A stretch of DNA of 64,000 nt from Sporocytophaga sp. (GTDB lineage: Bacteria; Bacteroidota; Bacteroidia; Cytophagales; Cytophagaceae). The notes under the pieces were generated by a model. The model was not told the DNA's origin and did not search any database. It saw only the letters and a program-made list of their open reading frames with translations. Positions within the stretch are counted from its first letter, which is position 1, and each line of letters starts with the position of its first letter. A program made the translations under genes and the position numbers. Positions 1 through 64,000 of this stretch are shown here, one piece after another. Location of the stretch: positions 113,830 through 177,829 of the forward strand of contig NZ_JAGHZZ010000008.1 of assembly GCF_017745095.1 (NCBI RefSeq), in the 5' to 3' direction.

Positions 1-130
1 TATTTTTCCATTATTACTTCTCTTTTACATAGCAGGGAAAACTATTTTTTACTTGTCTCATCACTAAGTTGACGGCCATGTCCTTTAGGAGAAGGGTTAC
101 ATTTAAGTTAAGAATTAAACTTGCATTTTT

Positions 131-158
131 TTATTCTAAACTTTTAACTTTTTACTTC
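131..158 (-). repeat. Heptad repeat tract after metH stop
   Basis: Read on the minus strand, four 7-nt units of the form (G/A)AAGTNN follow the metH stop codon after a 2-nt gap: GAAGTAA, AAAGTTA, AAAGTTT, AGAATAA. It belongs to a set of five similar tracts in this window, all directly downstream of minus-strand genes. Function unknown. The rest of positions 1-160 shows no gene. Confidence 0.55.
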
Positions 159-160
159 AT

Positions 161-3100
161 TTAAATATCATAGTTCAGAACAGGACTAAGCCACTTCTCT
201 ATATCTTCTACTGACATATTCTTTCTCTTAGCATAATCAACCACTTGATCCTTTTCTATTTTACCCAAACCAAAATATTTAGAATCAGGGTGAGAGAAAT
301 ACATACCACTTACAGATGATGCGGGGTACATTGCAAAGCTTTCCGTTAATGCAATTCCTGTCCTACAGTTAGGATCAAGAAGCTTGAATAAGATACTCTT
401 CTCTGTATGATCCGGACATGCAGGATACCCTGGAGCAGGTCTGATTCCAATATACTCTTCTTTTATTAAAGCCTCATTATCGAATGACTCATCACTTGCA
501 TATCCCCAATACTCTTTCCTTACCTTCTCATGCATGCATTCTGCAAAGGCTTCAGCAAGTCTGTCTGCTATTGCTTTTATAAGTATTGAATTATAATCGT
601 CGTGGTCTTTATCAAACTTCTCGATTAAAGCTTCAATTCCTATGCCTGCCGTCACCGCAAAACCACCTATATAATCGTTAATTCCTGATTCTTTAGGAGC
701 GATGTAATCGCTGAGTGCCAGATTAGGTATACCTTTTCCTTTCAAGCCTTGTTGTCTTAAAGTATGGAAAGTTGTAAGGACTTTACTTCTGTCCTCTCTA
801 AAGACTTCATGCTTATGATTGCCGTGATCTATTATTTCTTTATTAAATTCATGCAAAACGATATCATCATCTCCACCTCTTGTAGCAGGGTAGAAACCTA
901 TAACTGCTTTCGCCTGAAGTAACTTTTTCTCAATTACCTCTTTCAAAAGTGCTCTTGCATCATCATAAAGTTTTTTTGCCTCTGTTCCGATAATAGGATC
1001 TTCAAGAATCTTAGGAAACTTTCCTTTAAGCTGCCATGTCTGGAAGAAAGGAGTCCAGTCGATGTACTTACTAATCTCTGACAAAGAATAGTCATCAAAG
1101 AATTTAGTACCAAGGAAAGCTGGCTTAGTAACTTTCGTAGTTGACCAGTCGATAGGTGTTTTATTTGCTCTTGCCTGCTCAATGCTGATGTAATTTTTAT
1201 CTTTTTGCCTTTTAGAATGTTCTTCGCGGGCTTTAGAATATTCCGATTTAAGATTTTGAATAAAGTTATCTTTGTTTTCACGGCTCATAAGGCTTCCTGC
1301 AACCGGAACACTTCTTGAAGCATCCAGTACATGAACAACAGAACCGCTGTAGTGCGGATCAATCTTCACTGCTGTATGGATCCTTGATGTTGTAGCACCT
1401 CCGATCAACAAAGGAACTTTTAAACCAGCTTTTTCCATTTCTCTTGCAACTGTTACCATTTCATCAAGAGAAGGTGTTATCAGACCGCTTAGCCCAATGA
1501 TATCAACGTTATTTTCTTGAGCTGCTTTGATAATTTTATCTGTAGGCACCATTACTCCAAGATCGATGATCTCGTAGTTATTACATCCCAAAACTACACC
1601 TACGATATTTTTACCGATATCGTGAACATCCCCCTTTACTGTAGCCATAAGGATCTTACCAGCACTTTGTCCTTCTCCTCCTCCTTTTTTCTTTTCTTCT
1701 TCAATAAATGGAAGCAGATATGCTACCGCCTTTTTCATTACTCTAGCACTCTTCACTACCTGAGGCAGGAACATTTTTCCTTCACCGAAAAGATCACCTA
1801 CAATGTTCATTCCATCCATTAAAGGTCCTTCAATCACCTCCAATGGCTTATCAAACATATGTCTTGCTTCTTCTACGTCCTGGTCTATATAATCAACAAT
1901 ACCTTTTACCAAAGCATGAGCCAATCTTTCCCTTACAGGAAGCTTACGCCAGGTCTCGTCCTTAACTGTTTCCTTACCTTTATTTTTAACTTTTTCGGCC
2001 ATCTCGAGCATTCGCTCAGTGGCGTCCGGACGTCTGTTCAACAATACATCTTCGACGTGTTCCAGCAGGTCCTTAGGAATATTTTCATAAACCTCAATCA
2101 TACCCGCATTGACAATCCCCATATCCAAACCAGCTTTGATAGCGTGATACAGGAATGCTGAGTGCATGGCTTCTCTAACTACATCATTCCCTCTGAAAGA
2201 AAAAGATATGTTACTAACACCACCGCTTACCTTTACACCCGGGAGATTTTCTTTGATCCATTTTGTGGCATTGATAAAATCCACTGCATAGTTATTGTGT
2301 TCTTCAATACCTGTAGCAACTGTAAGTATATTCGGGTCAAAAATTATATCTTCTGCCGGGAATTTTACTTCCTTGGTAAGAATATCATAAGCTCTTTTAC
2401 AGATTTCAATTCTTCTTTGGTAAGAATCCGCTTGTCCTTGCTCGTCAAAAGCCATAACAACCACTGCAGCTCCATACTTTCTGACTTTTCTAGCATGCTC
2501 CTTAAACTTCTCTTCACCTTCTTTTAAGCTTATAGAGTTTACAATGGCTTTACCTTGTACACATTTAAGACCAGCTTCAATCACGGACCATTTGGATGAG
2601 TCCACCATGATTGGAAGTTTTGCAATATCAGGTTCGGAAGCAATAAGATTAAGGAAAGTAGTCATTGCCTGCTCTGAGTCAAGCATCCCCTCATCCATAT
2701 TCACGTCAATAACCTGAGCTCCTCCTTCTACCTGGTTTCTGGCTACAGCAAGCGCTTCCTCGTAATTACCTTCTTTGATAAGACGGGCAAACATCTTAGA
2801 ACCTGTTACATTGGTTCTTTCCCCAATATTTATAAAGTTAGCTCCTTTAAATACTTTCAAAGGCTCAAGGCCGCTGTATCTTGAAAGATGATCTGATTCA
2901 GGATTTGTTCTTGGTTTATATTTAGCAGCTAAATCAGCGATTGCTTTAATGTGTGCAGGAGTAGTTCCGCAACATCCTCCAATAATATTTAGGAGACCTT
3001 CGTCTAGAAATTCCTTGATGGTTGAAGCCATCTCCTCCGGACTTTCATCATATTGACCGAATTCATTAGGGAGACCAGCATTAGGGTGTGCACTAATTCC

Positions 3101-3892
3101 AGTAACAGACTCCTTCGCTAAATCTCTGATATGTTGCTTTAACTGTTTTGCTCCTAATGCACAGTTGAAACCAACTGTTAAAACAGGCAAGTGAGTTACT
3201 GAATATAAAAAGGCCTCTACTGTTTGTCCGGATAGAGTTCTTCCACTTGCGTCAGTAATTGTCCCGGAGATCATCACTGGAATCTTAGATCGTGTATCTT
3301 CCTTATATGATTCAATAGCAAATAAAGCAGCTTTACAGTTAAGTGTGTCGAAAACCGTTTCTACAAGAAACAGGTCCGCTCCTCCTTCTGCAAGTCCTTT
3401 TACTTGCTCGTAGTATGCTTTTACAAGATCATCAAAAGTTACAGCTCTGTAGCCTGGATTATTGACATCAGGAGATAGAGAAGCTGTTCTATTTGTCGGG
3501 CCTATAGAACCCGCTACAAATCTTGGTTTTGAAGGATCCTTCTGATTATATATATCTGTAGCTTCTTTAGCAATCTTTGCAGATTCATAGTTTAGTTCAT
3601 AAACAAGATCTTCCATATGATAATCTGCCATAGCAATCGAAGTACCACTAAAAGTATTGGTTTCGATGATATCTGCACCAGCTTCAAGATATTTCAAGTG
3701 GATCTCTTTAATGATATCGGGACGGGTAAGAGATAGCAAATCGTTATTGCCTTTTAAATCGCCCTTATGATCTTTAAATCTCTCTCCTCTGAAATCATCC
3801 TCTTCAAGTGTATACCCCTGAATCATGGTTCCCATAGCACCATCAAGCACAAGTATTTTTTTCTTTAATACTTCCTGAATGTCAACAGTCAT
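161..3892 (-). CDS. metH: Cobalamin-dependent methionine synthase MetH
   Basis: Transfers the methyl group of 5-methyltetrahydrofolate to homocysteine through cob(I)alamin, giving methionine in the cytosol. At 1243 aa it is full length and has all four modules. The homocysteine domain (about 1-330) carries the zinc cysteines C244 (GFNC) and C307/C308 (GGCCGTTP). The pterin-binding domain starts near 350 ([11 protein letters not shown]). The cobalamin domain (about 650-890) has the DVHDIG motif with cobalt ligand H757. The AdoMet reactivation domain (about 900-1243) has [12 protein letters not shown] at 1151-1162. ATG start. The gene stands alone behind a SAM-I riboswitch, so methionine/SAM feedback on expression is expected. 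Nothing looks broken. Confidence 0.98.
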
Positions 3893-3967
3893 TTTTCAAT
3901 AACTTTTTTTTAGATGAATAAAATTATGAAGAGCTTAAACGGAGAGATTCCCGGGGAAGGAGTTCTA

Positions 3968-4077
3968 CCTTATCTTTCTCTGCTGAAAATAAAATTCTCA
4001 GAGTGGGAGTTAGCACCTTCTTTTAAAGGGTTGCTAAGACATCTAAGGGCCCAATCCCTCCGTCTTTCCGGATAAGT
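3968..4077 (-). ncRNA. SAM-I (S-box) riboswitch upstream of metH
   Basis: The minus strand shows the S-box core in order: P1 strand CTTATC (4071-4076), helix P2 AAGAC/GTCTT enclosing GGAGGGATTGG, the AGCAACC segment, P3 CCTT/AAGG, the conserved GGTGCTAA junction, a P4 hairpin, and GAAAGATAAG closing P1 (ending near 3968). This is the known SAM-I consensus, in the correct orientation and position for metH. The expression platform (3893-3967) has no clear hairpin plus U-tract. It does contain 3939-3949, which can pair with the P2 5' strand at 4053-4063 (11 bp with one G-U), giving a possible alternative fold. Confidence 0.95.
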
Positions 4078-4083
4078 TCAATG

Positions 4084-4091
4084 CAAATTAA
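4084..4091 (-). promoter_or_regulatory. Possible -7 element for metH leader
   Basis: TTAATTTG on the minus strand differs at one base from the Bacteroidetes -7 consensus TAnnTTTG and lies 7 nt before the aptamer. Transcription would then begin at the riboswitch 5' end. I found no well-spaced -33 TTTG. Confidence 0.35.
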
Positions 4092-4184
4092 TAATAAAGT
4101 TTCTTTTTAAAGAAATAATCTCCAAAATTCTTTGGGTTCAATGGTTGATGTAATAATTTTTTAACATTTTAAACATGTCTTTTC

Positions 4185-4215
4185 CTTAATTCCTCTATTT
4201 TTGAATTGAATTAAG
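4185..4215 (+). other. Leader hairpin before the Ppx gene
   Basis: In the 203-nt gap 4081-4283, CTTAATTC (4185-4192) and GAATTAAG (4208-4215) form an 8-bp stem with a 15-nt loop, 68 nt before the Ppx-like start. No U-run follows it, so it is not a clear terminator. I see no gene in this gap. Confidence 0.3.
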
Positions 4216-4283
4216 AAAAGCTTCGATTCGGATTAACTCCTGAAACTCAATGCTGTTCAATTTTACAATAAAACCCAATTAAT

Positions 4284-5219
4284 TTGAAATTTGCTGCAGT
4301 AGATATTGGCTCCAATGCTATCCGTTTTCAGATAACAAGCATCCTGAAACACAATGACATATTCAATTTTAAAAAACTTGAATATGTTCGTTTTCCCTTA
4401 AGGCTTGGTCAGGATGTATTTCAATTCAATAAGATCAGTCCGGAAAAAGAAGAAAAGTTCGTAAAGCTGATGAAAACTTTCAAAATGCTTTTGGAGCTTT
4501 ATGAAGTTGATGATTATATATTCTGTGCAACTTCAGCTATGCGTGAATCTACAAACGGAAGGGAAATTGCAGAACGAGTGAAGAATGACGTTGGTATTTC
4601 GATAGATATTATTGACGGAGATAAGGAAGCTGATCTAATAAATGCGGTTCTATTTAATGAACTTGACGAAAAAAGCTACATACATATTGATGTAGGTGGT
4701 GGTAGTACAGAGCTGAACATCTTTGTAAACAAAAAGAAAGTTGCCGCTCAATCTTTTAAAATCGGATCTGTAAGAAGACTAAACAAGCTAGATGCGCCAG
4801 AAGAGTGGAAAAGAATGGAGGATTGGGTTAAAGACAATATATCCAAGGCAAATATTCCAGTCTATGCTATTGGTACTGGGGGTAACATAGGAAAAATCTA
4901 TGAATTAGCTAATCTTTCAAGATCTAAAGAACTGAAGCCCAGCATTAAAATTGACAAGATTGAAGGAGTGCAGAAACAGGTAGCTGCAATGACTTACGAA
5001 GATAGAATTCATGTATTAAACCTGAATCCTGACCGTGCAGATGTTATTGTTCCTGCTTCGGATATCTATATTTCTGTGATGAAATATGCAGGAGCTAAAG
5101 AAATGGTAGTACCTGAATTAGGTTTGAAGGATGGACTGATACAAATGTTGTTTAGAAGGAATATGCACAATCTAGAAGAGCAAGTTACTATTATCAATAC
5201 AAATAAGTTCCCTAAATAA
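4284..5219 (+). CDS. Ppx/GppA-family phosphatase
   Basis: Exopolyphosphatase / guanosine pentaphosphatase family enzyme, expected to remove terminal phosphate from polyphosphate or pppGpp in the cytosol. The actin-like ATPase fold is visible: AVDIGSNAIRF at the N terminus, ATSAMRESTNG near 90, the phosphate loop DVGGGSTEL near 135-145, and AIGTGGN near 200. At 311 aa it has only the two-lobed catalytic core and lacks the C-terminal HD/helical domain of long E. coli Ppx. The start codon is TTG with a stop just upstream in frame. It lies convergent with the glycosyltransferase. A ppk1 gene 1.4 kb away makes a polyphosphate role attractive, but ppGpp metabolism is equally possible. Confidence 0.9.
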   Translation: MKFAAVDIGSNAIRFQITSILKHNDIFNFKKLEYVRFPLRLGQDVFQFNKISPEKEEKFVKLMKTFKMLLELYEVDDYIFCATSAMRESTNGREIAERVKNDVGISIDIIDGDKEADLINAVLFNELDEKSYIHIDVGGGSTELNIFVNKKKVAAQSFKIGSVRRLNKLDAPEEWKRMEDWVKDNISKANIPVYAIGTGGNIGKIYELANLSRSKELKPSIKIDKIEGVQKQVAAMTYEDRIHVLNLNPDRADVIVPASDIYISVMKYAGAKEMVVPELGLKDGLIQMLFRRNMHNLEEQVTIINTNKFPK

Positions 5220-5236
5220 TCCGGGAACTTATTTTT
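5202..5236 (+). terminator. Bidirectional intrinsic terminator
   Basis: The 11-bp inverted repeat AATAAGTTCCC (5202-5212) / GGGAACTTATT (5223-5233) is followed by a T-run on the plus strand. It overlaps the end of the Ppx-like gene and the stop of the convergent glycosyltransferase. Confidence 0.85.
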
Positions 5237-5987
5237 CTTCTCTTAACTTTTTCAGTTTATTATATTTTTGAAAAGTCACTTTGCCTGTCTCTTTGGCAAT
5301 GACATATCCATAATATCCGTCAAGTATACCCAGCTTAAGTATGTAAGAATGAAAAAACCTGTAAAAAGGGCTTATGTATAACTTAATAAATCCAGGCTTC
5401 TTTCCATCTTTAAAAAGTCTTTCAGCTGCCAGAGTACTGTACTTATCATTTTTCTGATCATACTGATCAAGTGAATAAATAGTATAGTGAAGAATAGCCC
5501 CTTTAAGTTTTTTAATTGTTGCTTCCTTTTCAAGACAGAGCTTTTCGTGCACGGGGCTACTATCCCAGTAGATTTTATCTTTTCGAAAAATCCTAATATG
5601 CGATTCAGGATTCCAGTGCCCAAACTTTAGCCATTTGCCACAGAAATTGGACTTTCGGGGTACTTCGTAGCAATCGTATTGGGGATTATTAAATTCGTTT
5701 TTGATTTCTGCTATCAGATCTCCGGACAATTCCTCATCTGCATCCAGAGAAAGTATATAATCATACCTCGCATAGCTATTGCCAAGGTTCTTTGTTGGAC
5801 CATATCCTTCCCACTTTCTTCTCAGAAAATTGACATTATATTTTCTGCAAATTTCTTCAGTACTGTCTCTGCTGAAAGAATCCACCACTACAATATCGTC
5901 CGTAAGACGAGCAAGGGATTGTAAACATCTTTCAATGTTTCTTTCCTCATTGTAAGTTATGACAACAGCAGATACAGGGACTTTCAT
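5229..5987 (-). CDS. Family 2 glycosyltransferase (WaaE/KdtX-like)
   Basis: Predicted inverting GT-A glycosyltransferase that uses a nucleotide sugar, probably at the inner face of the cytoplasmic membrane in LPS core or exopolysaccharide assembly. The N terminus has the GT2 signature VSAVVITYNEERNIERCL. The metal-binding acidic motif is in LSLDADEEL near residue 85, and ESHIRIFRKD matches WaaE/KdtX-type enzymes. The 252-aa length is normal. It starts 3 nt after the small membrane protein gene, so the two form an operon. Acceptor and donor cannot be read from sequence. Confidence 0.88.
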   Translation of the reverse strand: MKVPVSAVVITYNEERNIERCLQSLARLTDDIVVVDSFSRDSTEEICRKYNVNFLRRKWEGYGPTKNLGNSYARYDYILSLDADEELSGDLIAEIKNEFNNPQYDCYEVPRKSNFCGKWLKFGHWNPESHIRIFRKDKIYWDSSPVHEKLCLEKEATIKKLKGAILHYTIYSLDQYDQKNDKYSTLAAERLFKDGKKPGFIKLYISPFYRFFHSYILKLGILDGYYGYVIAKETGKVTFQKYNKLKKLREEK

Positions 5988-5990
5988 ATG

Positions 5991-6605
5991 TTAATGAACG
6001 ATACTGAATGCATAAACTGTAAATGTACTTCCTATTAATCCCAGCCCTATAAGCAGCATAAAAAAAGCTTTTTTGCTTTTTTCAGTTGAAGTGATAAGGC
6101 TTATAGCCCCCATCACCAGAGCAATCTGAAGAAACAGTGTAGCTAGATCAAAATAATCTCCTGCCCTTCCGAGAACCTGCAGATGTTCTTCCCATTCTTT
6201 TACTCCAATTACCTGGCCTAGTTTCCCATCAAGTTCCTGTACCCAATTCTCTTTACCTACTGCATTTGACCCAAGTAAAATTTCTTTCTTCTCTTTAGAA
6301 TATCTCTCCGCCTCTTTGCCTAATTCTTCAACAACACCTTCAATGGCCGCTCTTTTATCCTCAACAATCACTCCTGACTTAAGCAATGACTTTAGCAACT
6401 CGCCTTGCCCTTCAGCCAATGATTCTTTAATGCTCTTGGACTGATACCACATATAAGCAGAGCTTTTCTCATTGGTCTCAATAATTTCATCATCTCCGTA
6501 TTTTCCTCCTCCCAGATCTGCGATAGCAAGTACTGCAGCAAACACAGCAAGTAACAAGCCACAGTATGTCTCAAGCCTGTTGCTCTTTTTTTCAGGTTCT
6601 TCCAT
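5991..6605 (-). CDS. DUF4337-like membrane protein
   Basis: A 204-aa protein of unknown function resembling DUF4337. A hydrophobic helix lies at about 13-32, followed by a soluble, Glu/Lys-rich, probably coiled middle (about 45-140) and two C-terminal membrane helices (about 150-200). Such proteins are inner-membrane proteins without assigned activity. It is the first gene of a two-gene unit with the downstream glycosyltransferase (3-nt gap), so a cell-envelope role is possible. The family call is from pattern only. Confidence 0.7.
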   Translation of the reverse strand: MEEPEKKSNRLETYCGLLLAVFAAVLAIADLGGGKYGDDEIIETNEKSSAYMWYQSKSIKESLAEGQGELLKSLLKSGVIVEDKRAAIEGVVEELGKEAERYSKEKKEILLGSNAVGKENWVQELDGKLGQVIGVKEWEEHLQVLGRAGDYFDLATLFLQIALVMGAISLITSTEKSKKAFFMLLIGLGLIGSTFTVYAFSIVH

Positions 6606-6635
6606 TAAAATTTTATTATCAAAATATTGCGGACA

Positions 6636-6667
6636 AAAATAACTGAAGCTCTTCTTAGAAGAGCTTC
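6636..6667 (-). terminator. Intrinsic terminator of ppk1
   Basis: The 10-bp inverted repeat GAAGCTCTTC / GAAGAGCTTC (6645-6654, 6658-6667) has its 3-nt loop on the ppk1 stop codon and is followed on the minus strand by AGTTATTTTT. Confidence 0.85.
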
Positions 6668-8757
6668 GCTTTTAAAACTATTTCTTTAGTAACATTATAA
6701 AACTCTTCATGCACGTTAAACGGCTCTTCACCTTCAGTGGCCTGATTGACATAAGTACCGTCATTCAACAACACATAGCTATTCACATTATCTCTAAGTG
6801 AATAATCTAAAATGCTGATTGTTTGTTGCTTCAATAATGGATCTGCAATCAGAAACAGAGATTCTATTCTTCTTTCAAAACTTCTCACCATCATATCAGC
6901 ACTACCGCCATAGACCTTTGAATCACCTGCATTATGGAAATAGTATATTCTGGAATGCTCAAGAAAGTTCCCTACAATAGACTTAACAAAAATATTTTCA
7001 CTAACACCTTCAACTCCTGGTTTGAGGCAACACATTCCTCTTACAATCAATTTTATTGAAACTCCGGCCTGAGAAGCAAGATATAGAGCATCTATCGTTT
7101 CATTATCCTGAAGAGAATTAATTTTTATCACAATTCCGCTTGGCAATCCGTTCTTAGCGTTTTCGGCCTCCTGATTAATAAGCTCTATGAGCTTTTTACG
7201 CATATTTCCAGGAGCAGTGATTAAATACTTATATTCCGAATGTACAGAATGTCCAGTTATAACATTAAAAAATTCATTGATATCATGAGCATAAACCTCA
7301 TTGGTAGTGAGCAATCCAAGATCTGTATAAAACTTAGCTGTTTCTTCATTGTAATTACCACTTGACATATGGACATATCTCGTCACCTTCTCATTGTCCT
7401 CTTTACGGACGATCATCATCAGCTTGGTGTGCGTCTTATAATTGCTCACTCCATATATCACAAAACAACCAGCCTTTTGCAGTCTCTGAGCTTCCTTAAT
7501 GTTATTTTCTTCATCAAATCTAGCTTTGACTTCAAAGAGAACCGAAACGTGTTTACCGTTTTCAGCTGCTTTTAATAAAGCATTTGTTATTCTGGACTCT
7601 TTAGCCAATCTGTAAATGGTGATTTTGATAGAAAGGACATCCGGATCTTCGGCAGCTCTTTCTATAAGATCAATAACGGGCCTGACATTATTATAAGGAT
7701 GATGTAGCAATACATCATGAAACTTGAGGTATTCAAAAAGATCTTCATCCACCTCTTTGCCAAAGCTTATCGGTTTTACAGGAGCTGGAAGAGTTGGAAG
7801 TTTGTCTTTAAATCTCTTATGATTGATTATTTGCCAAAGACTGGTATAATCAATTAGGTTGTCATTTACAAAAATATTGGACTCGTCAATTTCCCAACGC
7901 TCTGTTAAGAGCTTCATCATCCATTGAGAGTATTTTGGCTCTACTTCTACCCTTACAACCCTTGCTGTTCTTCTTGTTTTGAGCTTTCTCTTTATTTCAT
8001 CAATAAATTGAGCTTCCATATCATCACTTTCTTCAAGTGAAAAATCTCCGTTTCGCGTTATACGGAACAGATTTACTGATAATATATCGACGTTTCTGAA
8101 CAGCTTATGGATTTGCCAGCGAATTATTTCCTCGATAGGAATAAAGATAATTTTTTCGTCCCTTTCTATTTCAAAAAATCGAGGCAAGTTTTGAGGTATT
8201 TGAACAAAGGATAACTTTCTCTGGTCAGAGGCACTTTCCTTATTTCTGGTAATTACACCAAAAATGAGGATTTTATTCATAAGAATAGGAAAAGAATGGT
8301 AATTGTCATATACCATTGGGGTAAGCATCGGAAAGACAAGTTTCTTGAAATAAGAAATCACCTTTTCCTTTTCTTCCTCAAAAAGATCCTCGATTCCTGC
8401 AATTACAAATCCATTTTCTGAAAATAATGGCTTAAGTTCTTTACCATAATAAGTTACCTGATCTTTGCAAAAGCTCTGAACTTCACTGAGTAAAGTTTTT
8501 CTAAACGGAATTTCTCGCAGGCCTGAATAATCAACTCTTTCCTTACCGTAATCTATATAATTATAAAGACTTCCAACCCTGATCATAAAAAATTCATCAA
8601 GGTTGGAAGAGGTTATTGCCAGAAATTTAAGTCTCTCAAAAATTGTACGATTGGATTTCTTAGCCTGGTCTAAAACTCTGTAGTTGAATTTCATCCAGCT
8701 CAGATCTCTGCTGATGTACTTACTATTGGTAATTACCGGGGTCTGTTGCAGTAACAT
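6655..8757 (-). CDS. ppk1: Polyphosphate kinase 1
   Basis: Polymerises the gamma-phosphate of ATP into inorganic polyphosphate, reversibly, at the inner membrane or in the cytosol. The protein has the PPK1 layout: N-terminal domain starting with SRDLSWMKFN, head domain, and two phospholipase-D-like catalytic domains. HPYNNVRPVIDLIERAA, the HTKLMMI segment with the phosphorylated histidine, and SADMMVRSFERRIESL are diagnostic. I chose ATG 8755-8757 (700 aa, normal family length). An in-frame TTG at 8845-8847 would add 30 basic residues and cannot be excluded. The gene is monocistronic with its own terminator. A Ppx-like gene lies nearby on the opposite strand. Confidence 0.95.
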   Translation of the reverse strand: MLLQQTPVITNSKYISRDLSWMKFNYRVLDQAKKSNRTIFERLKFLAITSSNLDEFFMIRVGSLYNYIDYGKERVDYSGLREIPFRKTLLSEVQSFCKDQVTYYGKELKPLFSENGFVIAGIEDLFEEEKEKVISYFKKLVFPMLTPMVYDNYHSFPILMNKILIFGVITRNKESASDQRKLSFVQIPQNLPRFFEIERDEKIIFIPIEEIIRWQIHKLFRNVDILSVNLFRITRNGDFSLEESDDMEAQFIDEIKRKLKTRRTARVVRVEVEPKYSQWMMKLLTERWEIDESNIFVNDNLIDYTSLWQIINHKRFKDKLPTLPAPVKPISFGKEVDEDLFEYLKFHDVLLHHPYNNVRPVIDLIERAAEDPDVLSIKITIYRLAKESRITNALLKAAENGKHVSVLFEVKARFDEENNIKEAQRLQKAGCFVIYGVSNYKTHTKLMMIVRKEDNEKVTRYVHMSSGNYNEETAKFYTDLGLLTTNEVYAHDINEFFNVITGHSVHSEYKYLITAPGNMRKKLIELINQEAENAKNGLPSGIVIKINSLQDNETIDALYLASQAGVSIKLIVRGMCCLKPGVEGVSENIFVKSIVGNFLEHSRIYYFHNAGDSKVYGGSADMMVRSFERRIESLFLIADPLLKQQTISILDYSLRDNVNSYVLLNDGTYVNQATEGEEPFNVHEEFYNVTKEIVLKAKLF

Positions 8758-8953
8758 TGAAATATGTCTTCTATACCTGTTAAGTTTATTTTTTATCGTC
8801 TCAACAGATTTGAACCCTCCCAGGAGCTTTCTTATTTTCACTTTCAATGATTAGAGGTATGCATAATAATATGCAATTTATAAACCTTCCTCGATATAAA
8901 AATAATATATCTCCGGAAAAAGTTTAAAATTACCTGAATACCACCGGTATATT

Positions 8954-10936
<1,983 letters not shown>

Positions 10937-11056
10937 TTACAATTTTTAATTAGATTATTCGCCTTTATAAGGGAGGAATGGATAAATATTTATCAACAGG
11001 CGAAAATATCCTCGTTATTAGTTTTTCAGACTAACAATCAACTATTTATCAAAGCA

Positions 11057-11419
11057 TTAATAAGTTCCTACAGATAGCATCACCAGGGTGCACCCCATTA
11101 CAGGTTCTATATTATTTTTTTGTGCCAGCTCTATCAGTTCATCATTCTCTGTACCTGGATTAAATATTATCCTTTTTGGCTTCAGATTTATAATATAATC
11201 ATAAAGATTGGTCTGATTCTGTGGACCTACATAAAGAGTGACAGTATCTATACCATCAATATTTGGCTTGTCATTCATAATAGTTTTTCCTGCAACTTCG
11301 CCTTTTTTAATTCCTACAGGAAATATTTCATGACCGAACCTCACCAGCATATGAGCCGCTTTGTATGCAAATCTTGAAGAATCGGGAGTAGCACCCAAAA
11401 TGACAGTTCTTTTATTCAT
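11057..11419 (-). CDS. CoA-binding domain protein
   Basis: A small Rossmann-fold protein of the CoA-binding family (YccU-like) of unknown cellular role. It shows the N-terminal nucleotide-binding turn VILGATPDSSRFAYKAA, the hydrophobic strand HEIFPVGI and the late segment IIFNPGTEN. The chosen ATG gives 120 aa. A TTG three codons upstream (11426-11428) is the alternative. It follows the FAD dehydrogenase by 12 nt (3 nt from the TTG), so the two genes are co-transcribed. No catalytic residues can be assigned. Confidence 0.85.
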   Translation of the reverse strand: MNKRTVILGATPDSSRFAYKAAHMLVRFGHEIFPVGIKKGEVAGKTIMNDKPNIDGIDTVTLYVGPQNQTNLYDYIINLKPKRIIFNPGTENDELIELAQKNNIEPVMGCTLVMLSVGTY

Positions 11420-11431
11420 AATATTCAAAAA

Positions 11432-13012
11432 TCAATGATTCTTAGCTCCATAAATTGCCGCCAGACTTTCCGCACATTTTTCTCCATCCATGGCAGCAGA
11501 TACAATCCCTCCTGCATATCCGGCTCCTTCACCACAAGGGAACAATCTTTTGATTTGTATATGTTCCCGTTCCTCTTTTTTTCTTGGAATGGATACCGGC
11601 GAAGACGTTCTGCTTTCAACACCTACAATCTGAGCTTCATTGGTCAGGTAACCTCTCATTTTCTGACCAAAATCCTTAAAGCCCTGCCTTAATCTCTGAA
11701 CAATAAAAGCTGGCAATACGTCTCCCATTTCGCAGGATTTTAATCCAGGTTGGTACGAGGTTTCCAGCAATGATGAAGATATTTTTTTCTGAACGAAATC
11801 CGCCAGGCGTTGAGCAGGAGCTGTTTGAGTTTGTCCTCCCATAATCCAAGCTTGGCGCTCTACCTTTTTCTGAAATTCCAATCCTGCTAATGGACCAAAC
11901 TTCTCAAACTCTCTGAATTCTTCTTTCTCGACAGACACAACTATACCGCTATTCGCAAATTTGGAATCCCGTCTGGATGGTGACATCCCATTCACTACGA
12001 TCTCTTCCTGAGCCGTGGCTGCCGGAACAATAAAACCACCAGGGCACATACAAAATGAAAATACCCCTCTCTGAACTCCCTGAAACGGCACTTGACTAAC
12101 CAGTGCATAACTTGCTGCGGGAAGATAGTCGCCCCTATTCTCGCAGTGATACTGGAGTGAATCAATAAGGCTTTGTTGGTGTTCCACCCGCACGCCTAGT
12201 GCAAAGGGCTTAGCTTCAACTATAATTTTCTTGTCATGAAGAAGATAAAAAATATCTCTGGCGGAATGACCTGTTGCCAGTATTACCCCTATTCCAGGTA
12301 TACTTTCTCCGGTGCTTAAAACAACACCTTTCATCTCATCACCTTCAAGGATAAAATCCGTTACCTTTGAATCAAACCGTACTTCTCCTCCTGCTTCAAT
12401 GACTGTATTTCTGAGATCCTGAACAACCATTGGCAACTTATTAGTCCCGATGTGAGGATGTGCATCGACCAGAATTTCTTCGGTAGCACCGTGAGCCACA
12501 AGAATTTCAAGAACGCGCCTTATATCTCCACGTTTTCCGGATCGTGTGTAAAGCTTCCCGTCCGAATAAGTGCCCGCACCACCTTCTCCAAAGCAATAAT
12601 TAGATTCAGGATTAACAATGTGATCTTTATTGATAGCTGCCAAATCACGCCTTCTATTACGAACATCCTTACCTCTTTCAAGTACGATTGGCTTTACGCC
12701 TAACTCTATAAGCCTGATGGCTGCAAAAAGACCAGCAGGACCGGCTCCTACCACAATGGCCTGAGGCCTTTTATTCAGATTCGGAAATTCTTTCTTCCAG
12801 CTGATCCGAGAGCCAGGAGTCTCGTTTACAAAAATTTCTGTTTGAAAATTGATTTTAACCTGCCTGCTTCTGGCATCTATGGAGCGTCTCAGATGCCTGA
12901 AAAGCACATTTTCTCCGGAAGATATTCCTGCCTTTTTCAAAATTTCCTGATTCAATAAATCAGGATTTTCTGCCACCCGTACAGGCACAGTTAACTCTAC
13001 TATTTGTTTCAT
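11432..13012 (-). CDS. FAD-dependent dehydrogenase (COG2509-like)
   Basis: A 526-aa flavoprotein of the uncharacterised NAD(FAD)-utilising dehydrogenase group. The N-terminal ~85 residues form the small lead domain typical of this group. The dinucleotide-binding motif VVGAGPAGLFAAIRLIELG follows near residue 87, then LERGKDVRNRRRD. CFGEGGAGTYSDGKLYTR near 145 and the C-terminal FAD motif FPCGEGAGYAGGIVSAAMDG are characteristic. Substrate unknown; it is probably a cytosolic oxidoreductase. ATG start. It is first in a two-gene unit with the CoA-binding protein. Confidence 0.88.
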   Translation of the reverse strand: MKQIVELTVPVRVAENPDLLNQEILKKAGISSGENVLFRHLRRSIDARSRQVKINFQTEIFVNETPGSRISWKKEFPNLNKRPQAIVVGAGPAGLFAAIRLIELGVKPIVLERGKDVRNRRRDLAAINKDHIVNPESNYCFGEGGAGTYSDGKLYTRSGKRGDIRRVLEILVAHGATEEILVDAHPHIGTNKLPMVVQDLRNTVIEAGGEVRFDSKVTDFILEGDEMKGVVLSTGESIPGIGVILATGHSARDIFYLLHDKKIIVEAKPFALGVRVEHQQSLIDSLQYHCENRGDYLPAASYALVSQVPFQGVQRGVFSFCMCPGGFIVPAATAQEEIVVNGMSPSRRDSKFANSGIVVSVEKEEFREFEKFGPLAGLEFQKKVERQAWIMGGQTQTAPAQRLADFVQKKISSSLLETSYQPGLKSCEMGDVLPAFIVQRLRQGFKDFGQKMRGYLTNEAQIVGVESRTSSPVSIPRKKEEREHIQIKRLFPCGEGAGYAGGIVSAAMDGEKCAESLAAIYGAKNH

Positions 13013-13077
13013 TTCTGTAAGGTTTTTATCCTTAAAAGACAGGTAATCCCTGGTTATACACTTTATTATCGACTATG

Positions 13078-13114
13078 CTTTAAGCTTTCAAATTAAAACT
13101 TACTTAAAAACTTA
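13078..13114 (-). repeat. Heptad repeat tract after the YwqK-repeat gene
   Basis: On the minus strand, TAAGTTT immediately follows the TGA stop and is continued by imperfect TAAGT/AAAGC units. It is one of five such stop-proximal tracts in the window and the least regular of them. Confidence 0.45.
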
Positions 13115-14962
13115 TCACTTTTTCAGGCTGTATCCAATGTTTACTCCGAAACGGAAAGGAATTGAAATGCCAGTTCCTTTTATACTTAGAAAATCCTTTT
13201 CATAATTTTCTACAGAAGGGTCCCAGTTTCTTGAGATAAATCTGTAACCAATTCCCAGGCCAGCAAAAACATCTACTGTCCAACCTTTTTTCTTTGCATC
13301 TTTGGACAACCTGTCACCAAAAATTATGGAATATTCCACTATGCTTTGAGACATAGTCAATCCTTTGGAATGGGAACTTCCTGAAAATCCGTTTTTATTA
13401 ACGGTGTTATCCAATTTGGTATACCTTATTTCATGGCCAAAATAAAACATCCCATTATCTTTATCACGGTTATAAAATTTCTGCCTTAGGTAAAAAGCAT
13501 TTCCTCTTTTATATAATTCATCATAGCCAGGCGTACTTTTAAAAAAAGGATCTCGAATTAAGACATAACCTAATTCATATCCCAGCCTTTCTTGGAAATA
13601 ATATTCTACTGAAAATGGAATGGCACTTGGCTGACTGCTGATGATTGATTTTTTTGCAATTCCCAGAGGGCCGAAAGCTATGATAAAACCCTGGTACTCA
13701 TTGACTTTTTTCACGAAATAGCGAGGTAACTTCCTTTTGTGAAAAAATGTGGGCATTTTTGAAGTAAGCCCAGACTCATTATTTTTATTTAGAGAGTCTT
13801 TTATTTCCCTAAATACCGGTGAATCATTTTCATAATAAGTGCGATATAACCCAGCCAATTCGCCGTTTTCTTTGAACAATTTCCATACTCCAACTTTATT
13901 TCCATCAACTATCTTTCCCTCCATTTTTGGGGTTCCGGATTCGTAAAATCCTGTGTAAGTCCCTTCTCCTTGGTTATAATAGCAGCTTCCTTCCAGCTTT
14001 CCATTTTCATAATAATACTTCCAAGGTCCCTCGCTTTTATCATTTTTAACCTGCCCTTCTATTTTCAACTTACCATTTTCATAATATTCCTTATATGGAC
14101 CTTCTCCCTTCACAAAGTTTCCTTCTCCCTTAAAATTACCATTATTATAATACAGTTTCCAATAACCGTCCCTTTTTCCTTCTTTCTGGTCTCCTTCAGA
14201 ACTTAAAGCGCCATCTTCATAAAAATATTTCCATTTTCCTTCAGGGAGTCCTTTTTCAAAAATTCCTTCGCTGGAAACCTTTCCATTTTTATAATAAAAT
14301 TTCCACATCCCCTCTTTCTGTCCATTTTTTTCAGATCCTTCAGACTTTATTGATCCATCTTCATAATAATATTTCCACAATCCATTGCTTTTGCCATTCG
14401 AGATTTCTCCTGTACTCTTAATAGTTCCATCAGGATAAAACTCCATGAAATTACCCTTATCATCCTGAAAATATGCAGTTCCCTTATTTTTAGAATCTTC
14501 ATAGTAATACTTCCAAGGACCGTTTTTTAGATTTTTACGATAAAGTCCTTCAGATTTGATAGTTCCACTTTCATAGTAAAATTTCCATTGGCCTTCACGC
14601 TGATCTTTAATCACATCACCTTCCATGTTAACTCCCCCATTTTCATAGTAGTAGGTCCAGTAACCTTGACTAATGTTGTCTTTCAGCTCCCCTTTCATTT
14701 TAGGATTACCATTTTCATAAAAATATTCCCAGATTCCATTGGCTTTGCCATTAGAATAATGGCCTCTGGATTTTATTCCCCCATTTTGGTAATAAGATAT
14801 ATAGAGGCTATCAAGGACTGGCGTATTGGTTGATTTCACAAAATAATCTTCCTTCAAAAGTGTTTTTTTATGATCATACCAGGTTTGAACCTGAATATGT
14901 TGACCATGTAGGCGTGGGAGAAAAAAAATAAACGTTAAGAAAAATAGAATATAATATTTCAC
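13115..14962 (-). CDS. Secreted YwqK/MORN-variant repeat protein
   Basis: A 615-aa exported protein of unknown function. A signal peptide (about residues 1-20, ending LHG) is followed by about 15 copies of a 22-25-residue unit with the core W-K-Y/F-Y-Y-E-N/D-G-x-x-K-x-E-G (about 50-400). This is the MORN-variant/YwqK antitoxin-type repeat common in Bacteroidetes surface proteins. The C-terminal ~200 residues contain alternating amphipathic strands ending in a hydrophobic residue plus KK, which suggests an outer-membrane beta-barrel or autotransporter-like end. The start codon is GTG. The gene stands alone. The repeat array is strongly tandem at DNA level and could change length by recombination. 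Confidence 0.82.
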   Translation of the reverse strand: MKYYILFFLTFIFFLPRLHGQHIQVQTWYDHKKTLLKEDYFVKSTNTPVLDSLYISYYQNGGIKSRGHYSNGKANGIWEYFYENGNPKMKGELKDNISQGYWTYYYENGGVNMEGDVIKDQREGQWKFYYESGTIKSEGLYRKNLKNGPWKYYYEDSKNKGTAYFQDDKGNFMEFYPDGTIKSTGEISNGKSNGLWKYYYEDGSIKSEGSEKNGQKEGMWKFYYKNGKVSSEGIFEKGLPEGKWKYFYEDGALSSEGDQKEGKRDGYWKLYYNNGNFKGEGNFVKGEGPYKEYYENGKLKIEGQVKNDKSEGPWKYYYENGKLEGSCYYNQGEGTYTGFYESGTPKMEGKIVDGNKVGVWKLFKENGELAGLYRTYYENDSPVFREIKDSLNKNNESGLTSKMPTFFHKRKLPRYFVKKVNEYQGFIIAFGPLGIAKKSIISSQPSAIPFSVEYYFQERLGYELGYVLIRDPFFKSTPGYDELYKRGNAFYLRQKFYNRDKDNGMFYFGHEIRYTKLDNTVNKNGFSGSSHSKGLTMSQSIVEYSIIFGDRLSKDAKKKGWTVDVFAGLGIGYRFISRNWDPSVENYEKDFLSIKGTGISIPFRFGVNIGYSLKK

Positions 14963-14993
14963 AAACTACTTTTTTAAGCTTAAACGCAAAAGC

Positions 14994-15024
14994 AAGCCTG
15001 AATTACATGTCCTAATTCAGGCTT
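14994..15024 (-). terminator. Terminator-like hairpin after kynA
   Basis: The 12-bp inverted repeat AAGCCTGAATTA / TAATTCAGGCTT has a 7-nt loop and lies 10 nt beyond the dioxygenase stop. The U-run on the minus strand is short, so termination may be partial. Confidence 0.65.
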
Positions 15025-15033
15025 TAAAGATTT

Positions 15034-16005
15034 TTACATCAAATGAGCAAATACTTCTGTTTCCACCCAGGTTTTACCCCAATCCTGCAATTCCTGCTCA
15101 GACCAGAGAGATGGGAAGAATATCTGCTTTTGAAATCTTGGAGGTAAATATTTCTGCCAATTAGTACCACCAGTAGAAGGTACAATCTGCTTAGACCTTA
15201 TCAAATAGCTTACGGCATATTTATAGTGAGCCAGAGGCCAGTTGATATTTGCATAGGTATCATATTTCCTCATTGCAGATATTAGCTTTTCATCTTCCTG
15301 GGCATCAAAAGGTAACCGCTTGAAGATGGACCAAAGATTTGTAGAAACACAATCATTCGCCAATCTGATCAATACATCGCTATATTTTTCTTCAAACTGC
15401 TTTAAGGTCAAAGTCTTTTTTCCGGTAGTTACTTCGATAGCTCCTTTTTTCCAATAGATCTTTTCAAACATCTGATCTATTGTAGAATAATCATGAAAAT
15501 CGTCTCTGTGATCTTTGCTCACCAGATTGATAAAATCTGTTGATGCAATCTCTGTCATTCTGTATTGAACAGACTGGAAACCACTAGCCGGATGGAGAGC
15601 AGTTCTGAATTTCAGGAACTGTTCCTGTTCCATTCCAACAGAAATAATATCAAATGATTGTATCAGCTGTCCAAAAAACCAATTGACTCTATTCAAACGA
15701 TGAAAAAATGAGTCTTTGTCAATGAATTCCTGTTTTCTGATATTATTGATCTCATGCAAAACCATTTTGAAATACAACTCTGTAATCTGATGATAAATAA
15801 TAAACATCAACTCATCAGAGTATTCAGTCTTTGGTACCTGAAGATTCAGTAATGCGTCAAGATGAATATAATCCCAGTAATTGAGGTATTTAGAATTAAG
15901 AAGCCCTTCCAGGTGCACTGTAAGATCCTGCCCTTCTTTGGCATATTTATCTTCCAGGAGTTTTAAAAGTTCTTGTATTTTGGTTTCTTTTTCCGGATTC
16001 TGCAT
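15034..16005 (-). CDS. kynA: Tryptophan 2,3-dioxygenase
   Basis: Heme dioxygenase opening the indole ring of L-tryptophan to N-formylkynurenine, the first step of the kynurenine pathway. The 323-aa protein carries the family signatures: YHQITELYFK near residue 90 with the active-site histidine (Tyr replaces the usual Trp), FRTALHPASGFQSVQYR near 130-145, and an alpha-helical core throughout. ATG start. It is divergent from the glutaryl-CoA-dehydrogenase-like gene across only 70 bp, so a shared control region is likely. Kynureninase and formamidase genes are not in the window. Confidence 0.94.
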   Translation of the reverse strand: MQNPEKETKIQELLKLLEDKYAKEGQDLTVHLEGLLNSKYLNYWDYIHLDALLNLQVPKTEYSDELMFIIYHQITELYFKMVLHEINNIRKQEFIDKDSFFHRLNRVNWFFGQLIQSFDIISVGMEQEQFLKFRTALHPASGFQSVQYRMTEIASTDFINLVSKDHRDDFHDYSTIDQMFEKIYWKKGAIEVTTGKKTLTLKQFEEKYSDVLIRLANDCVSTNLWSIFKRLPFDAQEDEKLISAMRKYDTYANINWPLAHYKYAVSYLIRSKQIVPSTGGTNWQKYLPPRFQKQIFFPSLWSEQELQDWGKTWVETEVFAHLM

Positions 16006-16075
16006 CTTAGGAACATTAAATGCGTTAGTAGGTTGTAAATTTGATCATTTAATTTTTTTAAAACAATAACCTTTC

Positions 16076-17254
16076 ATGCCAAGAACAGATTTTCATTCGC
16101 CTGACTATTATCAAATAGATGATCTTTTAACTGACGAGCAGAAGCTTGTACGAGGAGCGATCAGGGACTTTGTAAACAGGGAAATTATGCCCATCATTGA
16201 AGATTGTGCACAGAAAGCTTATTTTCCTGAATTCATTGTGAAAAAATTCGGTGAAGTTGGAGCTTTTGGTCCTACAATACCTCAGGAATATGGTGGTGGT
16301 GGCCTCGACTATATTTCTTACGGGTTAATGATGCAAGAGATAGAAAGAGGTGATTCCGGAATGCGTAGTACTGCTTCTGTTCAGGGTTCATTAGTAATGT
16401 TTCCGATCTTTAAGTATGGCTCTGAAGAACAAAAGAAAAAGTATCTTCCCAAACTTGCATCTGGTGAATTTCTTGGATGTTTTGGACTGACAGAACCTGA
16501 TCATGGATCCAACCCATCTGCAATGGTTACCAACTTTAAAGACATGGGAGATCACTATCTCTTAAATGGAGCTAAAATGTGGATTACCAATTCTCCTAAA
16601 GCTGATATTGCCGTGGTTTGGGCTAAGAATGAGGAAGGTCGTATAAGAGGACTCATCGTGGAAAGAGGAATGGAAGGATTTACCACTCCCGAAACCCATC
16701 ATAAATGGTCATTACGGGCAAGCATTACCGGAGAACTTGTATTCGATAATGTAAAAGTGCCTAAAGAAAACCTATTACCACTTGCCGATGGCCTTAGCGG
16801 ACCTCTCAGATGCCTGGATTCTGCCAGATATGGCATCGCTTGGGGAGCAATTGGTGCAGCAATGGATTGCTATGAAACAGCAAGAAAATATGCCATTGAA
16901 AGACACCAGTTCGGTAAACCGATTGCAGGTTTTCAGCTCACTCAGAGAAAACTTGCAGAAATGATTACAGAGATCACTAAGGCACAATTGCTTGCATGGA
17001 GACTAGGCACATTGAAGAATGAAGGTAAAGCCACAACTCCACAAATAAGTATGGCCAAAAGAAATAATGTTCATATGGCAATCACTATTGCACGTGAGGC
17101 AAGACAAATACTCGGAGGTATGGGAATTACAGGTGAGTTTCCAATCATGCGCCATATGATGAATCTTGAGTCTGTTATCACTTATGAAGGAACGCATGAT
17201 ATTCACCAACTTATAACAGGTAGTGACATTACAGGCATTTCTGCTTTTAAATAA
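16076..17254 (+). CDS. Acyl-CoA dehydrogenase, glutaryl-CoA type
   Basis: FAD enzyme predicted to oxidise and decarboxylate glutaryl-CoA to crotonyl-CoA, or to oxidise another short acyl-CoA. At 392 aa it has the full fold: N-terminal helices, the FAD-proximal GLTEPDHGSNPSAM, WITNSPKAD, and the C-terminal YEGTHDIHQLITG containing the catalytic glutamate. The ending GSDITGISAF and the TEPDHGS motif resemble glutaryl-CoA dehydrogenases more than butyryl-CoA dehydrogenases. Glutaryl-CoA is a late intermediate of tryptophan and lysine breakdown, so the divergent pairing with tryptophan dioxygenase supports this. An M20 peptidase follows after 6 nt. Substrate remains inferred. Confidence 0.88.
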   Translation: MPRTDFHSPDYYQIDDLLTDEQKLVRGAIRDFVNREIMPIIEDCAQKAYFPEFIVKKFGEVGAFGPTIPQEYGGGGLDYISYGLMMQEIERGDSGMRSTASVQGSLVMFPIFKYGSEEQKKKYLPKLASGEFLGCFGLTEPDHGSNPSAMVTNFKDMGDHYLLNGAKMWITNSPKADIAVVWAKNEEGRIRGLIVERGMEGFTTPETHHKWSLRASITGELVFDNVKVPKENLLPLADGLSGPLRCLDSARYGIAWGAIGAAMDCYETARKYAIERHQFGKPIAGFQLTQRKLAEMITEITKAQLLAWRLGTLKNEGKATTPQISMAKRNNVHMAITIAREARQILGGMGITGEFPIMRHMMNLESVITYEGTHDIHQLITGSDITGISAFK

Positions 17255-17260
17255 TAAGAT

Positions 17261-18694
17261 ATGAGAACTATCGCACTTATACTGCTACTACTGGTTATAC
17301 TGGTGGTGGCAGTTCTGCTTTTTAATACGTTCACTTTAAAAAGCATGCAACCCAAAAATATAAAGCAAGCCAGGCTTTATTCAGACACATCAGCTCTGAG
17401 TAGATTAAGTAAAGGTCTACAGTTTCAAACAGTCTCATATGAAAATGATAAGACAGATACTTCAAAGTTTCTCGAGTTTCACCACTTTCTTGAACAGAAC
17501 TTTCCTTTGGTACATAGTAAACTTAAGAAAGAAAATCATGGACTGAGTTTACTATTCCACTGGGAAGGCAAAGACAAACAACTTGACCCTATACTTCTTA
17601 TGGCTCACCAAGACGTAGTGCCTCCCTGTGGAGAATGGGAAAAAGAGCCCTTTTCCGGAGACTTACTTGATGGGTACATCTATGGAAGAGGAACATTGGA
17701 TGATAAAGGTGCTTTACTTGCAATCCTTGAATCTGTCGAATCGCTTCTGAAAGAAAACTATCAGCCTAAAAGATCTATCTATTTTGCCTTTGGTCATGAT
17801 GAAGAGCTTGGTGGTGATAATGGAAATAAGAAGATGGCTGAAGTGCTTAAAAGTCGTGGCATAACTTTCGATTATGTATTGGATGAAGGAGGAACAATCA
17901 TTCATGGTATTATGCCAGGTGTAAAAGCTCCTGTAGCCGTGATAGGTATTGCAGAAAAAGGTTATTTAAGTATTGAATTAACTATTGAAACAGACGGAGG
18001 ACATAGCTCAATGCCACCTGCCCAAACTTCCATAGGATTATTAAGTGAGGCAATAGCAGAACTTCAGAAGCATCCCTTTCCTGCAAAAATTGCCGGTGCC
18101 ACAGAACAGCTCTTTAAATTTACTGCCCCTGAAATGGAGTATCCTATGAAGATTGTTTTTGCCAACTATAAATTGTTGAAGCCAGTTATAACAAGTCAGA
18201 TGGGGAAAACTGAAAGTACCAATGCTTCTGTGAGGACCACCATGGCCCCTACTATATTTAATGCAGGTACTAAAGAAAATGTACTCCCAATGAAAGCTAG
18301 GGCTGTGGTAAATTTAAGAACGCTTCCTGGAGATACACTTCAATATATCCTTGATTACATTACAAAAACTATTAATAATCCTGCTATCAAACTTAAAGTA
18401 CTTCCGGATCAGATTGAAGCTTCAGAAGTGTCAGATCCCGGTAATGAAGCGTTCAAACTGATCAGTCAATCAGTTTCGGAAGTATTTCCACATGCAGTAA
18501 TTTCACCTTACCTAATGCTGGCAACTACAGATTCAAAGCATTACAGAAGCATTAGTAAAAACATCTACAGATTTAATCCCTGGGATCTTCAAAAAGATGA
18601 TTTAAAAAGAATACACGGGAACAACGAAAGAATAAGTACAAAAAATTATATGGAAGCTATAACCTTTTACAGACTGATGCTGGAAAGGAATTAA
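17261..18694 (+). CDS. Membrane-anchored M20 metallopeptidase (PM20D1/CPS1-like)
   Basis: Predicted zinc amidohydrolase or carboxypeptidase facing the periplasm. One N-terminal hydrophobic helix (residues 3-24) anchors it. The M20 metal site is complete: LLMAHQDVVP near 120, GRGTLDDKGA near 145 with the bridging aspartate, and FGHDEELGGDNG near 185 with the paired glutamates. The C terminus keeps TTDSKHYR, the last metal-site histidine. Length (477 aa) and anchor resemble yeast CPS1 and mammalian PM20D1, which act on C-terminal or N-acyl amino acids. It follows the acyl-CoA dehydrogenase by 6 nt, probably in one operon, and ends at a bidirectional terminator. Confidence 0.88.
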   Translation: MRTIALILLLLVILVVAVLLFNTFTLKSMQPKNIKQARLYSDTSALSRLSKGLQFQTVSYENDKTDTSKFLEFHHFLEQNFPLVHSKLKKENHGLSLLFHWEGKDKQLDPILLMAHQDVVPPCGEWEKEPFSGDLLDGYIYGRGTLDDKGALLAILESVESLLKENYQPKRSIYFAFGHDEELGGDNGNKKMAEVLKSRGITFDYVLDEGGTIIHGIMPGVKAPVAVIGIAEKGYLSIELTIETDGGHSSMPPAQTSIGLLSEAIAELQKHPFPAKIAGATEQLFKFTAPEMEYPMKIVFANYKLLKPVITSQMGKTESTNASVRTTMAPTIFNAGTKENVLPMKARAVVNLRTLPGDTLQYILDYITKTINNPAIKLKVLPDQIEASEVSDPGNEAFKLISQSVSEVFPHAVISPYLMLATTDSKHYRSISKNIYRFNPWDLQKDDLKRIHGNNERISTKNYMEAITFYRLMLERN

Positions 18695-18719
18695 GAAATA
18701 TGAATTATAAAATAGAATA

Positions 18720-18750
18720 AATAACCCACTGTTATAGTGGGTTATTTATT
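18720..18750 (+). terminator. Bidirectional intrinsic terminator
   Basis: The 11-bp stem AATAACCCACT / AGTGGGTTATT (18720-18730, 18736-18746) with loop GTTAT and flanking A/T-runs serves the convergent M20 peptidase and DUF1573 genes. Confidence 0.88.
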
Positions 18751-18769
18751 TATCTTAGTATGTAATTAA

Positions 18770-19168
18770 TTATTCTACAACTTCTCCCTCAATAGTCAAC
18801 GTTTCCATACCTCCTTCTTCATTATAATATACCGTTACAGTTTTGGTAAAGGAACCAAGTTTTGAAGCATTATACTGAGCTTTTACCACTCCCGATTTTC
18901 CTGGAGCAACCGGTTCTTTGGTAAACTCAGCTACTGTGCAGGAACATGATGCCTTAACGTCACTTACAATAAGGGGACTGGTTCCATTGTTTGTAAAGCG
19001 GAAAGTAGCGGTGCCGGGGTTATTAAGTTTTAACTTCCCTAAGTTGATCACCTTTTGATCCCATTTTAAATGGGAGACCTCAAGGATAATTGCTGGCTCC
19101 TCTTTGTACTGACCCTGTGTCAGATTTACAGAGCACAATAACATGCAGACAAAAAATACTTTTTTCAT
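18770..19168 (-). CDS. Short DUF1573 exported protein
   Basis: A 132-aa exported protein with one DUF1573 (Ig-like, ASPM/SPD-2/Hydin-like) domain. The signal peptide MKKVFFVCMLLCSVNLTQGQ fixes the start at ATG 19166-19168. The longer reading frame reaching 19342 has an implausible AT-rich N terminus and would overlap the promoter and start of the divergent kinase gene. The domain shows the family hallmarks FRFTNNGTSPLIVSDVKASCSCT, where the CxC cysteine pair is conserved. Molecular function unknown. It is divergent from a histidine kinase gene (121-bp gap), which hints at co-regulation. Confidence 0.87.
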   Translation of the reverse strand: MKKVFFVCMLLCSVNLTQGQYKEEPAIILEVSHLKWDQKVINLGKLKLNNPGTATFRFTNNGTSPLIVSDVKASCSCTVAEFTKEPVAPGKSGVVKAQYNASKLGSFTKTVTVYYNEEGGMETLTIEGEVVE

Positions 19169-19289
19169 AAGTTTTATTTTTATGTAAACATCACTGTTTT
19201 CATCCAATCTCCTTGTTATTAAAATCATAATAATTGTTAATGATTTGTTAAAATTAAATTGATGATTAAGAATTTGATTATTTTCGGTA

Positions 19290-20564
19290 ATGAGCAGGAA
19301 TACAATAAGACTTATTTTGGTTGTCGGCACATTATCGATCATAGGAATTTTGCTTATACAAGCATATTGGGTAATTAAAAACTATGAATTAAAAGAGAAG
19401 GAATTTGACCTGACAGTAAGGTTAAGTTTAAAAAATGTTGCGGAAAATATTCTTAAGTACAATCACAATAGCTCTCCCCTTGTTGATCCGGTCGCGGAAA
19501 TAAGTCCCGACTTTTTTACGGTTAAAGTTAATGACAAAATAGATTCAAATCTTCTTGGAGGTTTGTTAAGAAATGAATTTTTAAAAGAAGGAATAAAAAC
19601 AGATATATTTTACTCCATATATGATTGTATGGGAAAAAGAATTGACGTGACCGGCATGGTTTGCTTCGATAGCACTTCCACATGTACTGCAACTGTGACA
19701 GGGAATTTACCTCATTGGAACTATGACAACTTTTATTTCAGTGTTTATTTTCCGGAAAGGGAAAAGGTTCTTCTTTCTGGAATGAAACTGTGGTTGATTT
19801 CAACCATTGTTCTTATAGTTTTAATCATATTCTTTGCATATGTATTATTTGTAGTATTCCAACAAAAAAGACTCTCTGAGATACAAAAAGATTTTATCAA
19901 TAATATGACTCATGAGTTTCGAACCCCGATTTCAACCATATTGATATCTTGTGAAGTTTTAAAGGACAGCAAAATTATAGACAATCCACAAAGGCTTAAT
20001 AGTTATGCAGCTATAATTGAGCGTCAGGCTCACAGGCTTAATCAGCATGTAGAGCGGGTGCTTCAGATGGCAAAAATAGATAAGGGAAATATTCAGTTAA
20101 AGCACGAACAAATTAATATTCACGATTTGCTCCTTGAAGCCCTTTCCAAACTAAATTCATCAGGGAATAATGAGAGTCTTACAATTGAATATAATTTCTT
20201 AGCAGAAAATCCCATCTTTATGGGAGACAGACTCCACTTGCTTAACATAGTCTTTAACTTGTTAGATAATGCGGTTAAGTATTGTGAAAAGGATCCTAAA
20301 GTTATTGTTACCACAGAAGAAAATAATTCAGACATCGTAATACGTCTGGCAGATAATGGTATTGGTATCGCATTAGAATATCAGAAAAAGATTTTTGAAA
20401 AATTTTTCAGAGTACCTAACGGAAATGTCCACAATGTAAAGGGTTTCGGGCTAGGTCTTAATTATGTCAAAAACATTGTGAAAGCCCATAATGGGCACAT
20501 TGAATTGAAAAGCCAGATTGAGAAAGGCAGTATTTTTACAGTTACTCTTCCAAGAAATAAATGA
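19290..20564 (+). CDS. Sensor histidine kinase
   Basis: Membrane sensor kinase of a two-component system. Two membrane helices (about 7-27 and 168-193) frame a ~140-residue periplasmic sensor region that matches no family I recognise and contains four cysteines. The cytosolic part has HisKA with the phospho-acceptor in NMTHEFRTPIST (near 210) and a HATPase domain with NAVKYC, ADNGIGIA and GFGLGLNYV. No HAMP domain is evident. The 424-aa gene overlaps the response-regulator start by 4 nt (ATGA), so translation is coupled. Signal unknown; the flanking DUF1573 genes are candidate targets. Confidence 0.93.
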   Translation: MSRNTIRLILVVGTLSIIGILLIQAYWVIKNYELKEKEFDLTVRLSLKNVAENILKYNHNSSPLVDPVAEISPDFFTVKVNDKIDSNLLGGLLRNEFLKEGIKTDIFYSIYDCMGKRIDVTGMVCFDSTSTCTATVTGNLPHWNYDNFYFSVYFPEREKVLLSGMKLWLISTIVLIVLIIFFAYVLFVVFQQKRLSEIQKDFINNMTHEFRTPISTILISCEVLKDSKIIDNPQRLNSYAAIIERQAHRLNQHVERVLQMAKIDKGNIQLKHEQINIHDLLLEALSKLNSSGNNESLTIEYNFLAENPIFMGDRLHLLNIVFNLLDNAVKYCEKDPKVIVTTEENNSDIVIRLADNGIGIALEYQKKIFEKFFRVPNGNVHNVKGFGLGLNYVKNIVKAHNGHIELKSQIEKGSIFTVTLPRNK

Positions 20565-21235
20565 AACTACGAATTTTATTTGCTGAAGATGATGATTGCT
20601 TTGCTTTTGTATTAAAGGATCATCTTGAATTAAATGGATATGAAGTTGCACATGTTTCAAATGGTGAAAATGCATTGAAGCTTTTTAAAAAGGAGAAGTT
20701 TGATCTTTGTCTTCTTGATGTGATGATGCCCGCTGTCGACGGCTTTACAGTTGCTAAAGAAATAAGAATGCTTAATAAAGCCATCCCTGTTTTATTCATC
20801 AGTGCAAAGTCTATGAAAGAAGACAGGATTCAAGGCTTCAAAACCGGTGGAGATGATTTTATTACAAAGCCATTCAGTGTAGAAGAACTTTTAATGAGGA
20901 TTGCTGTCTTTCTTAGACGCTCAGGTCTATCTGATGTCGAGCCTTTTTATAAATTCGGGCTATTCACATTTGATTACAAAAATCTTAAGCTTACATCTCC
21001 AAAAGAAATTTTCACACTCACTCAAAAGGAAGGAGATATACTTCGATTCTTCTGTACCCATCAGAATCAATTAATAAAAAGGGAAGATATGCTGAAAGAG
21101 CTCTGGGGAGATGACGATTATTTTATGGGAAGAAGTATGGATGTTTTTATCGCAAAATTAAGAAAATACCTAAAAGAAGATACAACGATATGCATTCGCA
21201 ATGTGCATGGGGTGGGGTTTCAGTTTGTGGTTTAA
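20561..21235 (+). CDS. OmpR/PhoB-family response regulator
   Basis: DNA-binding partner of the upstream kinase. The receiver domain (about 1-115) has the acidic pair in FAEDDD, the phosphorylated aspartate in LCLLDVMMPAVDG (near 50) and the conserved Lys in DDFITKPF (near 100). The C-terminal winged helix (about 130-224) includes LTQKEGDIL and the recognition helix SMDVFIAKLRKYL with the final GVGFQF turn. Full length at 224 aa. Translationally coupled with the kinase. Target promoters cannot be read directly. Confidence 0.94.
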   Translation: MKLRILFAEDDDCFAFVLKDHLELNGYEVAHVSNGENALKLFKKEKFDLCLLDVMMPAVDGFTVAKEIRMLNKAIPVLFISAKSMKEDRIQGFKTGGDDFITKPFSVEELLMRIAVFLRRSGLSDVEPFYKFGLFTFDYKNLKLTSPKEIFTLTQKEGDILRFFCTHQNQLIKREDMLKELWGDDDYFMGRSMDVFIAKLRKYLKEDTTICIRNVHGVGFQFVV

Positions 21236-21325
21236 GACATATAGGCTTTTAATCCCAAAAAATAGGAATTGCTTATTCTTTTTAAGAAGTGGTGGTATAA
21301 ATTCTATTTTTTAATCTGAAATCCC

Positions 21326-21828
21326 TCAATTCCGTTCGCTACTAGAATTAGTGAGAGGAATAAAATCATCACCTATTATTTTAAGATCGTTGGTAATTAC
21401 TGTTTTATATGATTTATCTTCTACAATAAGCCACTCCACACCATAAGTTCCTGCACCTATTGAAAATTTAGCTCGTAGAATAAATCCAGCATAATTAGGC
21501 TCAATAAAAAACTCCTCCTTGACTTTTATATCCACATATGGATCAAACATTCCTCCGTGCCTAAACTGAAACTTTTTTTCCTATTGTTAAAATTACACTA
21601 GTCAACTGATTTTTGGGCAATGTTGCATCTGTTCCGAAAACGGGTTTACCATCAATTAGAACAACTAAACAATCTCTACCAAAAGTCATACTATGATTTC
21701 TTATAATTAAATTTTTTTTGAGTTAATGTTAGATTTATTGAATCCCCAAGCTCAAATCTTCTTTCCACATTCTGTGATAGTGCCGGAATTGATAGTAATA
21801 TAAATAAGTATAAGAATTTTTTTGTCAT
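21326..21828 (-). pseudogene. Frameshifted secreted-protein gene
   Basis: Three reading frames join into one protein. The ATG at 21826-21828 opens a signal peptide (MTKKFLYLFILLSIPALSQ) and about 20 further residues. The frame is lost at a run of eight A (minus strand; 21712-21719). A second frame encodes HSMTFGRDCLVVLIDGKPVF and onward to a run of seven A (21573-21579). After that run a third frame encodes FDPYVDIKVKEEFFIEPNYAG to the stop at 21326. Removing one A from each run restores one continuous frame of about 166 codons. This may be a decaying gene, homopolymer sequencing error, or slipped-strand phase variation. Family not recognised. Confidence 0.72.
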
Positions 21829-21855
21829 TGTTTCTATTTAACACAACCAGAATTA

Positions 21856-21893
21856 AAAAGGGAACGATCTAAATTGAATCGTTCCCTTTTATT
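21856..21893 (-). terminator. Intrinsic terminator of the first long DUF1573 gene
   Basis: The 13-bp stem AAAAGGGAACGAT / ATCGTTCCCTTTT has a 9-nt loop and a U-run on the minus strand, about 55 nt beyond the stop at 21946. Confidence 0.85.
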
Positions 21894-21945
21894 TATAACT
21901 ATAATATTGATGCTGATTAATCCAAAATCAGAATCAAAAATAACC

Positions 21946-23028
21946 TTACTCCTTACTCACCTTCGCCTTTATAGTCAAAGTCTGATTCGAGCCTTGAGGA
22001 TCATTACTATATATCGTTACAGTTTTAGTCTCTGCACCTTCTCTACCTGCTGAGTTGAATGTAACTTTAATTTTGCTTTTCTCTCCTGGTTTCAAAAGTG
22101 TTTTCTCCGGTGTTCCAGCAGTACATCCACAACTAGCTTTAACTTTTCGAATGATAAGATCTTGCTTACCGGTGTTAGTAAATTCAAATTCTGTTTCTGC
22201 AATGGTACCGGCTTTCACAGGACCAAAATCATGAACAGTTTTATCAAATGATAATCTTGGGGCCTGAGCAAGTTGTTCAGGATTCATTGGAGGGAAATAT
22301 TCATTGATGGTTGCCACTACATTGACATTCTTTCTTCCACCTTTTTTATCATTGGAAACAAGAATAAAATTATCGTGAACATACCCAAAATCATTTTTTG
22401 CTTTAGCATCATAAGTGATTTTAATAACTCCTTTTTGCTTTGGCTGAAGTGTGGCAGGTTCTACAGATACTTTCATGTGTTTTGGTACTGACTGAGCTGC
22501 CTGAAAAGTAATAGGAGTTTCTCCATCATTATATACACCGAATTCTCTTACAACAGGTTCTTTTGTAGTCAAGCCCCCAAGATTCATATATCTTGAAGTA
22601 ACTCTAAGACTTCCAAGTGTATCCGGGAATTCATCAGAAGGAGTCTTTGGTTTGGGAACCACTGTTCCTTTTATAAATACAACATTGGTCGCAGGCTCAG
22701 TATTAGCTGTAATTGTCAGCGATTTATTGAATGCCCCCGGTCTGTTTGTAGGATCAAACTGAGCTTTGATCACACCGGTTTGTCCAGGCAGAACAGGCTC
22801 CTTCGTCCAAGCTGGTGTAGTACACCCGCACGATGCTCTCACCTCACTGATTACAAGAGGAGCGGATCCTTTGTTGGTAAATTTAAATTCGTGAGAAACT
22901 GGTCCTTTTTCTTCATTGATTGAACCAAAATCAAAAGTTGTTTCTTCAAATTGAAGTACCCCCGTTTGAGCAAAAAGCTGAAACGTTAGGAAAGTTAAAA
23001 ATGTAAAAATGGCAGTTATTCGTATCAT
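21946..23028 (-). CDS. Long DUF1573 exported protein, paralog A
   Basis: A 360-aa exported protein with a signal peptide (ending LFAQ) and two clear DUF1573 domains, about 20-115 and 255-360, joined by a middle Ig-like segment. Both domains carry the cysteine pair (RASCGCT and KASCGCT). The start is placed at ATG 23026-23028 because a good ribosome-binding site, AAAGGAG at 23035-23041, lies 6 nt upstream; the frame extends 8 codons further without support. It is a tandem paralog of the next gene, colinear over nearly the whole length. Function unknown, perhaps a periplasmic or surface adhesive or structural protein. Confidence 0.88.
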   Translation of the reverse strand: MIRITAIFTFLTFLTFQLFAQTGVLQFEETTFDFGSINEEKGPVSHEFKFTNKGSAPLVISEVRASCGCTTPAWTKEPVLPGQTGVIKAQFDPTNRPGAFNKSLTITANTEPATNVVFIKGTVVPKPKTPSDEFPDTLGSLRVTSRYMNLGGLTTKEPVVREFGVYNDGETPITFQAAQSVPKHMKVSVEPATLQPKQKGVIKITYDAKAKNDFGYVHDNFILVSNDKKGGRKNVNVVATINEYFPPMNPEQLAQAPRLSFDKTVHDFGPVKAGTIAETEFEFTNTGKQDLIIRKVKASCGCTAGTPEKTLLKPGEKSKIKVTFNSAGREGAETKTVTIYSNDPQGSNQTLTIKAKVSKE

Positions 23029-23179
23029 ATAAAACTCCTTTATTCTATGCAAAAATTGAAATGCTAATTTAATTAATCAAATGAAAACACATCTATTCTG
23101 TTTCATTTGTTTTGATCTAATGATAAAATTTTAATGGGCATTTTGTTTTAACTTCCTTAAAATTTGATATTATACTCTT

Positions 23180-23221
23180 CAAATTAAAGAGGGACCTTTA
23201 CGATCCCTCTTTAATTTGTCT
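23180..23221 (-). terminator. Intrinsic terminator of the second long DUF1573 gene
   Basis: A 15-bp inverted repeat (23180-23194 with 23204-23218) has a 9-nt loop. It lies just beyond the paralog B stop, with flanking A/T-runs. Confidence 0.85.
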
Positions 23222-23231
23222 TTTAGTAATA

Positions 23232-24314
23232 CTACTCCTGCCCTACCTTCATCCGTATTACCAGAGCCTGATTCGCTCCTCTTGGGTCATTACTATATAC
23301 AGTCACTGTCTTACTTTCTGAACCTTCTCTCCCAGCAGAGTTATAAGCGACTTTTATTTTTCCTTTCGCTCCCGGTTTTATAGCAGTTTTAGGAGGTGTT
23401 GTTACAATACAACTGCAATTGGATTTCACTTTCCTGATGATCAAATCCTGCTTGCCTGTGTTGGTAAATTCAAACTCCGTTTCAACAATTTTATCAGACT
23501 TCACGGCACCAAAATCATGTACGGTCTTGGTGAATTCCAGTCGTGGTGTCTGTTCAATCTGAGCCTCATCCATTGGTGGAAAGTATTCATTAATGGTCGC
23601 ATTTACCGTTATAGTAGTTTTAGTACCGATTTTATCATCAGAAATAAGCTCAAAATTGTCAGAAACACCACCAAAGTCATTTTTAGTCTTAGCATCGTAA
23701 ATGATCTTGATGACTCCCTTTCCTTTAGATTGCAATGTCGTTGGCTCAAAAGCTACCTTCATATGTTTGGGTAAACCCTGAACAGGCTTAAAAGTAACAG
23801 CAGATGATCCGTCATTATAAACTCCGAATTCTTTAATGACAGGCTCCTTATTGGTTATTCCTCCAAGGTTCATATATCTTGATGCTAATCTTATACTTCC
23901 CAGTGAATCGGGAAATTCTTCTGCAAGGGTTTTCGGTTTAGGGATTACCATTCCTGTAAGGTAAACCTCTGAGGTAGCAGGTTCTGTATTAGCCTTAATG
24001 GTAAGTGTTTTATGAATCTCCCCCGGTCTTCCCATAGGGTCGAATTCTGCTTTTATCACAGCTGATTGACCAGGAGCTACCGCCTCTTGGGGCCAGGTTG
24101 GGGTAGTACAACCACAGGAAGGGATAATCTCTGTGATTAAAAGTGGGGCTGAGCCCTTATTGGTGAATTTAAATTCATGGGAAACTTTTCCGTTTTCTTC
24201 ATGAATATTTCCAAAATCGTGAGTGGTTTCTTCAAATTCGAACTTACCGCTTTGTGCAAATAGCTGACATGCCAGTAAGGAGAATACGAAGGAGAATAAT
24301 GCTATGCGTCTCAT
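23232..24314 (-). CDS. Long DUF1573 exported protein, paralog B
   Basis: A 360-aa tandem paralog of the downstream gene, with signal peptide MRRIALFSFVFSLLACQLFAQ and the same two-DUF1573 layout. The first domain has the cysteine pair in IIPSCGCT. In the second domain the equivalent segment reads KSNCSCIV, a diverged but still CxC version. Each copy has its own terminator and a ~200-bp upstream gap, so they appear independently transcribed. The copies may differ in binding partner. Function unknown. Confidence 0.88.
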   Translation of the reverse strand: MRRIALFSFVFSLLACQLFAQSGKFEFEETTHDFGNIHEENGKVSHEFKFTNKGSAPLLITEIIPSCGCTTPTWPQEAVAPGQSAVIKAEFDPMGRPGEIHKTLTIKANTEPATSEVYLTGMVIPKPKTLAEEFPDSLGSIRLASRYMNLGGITNKEPVIKEFGVYNDGSSAVTFKPVQGLPKHMKVAFEPTTLQSKGKGVIKIIYDAKTKNDFGGVSDNFELISDDKIGTKTTITVNATINEYFPPMDEAQIEQTPRLEFTKTVHDFGAVKSDKIVETEFEFTNTGKQDLIIRKVKSNCSCIVTTPPKTAIKPGAKGKIKVAYNSAGREGSESKTVTVYSNDPRGANQALVIRMKVGQE

Positions 24315-24462
24315 ATTGAACTACAATGATTTTTTTACAAAAATGAATTCGTTAATTTAAGCAATCAAGTCAAAAACTATGCAATTTTCTGTTATTTCAG
24401 AACTTTAATCCTATAATAATGGGTTCCTATAGAGAAATTTCGCTCTCAATGGAGTTTTTTTC

Positions 24463-24470
24463 TATTTTTG
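24463..24470 (+). promoter_or_regulatory. -7 promoter element of trpS
   Basis: TATTTTTG fits the Bacteroidetes -7 consensus TAnnTTTG exactly. A weak -33 element (TTTC) lies 21 nt upstream. The element ends 7 nt before the trpS ATG, so the mRNA would have almost no leader. Confidence 0.55.
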
Positions 24471-24477
24471 CCGCATT

Positions 24478-25452
24478 ATGTCAAGAATTCTAACAGGTAT
24501 TCAAAGTACAGGTAAACCCCATTTAGGAAATCTATTAGGGGCAATATTACCTGCCATCAAACTTTCTGCAAACGAAAAAAATGAATCTTTATTTTTCATT
24601 GCAGACCTTCATACACTCACGAATATTAAGGATCCGGTTATCAGAAGAGAAAACACTTATGCAGTAGCTGCTGCTTGGCTTGCTTTCGGGTTCGATACTG
24701 ATAAAAATATTTTCTACCGTCAGTCTGACGTTCCTCAGGTATGTGAGCTTGCATGGTATCTGAATTGTTTCACACCTTACCCAATGCTTGCCAATGCGCA
24801 TTCATTCAAAGATAAATCGAGCAGATTATCTGATGTAAATGCAGGTTTGTTTACTTATCCAGTTCTGATGGCTGCTGATATACTTCTTTATGATGCTGAG
24901 ATTGTTCCTGTAGGAAAAGATCAGTTGCAACACCTTGAAATTACAAGAGATATAGCAACTACTTTTAACAAAGCCTATGGTGAAACCTTTGTGCTTCCTC
25001 AGTCCAAAACAGACGAACAAGTCATGATTGTTCCAGGTGTTGATGGGAAAAAGATGAGCAAATCTTACGATAACTATATTGATATCTTTTTGCCAGATAA
25101 AGATCTTCTAAAGAAAATTAAAACTATAGTTACGGATAGCAAAGGAATGGAAGAGCCGAAAGATCCGGATACCTGCAATGTATTCAACATTTTTAAACTT
25201 ATCGCCTCAGAAGAGCATATACAACAGGTAAGAGGAAAATATGAAGCAGGTGGCTACGGATATGGCCACGCCAAACAAGAGCTGTTTGATACCATTGTTT
25301 CTACCTATGCAAAGGAACGTGAAAACTTTAACAGGTTTATGAATGATAAAGGCGAGCTTGAAAACAGGTTAAAAATCGGTGCTGAAAAAGCTTCTGGTAT
25401 TGCAAATTCAGTCCTTGACAGAGTCAGAAAAAAATTAGGCTACAGCCTTTAA
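24478..25452 (+). CDS. trpS: Tryptophanyl-tRNA synthetase
   Basis: Class I aminoacyl-tRNA synthetase charging tRNA-Trp in the cytosol. The HIGH-like motif is in GIQSTGKPHLGNLLGA near residue 10-20 and the KMSKS loop is in GKKMSKSYDN near 195. Intervening family segments such as FIADLHTLT and LNCFTPYPMLA are present. The 324-aa length is usual for bacterial TrpRS. ATG start immediately after a promoter-like element. Monocistronic, with an inverted repeat after the stop. Confidence 0.97.
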   Translation: MSRILTGIQSTGKPHLGNLLGAILPAIKLSANEKNESLFFIADLHTLTNIKDPVIRRENTYAVAAAWLAFGFDTDKNIFYRQSDVPQVCELAWYLNCFTPYPMLANAHSFKDKSSRLSDVNAGLFTYPVLMAADILLYDAEIVPVGKDQLQHLEITRDIATTFNKAYGETFVLPQSKTDEQVMIVPGVDGKKMSKSYDNYIDIFLPDKDLLKKIKTIVTDSKGMEEPKDPDTCNVFNIFKLIASEEHIQQVRGKYEAGGYGYGHAKQELFDTIVSTYAKERENFNRFMNDKGELENRLKIGAEKASGIANSVLDRVRKKLGYSL

Positions 25453-25459
25453 CAGATAA

Positions 25460-25494
25460 GTTAACAGACTATAATATATTTATAGTCTGTTAAC
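25460..25494 (+). terminator. Hairpin after trpS
   Basis: The 15-bp perfect stem GTTAACAGACTATAA / TTATAGTCTGTTAAC has a 5-nt loop and starts 7 nt after the trpS stop. The following U-run is poor, so it may act as a 3'-end stabiliser or an inefficient terminator between convergent genes. Confidence 0.65.
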
Positions 25495-25506
25495 ATCTTA
25501 TACCTA

Positions 25507-25941
25507 TTACTTATTACTTTTATCTGCTTCCCAAAGCACAACTTTTTTCTTACCATCAATGATCAGTTCAAGTCTGGTAGGATTTGGGATAAGCACAAGT
25601 CTAGTATCTTTTCCTGCAAAGTCATCCACATCCACCATTACACCTTCTTTAGGCAATGCTTCATAGATTTTAGATCCGTCAGCATTTTTACCAACTTCCT
25701 TATACTTGTTAGCCAAATAAGCTATCGGCATAAGAACTTCATTATCAGGACACTTTTCATCATGAACATCTTGTAATACCTCTTCCAGATCATCTCCAAA
25801 GTTATCCATAAAGTCATCTTCAAGATCATGAAGCTCTTCTTCTATTTTATCATATTTCTTATCATCATAAGATAAAGTTCCAAGAAGATTCTTCTTTTCT
25901 ACAATTGCATTCAGTGCTTTATTGAGTTGTAACGTGTCCAT
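25507..25941 (-). CDS. Conserved-looking acidic hypothetical protein
   Basis: A 144-aa cytosolic protein I do not recognise. The first ~65 residues are highly acidic and helical (for example EEELHDLEDDFMDNFGDDLEEVL), consistent with a coiled-coil or interaction region. The C-terminal half is strand-rich (GVMVDVDDFAGKDTRLVLIPNPTRLELII). No signal peptide, membrane segment or catalytic motif is seen. Coding is credible: ATG start, even codon use and no competing frame. It stands alone, convergent with trpS. Confidence 0.75.
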   Translation of the reverse strand: MDTLQLNKALNAIVEKKNLLGTLSYDDKKYDKIEEELHDLEDDFMDNFGDDLEEVLQDVHDEKCPDNEVLMPIAYLANKYKEVGKNADGSKIYEALPKEGVMVDVDDFAGKDTRLVLIPNPTRLELIIDGKKKVVLWEADKSNK

Positions 25942-26167
25942 AAGACCTAATTCAGTTTCATTAAAATTACGGACTGCAAATTATTCAAAAATATATCTCT
26001 AAATAAATTTTAATTAAAAAAAGTAAAGGTATTCTTTCTAAAATTTAATTTTTACAAAAATTTAAACTACCGCTTAACTATTTTCGTACAATTGAGTTTA
26101 ATTATTCTTGCATTGTTCTTAATTTGAGAGCAGATCTTTTTATAAAACACAATTTTTGAAAAATAAT

Positions 26168-27928
26168 ATGGAAGGCACATTAATTGAGTCAACAAAAATC
26201 GACAAAGCAACGAAAGACAGGATTAATCAGTGGCTGAATGGCAACTATGATAGTCAGACGAAAGACGAAATCAAAGGTCTTATTAAAGGAGGAAAAGAAG
26301 ACGAGCTGATCGACAGTTTTTACAAAGATCTCGAATTCGGTACTGGCGGTCTTAGAGGAATCATGGGTGTTGGTTCAAACAGAATGAATAAATACACAAT
26401 CGGGATGGCGACCCAAGGCTTAAGTAATTACCTGAAAAAAAGCTTTCCAGGTGAGCAACTTAAAGTTGCAATTGCTCATGACAGTAGAAACAACAGTGAT
26501 TATTTTGCTAAAATCACAGCAGAAGTTTTCTCTGCAAATGGAATTAAAGTTTATTTTTTCAAAGCACTCAGACCTACACCTGAGCTTTCTTTCGCAGTAA
26601 GACTTCTCGGCTGCCACAGTGGAGTGGTTCTTACAGCTTCTCACAATCCGAAAGAATATAACGGATACAAAGCTTATTGGAAAGATGGAGCTCAAATGAT
26701 TGCTCCTCATGATAAGAACACAATTACTGAAGTACAGAATATTAAAGATGTAAGCGATATCAAATTCCAAAGAAACGATGTGCTTATTGAAAATATAGGA
26801 GAAGAAGTAGACAGCAAATATCTGGATATGATCCATTCATTGTCTATCTCCAAAGATGCAATCAAGAGACAAAAAGACTTAAAAATTGTCTTCACTCCTA
26901 TCCATGGAACAGGTATTGTGCTCGTTCCAGATGTTTTGAAGAAATTCGGCTTCACCAATATCAATGTTGTTGAAGAGCAGTCTAAGCCAGATGGTAACTT
27001 TCCAACAGTTGTGTATCCAAACCCAGAAGAACCGGATGCACTTTCACTTGCATTGAAAAAAGCAAAAGAGATTGATGCTGACATCCTTATGGGAACAGAC
27101 CCTGATTCTGACCGTGTAGGTATTGCAGTTAAAAACCACAAAGGTGAATTTCAATTGTTAAATGGTAACCAGACAGGAAGCTTGCTTTTAAACTACCTTA
27201 TCAATGCATGGAAAGACGCTGGAAAGATAAAAGGAAAAGAATTTATTGTTAAGACAATTGTTACTACCTATCTGATAGATAAAATTGCTGCAGACAATGG
27301 TGTGAAATGCTATAATACTCTTACTGGATTTAAATATATAGCAGCATTGATTGGAGAACTAGAAGGTAAAGAGTTGTTTATAGGCGGAGGAGAAGAAAGC
27401 TACGGTTATCTTGTAGGAGATCAGGTCAGAGATAAAGATGCTATTTCTTCTTGTGCATTTATTGCTGAAATGGCGGCCTATGCTAAAGACAAAGGTGTAA
27501 GCTTGTTCGACATGATGCGTGATATGTATGTGAAATATGGTTTCTACAAAGAAAAACTTATTTCTCTTACTAAAAAAGGTAAATCCGGAGCTGAAGAAAT
27601 ACAGCAGATGATGAAAGACCTTAGAAACAACCCTCCTAAAATAGTTGCAGGTTCTGCTCTTATTCAGCTGAAAGATTATCAGGCACAAACAATCAAAGAT
27701 CTTAAGACTGGCAAGGAAATTCCTACCAATCTTCCAAAAGAAAATGTTCTTCAATTCTTAACAGAAGACGGAACGCTTGTTTCAGCAAGACCTTCAGGTA
27801 CAGAGCCTAAAATCAAATTCTACATCAGCGTAAATACACTTTTGAGTAAAAAAGAAGATTACGATAAAGTAAATGTTGAACTTGACAAGAAAATTGAAAG
27901 CGTTATCAATGATATGAATCTTAAATAA
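26168..27928 (+). CDS. Phosphoglucomutase/phosphomannomutase
   Basis: Alpha-D-phosphohexomutase of the long PgcA/PGM2 type, interconverting hexose 1- and 6-phosphates to supply cell-wall and polysaccharide precursors. The active-site serine loop is in GVVLTASHNPKEYNGYKAYW near 160-170, the metal loop in GTDPDSDRVGIAV near 315, the sugar-binding loop in GGGEESYGY near 410, and the phosphate-binding loop in RPSGTEPKIKFY near 545. I chose ATG 26168-26170 (586 aa). An in-frame TTG 12 nt upstream is less likely. Ends at an intrinsic terminator. Confidence 0.94.
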   Translation: MEGTLIESTKIDKATKDRINQWLNGNYDSQTKDEIKGLIKGGKEDELIDSFYKDLEFGTGGLRGIMGVGSNRMNKYTIGMATQGLSNYLKKSFPGEQLKVAIAHDSRNNSDYFAKITAEVFSANGIKVYFFKALRPTPELSFAVRLLGCHSGVVLTASHNPKEYNGYKAYWKDGAQMIAPHDKNTITEVQNIKDVSDIKFQRNDVLIENIGEEVDSKYLDMIHSLSISKDAIKRQKDLKIVFTPIHGTGIVLVPDVLKKFGFTNINVVEEQSKPDGNFPTVVYPNPEEPDALSLALKKAKEIDADILMGTDPDSDRVGIAVKNHKGEFQLLNGNQTGSLLLNYLINAWKDAGKIKGKEFIVKTIVTTYLIDKIAADNGVKCYNTLTGFKYIAALIGELEGKELFIGGGEESYGYLVGDQVRDKDAISSCAFIAEMAAYAKDKGVSLFDMMRDMYVKYGFYKEKLISLTKKGKSGAEEIQQMMKDLRNNPPKIVAGSALIQLKDYQAQTIKDLKTGKEIPTNLPKENVLQFLTEDGTLVSARPSGTEPKIKFYISVNTLLSKKEDYDKVNVELDKKIESVINDMNLK

Positions 27929-27954
27929 CATTGGTTGTAAAAGATAATAGATAT

Positions 27955-27985
27955 AAAGGCCAGAACATTTTGTTTTGGCCTTTTT
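27955..27985 (+). terminator. Intrinsic terminator of phosphoglucomutase gene
   Basis: The stem AAAGGCCA / TGGCCTTT encloses an AAC/GTT continuation and is followed by a T-run ending at 27985. Confidence 0.85.
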
Positions 27986-28161
27986 GTTTATAGCTGAATC
28001 CTAAACCCATTTTTAATCTTTTTATTTTTCGCACATTTACAAGCAACTTCGCACTCCCACAATCATCGATAAATCAATCAATTACACTCAACAAACTTTC
28101 ATTTAATAACATTCCATTTTTAGGGACTGTTAAACTTACAGACTTAAAGATGGAGAAGTGC

Positions 28162-29913
28162 ATGAAAAAGGTCGTCTATTATTTAATTTTATTAGTTTCT
28201 CTAGGACTCCTGGAAAGCTGCAAAAACACGGAGAAAAAAAAATTTGAAGGAGCCCAAGTAGAAGTAAAACCTGGGGTACTAGAAGTACACGGCGATAGTA
28301 TAAGATTTAATGCCCAGATTATCATTCCTGAAAATTCAGGTTTAGAGTTCAAATCTGAATATTATATAGTACCTGAAATAGCTGGTCACCATTTCGACAC
28401 CATAGCTGTAGACGGTGTACACTGTGAAGTGGATGAACCCACAAATGCAGATTGTACCTTTACTTTTTCAGCGCCATACCATCCGGATATGATGGGGAAA
28501 TACATGAGCGCCAGGCAGTATTATTTCGATAAAAATGCCGATGAATATGAGTTTAAGAAATTGGAAAACCTTGCATACTGTTGTCTGAAGAGCGGAGAAT
28601 TGCTAAGTTCCGATGGTTATTTCCTGCCTTTGAAATCAGAGAAACAGGAAGCACTTAAACTTATAGCTCAATTTAACTTTCCACAAAACATCTATGATCT
28701 GAATGCTCACTCAATGGAGAAATCGGACTATTCAACTTTCAGAAGCTTTATTTCTGATCAACAGGAAATTTCTTCTATTGAGATAAAAGGTTTTGCTTCG
28801 CCTGAAGGCAAGCTGGAAAGGAATGAGTTACTGGCAAAAGAGAGAGCCACCAAACTTGAGCAACTTGTCAAGAATGAAATTAAAGCAACTTCCCCTTCTC
28901 TTTATGAAAAAATTAAAGATAAGATTAAAGTAAGTATCGTTGCCGAAGACTGGGAAGGCCTTCAGGAAAGCATAAAACACTCTGACTTTAGCATAGATCA
29001 GAAAAGGCAAATTATAGAAATTGCAGGATCTGATATTGACTCAGATCTTAAAGAAGAAAAGATACTGAAGATTGCAGGAGGAATGGATAAGCTGGTACCT
29101 TATCTGGCTCCATTAAGAAGGACCAATATTATAGTATCAGGAACTCACCTCACAGCTGAAGATACGATTGCAGAAGCGAGTGAGGCAACTGCAGAGATGC
29201 CAGTGAATCAAGTATTCAAAGAAGGAGAATGGATAGATCAGGAAGCTGGTAACTTTAACCATGAGGGTAAAAAGACTATGTTTCTAGCCTTCTATAAAAT
29301 ACCTCAACCGGATACATTTGCATTGAATAACTCCATTAATATGAATTCACCTGAGGGAAAAGCCAAGGCTGAAAGTACCAGAGATCATTATTTGGCTGAG
29401 TTGGAAAAAAATCCGCACAACCATTGTATGCTTAATAATTTGGGAATGATATATCTTAAAGAAGGTAATTATCCAGAAGCAATAAAATACCTTCAATTAT
29501 CCCTTGAAGAAAAGAAAAGTCCGGAAGCTCATTATAATTTGGGACTTGCCTATGCTAAAGAAAGTGAATATAAAAAAGCACTGGCTGAATTTAAATTAGC
29601 TGAAGAAAAACTGCCAGCGGTAAAATATAATAAAGGGGTAGTAGCCATGCTTTTAAAAGATTACCCTCAAGCTGAAAAAGCTTTGACCAGCTATATCAAT
29701 ACCAATCCAAATGATCCAAATGGATTTTATGCACTGGCTGTGATTGGAGCCAGAACCAATAATGAAGAAATGGTTGTGGAAAATCTCCAAAGAGCCTGTG
29801 AGGACAATCCAGCTTTTTGCGAAAAAGCCAAAACTGATCTGGAATTCAAAAATTTTACAGATATAGCTGAATTCAAAACTGCTACTGCCGGAAAAAAGAA
29901 AGAAAGATTTTAA
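28162..29913 (+). CDS. TPR lipoprotein with OmpA-like segment
   Basis: A predicted envelope lipoprotein of about 583 aa. ATG 28162-28164 is preceded by GGAG at a good distance and starts the signal MKKVVYYLILLVSLGLLESC with a lipobox cysteine; an ATG four codons upstream is the alternative. A beta-rich N-terminal region is followed near 200-260 by an OmpA-C-like stretch (IEIKGFASPEGKLERNELLAKERA), suggesting peptidoglycan contact. The C-terminal third has three or four TPR units (MLNNLGMIYLKEGNYPEAI, AHYNLGLAYAKESEYKKAL). It probably scaffolds an envelope complex. Similar architectures occur in gliding/T9SS-related Bacteroidetes proteins, but no specific role can be assigned. Confidence 0.82.
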   Translation: MKKVVYYLILLVSLGLLESCKNTEKKKFEGAQVEVKPGVLEVHGDSIRFNAQIIIPENSGLEFKSEYYIVPEIAGHHFDTIAVDGVHCEVDEPTNADCTFTFSAPYHPDMMGKYMSARQYYFDKNADEYEFKKLENLAYCCLKSGELLSSDGYFLPLKSEKQEALKLIAQFNFPQNIYDLNAHSMEKSDYSTFRSFISDQQEISSIEIKGFASPEGKLERNELLAKERATKLEQLVKNEIKATSPSLYEKIKDKIKVSIVAEDWEGLQESIKHSDFSIDQKRQIIEIAGSDIDSDLKEEKILKIAGGMDKLVPYLAPLRRTNIIVSGTHLTAEDTIAEASEATAEMPVNQVFKEGEWIDQEAGNFNHEGKKTMFLAFYKIPQPDTFALNNSINMNSPEGKAKAESTRDHYLAELEKNPHNHCMLNNLGMIYLKEGNYPEAIKYLQLSLEEKKSPEAHYNLGLAYAKESEYKKALAEFKLAEEKLPAVKYNKGVVAMLLKDYPQAEKALTSYINTNPNDPNGFYALAVIGARTNNEEMVVENLQRACEDNPAFCEKAKTDLEFKNFTDIAEFKTATAGKKKERF

Positions 29914-29938
29914 CTACTGTTTTACAAATAGTTAACAT

Positions 29939-29970
29939 AAAAAGGAAGGTTTTCACCTTCCTTTTTGTTT
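29939..29970 (+). terminator. Intrinsic terminator of TPR lipoprotein gene
   Basis: The 12-bp stem AAAAAGGAAGGT / ACCTTCCTTTTT has a TTTC loop and is followed by GTTTT. Confidence 0.88.
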
Positions 29971-30179
29971 TAACATTGACCAATCTTGAAATTTTACTTT
30001 TTGGCAAGTTAATAACTTAATTATCAGTCAATAAATTATACCAAAAGTAGAAAATTGTTTTCTAATCTAAATTTCTAATTCGGATTTGATTGCAAGGATT
30101 AAAATAAAAGCTTTTTAAAATTCCATTATTGGTAAAAAATAAAGAAATTAGCGCCTTAAAAATTTTCTGGGGAAACAAA

Positions 30180-32072
30180 ATGGAGAATATTAAGTATTTC
30201 ATCATCGATTTTGACAGCACTTTCACACAAGTAGAAGCTCTAGACGAACTGGGAGATATTTCACTTGACGGTGATCCGCAAAAAGATAAAATTTTAAAAG
30301 AAATCGTCGAGCTGACAAACAGCGGAATGGAGGGTAAAGCGTCGTTCACTCAGAATCTGACAAGAAGACTTGAGTTGTTGAGAGCGAATAAAAGACACCT
30401 TCTTCCTCTAATCGGAAGACTAAAAACTAAGGTTTCTGAATCAGTGAAGAGAAATAGAGAGTTTTTCAAAGACTTTTCTGATAATATTCTAATCGTATCC
30501 AGTGGATTTAAAGAATTCATTACTCCTATAGTGACTGAATTCGGAATTAAAGAAGAAAATATCTATGCCAATACATTTGTATATGATGAGCAAGGTAACA
30601 TTATAGGATTTGATAAGAATAATGTACTGTGCCTTGACAAAGGTAAAATACAGCAACTAAAAGCTTTAAATCTTAAAGGTGATGTATATGTAATTGGCGA
30701 TGGATATACAGATTACGAGATTAAAGAAGCTGGTCTTGCTAATAAATTCTACGCATTTACAGAGAATGTTGAAAGGGATGCTGTACTTGCAAAAGCAGAG
30801 CACGTGGCGCCTAGTTTTGATGAATTCCTTTATCAGAACAACCTTCCAATGGCAATCTCTTATCCTAAAAACAGAATAAGTGTATTGCTTCTTGAAAACA
30901 TACACCCTGAGGCTTTAAGATTATTCAAAAGTGAAGGATATAAAGTTGAGGTTATTTCAAGTGGTCTTGATGAAGATGAGCTTTGTGAACGTATCAAAAA
31001 TGTCTCTATCCTTGGTATCAGATCAAAAACTCAGTTAACAAAAAAAGTACTTGAAAGTGCAAATAAACTTATCGCAGTTGGTGCATTTTGTATTGGTACG
31101 AACCAAATAGATCTTAAGTCTTGCCTGCAACGCGGTGTAGCGGCTTTCAATGCCCCATACAGCAACACCAGAAGTGTGGTGGAGCTAGCGATCGGACAGA
31201 TCATCATGCTGTACAGAAATACCATTGAGAAGAGCAATAAAATGCATCAGGGAAAATGGGATAAATCTGCTAAAAACAGCTATGAGATAAGAGGAAAAAA
31301 ACTGGGTATTGTAGGATATGGAAATATCGGTTCGCAGCTTTCTGTACTTGCAGAATCTATGGGTATGGAAGTATACTACTATGACATAGTAGAAAAACTT
31401 CAACTGGGTAATGCTAAAAAATGCTCTAGTCTGAATGAATTGTTGAGCCTGGCTGACGTAATTTCTTTACACGTTGATGGAAGAGCCAGCAACAAAAACC
31501 TTATAGGCAAGAAGGAATTTGACCTTATGAAAGAAGGTGTAATATTCCTTAATCTAAGCCGTGGTCATGTGGTAGATGTTCCGGTTCTTGCAGAGAATCT
31601 AAAGAGTGGAAAAATCCTTGGCGCCAGCGCAGACGTTTTCCCTTACGAGCCTAAAAACAATAACGAAGAATTTATAAATGAACTAAGAGGTCTTCCAAAT
31701 GTAATCTTAACTCCACACATTGGAGGAAGTACAGAAGAAGCACAGTTCAATATTGCTAGCTTTGTTCCTAACAGGATATTGGATTACATCAATACTGGAA
31801 ATACATTCCAGAGTGTGAACTTTCCGAATATTCAGTTGCCTGAATTGAATAATGCGCACAGACTTATTCACCTGCATGAAAACGTACCTGGTATCCTTGC
31901 ACAAATCAATAATGTACTTGCTAAACACAATATCAACATCCTTGGTCAGTACCTAAAAACCAATGAGACTGTCGGATATGTGATTACAGACATCAACAAG
32001 GAATACGACAAACAGGTAATACAAGAGCTTAAAGCTATCAATAACACAATCAAGTTTAGAATTTTGTATTAA
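30180..32072 (+). CDS. serA: Phosphoserine phosphatase-phosphoglycerate dehydrogenase fusion (SerB-SerA)
   Basis: A 630-aa fusion carrying the first and last enzymes of serine synthesis. Residues 1-~215 are a HAD-IB phosphatase with every catalytic motif: D10-F-D12-S-T, SSG 107-109, K154 and G173-D-G-x-x-D178. Residues ~230-550 are D-3-phosphoglycerate dehydrogenase with the NAD motif GYGNIG (379-384), SRGHVVD and the catalytic H513 in TPHIGG. Residues ~560-630 are an ACT domain, the usual serine-sensing module. ATG 30180-30182 gives the expected phosphatase start; a TTG start at 30129 would add an unlikely tail. First of four tightly packed genes (8 nt to the aminotransferase). Confidence 0.93.
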   Translation: MENIKYFIIDFDSTFTQVEALDELGDISLDGDPQKDKILKEIVELTNSGMEGKASFTQNLTRRLELLRANKRHLLPLIGRLKTKVSESVKRNREFFKDFSDNILIVSSGFKEFITPIVTEFGIKEENIYANTFVYDEQGNIIGFDKNNVLCLDKGKIQQLKALNLKGDVYVIGDGYTDYEIKEAGLANKFYAFTENVERDAVLAKAEHVAPSFDEFLYQNNLPMAISYPKNRISVLLLENIHPEALRLFKSEGYKVEVISSGLDEDELCERIKNVSILGIRSKTQLTKKVLESANKLIAVGAFCIGTNQIDLKSCLQRGVAAFNAPYSNTRSVVELAIGQIIMLYRNTIEKSNKMHQGKWDKSAKNSYEIRGKKLGIVGYGNIGSQLSVLAESMGMEVYYYDIVEKLQLGNAKKCSSLNELLSLADVISLHVDGRASNKNLIGKKEFDLMKEGVIFLNLSRGHVVDVPVLAENLKSGKILGASADVFPYEPKNNNEEFINELRGLPNVILTPHIGGSTEEAQFNIASFVPNRILDYINTGNTFQSVNFPNIQLPELNNAHRLIHLHENVPGILAQINNVLAKHNINILGQYLKTNETVGYVITDINKEYDKQVIQELKAINNTIKFRILY

Positions 32073-32080
32073 TAACAACA

Positions 32081-33166
32081 GTGGTAAAAAAGACATTTTT
32101 CACGGTAGGGCCATCTGAGCTATACCCGACAGTGCCAGCTCACGTTCAAACTGCGCTTGAGCAAAAAATCGGAGTTATATCTCATAGAAGCAAGCAATTC
32201 CAGGAGTTGTATAAACATACAACAGACGGACTCAGAACTCTTTTGAGCATACCTGATAACTATCAGATATTCTTTCTTTCCAGTGCTACTGAAATCTGGG
32301 AAAGAATTATTCAGAACTGTGTAGAGCATGCAAGCTTTCACTGTGTAAATGGTAGTTTTTCAAAAAGGTTCTATGAATTTTCCGGAGAGCTTGGTAAAAA
32401 AGCATTCAAAGCTGAAGCTGCTTTTGGAAAAGGTTTCTATCCTGAAAACATTGAAATCCCTTCCGAAACAGAAGCTATTTGTCTTACACAGAATGAAACC
32501 AGCTCAGGGGTATCTATGCCTGTAGCGGATATCAACAAAATAAGAGAGAAAAACAAAGAAGCTCTGTTATTTGTCGATTCGGTTTCATCTCTACCCTATC
32601 CTGAATTTGACTTTACCAAAATAGATTCAACCTTTTTCTCAGTGCAGAAATGCTTTGGCCTTCCTGCAGGACTTGGAGTGTGGATTTTAAATGATAGAGT
32701 CATTGAAAAGGCTAAACAACTGGAAGCTAAAAAAGTGCTGACAGGTACCTATCATACTATATCTTCTATTCTAAGCAAAGCAAAAGATAACCAGACACCG
32801 GAAACTCCAAATGTTTGGAATATATTCCTGCTAGGAAAAGTGATTGAGGATATGAATAAAAAAGGTATTGCAACCATCAGAAAAGAAACTGAGGTAAAAG
32901 CTGATATGCTTTATAGCTATATAAAAGATAGCAATAACTTCTCTTTCGGCGTTGAAGAGCCTGCCCACAGATCCAAAACTACCATTGTTGCCAATACTGC
33001 CATACCAGCGCCTGAAGTTAATAAGAAACTGGAACCATTTGACCTTGCAGTTGGCAGTGGCTATAGCAGCTATAAAGAAAAACAAATAAGAATAGCGAAC
33101 TTTCCTGCTTATTCTGTTGAAAAAACAGAAGAGCTTGTGAATGCGCTTAAGAAAACTGTCGGTTAA
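32081..33166 (+). CDS. serC: Class V aminotransferase, phosphoserine aminotransferase-like
   Basis: PLP enzyme expected to convert 3-phosphohydroxypyruvate and glutamate to phosphoserine, the middle step of serine synthesis. At 361 aa it has the N-terminal FFTVGPSELYPTVP, the ETSSGVSMPV segment, LFVDSVSS with the PLP-ring aspartate, and the Schiff-base lysine in SVQKCFGLPAGLG near 195. It belongs to the class V branch and looks divergent from E. coli SerC, so the assignment leans on its position 8 nt after the SerB-SerA fusion. The start codon is GTG. Only 2 nt separate it from the next gene. Confidence 0.88.
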   Translation: MVKKTFFTVGPSELYPTVPAHVQTALEQKIGVISHRSKQFQELYKHTTDGLRTLLSIPDNYQIFFLSSATEIWERIIQNCVEHASFHCVNGSFSKRFYEFSGELGKKAFKAEAAFGKGFYPENIEIPSETEAICLTQNETSSGVSMPVADINKIREKNKEALLFVDSVSSLPYPEFDFTKIDSTFFSVQKCFGLPAGLGVWILNDRVIEKAKQLEAKKVLTGTYHTISSILSKAKDNQTPETPNVWNIFLLGKVIEDMNKKGIATIRKETEVKADMLYSYIKDSNNFSFGVEEPAHRSKTTIVANTAIPAPEVNKKLEPFDLAVGSGYSSYKEKQIRIANFPAYSVEKTEELVNALKKTVG

Positions 33167-33168
33167 TT

Positions 33169-33573
33169 ATGCTTGATTTGGGTCAGGTTTATTCCGAAGT
33201 GTTTTCATTCACACAGGAACAAGTAATCAGCTTTGCCGAGGTGTCAGGAGATCATAATCCTGTACACCTGGACTCTGATTATGCTTCTAAAACAGCTTTT
33301 AAAAAGCCTATCATTCACGGTATACTAGGCACCAGTATTTTCTCCAAAATACTTGGAATGAATTTCCCCGGAGAAGGAACAATCTACTTAAAACAGGAAG
33401 TCAACTTCAAACGCCCCATGTACGCAGGCACTTCCTATGAAGCAACTCTAACCGTTCTGGAAGTAAACAGAGACAAGCATCAGGCAGTAATTGAAACCAA
33501 AGTCATTGATAAGGAAACTGGTAAAATCATTATTGATGGGCAGGCGCAAATAATGAATAAAGAGAAGATCTGA
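33169..33573 (+). CDS. MaoC-like (R)-specific enoyl-CoA hydratase
   Basis: A 134-aa single hot-dog-fold protein of the MaoC/PhaJ type, predicted to hydrate trans-2-enoyl-CoA to (R)-3-hydroxyacyl-CoA. The active-site motif is in FAEVSGDHNPVHLD (near residues 22-36), with the catalytic Asp and His in DHNPVH. KPIIHGILGTSIFSKILG fits the hydratase 2 motif. Its stop overlaps the next ATG (TGATG), so it is translationally coupled to the bestrophin gene. Why it sits in a serine operon is not obvious. Confidence 0.86.
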   Translation: MLDLGQVYSEVFSFTQEQVISFAEVSGDHNPVHLDSDYASKTAFKKPIIHGILGTSIFSKILGMNFPGEGTIYLKQEVNFKRPMYAGTSYEATLTVLEVNRDKHQAVIETKVIDKETGKIIIDGQAQIMNKEKI

Positions 33574-34451
33574 TGAAACGTTTTCTAGGCATAAAATATA
33601 GCACGAACGACGTAAGATTGTTATTTTCCTTCAAGAGTTCATTAATTAAAAGATTATTAAGGGGACTTGTATACATTACTGCAGTAACAGCAGTATTACT
33701 GTATATGGAGCAGAAAGATATCTTTCATATACAGATAAGTAATGCACTGCCTGGATATATGGGTGCTGCACTAGGTCTACTTCTTGTATTTAGAAATAAT
33801 ACTGCTTATGACAAATGGTGGGAAGCAAGAAAAGAACTTGGAGCGCTAGTAAATATTTCCAGAAATTTTGCCATTGACATCAATGGTTTACTACCTCCAG
33901 GAAACAAGGAAAAAACGAGGATTGCAAACCTACTCACAGCCTTCGTTTATGCACTTAAGGAACATTTGAGAGGTGGAGTAAAAATGAAGGATATGCAGAA
34001 CCTTGAAGATGCGGACTACAAAATTATTGAGCAAGCCCACCATAAACCTTCTGCAATCGCTAACCTTATTATGGCAAGGATCGAAATTCTTTGGAAAGAG
34101 AAGATGCTCACTGACATGCAACAATATCTTCTTGTTACCAAGGTAAATACTTTGATCGACATTTGCGGCAAATGTGAACGAATAAGAAACACTCCTATAC
34201 CAATTGCATATGGATTGCTTCTTAAATTTTTCATAAACATCTACGTAATTCTTTTACCTGTTGGTCTTGCTAATGACCTTGGCTGGGGAGCTTTACCTCT
34301 GGAAATAATTCTGTATTACATTATGATGAGTATCGTTCTGACTGCAGAAGAAATTGAAGAACCATTCGGCAAAGACATGAATGATCTACCATTTGATGAA
34401 ATGGCAGGTCGAATGAAAGCTAATATTCAAGAAATTATCAGCTACGAGTAA
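33573..34451 (+). CDS. Bestrophin-like anion channel
   Basis: Predicted bestrophin/UPF0187-family pentameric channel in the inner membrane. At 292 aa it contains the family hallmark GLLLVFRNNTAYDKWWEARKELGALVN near residues 70-95 (quoted only as landmarks NNTAYDKWWEAR), hydrophobic helices near 27-45 and 62-78, a central soluble helical region, and a second membrane pair near 210-260. EEIEEPFGKDMNDLP near the end is also typical. Bacterial homologues conduct ions, though selectivity varies. Last gene of the serine operon, overlapping the hydratase stop by one base. Confidence 0.88.
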   Translation: MKRFLGIKYSTNDVRLLFSFKSSLIKRLLRGLVYITAVTAVLLYMEQKDIFHIQISNALPGYMGAALGLLLVFRNNTAYDKWWEARKELGALVNISRNFAIDINGLLPPGNKEKTRIANLLTAFVYALKEHLRGGVKMKDMQNLEDADYKIIEQAHHKPSAIANLIMARIEILWKEKMLTDMQQYLLVTKVNTLIDICGKCERIRNTPIPIAYGLLLKFFINIYVILLPVGLANDLGWGALPLEIILYYIMMSIVLTAEEIEEPFGKDMNDLPFDEMAGRMKANIQEIISYE

Positions 34452-34528
34452 TCTAAACACCTGAAATTTTACTATCGATATTTCTTTCAGAGATACAAGA
34501 AGCTGATATAATCTTTTTTATAAGGGTC

Positions 34529-34564
34529 TGCGTATAAAGTAACTAAACATTAGCCTTATACGCA
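34529..34564 (+). other. Hairpin in the leader of the DUF4114 gene
   Basis: TGCGTATAA (34529-34537) and TTATACGCA (34556-34564) form a 9-bp stem with an 18-nt loop ending 3 nt before the ATG at 34568. If transcribed, it would occlude the translation start region. It could also be the tail of a terminator for the bestrophin gene, but no U-run follows. Confidence 0.4.
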
Positions 34565-34567
34565 TTT

Positions 34568-36463
34568 ATGCTTTATAGAACCTCCTTTTTAAAATGGCTT
34601 CTTCCATTTTCGCTCCTAACCAATTTGGCGTTTGCTCAGAATTTTAAATATCTGGGCCCCTATGATCAACAAGGCACTCCTAAATATCTGGAAACAAATA
34701 CAGTTACTCCTGATCAGGCTTTATTAAAACAAATTAATGAAGCATTACCTGACAGGAAACCTGTACCTCAATTTCACCCTGAATATATATCTAAACAGGC
34801 AGAAACAGATTTAAAACTATTCAAACAAGCTGATGTCTGGATTACATTTGTCGCAGAAGTGGCTGGATGGAAAAACAGCCTGGGCTTTTACACTTATGAT
34901 TTAAATAACCCTCCCCGATCAGTGGCCGATATAAAAGATTGTTTCATCATTTTCCCTAATGCATCTCAGGCTGGTAATGGTGGTAATCTGAATCCGGGAA
35001 ATACAGTAAAAATCGGAAATTTCACAGCTAATACAGGCATAGGATGGTTTCTAATTGCAGACGGGTGGAGAAATGAAACCGTCACCAAAGGCAATTACCT
35101 GATTTATTCCAACGCTGCTTTTAATCCTGAGACTAAAGAAACAGATAAAGCTCATACTGTCCTTTTAAATTTATCAGGTAGTAATAAACTGATACTTGGA
35201 TTTGAAGATACCAGAAGAGATCAGGGAAGCGACAATGATTTTAACGATGTCTTATTTTATATCAGCGCTAATCCTTTTGATGCTATAAATAAAGATAACA
35301 TAGTTACTGTGGGTGAAAATCCAACTTCAAACAATAACCAAACTGGTAATCCTTCTTCAAGCAATAATAACAATAGTAACCAGGGAAGCTCCAACACACA
35401 AGTAAATGCGACAAACTCCAACATTGATATAAACAACAATGGTGGCGGAAGTGCAAATGTTTCTTCTTCAAATAACAATGTCAATAATAGTGGCGGAAAC
35501 AGTTCAACAGCGATCAATAATACAAGTGTTAACACCAATAACTCCAATAATAATTCAAACAATACTACGAATAACAATAACTCCACAACTATTATTAATA
35601 ATACAACCATTATAAATAATGGAAACGGCAATAATAATACTACAGCAAATCAGCAAAATTCAGGTAGTGGTCAAAACAATAGTGGAAGTAATGAAAATTC
35701 GGGTGGCAGAGGGCACAATCAAAACAATAACAGCAACAATAATCAGTCAAATCAGTCATCTGATAAATGTCACAAGAATGGCATGTCTGAACAGGAATTT
35801 ACCAAATCATATAATCTGATAAAAAGCAAACCAACGGAAGCTAGTCGTAAATCTCTGATGCAGCAAGTGGCCAGACCTAAAATGCTGACTGTAAATCAAT
35901 GTACACAATTAATAAAGTTATTGGATGTTCAAAGAAATAGATTTGACATGGCCAAATATCTTTACGATTACACATGCGATAAGTCAAGCTATTATATGGT
36001 AAGCTCCGTTTTTTCCGTATCCACATATGAAAGAGAATTTGATCAATTTCTTGCTTCCAAAGATCTAAAAAACAACAACCATTCATCGACAAATACGAAG
36101 GCTTGTAATACGGATAATACTTCAACCAGCCCTCAAAACTCCAATGCAGGAGGTGTTAACGGCTCATGTGCAAACGGTGGTTTTACAAGCGATGATTTTT
36201 CCAGATTTAAATCAAGTATCTCTTCAAAAAACTTCAGTGAAACAATGATGACCGTTACCAAGCAAGGAGTAAAAGGAAGATGCGTATCAACCGGACAGGT
36301 TATGGAATTGATGACTCTATTCTCTTTTGAAAAGGATAAGCTGGATCTTGCGAAATACCTTTATGATTTTACAGGGGATAAACAAAATTACTACAAAGTG
36401 AACGATGTCTTCTCTTTCTCTTCGTCTATAAGTGAACTAAACAACTATATTGAGAACAAATAA
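34568..36463 (+). CDS. Secreted DUF4114 protein with Asn/Ser-rich linker and two DUF4476 domains
   Basis: A 631-aa exported protein. Signal peptide at about 1-24 (ending LAFAQ). Residues ~85-235 form a DUF4114 domain with GIGWFLIADGWRN and the calcium-loop-like ending FEDTRRDQGSDNDFNDVLFY. Residues ~245-400 are an extreme low-complexity linker of Asn, Ser, Gly and Thr. Two DUF4476 repeats follow (about 405-495 and 535-631), each with a helix-rich core containing DMAKYLYDYTCDKSSYY or DLAKYLYDFTGDKQNYY. No T9SS sorting domain is apparent. It is probably a surface or matrix protein; the linker resembles a spacer. Monocistronic with a terminator. Confidence 0.86.
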   Translation: MLYRTSFLKWLLPFSLLTNLAFAQNFKYLGPYDQQGTPKYLETNTVTPDQALLKQINEALPDRKPVPQFHPEYISKQAETDLKLFKQADVWITFVAEVAGWKNSLGFYTYDLNNPPRSVADIKDCFIIFPNASQAGNGGNLNPGNTVKIGNFTANTGIGWFLIADGWRNETVTKGNYLIYSNAAFNPETKETDKAHTVLLNLSGSNKLILGFEDTRRDQGSDNDFNDVLFYISANPFDAINKDNIVTVGENPTSNNNQTGNPSSSNNNNSNQGSSNTQVNATNSNIDINNNGGGSANVSSSNNNVNNSGGNSSTAINNTSVNTNNSNNNSNNTTNNNNSTTIINNTTIINNGNGNNNTTANQQNSGSGQNNSGSNENSGGRGHNQNNNSNNNQSNQSSDKCHKNGMSEQEFTKSYNLIKSKPTEASRKSLMQQVARPKMLTVNQCTQLIKLLDVQRNRFDMAKYLYDYTCDKSSYYMVSSVFSVSTYEREFDQFLASKDLKNNNHSSTNTKACNTDNTSTSPQNSNAGGVNGSCANGGFTSDDFSRFKSSISSKNFSETMMTVTKQGVKGRCVSTGQVMELMTLFSFEKDKLDLAKYLYDFTGDKQNYYKVNDVFSFSSSISELNNYIENK

Positions 36464-36487
36464 AATTTTAACTAAATAATCATAAAC

Positions 36488-36522
36488 AAAAAGCAGAAAG
36501 ATTTTCTTTCTGCTTTTGTGTT
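36488..36522 (+). terminator. Intrinsic terminator of the DUF4114 gene
   Basis: The 13-bp stem AAAAGCAGAAAGA / TCTTTCTGCTTTT has a TTT loop and is followed by GTGTTTT. Confidence 0.9.
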
Positions 36523-36562
36523 TTATAAGTTTAGATAGTATTTCTCAAGAACATTAAAATCA

Positions 36563-37720
36563 ATGACTGAACATAGTCGTACAACACAAAGAATTGCAGT
36601 AGGTTCACTATTTTTCCTGCATGGTCTTTGTTTTTCTACGTGGGCATCAAGAATCCCCGATATACAACTAAAATTAAAACTGACTGAAGCATCACTGGGA
36701 ATGGTTTTGTTTGCATTACCCGCTGGCTTGCTGGCTTCCATGCCTTTATCCGGATGGCTGGCTGCCAGATATGGGAGTAGTAAAGTAGTTTTGGCTGCCA
36801 TTATATCTTATGGATTAATCTTATCATTTATAGGTCTCGCAGAAGATCAATTTGAGCTAGTTCTAGCCTTATTACTCTTTGGAGTAGCAAGCAACACAGT
36901 AAATATCTCCGTCAATACTCAGGCATTATTGGTGGAAGCATTATATCATCGTTCCATCATGGCGTCATTTCACGGTCTCTGGAGCCTTGCAGGATTTAGT
37001 GGAGCAGCTCTGGGATCATTTATGATCAGTAACACGGTTTCAATACAAGTACATTTTTTAATTGTTACCATTTTTATTTTCTGTATTGCAGCTATAAACT
37101 CATTTTTTATACCCAAAGCAATAAAGAAGAAAAGTAAAGGTCCTCTATTTGTATTGCCTGATAAATCAATTCTGATTTATGGAGTCATTGCTTTTTGCTG
37201 TTTGACATGTGAAGGAGCCATGTTTGACTGGAGTGGAGTTTATTTCAAAAAAGTTGTTCTTGCAGAAAAAGATTGGATTGGAGTAGGCTACTCAGCCTTT
37301 ATGGGAACAATGGCGATGGGAAGGTTTTTGGCCGACAGCTATACCTCTCGCTTTGGGTTAAAACAAACCCTGTTTGTCAGCGGTCTATTGATAACAATCG
37401 GTTTGCTTATTGCAATCATACTTCCAAAGCTATTAACCTCGACCATAGGCTTTTTGCTTATCGGATTGGGAGTTTCCTCTGTTGTTCCACTTGCTTATGG
37501 AGCTGCGGGAAAATCGAACAAAGTGCCTACAGAAATTGCCCTCACAGCAGTCGCCTCTATTGGCTTTATCGGATTATTGATTGGCCCACCCATTATTGGC
37601 ATCGTAGCAGGCTTAACAAGCCTTAGGATTTCATTCCTAATTATTTCATTTCTGGGTCTATGTGTCGCTTTACTTTCTTTCGTGATCAAACAAGATCAGG
37701 CTGGACAACAATCAGAATGA
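36563..37720 (+). CDS. MFS transporter (YbjJ-like)
   Basis: A 385-aa major facilitator with about 12 membrane helices. The N-terminal segment FFLHGLCFSTWASRIPDIQ and the loop 2-3 motif GWLAARYGSSKVV resemble YbjJ-type transporters of unknown substrate. The second half repeats the fold with MGRFLADSYTSRFGLK. No substrate-specific residues can be read. ATG start after the DUF4114 terminator, so separately transcribed. Confidence 0.86.
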   Translation: MTEHSRTTQRIAVGSLFFLHGLCFSTWASRIPDIQLKLKLTEASLGMVLFALPAGLLASMPLSGWLAARYGSSKVVLAAIISYGLILSFIGLAEDQFELVLALLLFGVASNTVNISVNTQALLVEALYHRSIMASFHGLWSLAGFSGAALGSFMISNTVSIQVHFLIVTIFIFCIAAINSFFIPKAIKKKSKGPLFVLPDKSILIYGVIAFCCLTCEGAMFDWSGVYFKKVVLAEKDWIGVGYSAFMGTMAMGRFLADSYTSRFGLKQTLFVSGLLITIGLLIAIILPKLLTSTIGFLLIGLGVSSVVPLAYGAAGKSNKVPTEIALTAVASIGFIGLLIGPPIIGIVAGLTSLRISFLIISFLGLCVALLSFVIKQDQAGQQSE

Positions 37721-37804
37721 AAGCTTTGATTTTCAAACAAAAGCATATTTACCAGCCTTATTTATATATTAAACTATGTAAGTAATTGCCTTGTATTCTT
37801 ACTA

Positions 37805-37831
37805 TTTGCAGAAATAAGTTTTGTATTTTTG
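37805..37831 (+). promoter_or_regulatory. Promoter before the DEAD-box-like gene
   Basis: TTTG (37805-37808) and TATTTTTG (37824-37831, exact TAnnTTTG) are separated by 15 nt, shorter than the usual spacing. The -7 box lies inside the 5' extension of the open frame, which argues that translation starts at the internal ATG 37851. Confidence 0.45.
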
Positions 37832-37850
37832 TATATTAAATACATTCCAC

Positions 37851-39152
37851 ATGTCTTTGGACCAATTAAAATTGAATAAGCAGCTGATCACTGCAATGCA
37901 GGATGCAGGATTCAACAAAGTAAGAGAATTTCAAGCCAAATCAATTTCCAGAATTCTAGGGGGGCAGGATCTCCTTGGTATCGGACCTGAAGGATGCGGT
38001 AAAACTACCTCCTTAGTATTAACAACGCTTATGCGTCTGAAATATGCTCAGGAAGAGGCTCCTAGAGCTTTAATTTTAGTACCGGATAAAGAATCAGGAC
38101 TTGCCTTGCTTGAGCACTTTCAATTATTGGGTAAAAACACTGATCTGAGATATATTGGCATCTTTCCTGGTGCTGGTATGGAAGGTCAGAAAGAGGAGCT
38201 TGATAAGGGTGTTGATATTGTGGTCGGCACTCCTGACAGGATACAGGCAATGTATTATAAGTCAAAAATCAACCTTAGCCAACTAAAAGTATTTATAGTG
38301 GATGATGCTGAACGCCATATCAAGCAAGGTTTTCAGACTATCATACTTCAGATAGCTGAAAGTCTTTTAAAGTGTCAGCATATTATTTTTTCTGAAGTGT
38401 ATCACGAAAAACTCGAACGTCTGATTGAACCTATTCTCAAACATCATAACACTGTTGAAGTAGATATCGACAGCATGGAACAATTGGATGTGATAGATCA
38501 GATTCTTTATCATGTACCAAACTATAAGACCAAGCTAAATCTGATTAACCTTCTGATGAGGGATACAGAGGTATTTTCTAAAGTTCTTATTTTTGCAAAT
38601 ACGAAAATAACGGCGGAAAGTATCTGCAAAAGCCTTGATAAAAGGAATCCCGGCGAAGTGGCTTTATTTAAAGTAAGCAGATCATCCTATCCTTCTCTTC
38701 CATCGCTAGAGGCGTTCATTGAAAATCCTGAGATAAGAATGCTCATTGTTTCCAGTGAAGAAAACCCTATTACAGATACGGCAGACATTCCGTTCATATT
38801 CCATTTCGATATCCCTCCTTCCAAAGTATTGTTCATTGACAGGATCAAAAAAGAGACACCAGAAAATAATGAAAAACTTTCATTTTCATTTGCAACTGAC
38901 ATAGAATTGATTCTTGTAAGAAAAATAGAACAGGAGATTGGTCAGAACTTACCGGTTGAAGAGTTACCAATGGGTCTCATTATAGAGGGCGATCGTAAAA
39001 GCCACAAGGAAAATGAAACTGATGAACAAGATGAAAGAGGTGCTGCTTTTCATGAAAAGAAGGCTAGTAATGCCAAGACTTATAACTATAAGTACATGGA
39101 AAGACTTAAACTCTTCGGCAAAAAACATCGCAAGCATAAAAAAGGTGAGTAA
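37851..39152 (+). CDS. DEAD-box-like protein with degenerate catalytic motifs
   Basis: A 433-aa protein with the two-RecA-domain layout of DEAD-box RNA helicases but altered motifs. The Q motif glutamine (Q28) and Walker A (GPEGCGKT 45-52) are kept, as are Ib (TPDR 127-130) and motif IV (LIFANTK). Motif II reads DDAE (151-154) instead of DEAD. Motif III reads SEV (181-183) instead of SAT. The motif VI region is DRIKKE (330-335) instead of HRxGRTGR, so the arginine finger is gone. The tail from ~390 is charged and Lys/His-rich, ending KKHRKHKKGE, likely an RNA-binding extension. It may bind ATP and RNA without normal unwinding. A start ten codons upstream overlaps the promoter and is unlikely. 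Confidence 0.85.
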   Translation: MSLDQLKLNKQLITAMQDAGFNKVREFQAKSISRILGGQDLLGIGPEGCGKTTSLVLTTLMRLKYAQEEAPRALILVPDKESGLALLEHFQLLGKNTDLRYIGIFPGAGMEGQKEELDKGVDIVVGTPDRIQAMYYKSKINLSQLKVFIVDDAERHIKQGFQTIILQIAESLLKCQHIIFSEVYHEKLERLIEPILKHHNTVEVDIDSMEQLDVIDQILYHVPNYKTKLNLINLLMRDTEVFSKVLIFANTKITAESICKSLDKRNPGEVALFKVSRSSYPSLPSLEAFIENPEIRMLIVSSEENPITDTADIPFIFHFDIPPSKVLFIDRIKKETPENNEKLSFSFATDIELILVRKIEQEIGQNLPVEELPMGLIIEGDRKSHKENETDEQDERGAAFHEKKASNAKTYNYKYMERLKLFGKKHRKHKKGE

Positions 39153-39153
39153 C

Positions 39154-39186
39154 AAAAGGAGAACAATTTTAGTTCTCCTTTTTTGT
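39154..39186 (+). terminator. Intrinsic terminator of the DEAD-box-like gene
   Basis: The 11-bp stem AAAAGGAGAAC / GTTCTCCTTTT has a 7-nt loop and a T6 run. Confidence 0.9.
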
Positions 39187-39318
39187 TAATATCCATTTCC
39201 AAGCTTCCCTCATCATCCTTACATAAAGTTTCATTCAAGCCTTATAACTATGGATAGAGAACCCATATTCATTGCGTTTCGTTTTCTTGGTAAGTGGTAT
39301 TTTATAACATAAAAGAAT

Positions 39319-39690
39319 ATGGATAGGAACGTAGTAGGCTGGTTTGAAATACCGGTAAAAGAAATGGACAGAGCAAAAAAATTCTACAGTACGGTTTTTG
39401 AGAAAAAATTAACCGACATGCCAATGGATGATCTCGAGATGGCAACTTTTGACATGGTTGATGATGGTCCTAATTCAGGTGGAGCTTTGGTTAAAGGCGA
39501 AGAAACAACACCTAGTTCATCAGGCACAGTGGTATATTTCTCCTGTGATGATATTCAGAATGAACTTTCAAGAGTTGAAAAGAGTGGAGGAAAAATCGTA
39601 TTCCCTAAAACTCCTATAGGAGAATACGGATTTATTTCACATATAATAGACACAGAAGGAAATCGTATTGGATTACATTCAGTTAACTAA
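39319..39690 (+). CDS. VOC-family (glyoxalase/bleomycin resistance-like) protein
   Basis: A 123-aa single vicinal-oxygen-chelate domain pair (two beta-alpha-beta-beta-beta units). It starts GWFEIPVKEMDRAKKFYSTVF and ends YGFISHIIDTEGNRIGLHS, the usual VOC beginning and end. Members include small dioxygenases, isomerases and binding proteins, and the sequence does not reveal which. ATG start. Stands alone with a terminator. Confidence 0.88.
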   Translation: MDRNVVGWFEIPVKEMDRAKKFYSTVFEKKLTDMPMDDLEMATFDMVDDGPNSGGALVKGEETTPSSSGTVVYFSCDDIQNELSRVEKSGGKIVFPKTPIGEYGFISHIIDTEGNRIGLHSVN

Positions 39691-39700
39691 TAGTCATATA

Positions 39701-39745
39701 AATAAAAAGAGTCTGCGCTTTAAAACTCAGGCTCTTTTTATTTTG
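39701..39745 (+). terminator. Intrinsic terminator of VOC gene
   Basis: AATAAAAAGAG (39701-39711) pairs with CTCTTTTTATT (39732-39742), with an inner CTG/CAG extension, and is followed by TT. Confidence 0.75.
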
Positions 39746-39781
39746 TTGAAAACCAACAAATTCTTTCTGGTTTTCCTCTTT

Positions 39782-39815
39782 TTCTTATTAATTAAAACTT
39801 ATTACTTACAACTTA
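39782..39815 (-). repeat. Heptad repeat tract after the hydroxylase gene
   Basis: Read on the minus strand just after the stop: TAAGTTG, TAAGTAA, TAAGTTT, TAATTAA, TAAGAAA, in strict 7-nt register, beginning 4 nt after the TGA. One of five such tracts. Confidence 0.6.
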
Positions 39816-39819
39816 AAAA

Positions 39820-40959
39820 TCATCTTTCGCTTTTATCAATCATGTTTAAGTCTTTATCAAATGGACTTTTAGTAAATGGATGAATCAATTGCTTAATATA
39901 TCCTTTGGGATAATTGGCTTCTCTCACTCCTGTCCCTTCTGGCCATACATTTCCAGGCAAATAATATGTGCCGAATATTTTATCTAAAAATGGAAAATGA
40001 ATTGCAAAATTTTTGCCGTATATGTTCGGATCATCACTATGATGCCAATGATGGAACTGAGGCGTTACAAAGATGTATTTAAATATTCCGAAATTAATTC
40101 CTGTGTTGGCATGAATCAGTACTGCGTGAATTGATACAAATATAATGTAGGCATTAAATGTAATCGTTGAAAATCCGCACACATAAAGAGGAATAAATGA
40201 GATTGATCTTGTAACAAAAATGTCCACAAAGTGAGTCCTTGACCCTGCAAGCCAGTCCATAGATTGTGTGGAATGATGCACAGAATGAAATCTCCATAAA
40301 TATACGTGCGAATGAAAAAGACGATGAGCCCAGTATTGAAACAAATCAGTTACCAGTAAAGCAAGTAAAAACTCTAAAGCAAAAGGAAGGCCCTGAACCC
40401 ATGTGTGTAATGCATTAAGCCCTAATTGACCAAACAATACCTTTGCCGGAGCTTGTGTGATAACTCCGAAGAACTGCACAAACAAATGACTGATTGCAAA
40501 ATAAACAAGGTCTGTTCTCCATTCTGCATGAAATCTTTTTTGCCCTATTCGTTTCGGAAATGCCATTTCTATAGGTATAAAAATCAAGGCAAGAATAAAG
40601 AGATCAATTAAAAGCCAGTCCAGTCCAATGCTCCATGCGGTTTTATCAACAGCTCTTGCTTTTACTTCAAACCCACCCAAGGCTACAGAGAGTGTGCAAA
40701 GTACTATTCCTATTACAGGAAGCTTTTTCTTTTTACTGAGTAAAAAACCAAGTGTTGCAAAAAAGAAGGAAGCAATGATAACAGCCATTAATAATGTCTT
40801 CATCATATCACCTGTGTATACTTCACGAAATTCCGGTGTTGTAAAATGCTCCGGAAAATGGAAACAAAGAATTGCAAACAATGATAATAATCCTAAAAAT
40901 ATACAACTATAACTACTTATATAGCCTTCTCCAATCTTAAAGGGTGCTTTTTCTGACAT
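39820..40959 (-). CDS. Sterol desaturase/fatty acid hydroxylase family membrane protein
   Basis: A 379-aa membrane di-iron enzyme predicted to hydroxylate or desaturate a lipid. Residues 1-~125 contain three or four membrane helices not found in the minimal family. The catalytic part (about 130-350) has the histidine clusters HRLFHSH, HSVHHS and QFHHWHH, the expected metal ligands. Substrate is uncertain: sphingolipid, fatty acid and carotenoid are all possible. ATG start. Monocistronic, ending in a heptad repeat tract. Confidence 0.88.
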   Translation of the reverse strand: MSEKAPFKIGEGYISSYSCIFLGLLSLFAILCFHFPEHFTTPEFREVYTGDMMKTLLMAVIIASFFFATLGFLLSKKKKLPVIGIVLCTLSVALGGFEVKARAVDKTAWSIGLDWLLIDLFILALIFIPIEMAFPKRIGQKRFHAEWRTDLVYFAISHLFVQFFGVITQAPAKVLFGQLGLNALHTWVQGLPFALEFLLALLVTDLFQYWAHRLFHSHVYLWRFHSVHHSTQSMDWLAGSRTHFVDIFVTRSISFIPLYVCGFSTITFNAYIIFVSIHAVLIHANTGINFGIFKYIFVTPQFHHWHHSDDPNIYGKNFAIHFPFLDKIFGTYYLPGNVWPEGTGVREANYPKGYIKQLIHPFTKSPFDKDLNMIDKSER

Positions 40960-41043
40960 TTGCTTTAAAAAATTTTATTTAAAATTCAGTTAATTATAAA
41001 TATAAAAAATTCCTCTAAAGAAACATTGTAGATATTTAAATAA

Positions 41044-41074
41044 AAAGCATGAACATATAAGATCTTTATGCTTT
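41044..41074 (-). terminator. Probable terminator of the malectin gene
   Basis: AAAGCAT / ATGCTTT stem (7 bp, 17-nt loop) is followed on the minus strand by TTTTATTT. It is about 70 nt beyond the stop and rather AT-rich. Confidence 0.5.
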
Positions 41075-41139
41075 AAAATTTCAATATGACAATACCTTTA
41101 AAACTCTTATTAATTAAAATTGAAAGGCAATGCAAAAAG

Positions 41140-42894
41140 CTATTTAATCATCTTAATAATTTCTTCATTATTAATGTTGATAAGATAAAGCCCTTGTTGT
41201 GAATTACCGAATTGCTTAGTATCTAATCTAAATTGCTTATCTGAAGAAGATAAATTTTCCTCATATACAAGCTTTCCTTGCATATCATAAATTTTAAAAT
41301 TTACAGGAAGCATACTTTCTTCTTCAGAAGAAATATATAATACTTCAGCATCTCTAGCTGATACATTGTATTTAGAGCCTCCAGGTATCGCTGTAGTAAG
41401 TCCATTATCCGAAGCTCTTGAGGAAACAAATGATGTCTCTGTTTCCAATGAGGCTATTTCAATACCATTCACCTGGGGATTGCCAACATTTCGAATAAAA
41501 TCAATATTCAATACTCCATCAGTTACCTTTACATAAAAGTTCTTTTTATCAGCATTAAGCCCAACACTTGCAAAAATATCATAGTTAGAAAGTACTTCTT
41601 CATCTTCTACATTCACATCAAAACTCCTCACTCCTGCTTGGTTTACTCCAGGCACCTTTTCTGCAAAAAACAAACTCAACCTATAAATACCGTTTGCAAG
41701 AGGAAAGTTATAAGAAAGCTCACCGCCAAAAGGCAAATCATATCTGTTGGACCCAAACAATGCGTTAGGAGCCCCAGTGGTATTAATGCCTTGCCAATAG
41801 TGCCAGCTACCTGTTGTATGGTTTGAACTGAAAGGATCTAGGTAAACAGATCGTTGCAATTGATAATCCTTTTCCCAGTTCTTATCTGATGCACTTATAT
41901 CAGGACCACCTGCATTTATTCTGTATTGAATAGGATGGCCAATTACATCATCGGAGAACTTAACTAGAAAAGATTCTGAGGCACTCCAGCTATCTAAAGT
42001 AAATGGGAAATCAGTTCTACCTTGCAGATAAACATTGCCTTCTTCATCACCGGATAACTTTTCCACCATTTCCGCCCCTTCCACAGTACCAAGGCCTAGA
42101 GCATTTATTCTCTTTCCCGTGCTATCATATTTTATTATAAAGAGATCAGGATAGTTTGAAGCATTATGTAAAGTTTCACCCTGAAAATCTATGTCTGACT
42201 GATGATATCCTCCAATATAAATATTACCGAGTGCATCATTAGTTAGGGCGGTACATTGATTGCCATATACTTCAGAGCTATTCGCAACATTCCCCCATTT
42301 AAATTGTCCAATCTTATTCAATTTAACCAAGAAGGGTTCATCAAAATATTGAATATAATAAGGATCTTCAAATTCAATCTGAGGTTTCAAAGAAAAAGGG
42401 CCAAATTGATAGAAGCCATTTAGATTACCAGCAATGTAAATATTATCGTCTTTATCTATACTTACAGCCCTTGGGAAAATAAAGCAACTAAACGAATTCC
42501 GATCAGCCCGAACTTCAAAAACTCTATTCCCTGAAGGGGTAAATTTTGAAACCAGTAAATTAACATAGTAATCAATAATACATACAGATATAATATTCCC
42601 CTCATTATCTATTTTAATAATTCCATTTGTATAATCAACTTCAGGCAATAGTGCCTTCCAGATAAGAACATCATTCTTATCATATTTAACCAGATAGATC
42701 AAAGTCTCTGGCCAGCCCTCAGGAGTGAGTTCTTCATAGCTTTCATAAAGATACCTGTTACTGTCAACATCTATATTCTCCTGCTTATTAGCAAATTCAC
42801 CTTCATAAGGCTTTACCCAATCTATTGCCTGGGAATGGAGTTCAGACAAAATTAAAAAACAAAAAAACAATGTAGTCCCGAATGTTTTCTTCAT
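41140..42894 (-). CDS. Secreted malectin-domain protein with T9SS sorting domain
   Basis: A 584-aa protein exported by Sec and then by type IX secretion. The signal peptide is at about 1-22. Residues ~25-330 contain repeated beta-propeller-like strands of SBBP type (NIYIAGNLNGF, GNIYIGGYHQSD). Residues ~335-480 form a malectin carbohydrate-binding domain (INAGGPDISASDKNWEKD to NPQVNGIEI). The last ~80 residues are a type A T9SS C-terminal domain (LPVNFKIYDMQGKLVYEENL, then GLYLININNEEIIKMIK). It is likely a surface-attached or released glycan-binding protein. No catalytic domain is visible. Confidence 0.88.
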   Translation of the reverse strand: MKKTFGTTLFFCFLILSELHSQAIDWVKPYEGEFANKQENIDVDSNRYLYESYEELTPEGWPETLIYLVKYDKNDVLIWKALLPEVDYTNGIIKIDNEGNIISVCIIDYYVNLLVSKFTPSGNRVFEVRADRNSFSCFIFPRAVSIDKDDNIYIAGNLNGFYQFGPFSLKPQIEFEDPYYIQYFDEPFLVKLNKIGQFKWGNVANSSEVYGNQCTALTNDALGNIYIGGYHQSDIDFQGETLHNASNYPDLFIIKYDSTGKRINALGLGTVEGAEMVEKLSGDEEGNVYLQGRTDFPFTLDSWSASESFLVKFSDDVIGHPIQYRINAGGPDISASDKNWEKDYQLQRSVYLDPFSSNHTTGSWHYWQGINTTGAPNALFGSNRYDLPFGGELSYNFPLANGIYRLSLFFAEKVPGVNQAGVRSFDVNVEDEEVLSNYDIFASVGLNADKKNFYVKVTDGVLNIDFIRNVGNPQVNGIEIASLETETSFVSSRASDNGLTTAIPGGSKYNVSARDAEVLYISSEEESMLPVNFKIYDMQGKLVYEENLSSSDKQFRLDTKQFGNSQQGLYLININNEEIIKMIK

Positions 42895-43077
42895 GATGAT
42901 TGATTTTAAGTTTAGAAAATATTTTAAAAAATCCGTTAAAAGTTAATATTAAAAATAACAAAATCACCTTTCCAATAAACAAATAACATTGTCTATCTAT
43001 TAAACTTACCTTTCTGATTAACAACCGTATTTATATCTCAGAAAAGCTTTCAGACATTCTCCTATTACTTAATAATT

Positions 43078-43323
43078 TTAACTAAGATGTTTTTCTGTCT
43101 TATTAAAATTTTGAAGAGCTGTAGCTGTGCTATATACAGAAACCAGAAAGGGTGTAACATACGTCAGAAATAATTTAAAGAAATTAAGACTTTCCCATTT
43201 CTGATATATAAAGAGGTCGCCCTGATTGATAACATTTAAAACAGTTCCCACTATCAAGCTTACCATCAGACCTTTTTTTACAGTCGCAGGTTTTGACGCA
43301 AATTTTATGAAGCCATTTTGCAT
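43078..43323 (-). CDS. nrtS: NrtS-like small membrane protein
   Basis: An 81-aa protein with two predicted membrane helices (about 18-36 and 50-70) matching the small nitrate/nitrite transporter family NrtS. The key landmarks are KKGLMVSLIVGTVLNVINQGD and LTYVTPFLVSVYSTATAL. NrtS is reported as a nitrate/nitrite transport protein in other bacteria; the assignment here is by pattern. ATG start. It is isolated, and no nitrate reductase gene is in the window. Confidence 0.78.
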   Translation of the reverse strand: MQNGFIKFASKPATVKKGLMVSLIVGTVLNVINQGDLFIYQKWESLNFFKLFLTYVTPFLVSVYSTATALQNFNKTEKHLS

Positions 43324-43472
43324 ATTCTTTTTCTTTTATAATTTCTTAGTAAAATTAAAGCTGAGCTTTGTTGAATTTACAATCTTTAAGATCTTCAATT
43401 CAATTTTAAATGAAAAGTATTAAATGATATTTTTATCAGAAGAAAGGCGTAAAACAGAGGAAGAACCAGAAA

Positions 43473-43512
43473 ATAAAAAACCCTTGCAGTATTCAATATG
43501 CAAGGGTCTTTT
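43473..43512 (-). terminator. Intrinsic terminator of the aminotransferase gene
   Basis: CCCTTGCA (43481-43488) pairs with TGCAAGGG (43499-43506). A T-rich run follows on the minus strand. Confidence 0.88.
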
Positions 43513-43531
43513 ATTATAATTTGTTATATTT

Positions 43532-44863
43532 TTAAGCTATTACTTTAACCGTCTCCGTTTTGCTTGCTAGATATTCTCTTATCGCTTCTCTGAGTCTTAT
43601 AAAGTTATTTCTAAGCATTTCTTCATTCTCTTCAAGAAGAGTGATTCTAAAGCCTTTCAAATCCGAACAGAAGGATGAAATAGGAACAACGCATATTCCA
43701 GTGGAAGCTAACAGATAATAAACGAATCTCTTATCTAATGCCACATCTTCTTTTTCAACCCAGCTTTCTACAAGCTTCTTCACTTCTGGATTTTCAATCT
43801 TCAGCTTCTGATCTGCCCTTAAAACGCCTTCCTTAAAAATGATAGTATTGTAAAACGCGCCGAATGTTTCATTAAACATTAGTTCAGGAATTTCTCCAAG
43901 AATATCGGCTATAATCTTGCTTCTTCTTCCTATACGTTCATTAAGTTCTTTTCTGTATGGCTGGAACCTTGGGTCACCCATAATTTTAGGAATAGCCAGC
44001 TGAGGTAAAGTAGTAGAGCAAACTTCAATCATCTTTGCATTGTCCAATGCAGCACAGAATTTGGTAAACTCTTTATCTTTATCCTTATTGTAATACTCCA
44101 TCCAGCCACATCTTGAGCCAGGCCAAGGCAGCTCTTTAGAAATACCTTTCATTGCTATTCCAGGAAGGTCTTCAATTACTTCAGCTAGAGAATATGCCCT
44201 TGCCCCGTTGTATGTGATATTAAGATAAATCTCATCACTGATCAGCATTAGTTTAAATTCTCTGGCGATCTCTACAATCCTTTTCAAAGTCTCGTAAGGA
44301 TACACCATTCCTGTTGGATTATCAGGATTGATAATCAAAATTCCTATGATGTTTGGATTGTATTTTACTTTGTTGTAAAGATCATCTAAATCAGGATACC
44401 AATGGTTGTTAGGATCAAGTTTATAGGTAATCGGAACCTGATTTGCATGCGCAGCTTCAGCTGAAGAGTGAGTGCTATACGCTGGAGATGGTCCTATAAC
44501 TCTCAGAGTAGGATCTATAAACTGATAAACTTTAGCAATAGCATCTCCAAGTCCGTTAAAGAATAATATATCATCTGCAGTTATCTGTGCTCCACCTCTG
44601 GCATTATTCAATTTGGCTAGAAAGTTTCTCGTCTCAAGATTACCTTTGGAAGGACAATAACTGTAAGATTTGTTATCCATCACCAAACCGGAAATAATCT
44701 CCTTCATCCAAAGAGGGATTTCCGAATTTTTCTGAATCGGATCGCCAATATTTTCCCAGTAAATAGTCAAGCCAAGGTTTTTCAACTGATCAGCTTTCTT
44801 CACTATTTCCCTTATTTCATAGCTAAGTTCTTTTGCTCCACCGCTTAATATCTTTTGTCTCAT
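43532..44863 (-). CDS. Class I/II pyridoxal-phosphate aminotransferase
   Basis: A 443-aa fold-type I aminotransferase, probably for alanine or another neutral or aromatic amino acid. Landmarks are the N-terminal IGDPIQKNSEIPLW, the substrate and PLP-binding INPDNPTGMVYP near 210, SDEIYLNITYNGA, and the Schiff-base lysine in GISKELPWPGSRCGW near 270. The C terminus has FRITLLEENEEML with the carboxylate-binding arginine. It resembles AlaA/AlaC-like enzymes, but specificity cannot be fixed. ATG start. Monocistronic with a strong terminator. Confidence 0.9.
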   Translation of the reverse strand: MRQKILSGGAKELSYEIREIVKKADQLKNLGLTIYWENIGDPIQKNSEIPLWMKEIISGLVMDNKSYSYCPSKGNLETRNFLAKLNNARGGAQITADDILFFNGLGDAIAKVYQFIDPTLRVIGPSPAYSTHSSAEAAHANQVPITYKLDPNNHWYPDLDDLYNKVKYNPNIIGILIINPDNPTGMVYPYETLKRIVEIAREFKLMLISDEIYLNITYNGARAYSLAEVIEDLPGIAMKGISKELPWPGSRCGWMEYYNKDKDKEFTKFCAALDNAKMIEVCSTTLPQLAIPKIMGDPRFQPYRKELNERIGRRSKIIADILGEIPELMFNETFGAFYNTIIFKEGVLRADQKLKIENPEVKKLVESWVEKEDVALDKRFVYYLLASTGICVVPISSFCSDLKGFRITLLEENEEMLRNNFIRLREAIREYLASKTETVKVIA

Positions 44864-45090
44864 GCTTTATTTTGTCCTAACCTTTCCTTAGAAAGGATAA
44901 AATTAAAAAATTATTCCCTGGTATAAAATTCATTATCTCTTATAAAGGATATTTTTTTCGAATAGTTCCCTTCTCTTGCTTTATTTTTGGATAAATTATC
45001 GATTTAAGATGAGAAACACCCCTGAAAATCAATGACATTTTCAAAAAATCAAAGGAGAATATGTTATAAAAAAAAGAAAAGCAAAATCTC

Positions 45091-46041
45091 TTAATACTTG
45101 TTTATCAACTTAAAAAAACCGAAAGCCAATGTAATTATTAACGCTATGTGAATTAAGGCTCCCAGCAGAAATAAACCTTGCATAAGGCTTAAACTTATAA
45201 ACCTTCGGTAATGACTTCCTTCCTCAAAACTCATTCTGGGAGGCCCAGGATCTACTTTTAATTTTGGCATTGGAGAGAGGTCTGGATTCAAAGCTGCATT
45301 AGACCCGGAAACATGTACAGGTCCGGAAGCTTTAGCGTTCAAATAAAGAAAAATATCAGTTATATCCTTTTCACTCAGATAAGTGAAAGCGGGCATTTTA
45401 TAATGATCATACTGCTCTGATATAAAATTAGCATAAGGATCTCCATTTTTAATCACTTTCTGAGAATTATGCACAAAAGGAATTAGCCAACTGATAGGAC
45501 GGGTTTTAGGCGTACTTCCAAGAGCCGGGCCAATGATCTCTTTATCGAAGGCATGACAAACTGCACATTGCTGTTCAAAAAGAAATTTACCATGCAATGC
45601 TGCTTCACCATAACTTCCGCTTAACAGAGCTTCAGGGTATAAATCTTTTGAAGCTCCTGTCTTTGATGCTTCCTGGATATATGCCAATACATTGTAAATA
45701 TCATCATCTGATAGTTTTTTAAATGATGGCATTACAGTATTGTTGTAGCTTTTGAAAATAAAGACTGCATGAGTATCTCCTGCTGCAATCACACCTTGTG
45801 AGTTTTTAATAAAGCTCAATAACCAGCTGATTGGCCTCCTTTTAGGTACAGTGGATAAGGCTGGACCTATCCTCTCAACAGATATGGCGTGACATACATT
45901 GCAATTATTAAGGAACAGTTCTTTTCCTTTGGAAATACTTGCTTTGTCTGAAGGTAATTCCTTAATCTGTCCTGAAGAGCTTTCAGGAATACCAAGAAGT
46001 AAAAGCAGAAGAATAAACAATAAATAATCAGAGATCTTCAT
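45091..46041 (-). CDS. Diheme cytochrome c, membrane-anchored
   Basis: A 316-aa periplasmic electron carrier, likely the donor to the adjacent oxidase. A signal peptide (about 1-25) is followed by two class I cytochrome c domains, each with CxxCH (CNVCH near 50; CAVCH near 160) and a distal methionine candidate (MPSFKKLSDDDIYNVLAYI; MPAFTYLSEKDITDIFLYL). The two halves are clearly homologous, so an internal duplication occurred. A single C-terminal membrane helix (about 285-312) anchors it. The start overlaps the coxI end by 14 nt, so the genes are translationally coupled. Last gene of the oxidase operon. Confidence 0.92.
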   Translation of the reverse strand: MKISDYLLFILLLLLLGIPESSSGQIKELPSDKASISKGKELFLNNCNVCHAISVERIGPALSTVPKRRPISWLLSFIKNSQGVIAAGDTHAVFIFKSYNNTVMPSFKKLSDDDIYNVLAYIQEASKTGASKDLYPEALLSGSYGEAALHGKFLFEQQCAVCHAFDKEIIGPALGSTPKTRPISWLIPFVHNSQKVIKNGDPYANFISEQYDHYKMPAFTYLSEKDITDIFLYLNAKASGPVHVSGSNAALNPDLSPMPKLKVDPGPPRMSFEEGSHYRRFISLSLMQGLFLLGALIHIALIITLAFGFFKLINKY

Positions 46042-47860
46042 CCTTCTTCTCTCCTTCTTTAATATTTGACTTACCGCCTCTATTCTGATCTTCGGGCATA
46101 TTAGAATCCATAGTTTCAGAATAAGGAACTGTCTGATTTATATAATCCTCTTTTGCTCCAGGTTTGCTATAATCATAAGGCCAGCGATGAACAACTGGTA
46201 GCGGACCTTTCCAATTTCCATGACCTGGTATTGGTTCAGTAGTCCACTCAATTGTATTGGATCTCCAGGGATTTTTTCCAGCCGCTCTCCCTCTAAACAT
46301 ACTATGGATAAAATTATAAATAAAGATAAGCTGTCCTCCAAAGGTGGCGAATGCCGCAACACTGATCAGAATATTCAAATCATAATATTTACTGAATGAT
46401 TCAAAAATTGTAAATGAGTAATACCTTCTTGGAAAGCCTGCCATTCCAACATAGTGCATCGGAAAAAATATAAGATAAATACCAGCAAATGTAATCCAGA
46501 AATGCAGATAACCCAATTGAGGGTTTAACAACCTGCCAAACATTTTGGGGTACCAATGATAAACACCACAAATAAAGCCAAACATAGCAGCACTGCCCAT
46601 TACCAAATGAAAATGAGCAACTACAAAATGCGTATCATGTACCATGATGTCTATAGCAGGATTGGCAACAAACAAACCAGTAAGTCCGCCTGTGATGAAA
46701 AACGAAACCATGCCAATTGCAAATAACATAGCAGGAGTAAACTCAATACTTCCTTTCCATAGTGTAGCAAGCCAATTAAATACTTTCACCGATGAAGGCA
46801 CTGCGATTATAAATGAAGTCAGGCTAAATACGGAACCCAGAAAGGGGTTCATGCCTGACACAAACATATGGTGAGCCCAAACCAGGGCAGATAATACGGT
46901 TATGATAAAAAAAGAAACTACCATTGCAGAATAGCCAAATATAGGCTTTCTGGAAAATGTACTGATCACCTCAGATGTAATACCAAATGCTGGCATAATG
47001 GCTATATATACTTCAGGATGACCTAGAAACCAGAACAGGTGCTCAAAAAGAATGGGACTACCTCCATTAAAATGAAGAGGTTTTCCTCCTATGTATATTT
47101 CTGAAAGAAAAAAACTAGTACCGAACGTCCTGTCTGCAAGCAACAATAACATTGCTGAAAACAAAACCGGAAACGATACGAGCCCAAGAATCGCGGTAAA
47201 GAATAAGCCCCAAACAGTAAGTGGAAGCCTTGTCATATACATTCCCTGAGTTCTTAAATTAAGAACAGTCGTAATGTAATTCAACCCCGCAAGAAGTGTA
47301 GAGACAATAAAGAAAACCATACTGATGATCCATAACGTCACTCCTCCACCTGACCCTCTCAATGCCTCCGGAAGGGCGCTCAGAGGAGGATAACTTGTCC
47401 ATCCTCCCGCAGCAGGTCCCGTAGAAAGAAACAAAGAGCAAAACATGATGAAGCCAGAAATAAAAAACAGCCAATAGCTGAGCATATTGATAAAAGGAGA
47501 TGCCATATCTCGCGCTCCTATTTGCAAAGGAATAAGAAGATTGCTAAAAGTACCGCTAAAGCCTGCAGTGAGCACAAAAAAGATCATGATTGTTCCATGA
47601 ATTGTGACCATTGACAGATAAAATTCAGGATCAAGTCTTCCATCTTGTATCCACCTTCCCAGAAGAGGTTTCAGCCAAGAGATGTCAGCATCGGGAAACC
47701 CCAATTGAATTCTCATGATTACTGAAAACAAAGAACCTAGAAGAGCCCAGAATATCGCTGTAAAAAGATATTGTTTAGCGATCATTTTGTGATCCTGACT
47801 AAAGACGTAGGTAAAGATGAATCTAAGCAGTTTATTCCTTTTGGGCCTTGTTACCTCCAT
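46028..47860 (-). CDS. ctaD: Cytochrome c oxidase subunit I
   Basis: Catalytic heme-copper subunit reducing O2 to water and pumping protons. At 610 aa it has 12 predicted helices. The heme and copper ligands are present: H in TIHGTIMIFF, HPEVY with the His-Tyr cross-link, WAHHMFVSG, and VVAHFHLVMG. GHPEVYIAIMPAFG identifies an A-type oxidase with the Glu/Tyr-type proton channel region. It lies between coxII (6 nt upstream) and the diheme cytochrome c gene (14-nt overlap). A subunit III gene is not adjacent. Confidence 0.96.
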   Translation of the reverse strand: MEVTRPKRNKLLRFIFTYVFSQDHKMIAKQYLFTAIFWALLGSLFSVIMRIQLGFPDADISWLKPLLGRWIQDGRLDPEFYLSMVTIHGTIMIFFVLTAGFSGTFSNLLIPLQIGARDMASPFINMLSYWLFFISGFIMFCSLFLSTGPAAGGWTSYPPLSALPEALRGSGGGVTLWIISMVFFIVSTLLAGLNYITTVLNLRTQGMYMTRLPLTVWGLFFTAILGLVSFPVLFSAMLLLLADRTFGTSFFLSEIYIGGKPLHFNGGSPILFEHLFWFLGHPEVYIAIMPAFGITSEVISTFSRKPIFGYSAMVVSFFIITVLSALVWAHHMFVSGMNPFLGSVFSLTSFIIAVPSSVKVFNWLATLWKGSIEFTPAMLFAIGMVSFFITGGLTGLFVANPAIDIMVHDTHFVVAHFHLVMGSAAMFGFICGVYHWYPKMFGRLLNPQLGYLHFWITFAGIYLIFFPMHYVGMAGFPRRYYSFTIFESFSKYYDLNILISVAAFATFGGQLIFIYNFIHSMFRGRAAGKNPWRSNTIEWTTEPIPGHGNWKGPLPVVHRWPYDYSKPGAKEDYINQTVPYSETMDSNMPEDQNRGGKSNIKEGEKKDEDL

Positions 47861-47866
47861 AAGTTC

Positions 47867-48922
47867 TTATAGATTAGAAATTATCTTTCCTGAAAATGCT
47901 TCAATTATTTGCTTTGCTTTTTCCTTGCCTTCTACAGGAACATTTACCAGATATTCTGAATTTCTTGCCAGCCAAGGGATTTGCTTATTATACCATCGTT
48001 GATAATCATCTTCATCTTCCACAACCAGAATTAAAAGCATTGAAAAATGATTTCTTCCGCAAAGTTCGGCACACCCCATTTCGTAGTTAAAATCGGGATT
48101 ATTGGTAATTTCCTTCATCTCTTCAGTTGTATGCCTAGGAATAAAAGAAAACCTGGTAAGCATTCCAGGAACTGCGTCCATCTTTACCCTAAGATTAGGA
48201 ATATACACACTGTGAATGACGTCTCTTGAACGTATTCTCAGCATGACTTTTTTGTTTCTGGGAAGATGTAACTGTACGGGCATAAAATCATCATAACCAT
48301 TGGTGTCTCTAAGATCTAGTCCCATTGCATTGATACCATCGATATAATGAAAATTATAATTGCCCAGTTTTCCATCTTTACCAGGATATCTCACTCTCCA
48401 GTTGAACTGCTCTCCTAGGATTTCTATCTCAAGAACATCTTCATTTACTCCCTGATTGATCACCTCCCAGTAATAATTACCTGTCATAAATAATACAATG
48501 AAAGCCAAAGTAGGCACAGAAAACCAGATAGCTTCGATATATAGATTGTTTTTCCAATAGAAAGCTTTATTACTTTTACCCTTAGCATATCTGTATGAAA
48601 AATAGAACAGCAATACTTGTGTCAATAGAAATACAAATCCTGTTAATGCAGTAGTTATCCAGAACATTCTGTCTACATACACTCCATGCTCAGATGCATT
48701 TACAGGTAGAAAAGGCCCTTCATGAAAATAATTATAGCCAAAGAAAAGAAGTAGGCCAGTTACAAGGAATGAAAAGAGCAAATGGGCATTTAAATTATTA
48801 TAATCCGACTTTAACTCTACTTCATTTTTCCTATACAGAATATAATCGGATAAAATTTTCAGAAAAACATAAAACAGCGATATCCCTGCGATCCCCGCAA
48901 TGGACCAGAAAAAAACTTTCAT
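47867..48922 (-). CDS. ctaC: Cytochrome c oxidase subunit II
   Basis: Electron-entry subunit with the CuA centre. Three hydrophobic helices lie in the first ~150 residues (about 1-20, 45-65, 88-110, plus one at 125-145), which is more than the usual two. The periplasmic cupredoxin domain has SRDVIHSVYIPNLRVKMDAVPG and the CuA loop GCAELCGRNHFSM, with both cysteines, the Glu, the His and the Met present. 351 aa, ATG start. First gene of the coxII-coxI-cytochrome c unit. Confidence 0.95.
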   Translation of the reverse strand: MKVFFWSIAGIAGISLFYVFLKILSDYILYRKNEVELKSDYNNLNAHLLFSFLVTGLLLFFGYNYFHEGPFLPVNASEHGVYVDRMFWITTALTGFVFLLTQVLLFYFSYRYAKGKSNKAFYWKNNLYIEAIWFSVPTLAFIVLFMTGNYYWEVINQGVNEDVLEIEILGEQFNWRVRYPGKDGKLGNYNFHYIDGINAMGLDLRDTNGYDDFMPVQLHLPRNKKVMLRIRSRDVIHSVYIPNLRVKMDAVPGMLTRFSFIPRHTTEEMKEITNNPDFNYEMGCAELCGRNHFSMLLILVVEDEDDYQRWYNKQIPWLARNSEYLVNVPVEGKEKAKQIIEAFSGKIISNL

Positions 48923-48998
48923 ATTACCTAAGCAGTTTTATATACTTAGGCTTAACCTATATTTACTTAGGATGTTTATTCGGACAGAAATCGAACTA

Positions 48999-50081
48999 TT
49001 AAGAAAGCGGTACATTGGATTTTTTGCCCGACAATGCTTTTATGACCAATATACTGGCAATGAGTGCACCAGTGACAGCCATAATTATTCCCCTATGCTT
49101 TGTTAACCAAAGTTGCGGGCTGAAATTCGAAGCATTAGCATCAAATTTGCCATGAGCCATAGGATCTCCAGGGACAGGCTCCCAAAGATTATTTTTTCTT
49201 CCGGGATCTTCCGGTTCATTTAACAACTGTCCCTCTATTTCAGAATCAGCTAAGAACTTTCCGCCAACGAGCGGATTGTTATCAACAAGGAGAGTCTCTA
49301 TTGAAGGAGATCCAGCATGAACTTCTTTTCTATTGTGCCTTGAGGCGAAATAAATAGCTTCGGCAGCTACTTCCGGCTGAAAGATTCTTCCTAAAGGCTT
49401 TGTTTTATTAGAAAGGCTACTTTTAACTATGTTAAATTGAGGTGTATTTATTGCAGGCAGCTGTACAAGAGTTACCCTTACATTGCTGTTTTCATGAACC
49501 AATTCTTTCCTCAATGAATCAACAAAACCAATAATCGCCTGCTCTGCCCCACAATATGCTGATTGCAAAGGAATTCCTTTGGACGCATTTTCCGATCCCA
49601 CAAACAGAATTACCCCTCTGTTTCTTGATAGCATTCTTTTAAGAACTGCAAGTGTACCGTAAACTTGACCATGGTATGTTACATCCGTTACTCTTCTAAA
49701 TTCATCAGGTCTCATGCGGCTAACAGGAGAAAAAATATTTGTCATGGCATTGTTGATCCAGATATCGATGGGACCAAGATTTTCTTCCACTTTTCTGCAT
49801 GCTTCTTCCACCTGAACAGGATCCGCAACATCAGTTTTAATTGTTAATGCTATACCTCCAAGATCTTCAATATCTTTTTTAGTTCCGTGCAAACCATCCT
49901 CTCCCCTTGCAAGAATTGCAACCTTTGCTCCTTTACTGGCAAATTCTCTTGCAGTAGCCCTGCCTACGCCTGATGTACCACCGGTAATTACTACTACTTC
50001 AGGCTCTGAAGAATGGTATCCCTCTTTTCTAATCAATTCTCTGATCTTATCTGCAAGTTTTTTAATCTTTTGATCTGCCAT
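48999..50081 (-). CDS. Short-chain dehydrogenase/reductase with altered active site
   Basis: A 360-aa protein with a classical SDR Rossmann domain (about 25-275): TGGTSGVG at 33-40, NNAM near 110, S163 and Y176. The catalytic YxxxK motif reads Y176-C-G-A-E180, with Glu in place of the Lys (codon GAG). Lys at this position is normally essential, so catalysis is doubtful or modified. The C-terminal ~80 residues form a proline- and glycine-rich stretch containing DPMAHGKFDANA, then a membrane helix (about 330-350). It lies 76 nt upstream of the oxidase operon on the same strand, but co-transcription is not certain. Confidence 0.88.
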   Translation of the reverse strand: MADQKIKKLADKIRELIRKEGYHSSEPEVVVITGGTSGVGRATAREFASKGAKVAILARGEDGLHGTKKDIEDLGGIALTIKTDVADPVQVEEACRKVEENLGPIDIWINNAMTNIFSPVSRMRPDEFRRVTDVTYHGQVYGTLAVLKRMLSRNRGVILFVGSENASKGIPLQSAYCGAEQAIIGFVDSLRKELVHENSNVRVTLVQLPAINTPQFNIVKSSLSNKTKPLGRIFQPEVAAEAIYFASRHNRKEVHAGSPSIETLLVDNNPLVGGKFLADSEIEGQLLNEPEDPGRKNNLWEPVPGDPMAHGKFDANASNFSPQLWLTKHRGIIMAVTGALIASILVIKALSGKKSNVPLS

Positions 50082-50204
50082 GGTATGAAAGAATGCTTAT
50101 TAGATAAAGAACTTGTGCTAGCACATAAAAGTTAAATCAGATCCAGAAAGATCAGGAAACAAAAACCAAGACGGTCGGTTGAGAAAAAACAGATCTACAT
50201 TAAG

Positions 50205-50783
50205 ATGAAAACAGAATCAAAGCAACAAACCAATATTTCAGAAGAAAGAGATACCTTATGGGTTATTGATCAGGACCATACTAACATTAGGTTTTTTGCC
50301 AAACATCTTATTATTTCCAAAATCACAGGTATTTTCAAAGCATTTGAAGGTAAGGTCAAAACTGTGGGCAATGATTTTTCAACCGCTGAAATAGAATTTA
50401 AGGCTGAGGTAAGCAGTCTTGATACAGGAAAAAAAGAACGGGATTCACACCTTCTTTCTGAAGACTTTTTTAGGGCATCAAAATACCCAAACATACATTT
50501 CAAAAGCACCTCCATGCGCAGAATAAATTCTAAAGAATTTGAAGTTGAAGGAGATCTTACAATAAAAGATGTCAAAAAAAATATAACCGCAAATGTCCGC
50601 CTTGGTGGCATTGCAACAGACCCTTCAGGTCGAGAAATAGCAGGCTTCAACATGTCTGCTTGGGTAAATCGTTTTGATTTCGGACTAAACTGGAATAATG
50701 TTATGGACACCGGAGGGGCAATTGTAGGAGAAAAAATTGATATTGAATGCGATATAGAAATTGTAAAACAAAACGGTCATTAA
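50205..50783 (+). CDS. YceI-like domain protein
   Basis: A 192-aa lipocalin-like YceI protein, a family that binds isoprenoid or other hydrophobic molecules. Hallmarks are WVIDQDHTNIRFFAKHL near 22, LDTGKKERDSHLLSEDFFRASKYPNIHFKSTSM near 70-100 (landmark DSHLLSEDFF), and GFNMSAWVNRFDFGLNW near 145. No signal peptide is present, unlike E. coli YceI, so it is probably cytosolic. Its 3' UTR (50784-50917) contains a 22-nt stretch antisense to the tRNA-like RNAs encoded convergently downstream. Ends at an intrinsic terminator. Confidence 0.92.
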   Translation: MKTESKQQTNISEERDTLWVIDQDHTNIRFFAKHLIISKITGIFKAFEGKVKTVGNDFSTAEIEFKAEVSSLDTGKKERDSHLLSEDFFRASKYPNIHFKSTSMRRINSKEFEVEGDLTIKDVKKNITANVRLGGIATDPSGREIAGFNMSAWVNRFDFGLNWNNVMDTGGAIVGEKIDIECDIEIVKQNGH

Positions 50784-50850
50784 CAAAAAGATAGAAACTA
50801 TAAATCAAAACTAGCCCGATTTTTGTTCTCTATATATAAAAGTCGACTAA

Positions 50851-50872
50851 TCAGAAAGATTATAGTGGTCAA
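50851..50872 (+). other. Site complementary to the tRNA-like RNAs' long arm
   Basis: The plus-strand text TCAGAAAGATTATAGTGGTCAA matches the text of each array unit (for example 51027-51049) except for one missing A. As yceI mRNA it would be the antisense of the apical part of the tRNA-like variable arm, giving 22 bp with one bulge. It may be a remnant of a fourth unit, but its position does not fit the 207-bp period. Confidence 0.6.
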
Positions 50873-50884
50873 ATCCAAAAAGAT

Positions 50885-50917
50885 AAGCCTTGGTAAAAAC
50901 CAGGGCTTTTTTTATTT
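50885..50917 (+). terminator. Intrinsic terminator of yceI
   Basis: The stem AAGCC(T)TGG / CCA(G)GGCTT has a TAAAAA loop and is followed by T7. Confidence 0.85.
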
Positions 50918-50942
50918 TCCAAGGACCTAATAATTGAAAACT

Positions 50943-50974
50943 AAAAAGGCCACCTAAAATTTAGGCGGCCTTTT
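50943..50974 (-). terminator. Terminal intrinsic terminator of the tRNA-like array
   Basis: GGCCACCTAAA / TTTAGGCGGCC (50948-50958 with 50960-50970) form an 11-bp stem with one G-U on the minus strand, followed there by T5. It lies 5-8 nt beyond the CCA end of the last array gene. Plus-strand T4 makes it bidirectional. Confidence 0.88.
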
Positions 50975-50978
50975 AATT

Positions 50979-51126
50979 TGGCTGTAGGAGAAGGAGTCGA
51001 ACCTCCAAGAGGCAGTTAGCTATAACTCAGAAAGATTAATAGTGGTCAACCCATTAAGTTACGTTTATCCCGTTATTCCTCACCCCCGAGACAGGAGGGC
51101 ATGTCTGCCAGTTTCATCACCCTACA
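50979..51126 (-). ncRNA. tRNA-like RNA, copy 3 in transcription order
   Basis: A 148-nt gene with tRNA features read on the minus strand: acceptor stem TGTAGGG / TCCTACA (7 bp), discriminator G73, encoded CCA, D-arm with the GG of CTGGCAG, anticodon stem CCCTC/GGGGG with loop CTGTCTC (anticodon GUC, U33, U37, C38), and T-arm GGAGG-TTCGACT-CCTTC. A 76-nt segment replaces the variable loop and can fold on itself (GTAACT with AGTTAT; TTAATGG with CCA-CT-ATTAA). The D-arm resembles tRNA-Leu. It is too large for any ordinary tRNA. Followed by the array terminator. Confidence 0.8.
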
Positions 51127-51157
51127 TTGTGTGATCATTGAATAAACTAATACTATA

Positions 51158-51176
51158 GCCGCTTCGTCTAAGCGGC
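51158..51176 (-). other. Spacer hairpin between array copies 2 and 3
   Basis: The 7-bp perfect stem GCCGCTT / AAGCGGC with loop CGTCT lies 10 nt beyond the CCA of the middle gene. On the minus strand no U-run follows, so it is more likely a processing or partial-termination hairpin than a full terminator. On the plus strand it is followed by CTTTT. Confidence 0.55.
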
Positions 51177-51185
51177 CTTTTAATT

Positions 51186-51333
51186 TGGCTGTAGGAGAAG
51201 GAGTCGAACCTCCAAGAGGCAGTTAGCTATAACTCAGAAAGATTAATAGTGGTCAACCCATTAAGTTACGTTTATCCCGTTATTCCTCGCCCCCGAGACA
51301 GGAGGGCGTGTCTGCCAGTTTCATCACCCTACA
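51186..51333 (-). ncRNA. tRNA-like RNA, copy 2 in transcription order
   Basis: Identical to the leftmost copy except at two positions. Both changes (T to C on the minus strand, at gene positions 26 and 45) turn wobble pairs into Watson-Crick pairs in an extended anticodon-arm helix (C-G-CCCTC with GGGGG-C-G). One of them weakens the outer D-stem pair (A-C). The acceptor, T-arm, G73 and CCA are unchanged. The exact 207-bp distance to both neighbours shows tandem duplication. Confidence 0.8.
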
Positions 51334-51363
51334 TTGTGTGTCTTTGAAAAAACTGATTAATAT

Positions 51364-51384
51364 GGCCGCTTCGTCTAAGTGACC
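51364..51384 (-). other. Degenerate spacer hairpin between array copies 1 and 2
   Basis: GGCCGCTT / AAGTGACC with loop CGTCT: eight positions with one mismatch and one G-T. It is the decayed counterpart of the hairpin at 51158-51176 and has no U-run on the minus strand. Confidence 0.45.
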
Positions 51385-51392
51385 TTTTAGTT

Positions 51393-51540
51393 TGGCTGTA
51401 GGAGAAGGAGTCGAACCTCCAAGAGGCAGTTAGCTGTAACTCAGAAAGATTAATAGTGGTCAACCCATTAAGTTACGTTTATCCCGTTATTCCTCACCCC
51501 CGAGACAGGAGGGCATGTCTGCCAGTTTCATCACCCTACA
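51393..51540 (-). ncRNA. tRNA-like RNA, copy 1 in transcription order
   Basis: First gene of the array, next to the promoter. It differs from the leftmost copy at one position, which converts a G-U into a G-C pair in the long-arm helix GTAACT/AGTTAC. All other tRNA-like elements are as described for that copy. AspRS identity elements known from E. coli (G34, U35, C36, C38, G73) are present, whereas G10 is not. The A73 required by LeuRS is absent. Charging, if any, cannot be predicted with confidence. Confidence 0.8.
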
Positions 51541-51566
51541 TTGTTTTGTTCATTAAAGAACTGATA

Positions 51567-51598
51567 CAAAAGTAATAGATAAGGTCAATATTTACAAA
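51567..51598 (-). promoter_or_regulatory. Promoter of the tRNA-like array
   Basis: On the minus strand, TTTG (51595-51598) and TACTTTTG (51567-51574, exact TAnnTTTG) are separated by 20 nt, a good Bacteroidetes promoter. Transcription would start about 20 nt before the first gene. The spacers between copies have no equally good promoter. The element lies in the 143-bp region divergent from the Lrp/AsnC gene. Confidence 0.7.
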
Positions 51599-51683
51599 TT
51601 ATTCACTAAAATTTACTAAAATTTACATTTAATTCAAAAATATACTATTTTTATTAAAAATAACGCAAAACAACTTTTCCAAA

Positions 51684-52148
51684 ATGGATAAAAATTCTGA
51701 GATTGATAATGTGGACCTCAAAATACTTTCCCTCCTTATGGATAATGCAGGGATTGCCTACACCGATATCGCAAAGGAAATCTTTGTTTCCCCTGGTACA
51801 GTCCATGTCAGGATGAAAAAACTGGAGCAACTGGGAATTGTCAAAGGGTCGCATTTATCTATTGATTATGCACGCCTAGGCTACGATGTAACAGCTTTTC
51901 TGGGCATTTACCTGGAAAAGAGCTCCTTTTATGATCAGGCTGTAAAAGAGTTACAGGAAATACCTGAAGTGGTTAATGTCCATTATACAACAGGAAATTA
52001 CAGCATGTTTGTAAAAATAATCTGTAAAGACACTCAGCATTTAAGACAGGTGCTGCATGACAAAATTCAAAAAGTATCAGGAATTCAGCGGACTGAAACA
52101 AGTATTTCTCTGGAAGAATCGATAAACAGAAATATCAAACTATTTTGA
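51684..52148 (+). CDS. Lrp/AsnC-family transcriptional regulator
   Basis: A 154-aa regulator with an N-terminal helix-turn-helix (about 8-55: DLKILSLLMDNAGIAYTDIAKEIFVSPGTVHVRMKKLEQLGIV, landmarks DIAKEIFVSPGTVHVR) and a C-terminal RAM/AsnC ligand domain (about 65-145) with VVNVHYTTGNYSMFVKIICKD. Such proteins form octamers and sense amino acids. It is divergent from the tRNA-like array across 143 bp and precedes the suf operon by 131 bp on the same strand, so either could be a target. Ligand unknown. Confidence 0.93.
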   Translation: MDKNSEIDNVDLKILSLLMDNAGIAYTDIAKEIFVSPGTVHVRMKKLEQLGIVKGSHLSIDYARLGYDVTAFLGIYLEKSSFYDQAVKELQEIPEVVNVHYTTGNYSMFVKIICKDTQHLRQVLHDKIQKVSGIQRTETSISLEESINRNIKLF

Positions 52149-52216
52149 TGATTGAAAACCAACACATTCCTTACTTTCCCTAAAAAAAAAGGTTTTTTGA
52201 ACCTATATTTGGATGT

Positions 52217-52249
52217 TTTGTTCTAAATTTGTAAATTAAATTAGATTTG
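52217..52249 (+). promoter_or_regulatory. Probable suf operon promoter
   Basis: TTTG (52217-52220) and TAGATTTG (52242-52249, exact TAnnTTTG) are spaced 21 nt apart, about 30 nt before the sufB ATG. A second -7-like TAAATTTG lies at 52224-52231. The motif GTTCTAAAT occurs twice (52220 and 52249), bracketing the promoter as a possible operator. Confidence 0.5.
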
Positions 52250-52279
52250 TTCTAAATAAGCTCCTACAACAAAAAAGCG

Positions 52280-53725
52280 ATGAGTGAGAATATAAAAATT
52301 CTGGAAGAAATAACCAGCTCTGAGTACAAATACGGCTTTGAGACAAAGATCGAAGCGGATTCTGCACCTAAAGGGCTGAACGAGGATATTGTGAAGTTCA
52401 TTTCAGCAAAGAAAAATGAACCGCAGTGGCTTCTGGAATGGAGACTGAAAGCATATAGACATTGGTTGACTCTAACAGAACCAAACTGGCAAAATGTTAA
52501 TTATCCTAAAATTAACTATCAGGACATTATATATTACTCAGCGCCTAAGCCAAAAGTAAAACTGAACAGCCTGGACGAGATCGATCCTGAATTGAAAGCA
52601 ACGTTTGACAAACTGGGCATCTCTCTTGATGAGCAAAAGAGACTTTCAGGTGTTGCTGTAGATGCTGTAATGGATAGCGTTTCTGTGGCGACCACCTACA
52701 AAGGGAAGCTTGCTGAACAGGGCATCATATTCTGCTCTCTGAGCGAAGCAGTGCAGGAACATCCTGAACTTGTGAAGAAATATCTGGGATCAGTAGTTCC
52801 CATGACCGATAACTACTTTGCTGCTCTTAACTCAGCAGTATTCAGCGATGGATCATTTGTATTTATTCCTAAAGGCGTAAGATGTCCGATGGAACTATCT
52901 ACTTACTTCCGTATAAACGCTGCCAATACTGGTCAGTTTGAGCGTACATTGATCGTTGCAGAAGATTCAAGTTATGTAAGTTATCTTGAAGGCTGTACTG
53001 CACCGATGAGAGACGAAAATCAGCTACATGCTGCTGTTGTTGAGCTTGTAGCAATGGACAATGCTGAGATAAAATATTCTACCGTTCAAAACTGGTATCC
53101 TGGAGACAAAGAAGGTAAAGGAGGTATTTACAACTTTGTTACCAAAAGAGGTATCTGCAGCGGTGTGAATTCTAAAATATCCTGGACGCAGGTTGAAACG
53201 GGATCTTCCATTACCTGGAAATATCCAAGCGTTATTCTTAAAGGAGATAACTCTATCGGAGAGTTCTACTCTGTTGCTGTTACAAACAACATGCAACAAG
53301 CAGATACTGGAACGAAAATGATCCATATTGGTAAAAACACCAGAAGCAGAATTGTATCAAAAGGTATATCTGCAGGAAAAAGCCAAAACAGCTATAGAGG
53401 GTTAGTAGAAGTAATGAAGAGAGCGGAGAATGCAAGAAACTTCTCTCAGTGTGATTCTCTTCTGATGGGTGACAAATGCGGTGCACATACATTCCCCTAT
53501 ATAGAAGTAAAAAACAATACTGCGACTGTAGAACATGAAGCTACTACTTCAAAAATCGGTGAAGATCAAATCTTCTACTGCAATCAAAGGGGAATAGGAA
53601 CAGAGGCTGCTGTGGCATTGATTGTGAATGGATACTGTAAGGAAGTATTAAACCAGCTTCCTATGGAATTTGCAGTTGAAGCACAAAAACTTCTTGCTAT
53701 CAGTCTTGAAGGAAGTGTCGGTTAA
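52280..53725 (+). CDS. sufB: Fe-S cluster assembly scaffold SufB
   Basis: Scaffold subunit of the SufBCD complex, on which nascent Fe-S clusters are built in the cytosol. At 481 aa it shows the SufB signatures [27 protein letters not shown] (landmark [11 protein letters not shown]), YLEGCTAP, and the C-terminal [11 protein letters not shown]...[10 protein letters not shown] region with the conserved cysteines and histidine. ATG start. First gene of a six- or seven-gene SUF operon on the plus strand. Confidence 0.97.
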
Positions 53726-53763
53726 CCGTTCTTAAATTAGATATATTCAGCATTAACAATAAT

Positions 53764-53802
53764 GCTCCCGGAGATTCAGCTACATGCTTTGTCCCCGGGA
53801 GC
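53764..53802 (+). other. Intercistronic hairpin between sufB and sufC
   Basis: GCTCCCGG (53764-53771) and CCGGGAGC (53795-53802) form a GC-rich 8-bp stem with a 23-nt loop in the 114-nt gap. Only TTT follows. It may be an attenuator or mRNA-processing/stabilising element adjusting sufB relative to sufCDSE. Confidence 0.5.
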
Positions 53803-53839
53803 TTTCAACATTTAAATTCAACATTCAACAATAACTTTT

Positions 53840-54604
53840 ATGTTAAAGATAAAAGACCTTAAAGCTTCCGTAGATGGAAAAGAAATTCTGAAAGGAATAA
53901 ACCTGGAAGTAAAGGCTGGTGAGGTTCATGCAATCATGGGACCTAACGGATCAGGAAAAAGTACACTTGCCTCTGTACTTGCAGGTAGAGAAGATTACGA
54001 AGTAACAGGCGGAAGTGTTGAGTTTTTAGGAAAAGATTTATTGGATCTTGCTCCTGAAGAAAGAGCCGGAGAAGGTGTATTTCTTGCATTCCAGTATCCT
54101 GTGGAAATACCAGGAGTTTCTAATACAAACTTCCTTAAAACTGCCGTGAATGAAATTCGTCAGTACCGCAAGCAAGAGCCTCTTGACTCTGTAACGTTCC
54201 TGAATATTATGAAAGAAAAAATGAAGCTTGTTGAAATCGATCAGGCTTTATTGAAAAGATCTCTGAACGAAGGATTCTCTGGCGGTGAGAAAAAAAGAAA
54301 TGAAATCTTCCAGATGGCAATGCTTGAGCCTAAGTTATCAATCCTTGATGAAACTGATTCAGGACTTGATATCGATGCATTGAGAATTGTTGCTAATGGA
54401 GTAAATAAACTAAAGTCTAAAGAAACTGCTTCGATAGTGGTTACCCACTACCAAAGACTTCTAGACTATATCGTTCCTGATTTTGTACACGTGTTATATA
54501 ACGGACGTATTGTAAAATCAGGCACAAAAGAACTTGCGCTTGAGCTTGAAGAAAAAGGTTACGATTGGATTAAAAACGAAGTAAAGGCAGGATCTGCAGT
54601 TTAA
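53840..54604 (+). CDS. sufC: Fe-S assembly ATPase SufC
   Basis: ABC-type ATPase powering conformational change in SufBCD. Walker A is GPNGSGKST near residue 37-45. The signature is FSGGEKKRNEI near 150 (the SufC variant), and Walker B is LSILDETDSGLD near 170, with the catalytic Glu followed by the SufC-typical TDSGLD. 254 aa, normal length. Followed by sufD after 3 nt. Confidence 0.97.
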   Translation: MLKIKDLKASVDGKEILKGINLEVKAGEVHAIMGPNGSGKSTLASVLAGREDYEVTGGSVEFLGKDLLDLAPEERAGEGVFLAFQYPVEIPGVSNTNFLKTAVNEIRQYRKQEPLDSVTFLNIMKEKMKLVEIDQALLKRSLNEGFSGGEKKRNEIFQMAMLEPKLSILDETDSGLDIDALRIVANGVNKLKSKETASIVVTHYQRLLDYIVPDFVHVLYNGRIVKSGTKELALELEEKGYDWIKNEVKAGSAV

Positions 54605-54607
54605 GCC

Positions 54608-55876
54608 ATGAATTTAACAACTACAGAAGAACTGGTAAAAACCTTCAACGAAAATTCAAAGAAGCTCTCTCCTGCTCAGTCTGATGTCAGGAAAGACGCA
54701 ATCTCTGCCTTTCAGAAGCAAGGTTTTCCAGGAAGAAAAAACGAAGAGTGGAAATACACAAATCTCGCTCCTGTACTTGGGAGAGATTATCTGATTGAAG
54801 ATACCACAACACTTAACAAAAAAGATATAGATGGTTTATTGCTTTCATCTTTGGAAGCAAATCATGTTGTTTTTGTTAACGGAAATTATAACAAAGAACT
54901 TTCATCAGTAAATGCTGACGAACCAATTGTTATCAGTGATCTGAGCCAGGCTGGTGATATCAACGAATATCTTACAGCTTCGTCTATCACACTAAACGAT
55001 AGCCTTACTGAGCTCAACACTGCCTTAGCAAATGGCGTTGTGATAACTGTAAAAAAAGGTAAAGTAGTAAGCAAGCCTATCATCATTCATTTTGTAGGAG
55101 ACGGCAGAAAGGGTAATATTTTCTCTAACTCAAGAAACCTTTTCATTCTTGAAGAAAATGCTCAGGCTACTTTTATTGAAAACTATTCTACAATAGGCTC
55201 AAATGCTCATTTCTCAAACAACATTACTCAAATTGTTGTAAAGAAAGATGCTTATGCAACCTATTACAAGATACAGAATGATGCCAAGTCTGACCATGTT
55301 GGTACTACTCAGGTTTACCAGCCAGAGAAAAGCAATTTTGCAGCTACTACAATTACACTAGATGGAGGCATCATCAGAAACAACCTTAACATCCGACTTT
55401 CTTCAGAATATTCTGAAGCTTCACTGGTCGGACTGTATATGGTAAAAGGCAATACACACATAGACAATCACACTCTTGTAGACCACGCAAAAGCAAACTG
55501 TTATAGCAATGAACTATACAAAGGTTTACTGGATGATAAATCAACAGGTGTATTCAACGGAAAAATCTATGTAAGACAGGATGCACAAAAAACGAATGCC
55601 TTTCAGTCTAACAAAAATATCCTTCTAAGCAAGGACGCTACAATGAACACAAAACCTCAGCTTGAAATCTTTGCTGATGATGTTAAGTGTTCACATGGAG
55701 CAACAACAGGTATGATGGATGAAGAGCCATTATTCTATTTGAGATCAAGAGGTATCAGTGAGAAAAAAGCCAAAGCATTGTTAATGCATGCTTTTGCAGC
55801 TGATATACTTGAATACATCAAACTAGAGCCTTTGAGAGAGTTGCTCGATCAGACCATCCTCGACAGATTAAGTTAA
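54608..55876 (+). CDS. sufD: Fe-S assembly protein SufD
   Basis: SufB paralog in the SufBCD complex, needed for iron acquisition by the scaffold. At 422 aa it has the N-terminal KNEEWKYTNLAPVLGRDY, typical of SufD, a parallel beta-helix core, and the C-terminal DVKCSHGATTGMMDEEPLFYLRSRGIS with the conserved Cys-Ser-His. ATG start, 3 nt after sufC, so translation is probably coupled. Confidence 0.96.
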   Translation: MNLTTTEELVKTFNENSKKLSPAQSDVRKDAISAFQKQGFPGRKNEEWKYTNLAPVLGRDYLIEDTTTLNKKDIDGLLLSSLEANHVVFVNGNYNKELSSVNADEPIVISDLSQAGDINEYLTASSITLNDSLTELNTALANGVVITVKKGKVVSKPIIIHFVGDGRKGNIFSNSRNLFILEENAQATFIENYSTIGSNAHFSNNITQIVVKKDAYATYYKIQNDAKSDHVGTTQVYQPEKSNFAATTITLDGGIIRNNLNIRLSSEYSEASLVGLYMVKGNTHIDNHTLVDHAKANCYSNELYKGLLDDKSTGVFNGKIYVRQDAQKTNAFQSNKNILLSKDATMNTKPQLEIFADDVKCSHGATTGMMDEEPLFYLRSRGISEKKAKALLMHAFAADILEYIKLEPLRELLDQTILDRLS

Positions 55877-55893
55877 AATAAAAGCTAAGTAAG

Positions 55894-57132
55894 ATGAGTG
55901 GAACAAAGATAAAAGGGCTAGACCTTACGACTATAAGAGAAGAATTTCCTGTGCTGGATCAACAGGTAAACGGGAAGCCTCTTGTTTATTTTGACAATGC
56001 AGCTACCACTCAAAAACCCAAGGCCGTTATTGACAGTCTTGTAAGTTACTATTCATCTTACAATGCTAATATTCACCGTGGCATTCATACACTTGCAGAA
56101 AAAGCTACTGCTGCTTTTGAAAGCACCAGAGAGGCGATCAGAGCTTTTATAAATGCCTCATCTACAGAAGAGATCATCTTTACCAAAGGAACTACAGAGT
56201 CCATAAACCTTGTAGCTGCTACTTGGGGAAAAGAAAATATTCAAAAAGGTGATGAAATCGTAGTTTCCGGACTAGAGCATCACTCCAACATGGTTCCCTG
56301 GCAAATACTTGCAACTGACAAAGGAGCCACTGTAAAGATTATTCCGGTAAATGAAAATGGAGAACTGATACTTGGTGAGCTGGAAAACCTGATTACAAGC
56401 AAGACTAAACTCATTGCCATTAATCATGTATCCAATGCATTAGGCACCATTAACCCTATAGCTGAGGTTATCAAAATCGCGCACAGTAAAAACGTTAAAG
56501 TGCTTATAGACGGAGCTCAGGCAGTTTCTCACCTTGACATAGACGTTCAGAAACTGGATGCAGATTTTTATGCATTTTCCGGACACAAGATGTACGGTCC
56601 TACTGGAATCGGCATTCTATATGGTAAAAAGGCCTTACTCGAAGCAATGCCGCCCTATCAGGGAGGAGGAGAAATGATCAAAGAGGTAACTTATGCCACT
56701 TGTTCATTCAATGAATTGCCATACAAATTTGAAGCTGGTACTCCTAATATAGCTGATGCTATTGCATTAAAAGCTTCTGTAGACTTCATCAACAGATTCG
56801 GGAAACCAGCAATTAGAGAAGTTGAAAATCAGCTTCTAGAGTATGCCACTCAAAAGCTTTCTGCGATTCCTGGCCTTACCATTAAAGGGACAGCAAAAGA
56901 AAAAGTGAGTGTAATCTCTTTTGTGATCGAAGGAATTCATCATCAGGATCTGGGCATTCTGCTTGATCAGGAAGGAATAGCTGTAAGAACAGGCCACCAT
57001 TGCACTCAGCCATTAATGGGTCATTTCGGAATCACCGGTACAGCCAGAGCATCCTTCGCAGTTTATAATACTTTTGAAGAAATAGACAGACTGGAAGCGG
57101 GAATTAAAAAAGCTGTAAAGATGTTGAAATAA
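55894..57132 (+). CDS. sufS: Cysteine desulfurase SufS
   Basis: PLP enzyme taking sulfur from cysteine to form a persulfide for cluster assembly. At 412 aa it has YFDNAATTQKP, HSNMVPWQ, the PLP lysine in FSGHKMYGPTGIG near 225, and the catalytic cysteine in RTGHHCTQPLM near 370. The class II desulfurase loop is short, as in SufS. ATG start, 17 nt after sufD. SufE follows as its sulfur acceptor. Confidence 0.97.
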   Translation: MSGTKIKGLDLTTIREEFPVLDQQVNGKPLVYFDNAATTQKPKAVIDSLVSYYSSYNANIHRGIHTLAEKATAAFESTREAIRAFINASSTEEIIFTKGTTESINLVAATWGKENIQKGDEIVVSGLEHHSNMVPWQILATDKGATVKIIPVNENGELILGELENLITSKTKLIAINHVSNALGTINPIAEVIKIAHSKNVKVLIDGAQAVSHLDIDVQKLDADFYAFSGHKMYGPTGIGILYGKKALLEAMPPYQGGGEMIKEVTYATCSFNELPYKFEAGTPNIADAIALKASVDFINRFGKPAIREVENQLLEYATQKLSAIPGLTIKGTAKEKVSVISFVIEGIHHQDLGILLDQEGIAVRTGHHCTQPLMGHFGITGTARASFAVYNTFEEIDRLEAGIKKAVKMLK

Positions 57133-57146
57133 GGGAGTTTCAAAAA

Positions 57147-57593
57147 ATGAGCACAGCAGAAAAAACAGTTAAGGAAATACAAAATCAGATTGTCGAAGAA
57201 TTTTCATATTTCGATGAGTGGGATGAAAAATATGCATACCTGATTGAATTAGGTAAAAAACTGGAAATTCTTGACCCTTCTCATAAAACAGAGGAAAAGA
57301 AAATAAAAGGTTGTCAGTCTCAGGTTTGGTTAAACTCTTACCTAAAAGATGACAAAATTTTTTATCAGGCAGATAGTGATGCAGTGATTGTAAAAGGACT
57401 GGTTAGTTTACTTGTGAGAGTATTTTCAGGCCATCCGCCTGCCGAAGTTGCCCAAGCTGATATCAATTTTATTGATGAGATTGGCTTAAAGCAACATCTT
57501 TCTCCTACAAGATCAAACGGTCTTGTATCTATGCTGAAGCAAATGAAACTGGATGCAGTTGCATATCAAGCCCTATTGCAGTCAAAACAGTAA
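57147..57593 (+). CDS. sufE: Sulfur acceptor SufE
   Basis: Accepts persulfide sulfur from SufS and passes it to SufB. At 148 aa it has the active cysteine in KIKGCQSQVW near residue 51 and the C-terminal LSPTRSNGLVSMLKQM typical of SufE. ATG start, 14 nt after sufS. Normal size. Confidence 0.96.
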   Translation: MSTAEKTVKEIQNQIVEEFSYFDEWDEKYAYLIELGKKLEILDPSHKTEEKKIKGCQSQVWLNSYLKDDKIFYQADSDAVIVKGLVSLLVRVFSGHPPAEVAQADINFIDEIGLKQHLSPTRSNGLVSMLKQMKLDAVAYQALLQSKQ

Positions 57594-57608
57594 ATAATTC
57601 CTAATCAT

Positions 57609-57947
57609 ATGAGTTCAGAAGAAAACAAATTAAATCTTGACGATGAGACGTTAAAAGAGAAGGTTCTTGACGCTATCAAAACGATTTATGATCCTGAGAT
57701 TCCCGTTAATATTTATGAATTAGGATTAATTTATGATATCAATGTTTTTCCGGTAAACAATGTACACGTTGTTATGACCCTTACCTCTCCCTCCTGTCCT
57801 AGCGCCGGGACCATACCTGGAGAAGTTGAGCAGAAAATCAGGGAAATTGAAGGGATCAATGATGTAAGTGTAGAACTAACTTTTGACCCACCTTACCATC
57901 AGGATATGATGAGCGAGGCTGCCAAACTTGAGTTGGGCTTTTTATAG
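57609..57947 (+). CDS. sufT: SUF-associated DUF59/MIP18 protein (SufT-like)
   Basis: A 112-aa MIP18/DUF59 protein that in other bacteria helps Fe-S cluster maturation or transfer. The core reads IYDPEIPVNIYELGLIYDI near 28-45, then TLTSPSCPSAGTIPGEVE with the conserved cysteine in the SPSCP loop, then VELTFDPPYHQDMMSE. It follows sufE by 15 nt and is clearly part of the SUF operon. The name sufT follows family usage. Confidence 0.92.
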   Translation: MSSEENKLNLDDETLKEKVLDAIKTIYDPEIPVNIYELGLIYDINVFPVNNVHVVMTLTSPSCPSAGTIPGEVEQKIREIEGINDVSVELTFDPPYHQDMMSEAAKLELGFL

Positions 57948-58034
57948 AATTATGTATGAGCAAATGCTCAATATTCATAAGGTTAATAACCAATTTTAAC
58001 AAATCAAAAATCATTAATCCAATAGCTTAAAGAT

Positions 58035-58451
58035 ATGTATCCAGAAGCATTAGTTGCGCCAATGCGCGCAGATCTAACCACTGCCGGATTTCAGGAATTA
58101 AAGTCAGCTGAACAGGTAGATCAGTTGCTTAAAAATGAAAAAGGCACTGTGCTGCTTGTTGTAAACTCTGTTTGCGGTTGCGCTGCCGGTGCAGCAAGAC
58201 CAGGGGCAAAGCTTGCAGTAAGCAGAAGTAATGTTAAGCCTAATGTATTGGCTACTGTTTTTGCAGGTGTAGATACTGCAGCCGTACAAAAAGCAAGAGA
58301 ATATTTCCTTCCTTATCCTCCATCGTCTCCATCAATGGCAATTTTCAAAAACGGAGAATTGGTACATTTTGTTGAAAGACATCACATTGAAGGAAGATCT
58401 GCAGAAATGATCGCTCAGCACCTTCAAATGGTATTTGAAGAAATTGCTTAA
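58035..58451 (+). CDS. BrxA/BrxB-family bacilliredoxin
   Basis: A 138-aa thioredoxin-fold protein of the YphP/YqiW family, which removes mixed disulfides such as bacillithiolated thiols. It starts MYPEALVAPMRADLT and has the CGC redox motif in VVNSVCGCAAGAARPG near residue 53-55. The cis-Pro region is PYPPSSPSMAIF, followed by VHFVERHHIEG. It lies 87 nt after the SufT gene and ends at a terminator, so it may be the last gene of the SUF operon, linking thiol redox and Fe-S assembly. Confidence 0.93.
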   Translation: MYPEALVAPMRADLTTAGFQELKSAEQVDQLLKNEKGTVLLVVNSVCGCAAGAARPGAKLAVSRSNVKPNVLATVFAGVDTAAVQKAREYFLPYPPSSPSMAIFKNGELVHFVERHHIEGRSAEMIAQHLQMVFEEIA

Positions 58452-58460
58452 GTTTCAACT

Positions 58461-58506
58461 AAAAGGTTGCCGAGACGTATAATTCTTAGCAACCTTTTAT
58501 TTTTAT
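58461..58506 (+). terminator. Intrinsic terminator of the SUF/bacilliredoxin unit
   Basis: AAAAGGTTGC (58461-58470) pairs with GCAACCTTTT (58489-58498), has an 18-nt loop, and is followed by ATTTTTATT. Confidence 0.88.
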
Positions 58507-58606
58507 TCGAACTTTTAAAAGGCTGACTATCTTATTTAATTTCACCGGATAGAATAAGACAAGCACTGATACAGCTAATTATTCGGTCAATTTTTAACTG
58601 ATAAGT

Positions 58607-58993
58607 ATGAATAACACTGCAACTTTTGAGAACAGTCTAATATCGCTGTCTTATTTGGGTAAAATGCTTTTAGTTGATTATAAAAAGAGAGCAATTATAG
58701 ACCTTAAAGCAGCTAAGAAATCTATTCAGGAAAGAGAGAAATTCACAAAAAATGCCCCAACTCTGATTATCGCTGATTTCTCTAAAATTGAATATGTCAC
58801 TACTGAAGCCAGATCTTTTTTTGCGGGTCCCTCAAATAAAACAACAATGGCTACTGCTATCATTATCAGTTCAAAAATACAGGAAGTGATGGGCAAAATC
58901 TATATCAAATTTAATAAGCCTAAAACCCCGGTAAAATTATTTACCAGGATTTCAGATGCTCAAGAATGGCTTCAGACTTTCATCAAGTCATAA
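58607..58993 (+). CDS. STAS/SpoIIAA-like small protein (DUF7793-like)
   Basis: A 128-aa cytosolic protein with the alternating strand-helix pattern of SpoIIAA/STAS-like domains: RAIIDLKAAKKSIQEREKF, then TLIIADFSKIEYVTTEARSFFAG, then TAIIISSKIQEVMGKIYIKF and VKLFTRISDAQEWLQTF. Similar small proteins are common in Bacteroidetes and have no known activity. No phosphorylatable STAS serine can be assigned safely. ATG start. Stands alone. Confidence 0.72.
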   Translation: MNNTATFENSLISLSYLGKMLLVDYKKRAIIDLKAAKKSIQEREKFTKNAPTLIIADFSKIEYVTTEARSFFAGPSNKTTMATAIIISSKIQEVMGKIYIKFNKPKTPVKLFTRISDAQEWLQTFIKS

Positions 58994-59010
58994 ATAGCCT
59001 TATAATTACG

Positions 59011-60612
59011 TTACGGTTGAAAAGAAACCTGTTTACCTTCCACAATAATCTTAGTTATCTTAGGAGATTTCCATCTTGGTTGGCCTAATCCCTTTTCCCA
59101 AGCCAGATAATCTTTTTTAAGCTCTTCTACCTTTTGAGTTAACTTTGAAGAAAGATCTTCTTTTTCATATGGATCATTTTTAAGATCATATAAAAATACT
59201 GTCTTGTCATTTTCATTTACAAGCAATTTATAATCGCCTTTTCTTATAGTCTTTACAAAACCATTTCTCCAGTATAAAGTCTCATGAGGCTTATTCTTAT
59301 TTATTCCTGTTATATATGGTAAAAGATCCACTCCATCATAACTTCTGTCGCCCGGAAGCTTTGTAGCTGTGGCAGCCGCAAAAGTCGGGAATAAATCCAG
59401 GGTACTTACAGGAGCTTCATAGACTGAACCTGCTTTAATTTTCCCAGGCCACTTTATAAATAGAGGAGTACGTATACCGCCTTCATAATGTGTTAATTTG
59501 CCACCTTTCAAAGGATAGTTTATATTCTCATAACTCCCATCATATAACGTGATACCTTCCTTAGTACCATTGTGATTAAGTCTATGATAAGTAGAGCCAT
59601 TATCTCCGGAAAACACTATGATGGTATTAGAATCCAAACCTTCTTGTTTTAATTTATCTAGAATGCTTCCTACTGCCTGATCAAGACTTACAGTCATAGC
59701 AAGCAAAATACGCTGCTGCTCATCTTTTATGTTTGTCAATTTATCATACTCTTGCTTTACAGCCTGCAATGGTGTATGGATTGCCCCAAAAGGAACATAT
59801 AAGAAGAATGGCTTGTCTTTATTTTTGTCAATAAAATTAACTGCTTCTCTGGCTATAGCTGAAGTTTGGTATTCCTTTTCATCTATAAGTTCTCCGTTCT
59901 TGAAAATACCAGTAGCAATAGGATCTCTCTTCCACTGATATTTATTGGTTTTAGATTCATAATGATGATAGCCTTCTTTATTCTTAAAGGTTACTTTCTC
60001 AAGATCATTTTCGTCCGTATAGTAAAGTGTAGAACCTCCATACCAGCCCCAACTATAATCGAAGCCACGCTGATGAGGTCTGTAACCATCATAAAAACCG
60101 GCATGCCATTTACCGATAATACCTGTTGTATAGCCATTCGTCTTCAGCAATTCCGCATAGTTTATTTCGGTTGATGGAACTCCTTGTGTTTTCTCATCAG
60201 GAGCTATATTCTGCTCTAGTAAACTTTTAACATATTTTACACTGTCAGCAGTATAAGCTGAAAATGATGGATAGTGCAAGTGAAACTCAGAACCAAATCT
60301 CTGCTGATATCTTCCTGTAAGCAAAGCAGCGCGGGATGCGCAGCAGATTGGGGCAGTAACATAGTTCTGTTTAAATCTTACACCTTCATTGGCTATAGCA
60401 TCTATATTTGGTGTTTGAATATACTTATTGCCATTTATAGAAGGAACATTCTGTCCGAAGTCGTCGGCAAAGATGAAGACAATATTAGGTTTACCTGCAA
60501 CAGCTTCAATCGTTTCCTCTTTAATTTCTTCACTGTCCCTAAGTGAACTAAAAATAATTGCACCGCCAGCCAGCACCAATCCGGCTGAAATTAACCATAT
60601 TCTTTTGCTCAT
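59011..60612 (-). CDS. Formylglycine-type sulfatase, membrane-anchored
   Basis: A 533-aa alkaline-phosphatase-superfamily sulfatase hydrolysing sulfate esters, probably outside the inner membrane. A single N-terminal helix (about 5-25) acts as anchor or signal. The metal motif IVFIFADDFGQN is near 45. The formylglycine site is ICCASRAALLTGR near 90 (Cys-x-Ala-Ser-Arg). VFSGDNGSTYH and HYEGGIRTPLFIKWPG complete the active site. Oxidation of the cysteine by FGE or anSME is required; neither is seen here. ATG start. A 217-bp gap with repeats separates it from the next sulfatase gene. Confidence 0.92.
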   Translation of the reverse strand: MSKRIWLISAGLVLAGGAIIFSSLRDSEEIKEETIEAVAGKPNIVFIFADDFGQNVPSINGNKYIQTPNIDAIANEGVRFKQNYVTAPICCASRAALLTGRYQQRFGSEFHLHYPSFSAYTADSVKYVKSLLEQNIAPDEKTQGVPSTEINYAELLKTNGYTTGIIGKWHAGFYDGYRPHQRGFDYSWGWYGGSTLYYTDENDLEKVTFKNKEGYHHYESKTNKYQWKRDPIATGIFKNGELIDEKEYQTSAIAREAVNFIDKNKDKPFFLYVPFGAIHTPLQAVKQEYDKLTNIKDEQQRILLAMTVSLDQAVGSILDKLKQEGLDSNTIIVFSGDNGSTYHRLNHNGTKEGITLYDGSYENINYPLKGGKLTHYEGGIRTPLFIKWPGKIKAGSVYEAPVSTLDLFPTFAAATATKLPGDRSYDGVDLLPYITGINKNKPHETLYWRNGFVKTIRKGDYKLLVNENDKTVFLYDLKNDPYEKEDLSSKLTQKVEELKKDYLAWEKGLGQPRWKSPKITKIIVEGKQVSFQP

Positions 60613-60716
60613 ATAATTGGTTGATTTTTAAGTTTTCAAAAATGAAATGGTGACATATATCCTAATCAAAGTCCTTGTCCAGAGTGAGAAGAGTTTCATA
60701 CATCGACAAGCCCTTG

Positions 60717-60758
60717 CCTTGTGGATAGAGAGACGCCATGCATGGCGTCTCTACAAGG
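60717..60758. repeat. Palindromic intergenic element (REP-like)
   Basis: A perfect 24-nt palindrome at 60729-60752 (half-site AGAGACGCCATG) is extended by the flanking pair CCTTGT (60717-60722) / ACAAGG (60753-60758). The core GAGACGCCA is shared with the element at 63812-63849. It lies between two sulfatase genes, just past a heptad tract. Confidence 0.75.
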
Positions 60759-60783
60759 GGGTACCCCTTACAATTGTTACTTT

Positions 60784-60832
60784 ACGCTTTCAGCTTTAAA
60801 CTTTTAACTTAAAACTAACTACTTAAAACTTA
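60784..60832 (-). repeat. Heptad repeat tract starting at a sulfatase stop codon
   Basis: Minus-strand units in register from the TAA stop itself: TAAGTTT, TAAGTAG, TTAGTTT, TAAGTTA, AAAGTTT, AAAGCTG, then AAAGCG. Seven units, the clearest phase-locked example together with 63886-63940. Confidence 0.65.
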
Positions 60833-62299
60833 CTGTACATCCATTGGCTTTGGAGGAATATATTTACCATTTTGATCCAATGGTCTCTCATCAGCATAAG
60901 ATGGTATTACATAGCCAGAGGCTTTCTCCTGTCTTGATAACTCTTCCTGAAGTTGTTCTTTTAACCTAACCGCTTCCTTTTTATTAATAAGATTATCCGA
61001 TTCGGTTGGATCTTTTGTAAGATCAAACAGCTCGTTCCATTCATCCTGTCCAGGATAAACAATAAGCTTGCTTGTCTCTGTGCGAACTGCCTTTATTGTA
61101 GGAGTTGTTGTACCATCTTCATAGAAGTATTCATAAAGAAAAGAGGTTCTCCAGTCTTTAGCTCTATTTTCTATAAGTGAAACCCAGCTCTTTCCCTGAT
61201 AAGACTTGGGTACGTTAACACCTGCCAACTCGAGTATAGATGGTGCCTGATCAAGATTCAAAACAAGTTTGTCAATTGTCTTTCCTTTTGGAAATCTTGC
61301 AGGATAGCGAACCAGAAGAGGAATTCTCATAGACTCTTCATAAGCAGCGCGTTTATCACCTAAGCCATGCTCTCCAAAGAAAAAGCCATTATCGCTTGAA
61401 AAGATTACAACAGTATTTTCAGTTAACTTTAATGAATCCAAGACATTAAGGATTCTTCCAACATTTTCATCAATTCCTTTTAAAGCTCCGAAGTATCCTC
61501 TGATTGTCTTCTCATTATTATCTGTCCATGATGTGCTCTTGTTCTGAGCAACGTTCTGATTTTTTCTTTTCGACTCAATCTTGTTTTTATATGGAGTCTC
61601 CAGGTGTTCATTGGATGGCTTTATCAATTCAACATCTGCATAAGTATTGGTATGTCTTGCAGGTGGCTGAAAAGGTCCATGACCCGATTTATATGCTAAT
61701 ACTAGAGCAAATGATTTTTCTTTATTACCTTTTATGAAATCGAGAGCAAAATCTGTTGTTACATCATCCACCCAACCTATAGTAGGCTTGCTAACGCCAT
61801 TTACTTCAAGAGGACAATCGAAATATTGTCCCTGACCAATAAAGCTTACAGAGTAATCAAATCCAGGTCTCTTTCCAGTTTCTTTGCCCATATGCCATTT
61901 ACCAAAAAATGCTGTTTTATAACCAACCTTCTGCAACAACACAGGATATGTTTCAAGAGTATCTTTGAAGTTTGTATGGTTATTGGCAATTCCATTCAAA
62001 TGGTTATACCTTCCCGTGAGTAGCGCTGATCGGCTTGGAGAGCAAAGAGAATTGATTACAAATGCATTTCTAAAACGCACGCCTTCATTCGCAATTCTAT
62101 CTAGGTGGGGTGTTTTAAACCATGGAAAACGAGCCTTAGAGCCTTGTTCATCTTGAACAACGCTTAATGCATCATATCTTTGATCATCAGTATAAATAAA
62201 GATGATATTAGGTTTGGTGCTCTTTACATTTGATTGAGCATTAGCCTTTCCAAAAATCAGGCTGAGTACCAGGACTGAAAATAAGTATATCTTTTTCAT
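60830..62299 (-). CDS. Secreted sulfatase, GlcNAc-6-sulfatase-like
   Basis: A 489-aa exported sulfatase with a cleavable signal peptide (ending ANAQ). The metal motif is IFIYTDDQRYDAL near 35. The formylglycine site is the canonical SLCSPSRSALLTGRYNHLNG (Cys-Ser-Pro-Ser-Arg) near 85-100. VIFSSDNGFFFGEHGLGDKR near 300 and YEESMRIPLLVRYP resemble N-acetylglucosamine-6- and heparan-type sulfatases. Substrate assignment is tentative. It follows the upstream sulfatase gene by 20 nt, so those two are co-transcribed. The stop codon is the first codon of a heptad repeat tract. Confidence 0.92.
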   Translation of the reverse strand: MKKIYLFSVLVLSLIFGKANAQSNVKSTKPNIIFIYTDDQRYDALSVVQDEQGSKARFPWFKTPHLDRIANEGVRFRNAFVINSLCSPSRSALLTGRYNHLNGIANNHTNFKDTLETYPVLLQKVGYKTAFFGKWHMGKETGKRPGFDYSVSFIGQGQYFDCPLEVNGVSKPTIGWVDDVTTDFALDFIKGNKEKSFALVLAYKSGHGPFQPPARHTNTYADVELIKPSNEHLETPYKNKIESKRKNQNVAQNKSTSWTDNNEKTIRGYFGALKGIDENVGRILNVLDSLKLTENTVVIFSSDNGFFFGEHGLGDKRAAYEESMRIPLLVRYPARFPKGKTIDKLVLNLDQAPSILELAGVNVPKSYQGKSWVSLIENRAKDWRTSFLYEYFYEDGTTTPTIKAVRTETSKLIVYPGQDEWNELFDLTKDPTESDNLINKKEAVRLKEQLQEELSRQEKASGYVIPSYADERPLDQNGKYIPPKPMDVQ

Positions 62300-62319
62300 T
62301 TCTTTATTTTTTAAACTAA

Positions 62320-63714
62320 TTATTCCTTCCCTGCCCCTTTGTGTCTAGGCGCATTAGGAGCATTAACTTTTGGTAAAAAAACTATCAGATCCTTTTTAAC
62401 ACTTGCATACTTCGGATCATTGGCAAGATTCTTCCATTCTTGAGGATCTGTATCATGATCATATAACTCTTCTGTTCCATCTTCATAAACGATATATCTA
62501 AACCTTTCATTTCTTACAGAATGATTACCAAGTCCATGCGTCGTAACAGAAGGATGATTCCATGATGCTTCAGGATTTTTTAGCAAAGGCACTATGCTAT
62601 TACCTTCCAGTCCAGATTTTGAAGGAAGCTTGCAGAGGTCTATTAATGTAGGATAAATATCCATTAAGCTAACTGTACGGTTCACGGCAGTATTAGCTTT
62701 TGTTAGACCTGGTGCAACAATAATAAATGGAACTCTTGTAGCCTCTTCCCAAAGTGCAAACTTCCTCCAATGCTCCTTCTCTCCCAAGTGCCAGCCATGG
62801 TCACCAAAGAGTACAATAATTGTATTGTCTTTGTATTTACTTTTATTCAGAGCATCAATCAATCTACCAATTTGACCATCAGTAAAAGTATTGCTTGCAA
62901 GATAGCCTTGAATAGCTTTTTTCCATTGATCTGATTCTACAATAAACTTATGATCTCCATCAGGCTTAGCTATTTTCACTCCTGCAGCAGGGATATCTGA
63001 TAAATCATTTTGTGTAACTGGTGGTAAAGTAATTTTATCTAATGGATATAAATCAAAATACTTTTGAGGAACATACCAAGGAAGATGCGGTCTTGTAAAA
63101 CCCATTGCTAAGAAGAATGGTTTTTCATGATTCTTCTCAAGAAAGTCAATCCCTTTGGATACAGTTTTATAATCACCCATATCTTCATCCTTTACATTTA
63201 AAGGGCTCCAGTCAAAATTTGATTTCCCGTTAACAGGTGTTGAAGCCGGCTCCGGATCTTTAGGAACACCATGATATACAGGCCAGGAAGCATCATCATT
63301 ATAACTGTTATGATAAATTTTCCCTCCAGCTTCTACTTCATAACCATTCGCTGTAAAGTATTGAGGCAAGGTCACAGCATCTTTTAATACTGGCCTCCAT
63401 GGCTGATCATTATGATAGACGCCCGAACTAGCAGGACGCACTCCAGTAAGTAAACTGGCTCTCGAAGGATTGCAAGCCGGAGCAGAACAGTAAGCCTTTT
63501 CGAATCTCACTCCTGATTTCGCAAGCTTATTAAGGTTAGGAGTGATAATTCCTTTATATCCTCCGAATGGTTCTATCCAGTCATTCATATCATCAATGGC
63601 TATGAAAAGCACATTATACTTACCAGTAGTTTGTGCCTGGATCTCATTGTTATATAAAAATGAAACTAATGCGATAACTAAAACAATCGCTTTTTTTAAT
63701 GTACTCAAACTCAT
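62320..63714 (-). CDS. Secreted sulfatase, iduronate-2-sulfatase-like
   Basis: A 464-aa exported sulfatase with signal peptide (about 1-28, ending IQAQ). The metal motif is FIAIDDMNDWIEPFG near 36. The formylglycine site is SAPACNPSRASLLTGVRP (Cys-Asn-Pro-Ser-Arg) near 80. FGDHGWHLGEKEHWRKFALWEEATRVP near 300 (landmark GDHGWHLGEKEHW) is typical of iduronate-2-sulfatase-like enzymes. It is upstream of, and 20 nt from, the second sulfatase gene. Together they suggest use of sulfated glycans. No SusC/SusD pair is in the window. Confidence 0.92.
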   Translation of the reverse strand: MSLSTLKKAIVLVIALVSFLYNNEIQAQTTGKYNVLFIAIDDMNDWIEPFGGYKGIITPNLNKLAKSGVRFEKAYCSAPACNPSRASLLTGVRPASSGVYHNDQPWRPVLKDAVTLPQYFTANGYEVEAGGKIYHNSYNDDASWPVYHGVPKDPEPASTPVNGKSNFDWSPLNVKDEDMGDYKTVSKGIDFLEKNHEKPFFLAMGFTRPHLPWYVPQKYFDLYPLDKITLPPVTQNDLSDIPAAGVKIAKPDGDHKFIVESDQWKKAIQGYLASNTFTDGQIGRLIDALNKSKYKDNTIIVLFGDHGWHLGEKEHWRKFALWEEATRVPFIIVAPGLTKANTAVNRTVSLMDIYPTLIDLCKLPSKSGLEGNSIVPLLKNPEASWNHPSVTTHGLGNHSVRNERFRYIVYEDGTEELYDHDTDPQEWKNLANDPKYASVKKDLIVFLPKVNAPNAPRHKGAGKE

Positions 63715-63811
63715 TATGTGAAAATTGGATCAATGAAACTATTATGGAAAATTGCTCTTAAATATTTTCCTATATGCTTTAAAACATAGGGCTTTCTTGA
63801 TGTATTTAATG

Positions 63812-63849
63812 CTCCCTGATATACAGGGAGACGCCAGCATGGCGTCTCT
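63812..63849. repeat. Palindromic intergenic element (REP-like), second copy
   Basis: GAGACGCCA (63828-63836) and TGGCGTCTC (63840-63848) form a 9-bp stem with loop GCA. The adjoining CTCCCTG (63812-63818) / CAGGGAG (63824-63830) forms a 7-bp hairpin sharing bases with it, so the two folds are mutually exclusive. It shares its core with 60717-60758. Confidence 0.75.
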
Positions 63850-63885
63850 ACCTTAAATATTAATACTACAGTGGTTAGATTTTTT

Positions 63886-63940
63886 TACTTTAAGCTTTAA
63901 GCTTCTCTCTTAAAACTTACAGCTTATAACTTACAACTTA
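63886..63940 (-). repeat. Heptad repeat tract starting at the stop of the edge gene
   Basis: Minus-strand units in register from the TAA stop: TAAGTTG, TAAGTTA, TAAGCTG, TAAGTTT, TAAGAGA, GAAGCTT, AAAGCTT, AAAGTAA. Eight units. It has the same layout as the tract at 60784-60832, and a palindromic element lies just beyond it in both cases. Confidence 0.65.
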
Positions 63941-64000
63941 CTTAGCTCTCGGTGCTACAGGAAGAGGCAGATAATCTTCATTAAGGATCATCCACTCCTG
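63938..64000 (-). CDS. C-terminal end of a gene cut by the window edge
   Basis: The last 20 codons of a minus-strand gene, ending EWMILNEDYLPLPVAPRAK before TAA. Too short to identify. Position upstream of the sulfatase genes makes another glycan-related protein possible, but that is only context. Confidence 0.6.
   Translation of the reverse strand, partial: QEWMILNEDYLPLPVAPRAK

Follow-up and report, generated by a model that had tools for sequence, protein, structure and literature searches.

A family of tRNA-like RNAs with a large variable arm and aspartate identity positions in Bacteroidota and their phages

Introduction

The staphylococcal non-proteinogenic tRNA-Gly is charged by the normal synthetase and withdrawn from decoding, a task for which tRNAs need U33. 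To our knowledge, all tRNA-dependent amino-acid pathways make the amino acid on a tRNA that then decodes. In E. coli, asnC lies divergent from asnA and its product senses asparagine. The B. cereus tRNAOther is tRNA-like, has been described as non-functional in translation and lies beside a genomic island (PMC3399842). Aspartate identity resides in G73, G34, U35, C36 and C38, and bacterial tRNA-Asp also has a conserved G2-C71 and a strictly conserved G1-C72 that assists AspRS (PMC9976931). The U1-A72 pair is recognised by GatCAB (PMC4206432; PMC9976931), and the retention of GatCAB in bacteria with both GlnRS and AsnRS has been described as unexplained (PMC4206432).

Here we describe a family of tRNA-like RNAs that is absent from Rfam and occurs in many Bacteroidota and their phages. 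The family has the same G73, G2:C71, G34 U35 C36 and C38 as bacterial tRNA-Asp (GUC), but differs from it in a type II D arm, a large variable (V) arm, U1:A72, U37 and a U33 that is not kept. Its U1:A72 recalls tRNA-Asn and tRNA-Gln of the indirect GatCAB pathway, and it co-occurs with gatB; unlike those tRNAs it has a C36 that gives an aspartate anticodon, a large V arm and no conserved U33. Among type II tRNAs (Leu, Ser), tRNA-Leu has a similar D arm and the 4-bp V-arm stem is alike, whereas the V region of the family (about 38–120 nt) has an internal-loop motif and extra helices, and the GUC anticodon and the combination of G73 with U1:A72 are further differences. Extra RNA between the domains of a tRNA-like acceptor/T end is also found in tmRNA, but in the family the anticodon arm and the D stem are complete, a tag reading frame is lacking and the RNA is shorter. 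In contrast to tRNAOther, it spans a phylum and its phages, forms tandem arrays and has links to AsnC and GatCAB; from the staphylococcal tRNA-Gly it differs in amino acid and in its giant arm, and its amino-acid acceptor is unidentified.

Results

The array in Sporocytophaga sp.

We analysed a 64,000-nt stretch of the Sporocytophaga sp. genome (the window), in which a first-pass annotation made from the sequence alone had recorded three tRNA-like units of 148 nt spaced 207 bp apart. All three were confirmed as direct repeats, each running from U1 through an encoded CCA, with a repeat of 207 nt (start-to-start spacings of 207 and 207 nt), and were assigned to the minus strand, which the annotation had not given. 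Relative to the first copy their identities are 100, 92 and 87%, and they are the sole three copies in the genome (6.6 Mb, 64 contigs). The features of the locus are as follows.

51684..52148, plus strand: gene for an AsnC-like regulator of the Lrp/AsnC family (154 aa), divergent from and head-to-head with the array
51598-51595, minus strand: putative -33 element TTTG, separated by 20 nt from the -7 element
51574-51567, minus strand: putative Bacteroidota -7 element TACTTTTG (TAnnTTTG), which begins 34 nt before U1 of unit 3
51540-51393, minus strand: tRNA-like unit 3, promoter-proximal and predicted to be transcribed first; covariance model 146.4 bits
51333-51186, minus strand: tRNA-like unit 2, in which C25 and C44, adjoining the anticodon stem, differ; covariance model 140.1 bits
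51158..51176, minus strand: G+C-rich inter-unit hairpin GCCGCTTAGACGAAGCGGC, inside the 207-bp repeat
51126-50979, minus strand: tRNA-like unit 1, predicted to be transcribed last (U1 51126, G73 50982, CCA 50981-50979); covariance model 147.6 bits
50974-50944, minus strand: predicted intrinsic terminator after the last unit, a 14-pair hairpin followed by a T-rich tail
50851..50878, minus strand: decayed V-arm fragment downstream of the array (TCAGAAAGATTA repeat then TAGTGGTCAA on the plus strand)

Each unit has a 7-bp acceptor stem (G.U at 7:66), U8, the D-loop GG, a 5-bp anticodon stem with a 7-nt loop (CUGUCUC), a 76-nt V region, a 5-bp T stem with the loop TTCGACT, G73 and CCA. The acceptor stem, G73, D-loop GG, anticodon arm and T loop noted in the first pass are thus all present; the T arm had been called perfect, which is right for the length of its stem and for its loop but overlooks one G.U pair in the stem. 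In a V-arm helix of unit 3, a U-to-C change is compensating, turning a G.U pair into G-C. A weaker hairpin similar to GCCGCTTAGACGAAGCGGC lies between units 2 and 3, and the GCCGCTTAGACGAAGCGGC hairpin itself probably descends from a terminator copy that has decayed. The fragment at 50851-50878 suggests a remnant of an additional, lost unit.

By motif match, the array has Bacteroidota-type promoter and terminator signals; its transcription in vivo is inferred. The promoter match recurs among relatives, TAnnTTTG being found 15–70 nt upstream of U1 in 74 of 110 homologous intergenic regions against 5.6 in shuffles. An extended form of the -33 element, ATATTTGCAA, is also enriched in the homologous intergenic regions between the AsnC-like gene and the RNA, and the similar word ATTTGCA occurs in 44 of 91 of them against 6.1 expected. 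Such words may represent the -33 element or an AsnC operator.

ARAGORN called no tRNA in the window, and at Rfam gathering thresholds no known family matched the units. The sole Rfam match in the window lies elsewhere, a SAM riboswitch aptamer (RF00162, 3967-4078, minus strand, 74.6 bits). A permissive Rfam scan gave no credible tRNA, tmRNA or other match on the units; over the array region it returned just sub-threshold, unrelated sRNA families, mostly on the flanking terminator-like hairpins, and these were rejected. Identity as an ordinary tRNA was rejected on the ARAGORN and Rfam scans together with the anatomy. We also rejected tmRNA, given the absence of any ARAGORN or Rfam match, the anticodon stem in all members and the absence of a tag-encoding reading frame.

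Conservation and spread of the family

Homologues were found by blastn in 70 of 98 relatives, with one to ten matches per genome. Thirty-six diverse members were aligned and evaluated against a model consisting of the tRNA cloverleaf and the V-arm stems. Pairing held in 98.1% of cells, compared with 89.1% in shuffles and 50–59% in slid controls; 17 pairs had changed on both sides, and the covariation score was 0.359 against 0.170. None of 500 shuffles reached the observed pairing or covariation values, and strong covariation was seen in the acceptor, D, anticodon, V and T stems. Because homologues exist in 70 of the 98 relatives and their pairing covaries far above shuffles, the units are more than a chance resemblance to tRNA.

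A covariance-model search, which had been suggested together with the original proposal of a new tRNA-like family, recovered homologues and split them from ordinary tRNAs by score: complete members scored 80–158 bits and ordinary tRNAs about 60 bits or less. Positives came from several families of the same order, from other orders of the class and from a second class (f66). A pattern scan of named genomes gave at least 120 loci, with carriers that include Chitinophaga, Pedobacter, Dyadobacter, Spirosoma, Cyclobacterium, Flammeovirga, Saprospiraceae, Ignavibacteria and one Candidatus Kapaibacterium MAG. This search, the lack of an Rfam match and the conservation across orders and in phages support that proposal. 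In a literature search that left most subscription papers and preprints outside its scope, we found no description of the RNA.

With its cloverleaf, 7-bp acceptor stem, TTCRA T arm and D-loop GG, the family meets the elongator-tRNA layout. The encoded CCA is a property of all three array units but not of the family; most relatives lack it, ending in GCAA, GCTA or similar, and in these CCA must therefore be added.

The variable arm

The conserved fold has U8 and the D-loop GG; its D stem is 3 bp, its anticodon stem 5 bp and its V stem 4 bp long. Beyond the V stem come a helix of 3 bp and a conserved internal loop, and the distal remainder of the V arm is variable. Among 265 distinct arms, the 5′ side of the internal loop is G..AAA-like in 249 and the 3′ side is CUAA in 243. 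The inner V-arm helices covary, with compensatory changes in 11 of 13 pairs. A hairpin-like element, GGGUUGACCAC, is optional (138 of the 265 arms). In many arms it follows an AU, which gives the start-stop reading AUG GGU UGA; such a mini-frame is probably a coincidence.

The 76-nt arm of the array units, correctly measured in the first pass, is not general. Total length varies from 90 to 195 nt over the family found by the model, and the shortest arm is 38 nt. One relative (genome G030; L124, 6414-6338, minus strand) has lost the V arm altogether: it is 76 nt long, has the anticodon loop CTATCTC and is named tRNA-Asp(atc) by ARAGORN, and it retains U1:A72, G2:C71, U35, C36, C38 and G73. Since the arm can shrink to 38 nt, or be lost, with these determinants kept, constancy lies in the acceptor end and the anticodon loop of the RNA, and variation in the arm. 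A further deviation in length was seen in the final unit of a Phaeodactylibacter array (L195:915-1052), which has about 26 extra nt in the T loop region and an intact acceptor stem.

Identity positions

In 287 distinct complete units, U1:A72, G2:C71, G73, U35, C36 and C38 are invariant, G34 is present in 280 and U37 in 277. U33 is present in 230 and replaced by G, A or C in the other 57 (about 20%). The set had been filtered on a TG start, and two of its three source sets were fetched by a pattern containing GTCTC. In 96 distinct units free of loop selection (set A2), U35, C36, C38 and G73 stand at 100%, G34 at 93% and U33 at 79% (76/96). One true member at 117 bits (L150:191-314) has A1 for U1; it is the sole exception to U1:A72 seen and was excluded from the counts.

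The family thus meets the tRNA-Asp set of G73, G34 U35 C36, C38 and G2:C71, and fails G1-C72, having U1:A72 instead. The Sporocytophaga genome has a separate canonical tRNA-Asp(GUC) with G1-C72. Of the canonical tRNAs retrieved from this genome, just the two classical substrates of GatCAB, tRNA-Asn and tRNA-Gln, have U1-A72. With the AspRS set and U1:A72 both conserved, the tRNA-like RNA combines AspRS and GatCAB determinants. In the canonical tRNA-Asp genes that were recovered, position 33 is U and position 37 is A. As far as sequence alone can tell, the tRNA-like RNA seems unable to decode, since U33 is not kept. The non-translational role inferred in the first pass accordingly gains support from three sides: U33 is missing in about a fifth of units, the same genome has a canonical tRNA-Asp, and U37 is unusual.

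The AsnC-like neighbour

The top NCBIfam model for the protein encoded head-to-head with the array is AsnC, at 174 bits; the cut-off of that model is 227 bits, and the next model scores 76. Among solved structures its closest relative is E. coli AsnC (2cg4), and the YTTG(H/N)YS stretch is conserved. An AsnC-like gene stands head-to-head with the RNA in 37 of 61 loci, and also in loci of the second class and in Ignavibacteria. In named genomes, among the matches listed, it is divergent in 72 of 120 loci, usually 130–220 nt away, and 11 of the loci without such a neighbour, again among the matches listed, lie at contig edges. By analogy with E. coli, the tRNA-like gene would occupy the place of asnA in the divergent asnC layout. 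We rejected a shared neighbour other than AsnC: the genes beyond it vary between families and reflect just lineage-specific synteny, among them suf genes beyond the AsnC-like gene in about 14 loci.

Co-occurrence with gatB

All 44 genomes with the RNA have gatB, compared with 12 of 22 without it. AsnRS is present in all 66 genomes tested and GlnRS is over cut-off in 37. Among genomes with both, gatB is found in 25 of 25 with the RNA and in 2 of 12 without (Fisher p 1.9e-7); because GlnRS is present, GatCAB is not needed for Gln-tRNA in these genomes. The statistics are inflated by shared ancestry, and part of the correlation is kinship. The RNA and gatB are jointly missing in G114 and G208 (family f24) and in G099 and G215 (f23), and in a sample of 296 genomes of the phylum none of the 54 without gatB is RNA-positive. 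Two genomes (G074 and G239) have AsnRS, GlnRS and gatB with the RNA undetected; the other tested members of the family of G074 all carry the RNA.

The Sporocytophaga genome (G000) is without GlnRS, so GatCAB is needed there for Gln-tRNA anyway, and it has asnA and AsnB-family genes. Because of these genes, and because most positives have AsnB-family genes, we rejected the RNA as the only asparagine source in general; among positives, only G046, G242 and G357 lack both asnA and any TIGR01536 match within the limits applied. The first pair of tRNA-Asn is U1-A72 in G000 and G357, and G1-C72 in the Saprospiraceae MAG L221, for which there are no GatCAB data. The idea that GatCAB has no other substrate in GlnRS-positive genomes is weakened by the U1-A72 of tRNA-Asn in G357.

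Copies in phages

The RNA was found on 100 IMG/VR viral contigs, with 88 of the copies complete. Nearby genes include those for terminase large subunit, PhoH, ThyX and DNA polymerase. Many copies lie within tRNA clusters, which are often large, and the clusters on L325, L338 and L353 also hold a canonical tRNA-Asp. As these clusters hold the RNA besides ordinary tRNAs, phages treat it as worth carrying. The phage contigs (L291-L390) include short-armed copies of 93–109 nt, some of which ARAGORN names tRNA-Asp(gtc). Annotated phage and plasmid records gave no match to the RNA.

Discussion

The interpretation that we favour, although we give it slightly less than an even chance, is that the RNA is a dedicated non-translating tRNA, charged with aspartate, amidated to asparagine by GatCAB and controlled by AsnC. 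The RNA would be transcribed, folded as a tRNA with a large structured V arm and processed like a tRNA. AspRS would charge it with aspartate through G73, G2:C71, G34 U35 C36 and C38, and GatCAB would convert the Asp-RNA to Asn-RNA through U1:A72. The charged RNA would be kept out of decoding, as U33 is not retained, and would be a dedicated carrier on which asparagine is formed away from the ribosome, to be released in free form or handed to an acceptor not yet identified. Expression would be controlled by the divergent AsnC-like regulator, predicted by homology to sense asparagine. What we observed are the structure, the identity positions, the loss of U33, the promoter and terminator signals, the linkage to AsnC and the co-occurrence with gatB. 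Transcription in vivo, charging and amidation are inferred, as are the control by AsnC and the final fate of the amino acid.

The weakest links are this fate and whether GatCAB is retained for the RNA or for tRNA-Asn, which in G000 and G357 could itself be served by GatCAB, through its U1-A72, if AspRS were non-discriminating. Charging could also be slow, since U1:A72 departs from the G1-C72 that helps AspRS. The asnA and AsnB-family genes of Sporocytophaga, and its need of GatCAB for Gln-tRNA, count against a carrier of asparagine, as does the neighbour's score of 174 bits, which falls short of the curated AsnC cut-off of 227. No enzyme was found that would release or use the asparagine, and there are no charging, amidation or transcript data. 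A bolder version, in which Bacteroidota and their phages make asparagine on a non-decoding tRNA scaffold by means of AspRS and GatCAB, release it outside translation and switch its production through AsnC as E. coli does with asnA, is speculative and in our judgement rather unlikely.

The first-pass annotation had offered a decoy, a regulator or a lipid or peptide donor as possible roles. None has direct support, and the evidence points instead to aspartate charging, GatCAB amidation and AsnC-like control. In the donor role, the RNA, charged with aspartate and perhaps amidated, would hand its amino acid to a lipid, the cell wall, a secreted peptide or another acceptor outside the ribosome, as with the staphylococcal tRNA-Gly, and the V arm would be the handle of a transferase. 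We consider this unlikely, but the conserved internal loop (249 and 243 of 265 arms) with its covarying helices, found in phages as well, suggests a protein partner, and the RNA appears not to decode. No recurrent transferase gene lies beside the RNA in the loci examined, however, an arm that falls to 38 nt and the identity elements of the armless relative in G030 are hard to reconcile with a handle, and the links to AsnC and GatCAB are not explained by donation alone. Doubtful to a somewhat greater degree is a regulatory RNA whose charging state, or whose binding of AspRS, GatCAB or AsnC, reports the balance of aspartate and asparagine and tunes gene expression. The head-to-head AsnC-like gene in most loci and the copy number, which ranges between one and ten blastn matches per genome, would suit such a sensor, and tRNAOther provides a precedent for a pseudo-tRNA acting outside translation (PMC3399842); yet the strictly kept acceptor-end determinants (U1:A72, G2:C71, G73) are more what one expects of an enzyme substrate than of a binding decoy, the phage copies lie inside tRNA gene clusters, and there is no target site or conserved antisense match in evidence.

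An unusual but working aspartate tRNA, whose large V arm would not prevent decoding, seems improbable. The GUC anticodon, the tRNA fold with its D-loop GG and TTCGA T loop, and the phage tRNA clusters are what such a tRNA would have; against it stand the loss of U33 in 57 of 287 units, U37 in 277 of 287 where the recovered canonical tRNA-Asp genes have A37, and the coexistence with canonical tRNA-Asp both in Sporocytophaga and in the phage clusters of L325, L338 and L353. Amidation through U1:A72 would, moreover, make such a tRNA misread aspartate codons as asparagine. There is scarcely any room left for a tRNA-derived repeat or integration-site remnant that has no function in itself. The tandem 207-bp repeats, the decayed fragment at 50851-50878 and the multi-copy arrays could be taken for the traces of one, but this reading is already contradicted: the stems covary, the determinants are invariant, conservation runs deep, promoter and terminator signals and a conserved AsnC linkage are present, and phages carry full-length copies.

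Returning to the Asp-to-Asn carrier, non-translating tRNAs are already known in the form of tRNAOther, whereas a tRNA dedicated to asparagine synthesis would be a new kind. The tRNA and Rfam tools that we applied overlook the family, which is recurrent in many Bacteroidota and in phage tRNA clusters. A widespread tRNA with synthetase and amidotransferase determinants but no decoding would separate the making of an amino acid on a tRNA from its decoding, and the RNA would supply a GatCAB substrate in bacteria with both GlnRS and AsnRS. If the asparagine route were true, this would be an RNA gene for amino-acid biosynthesis.
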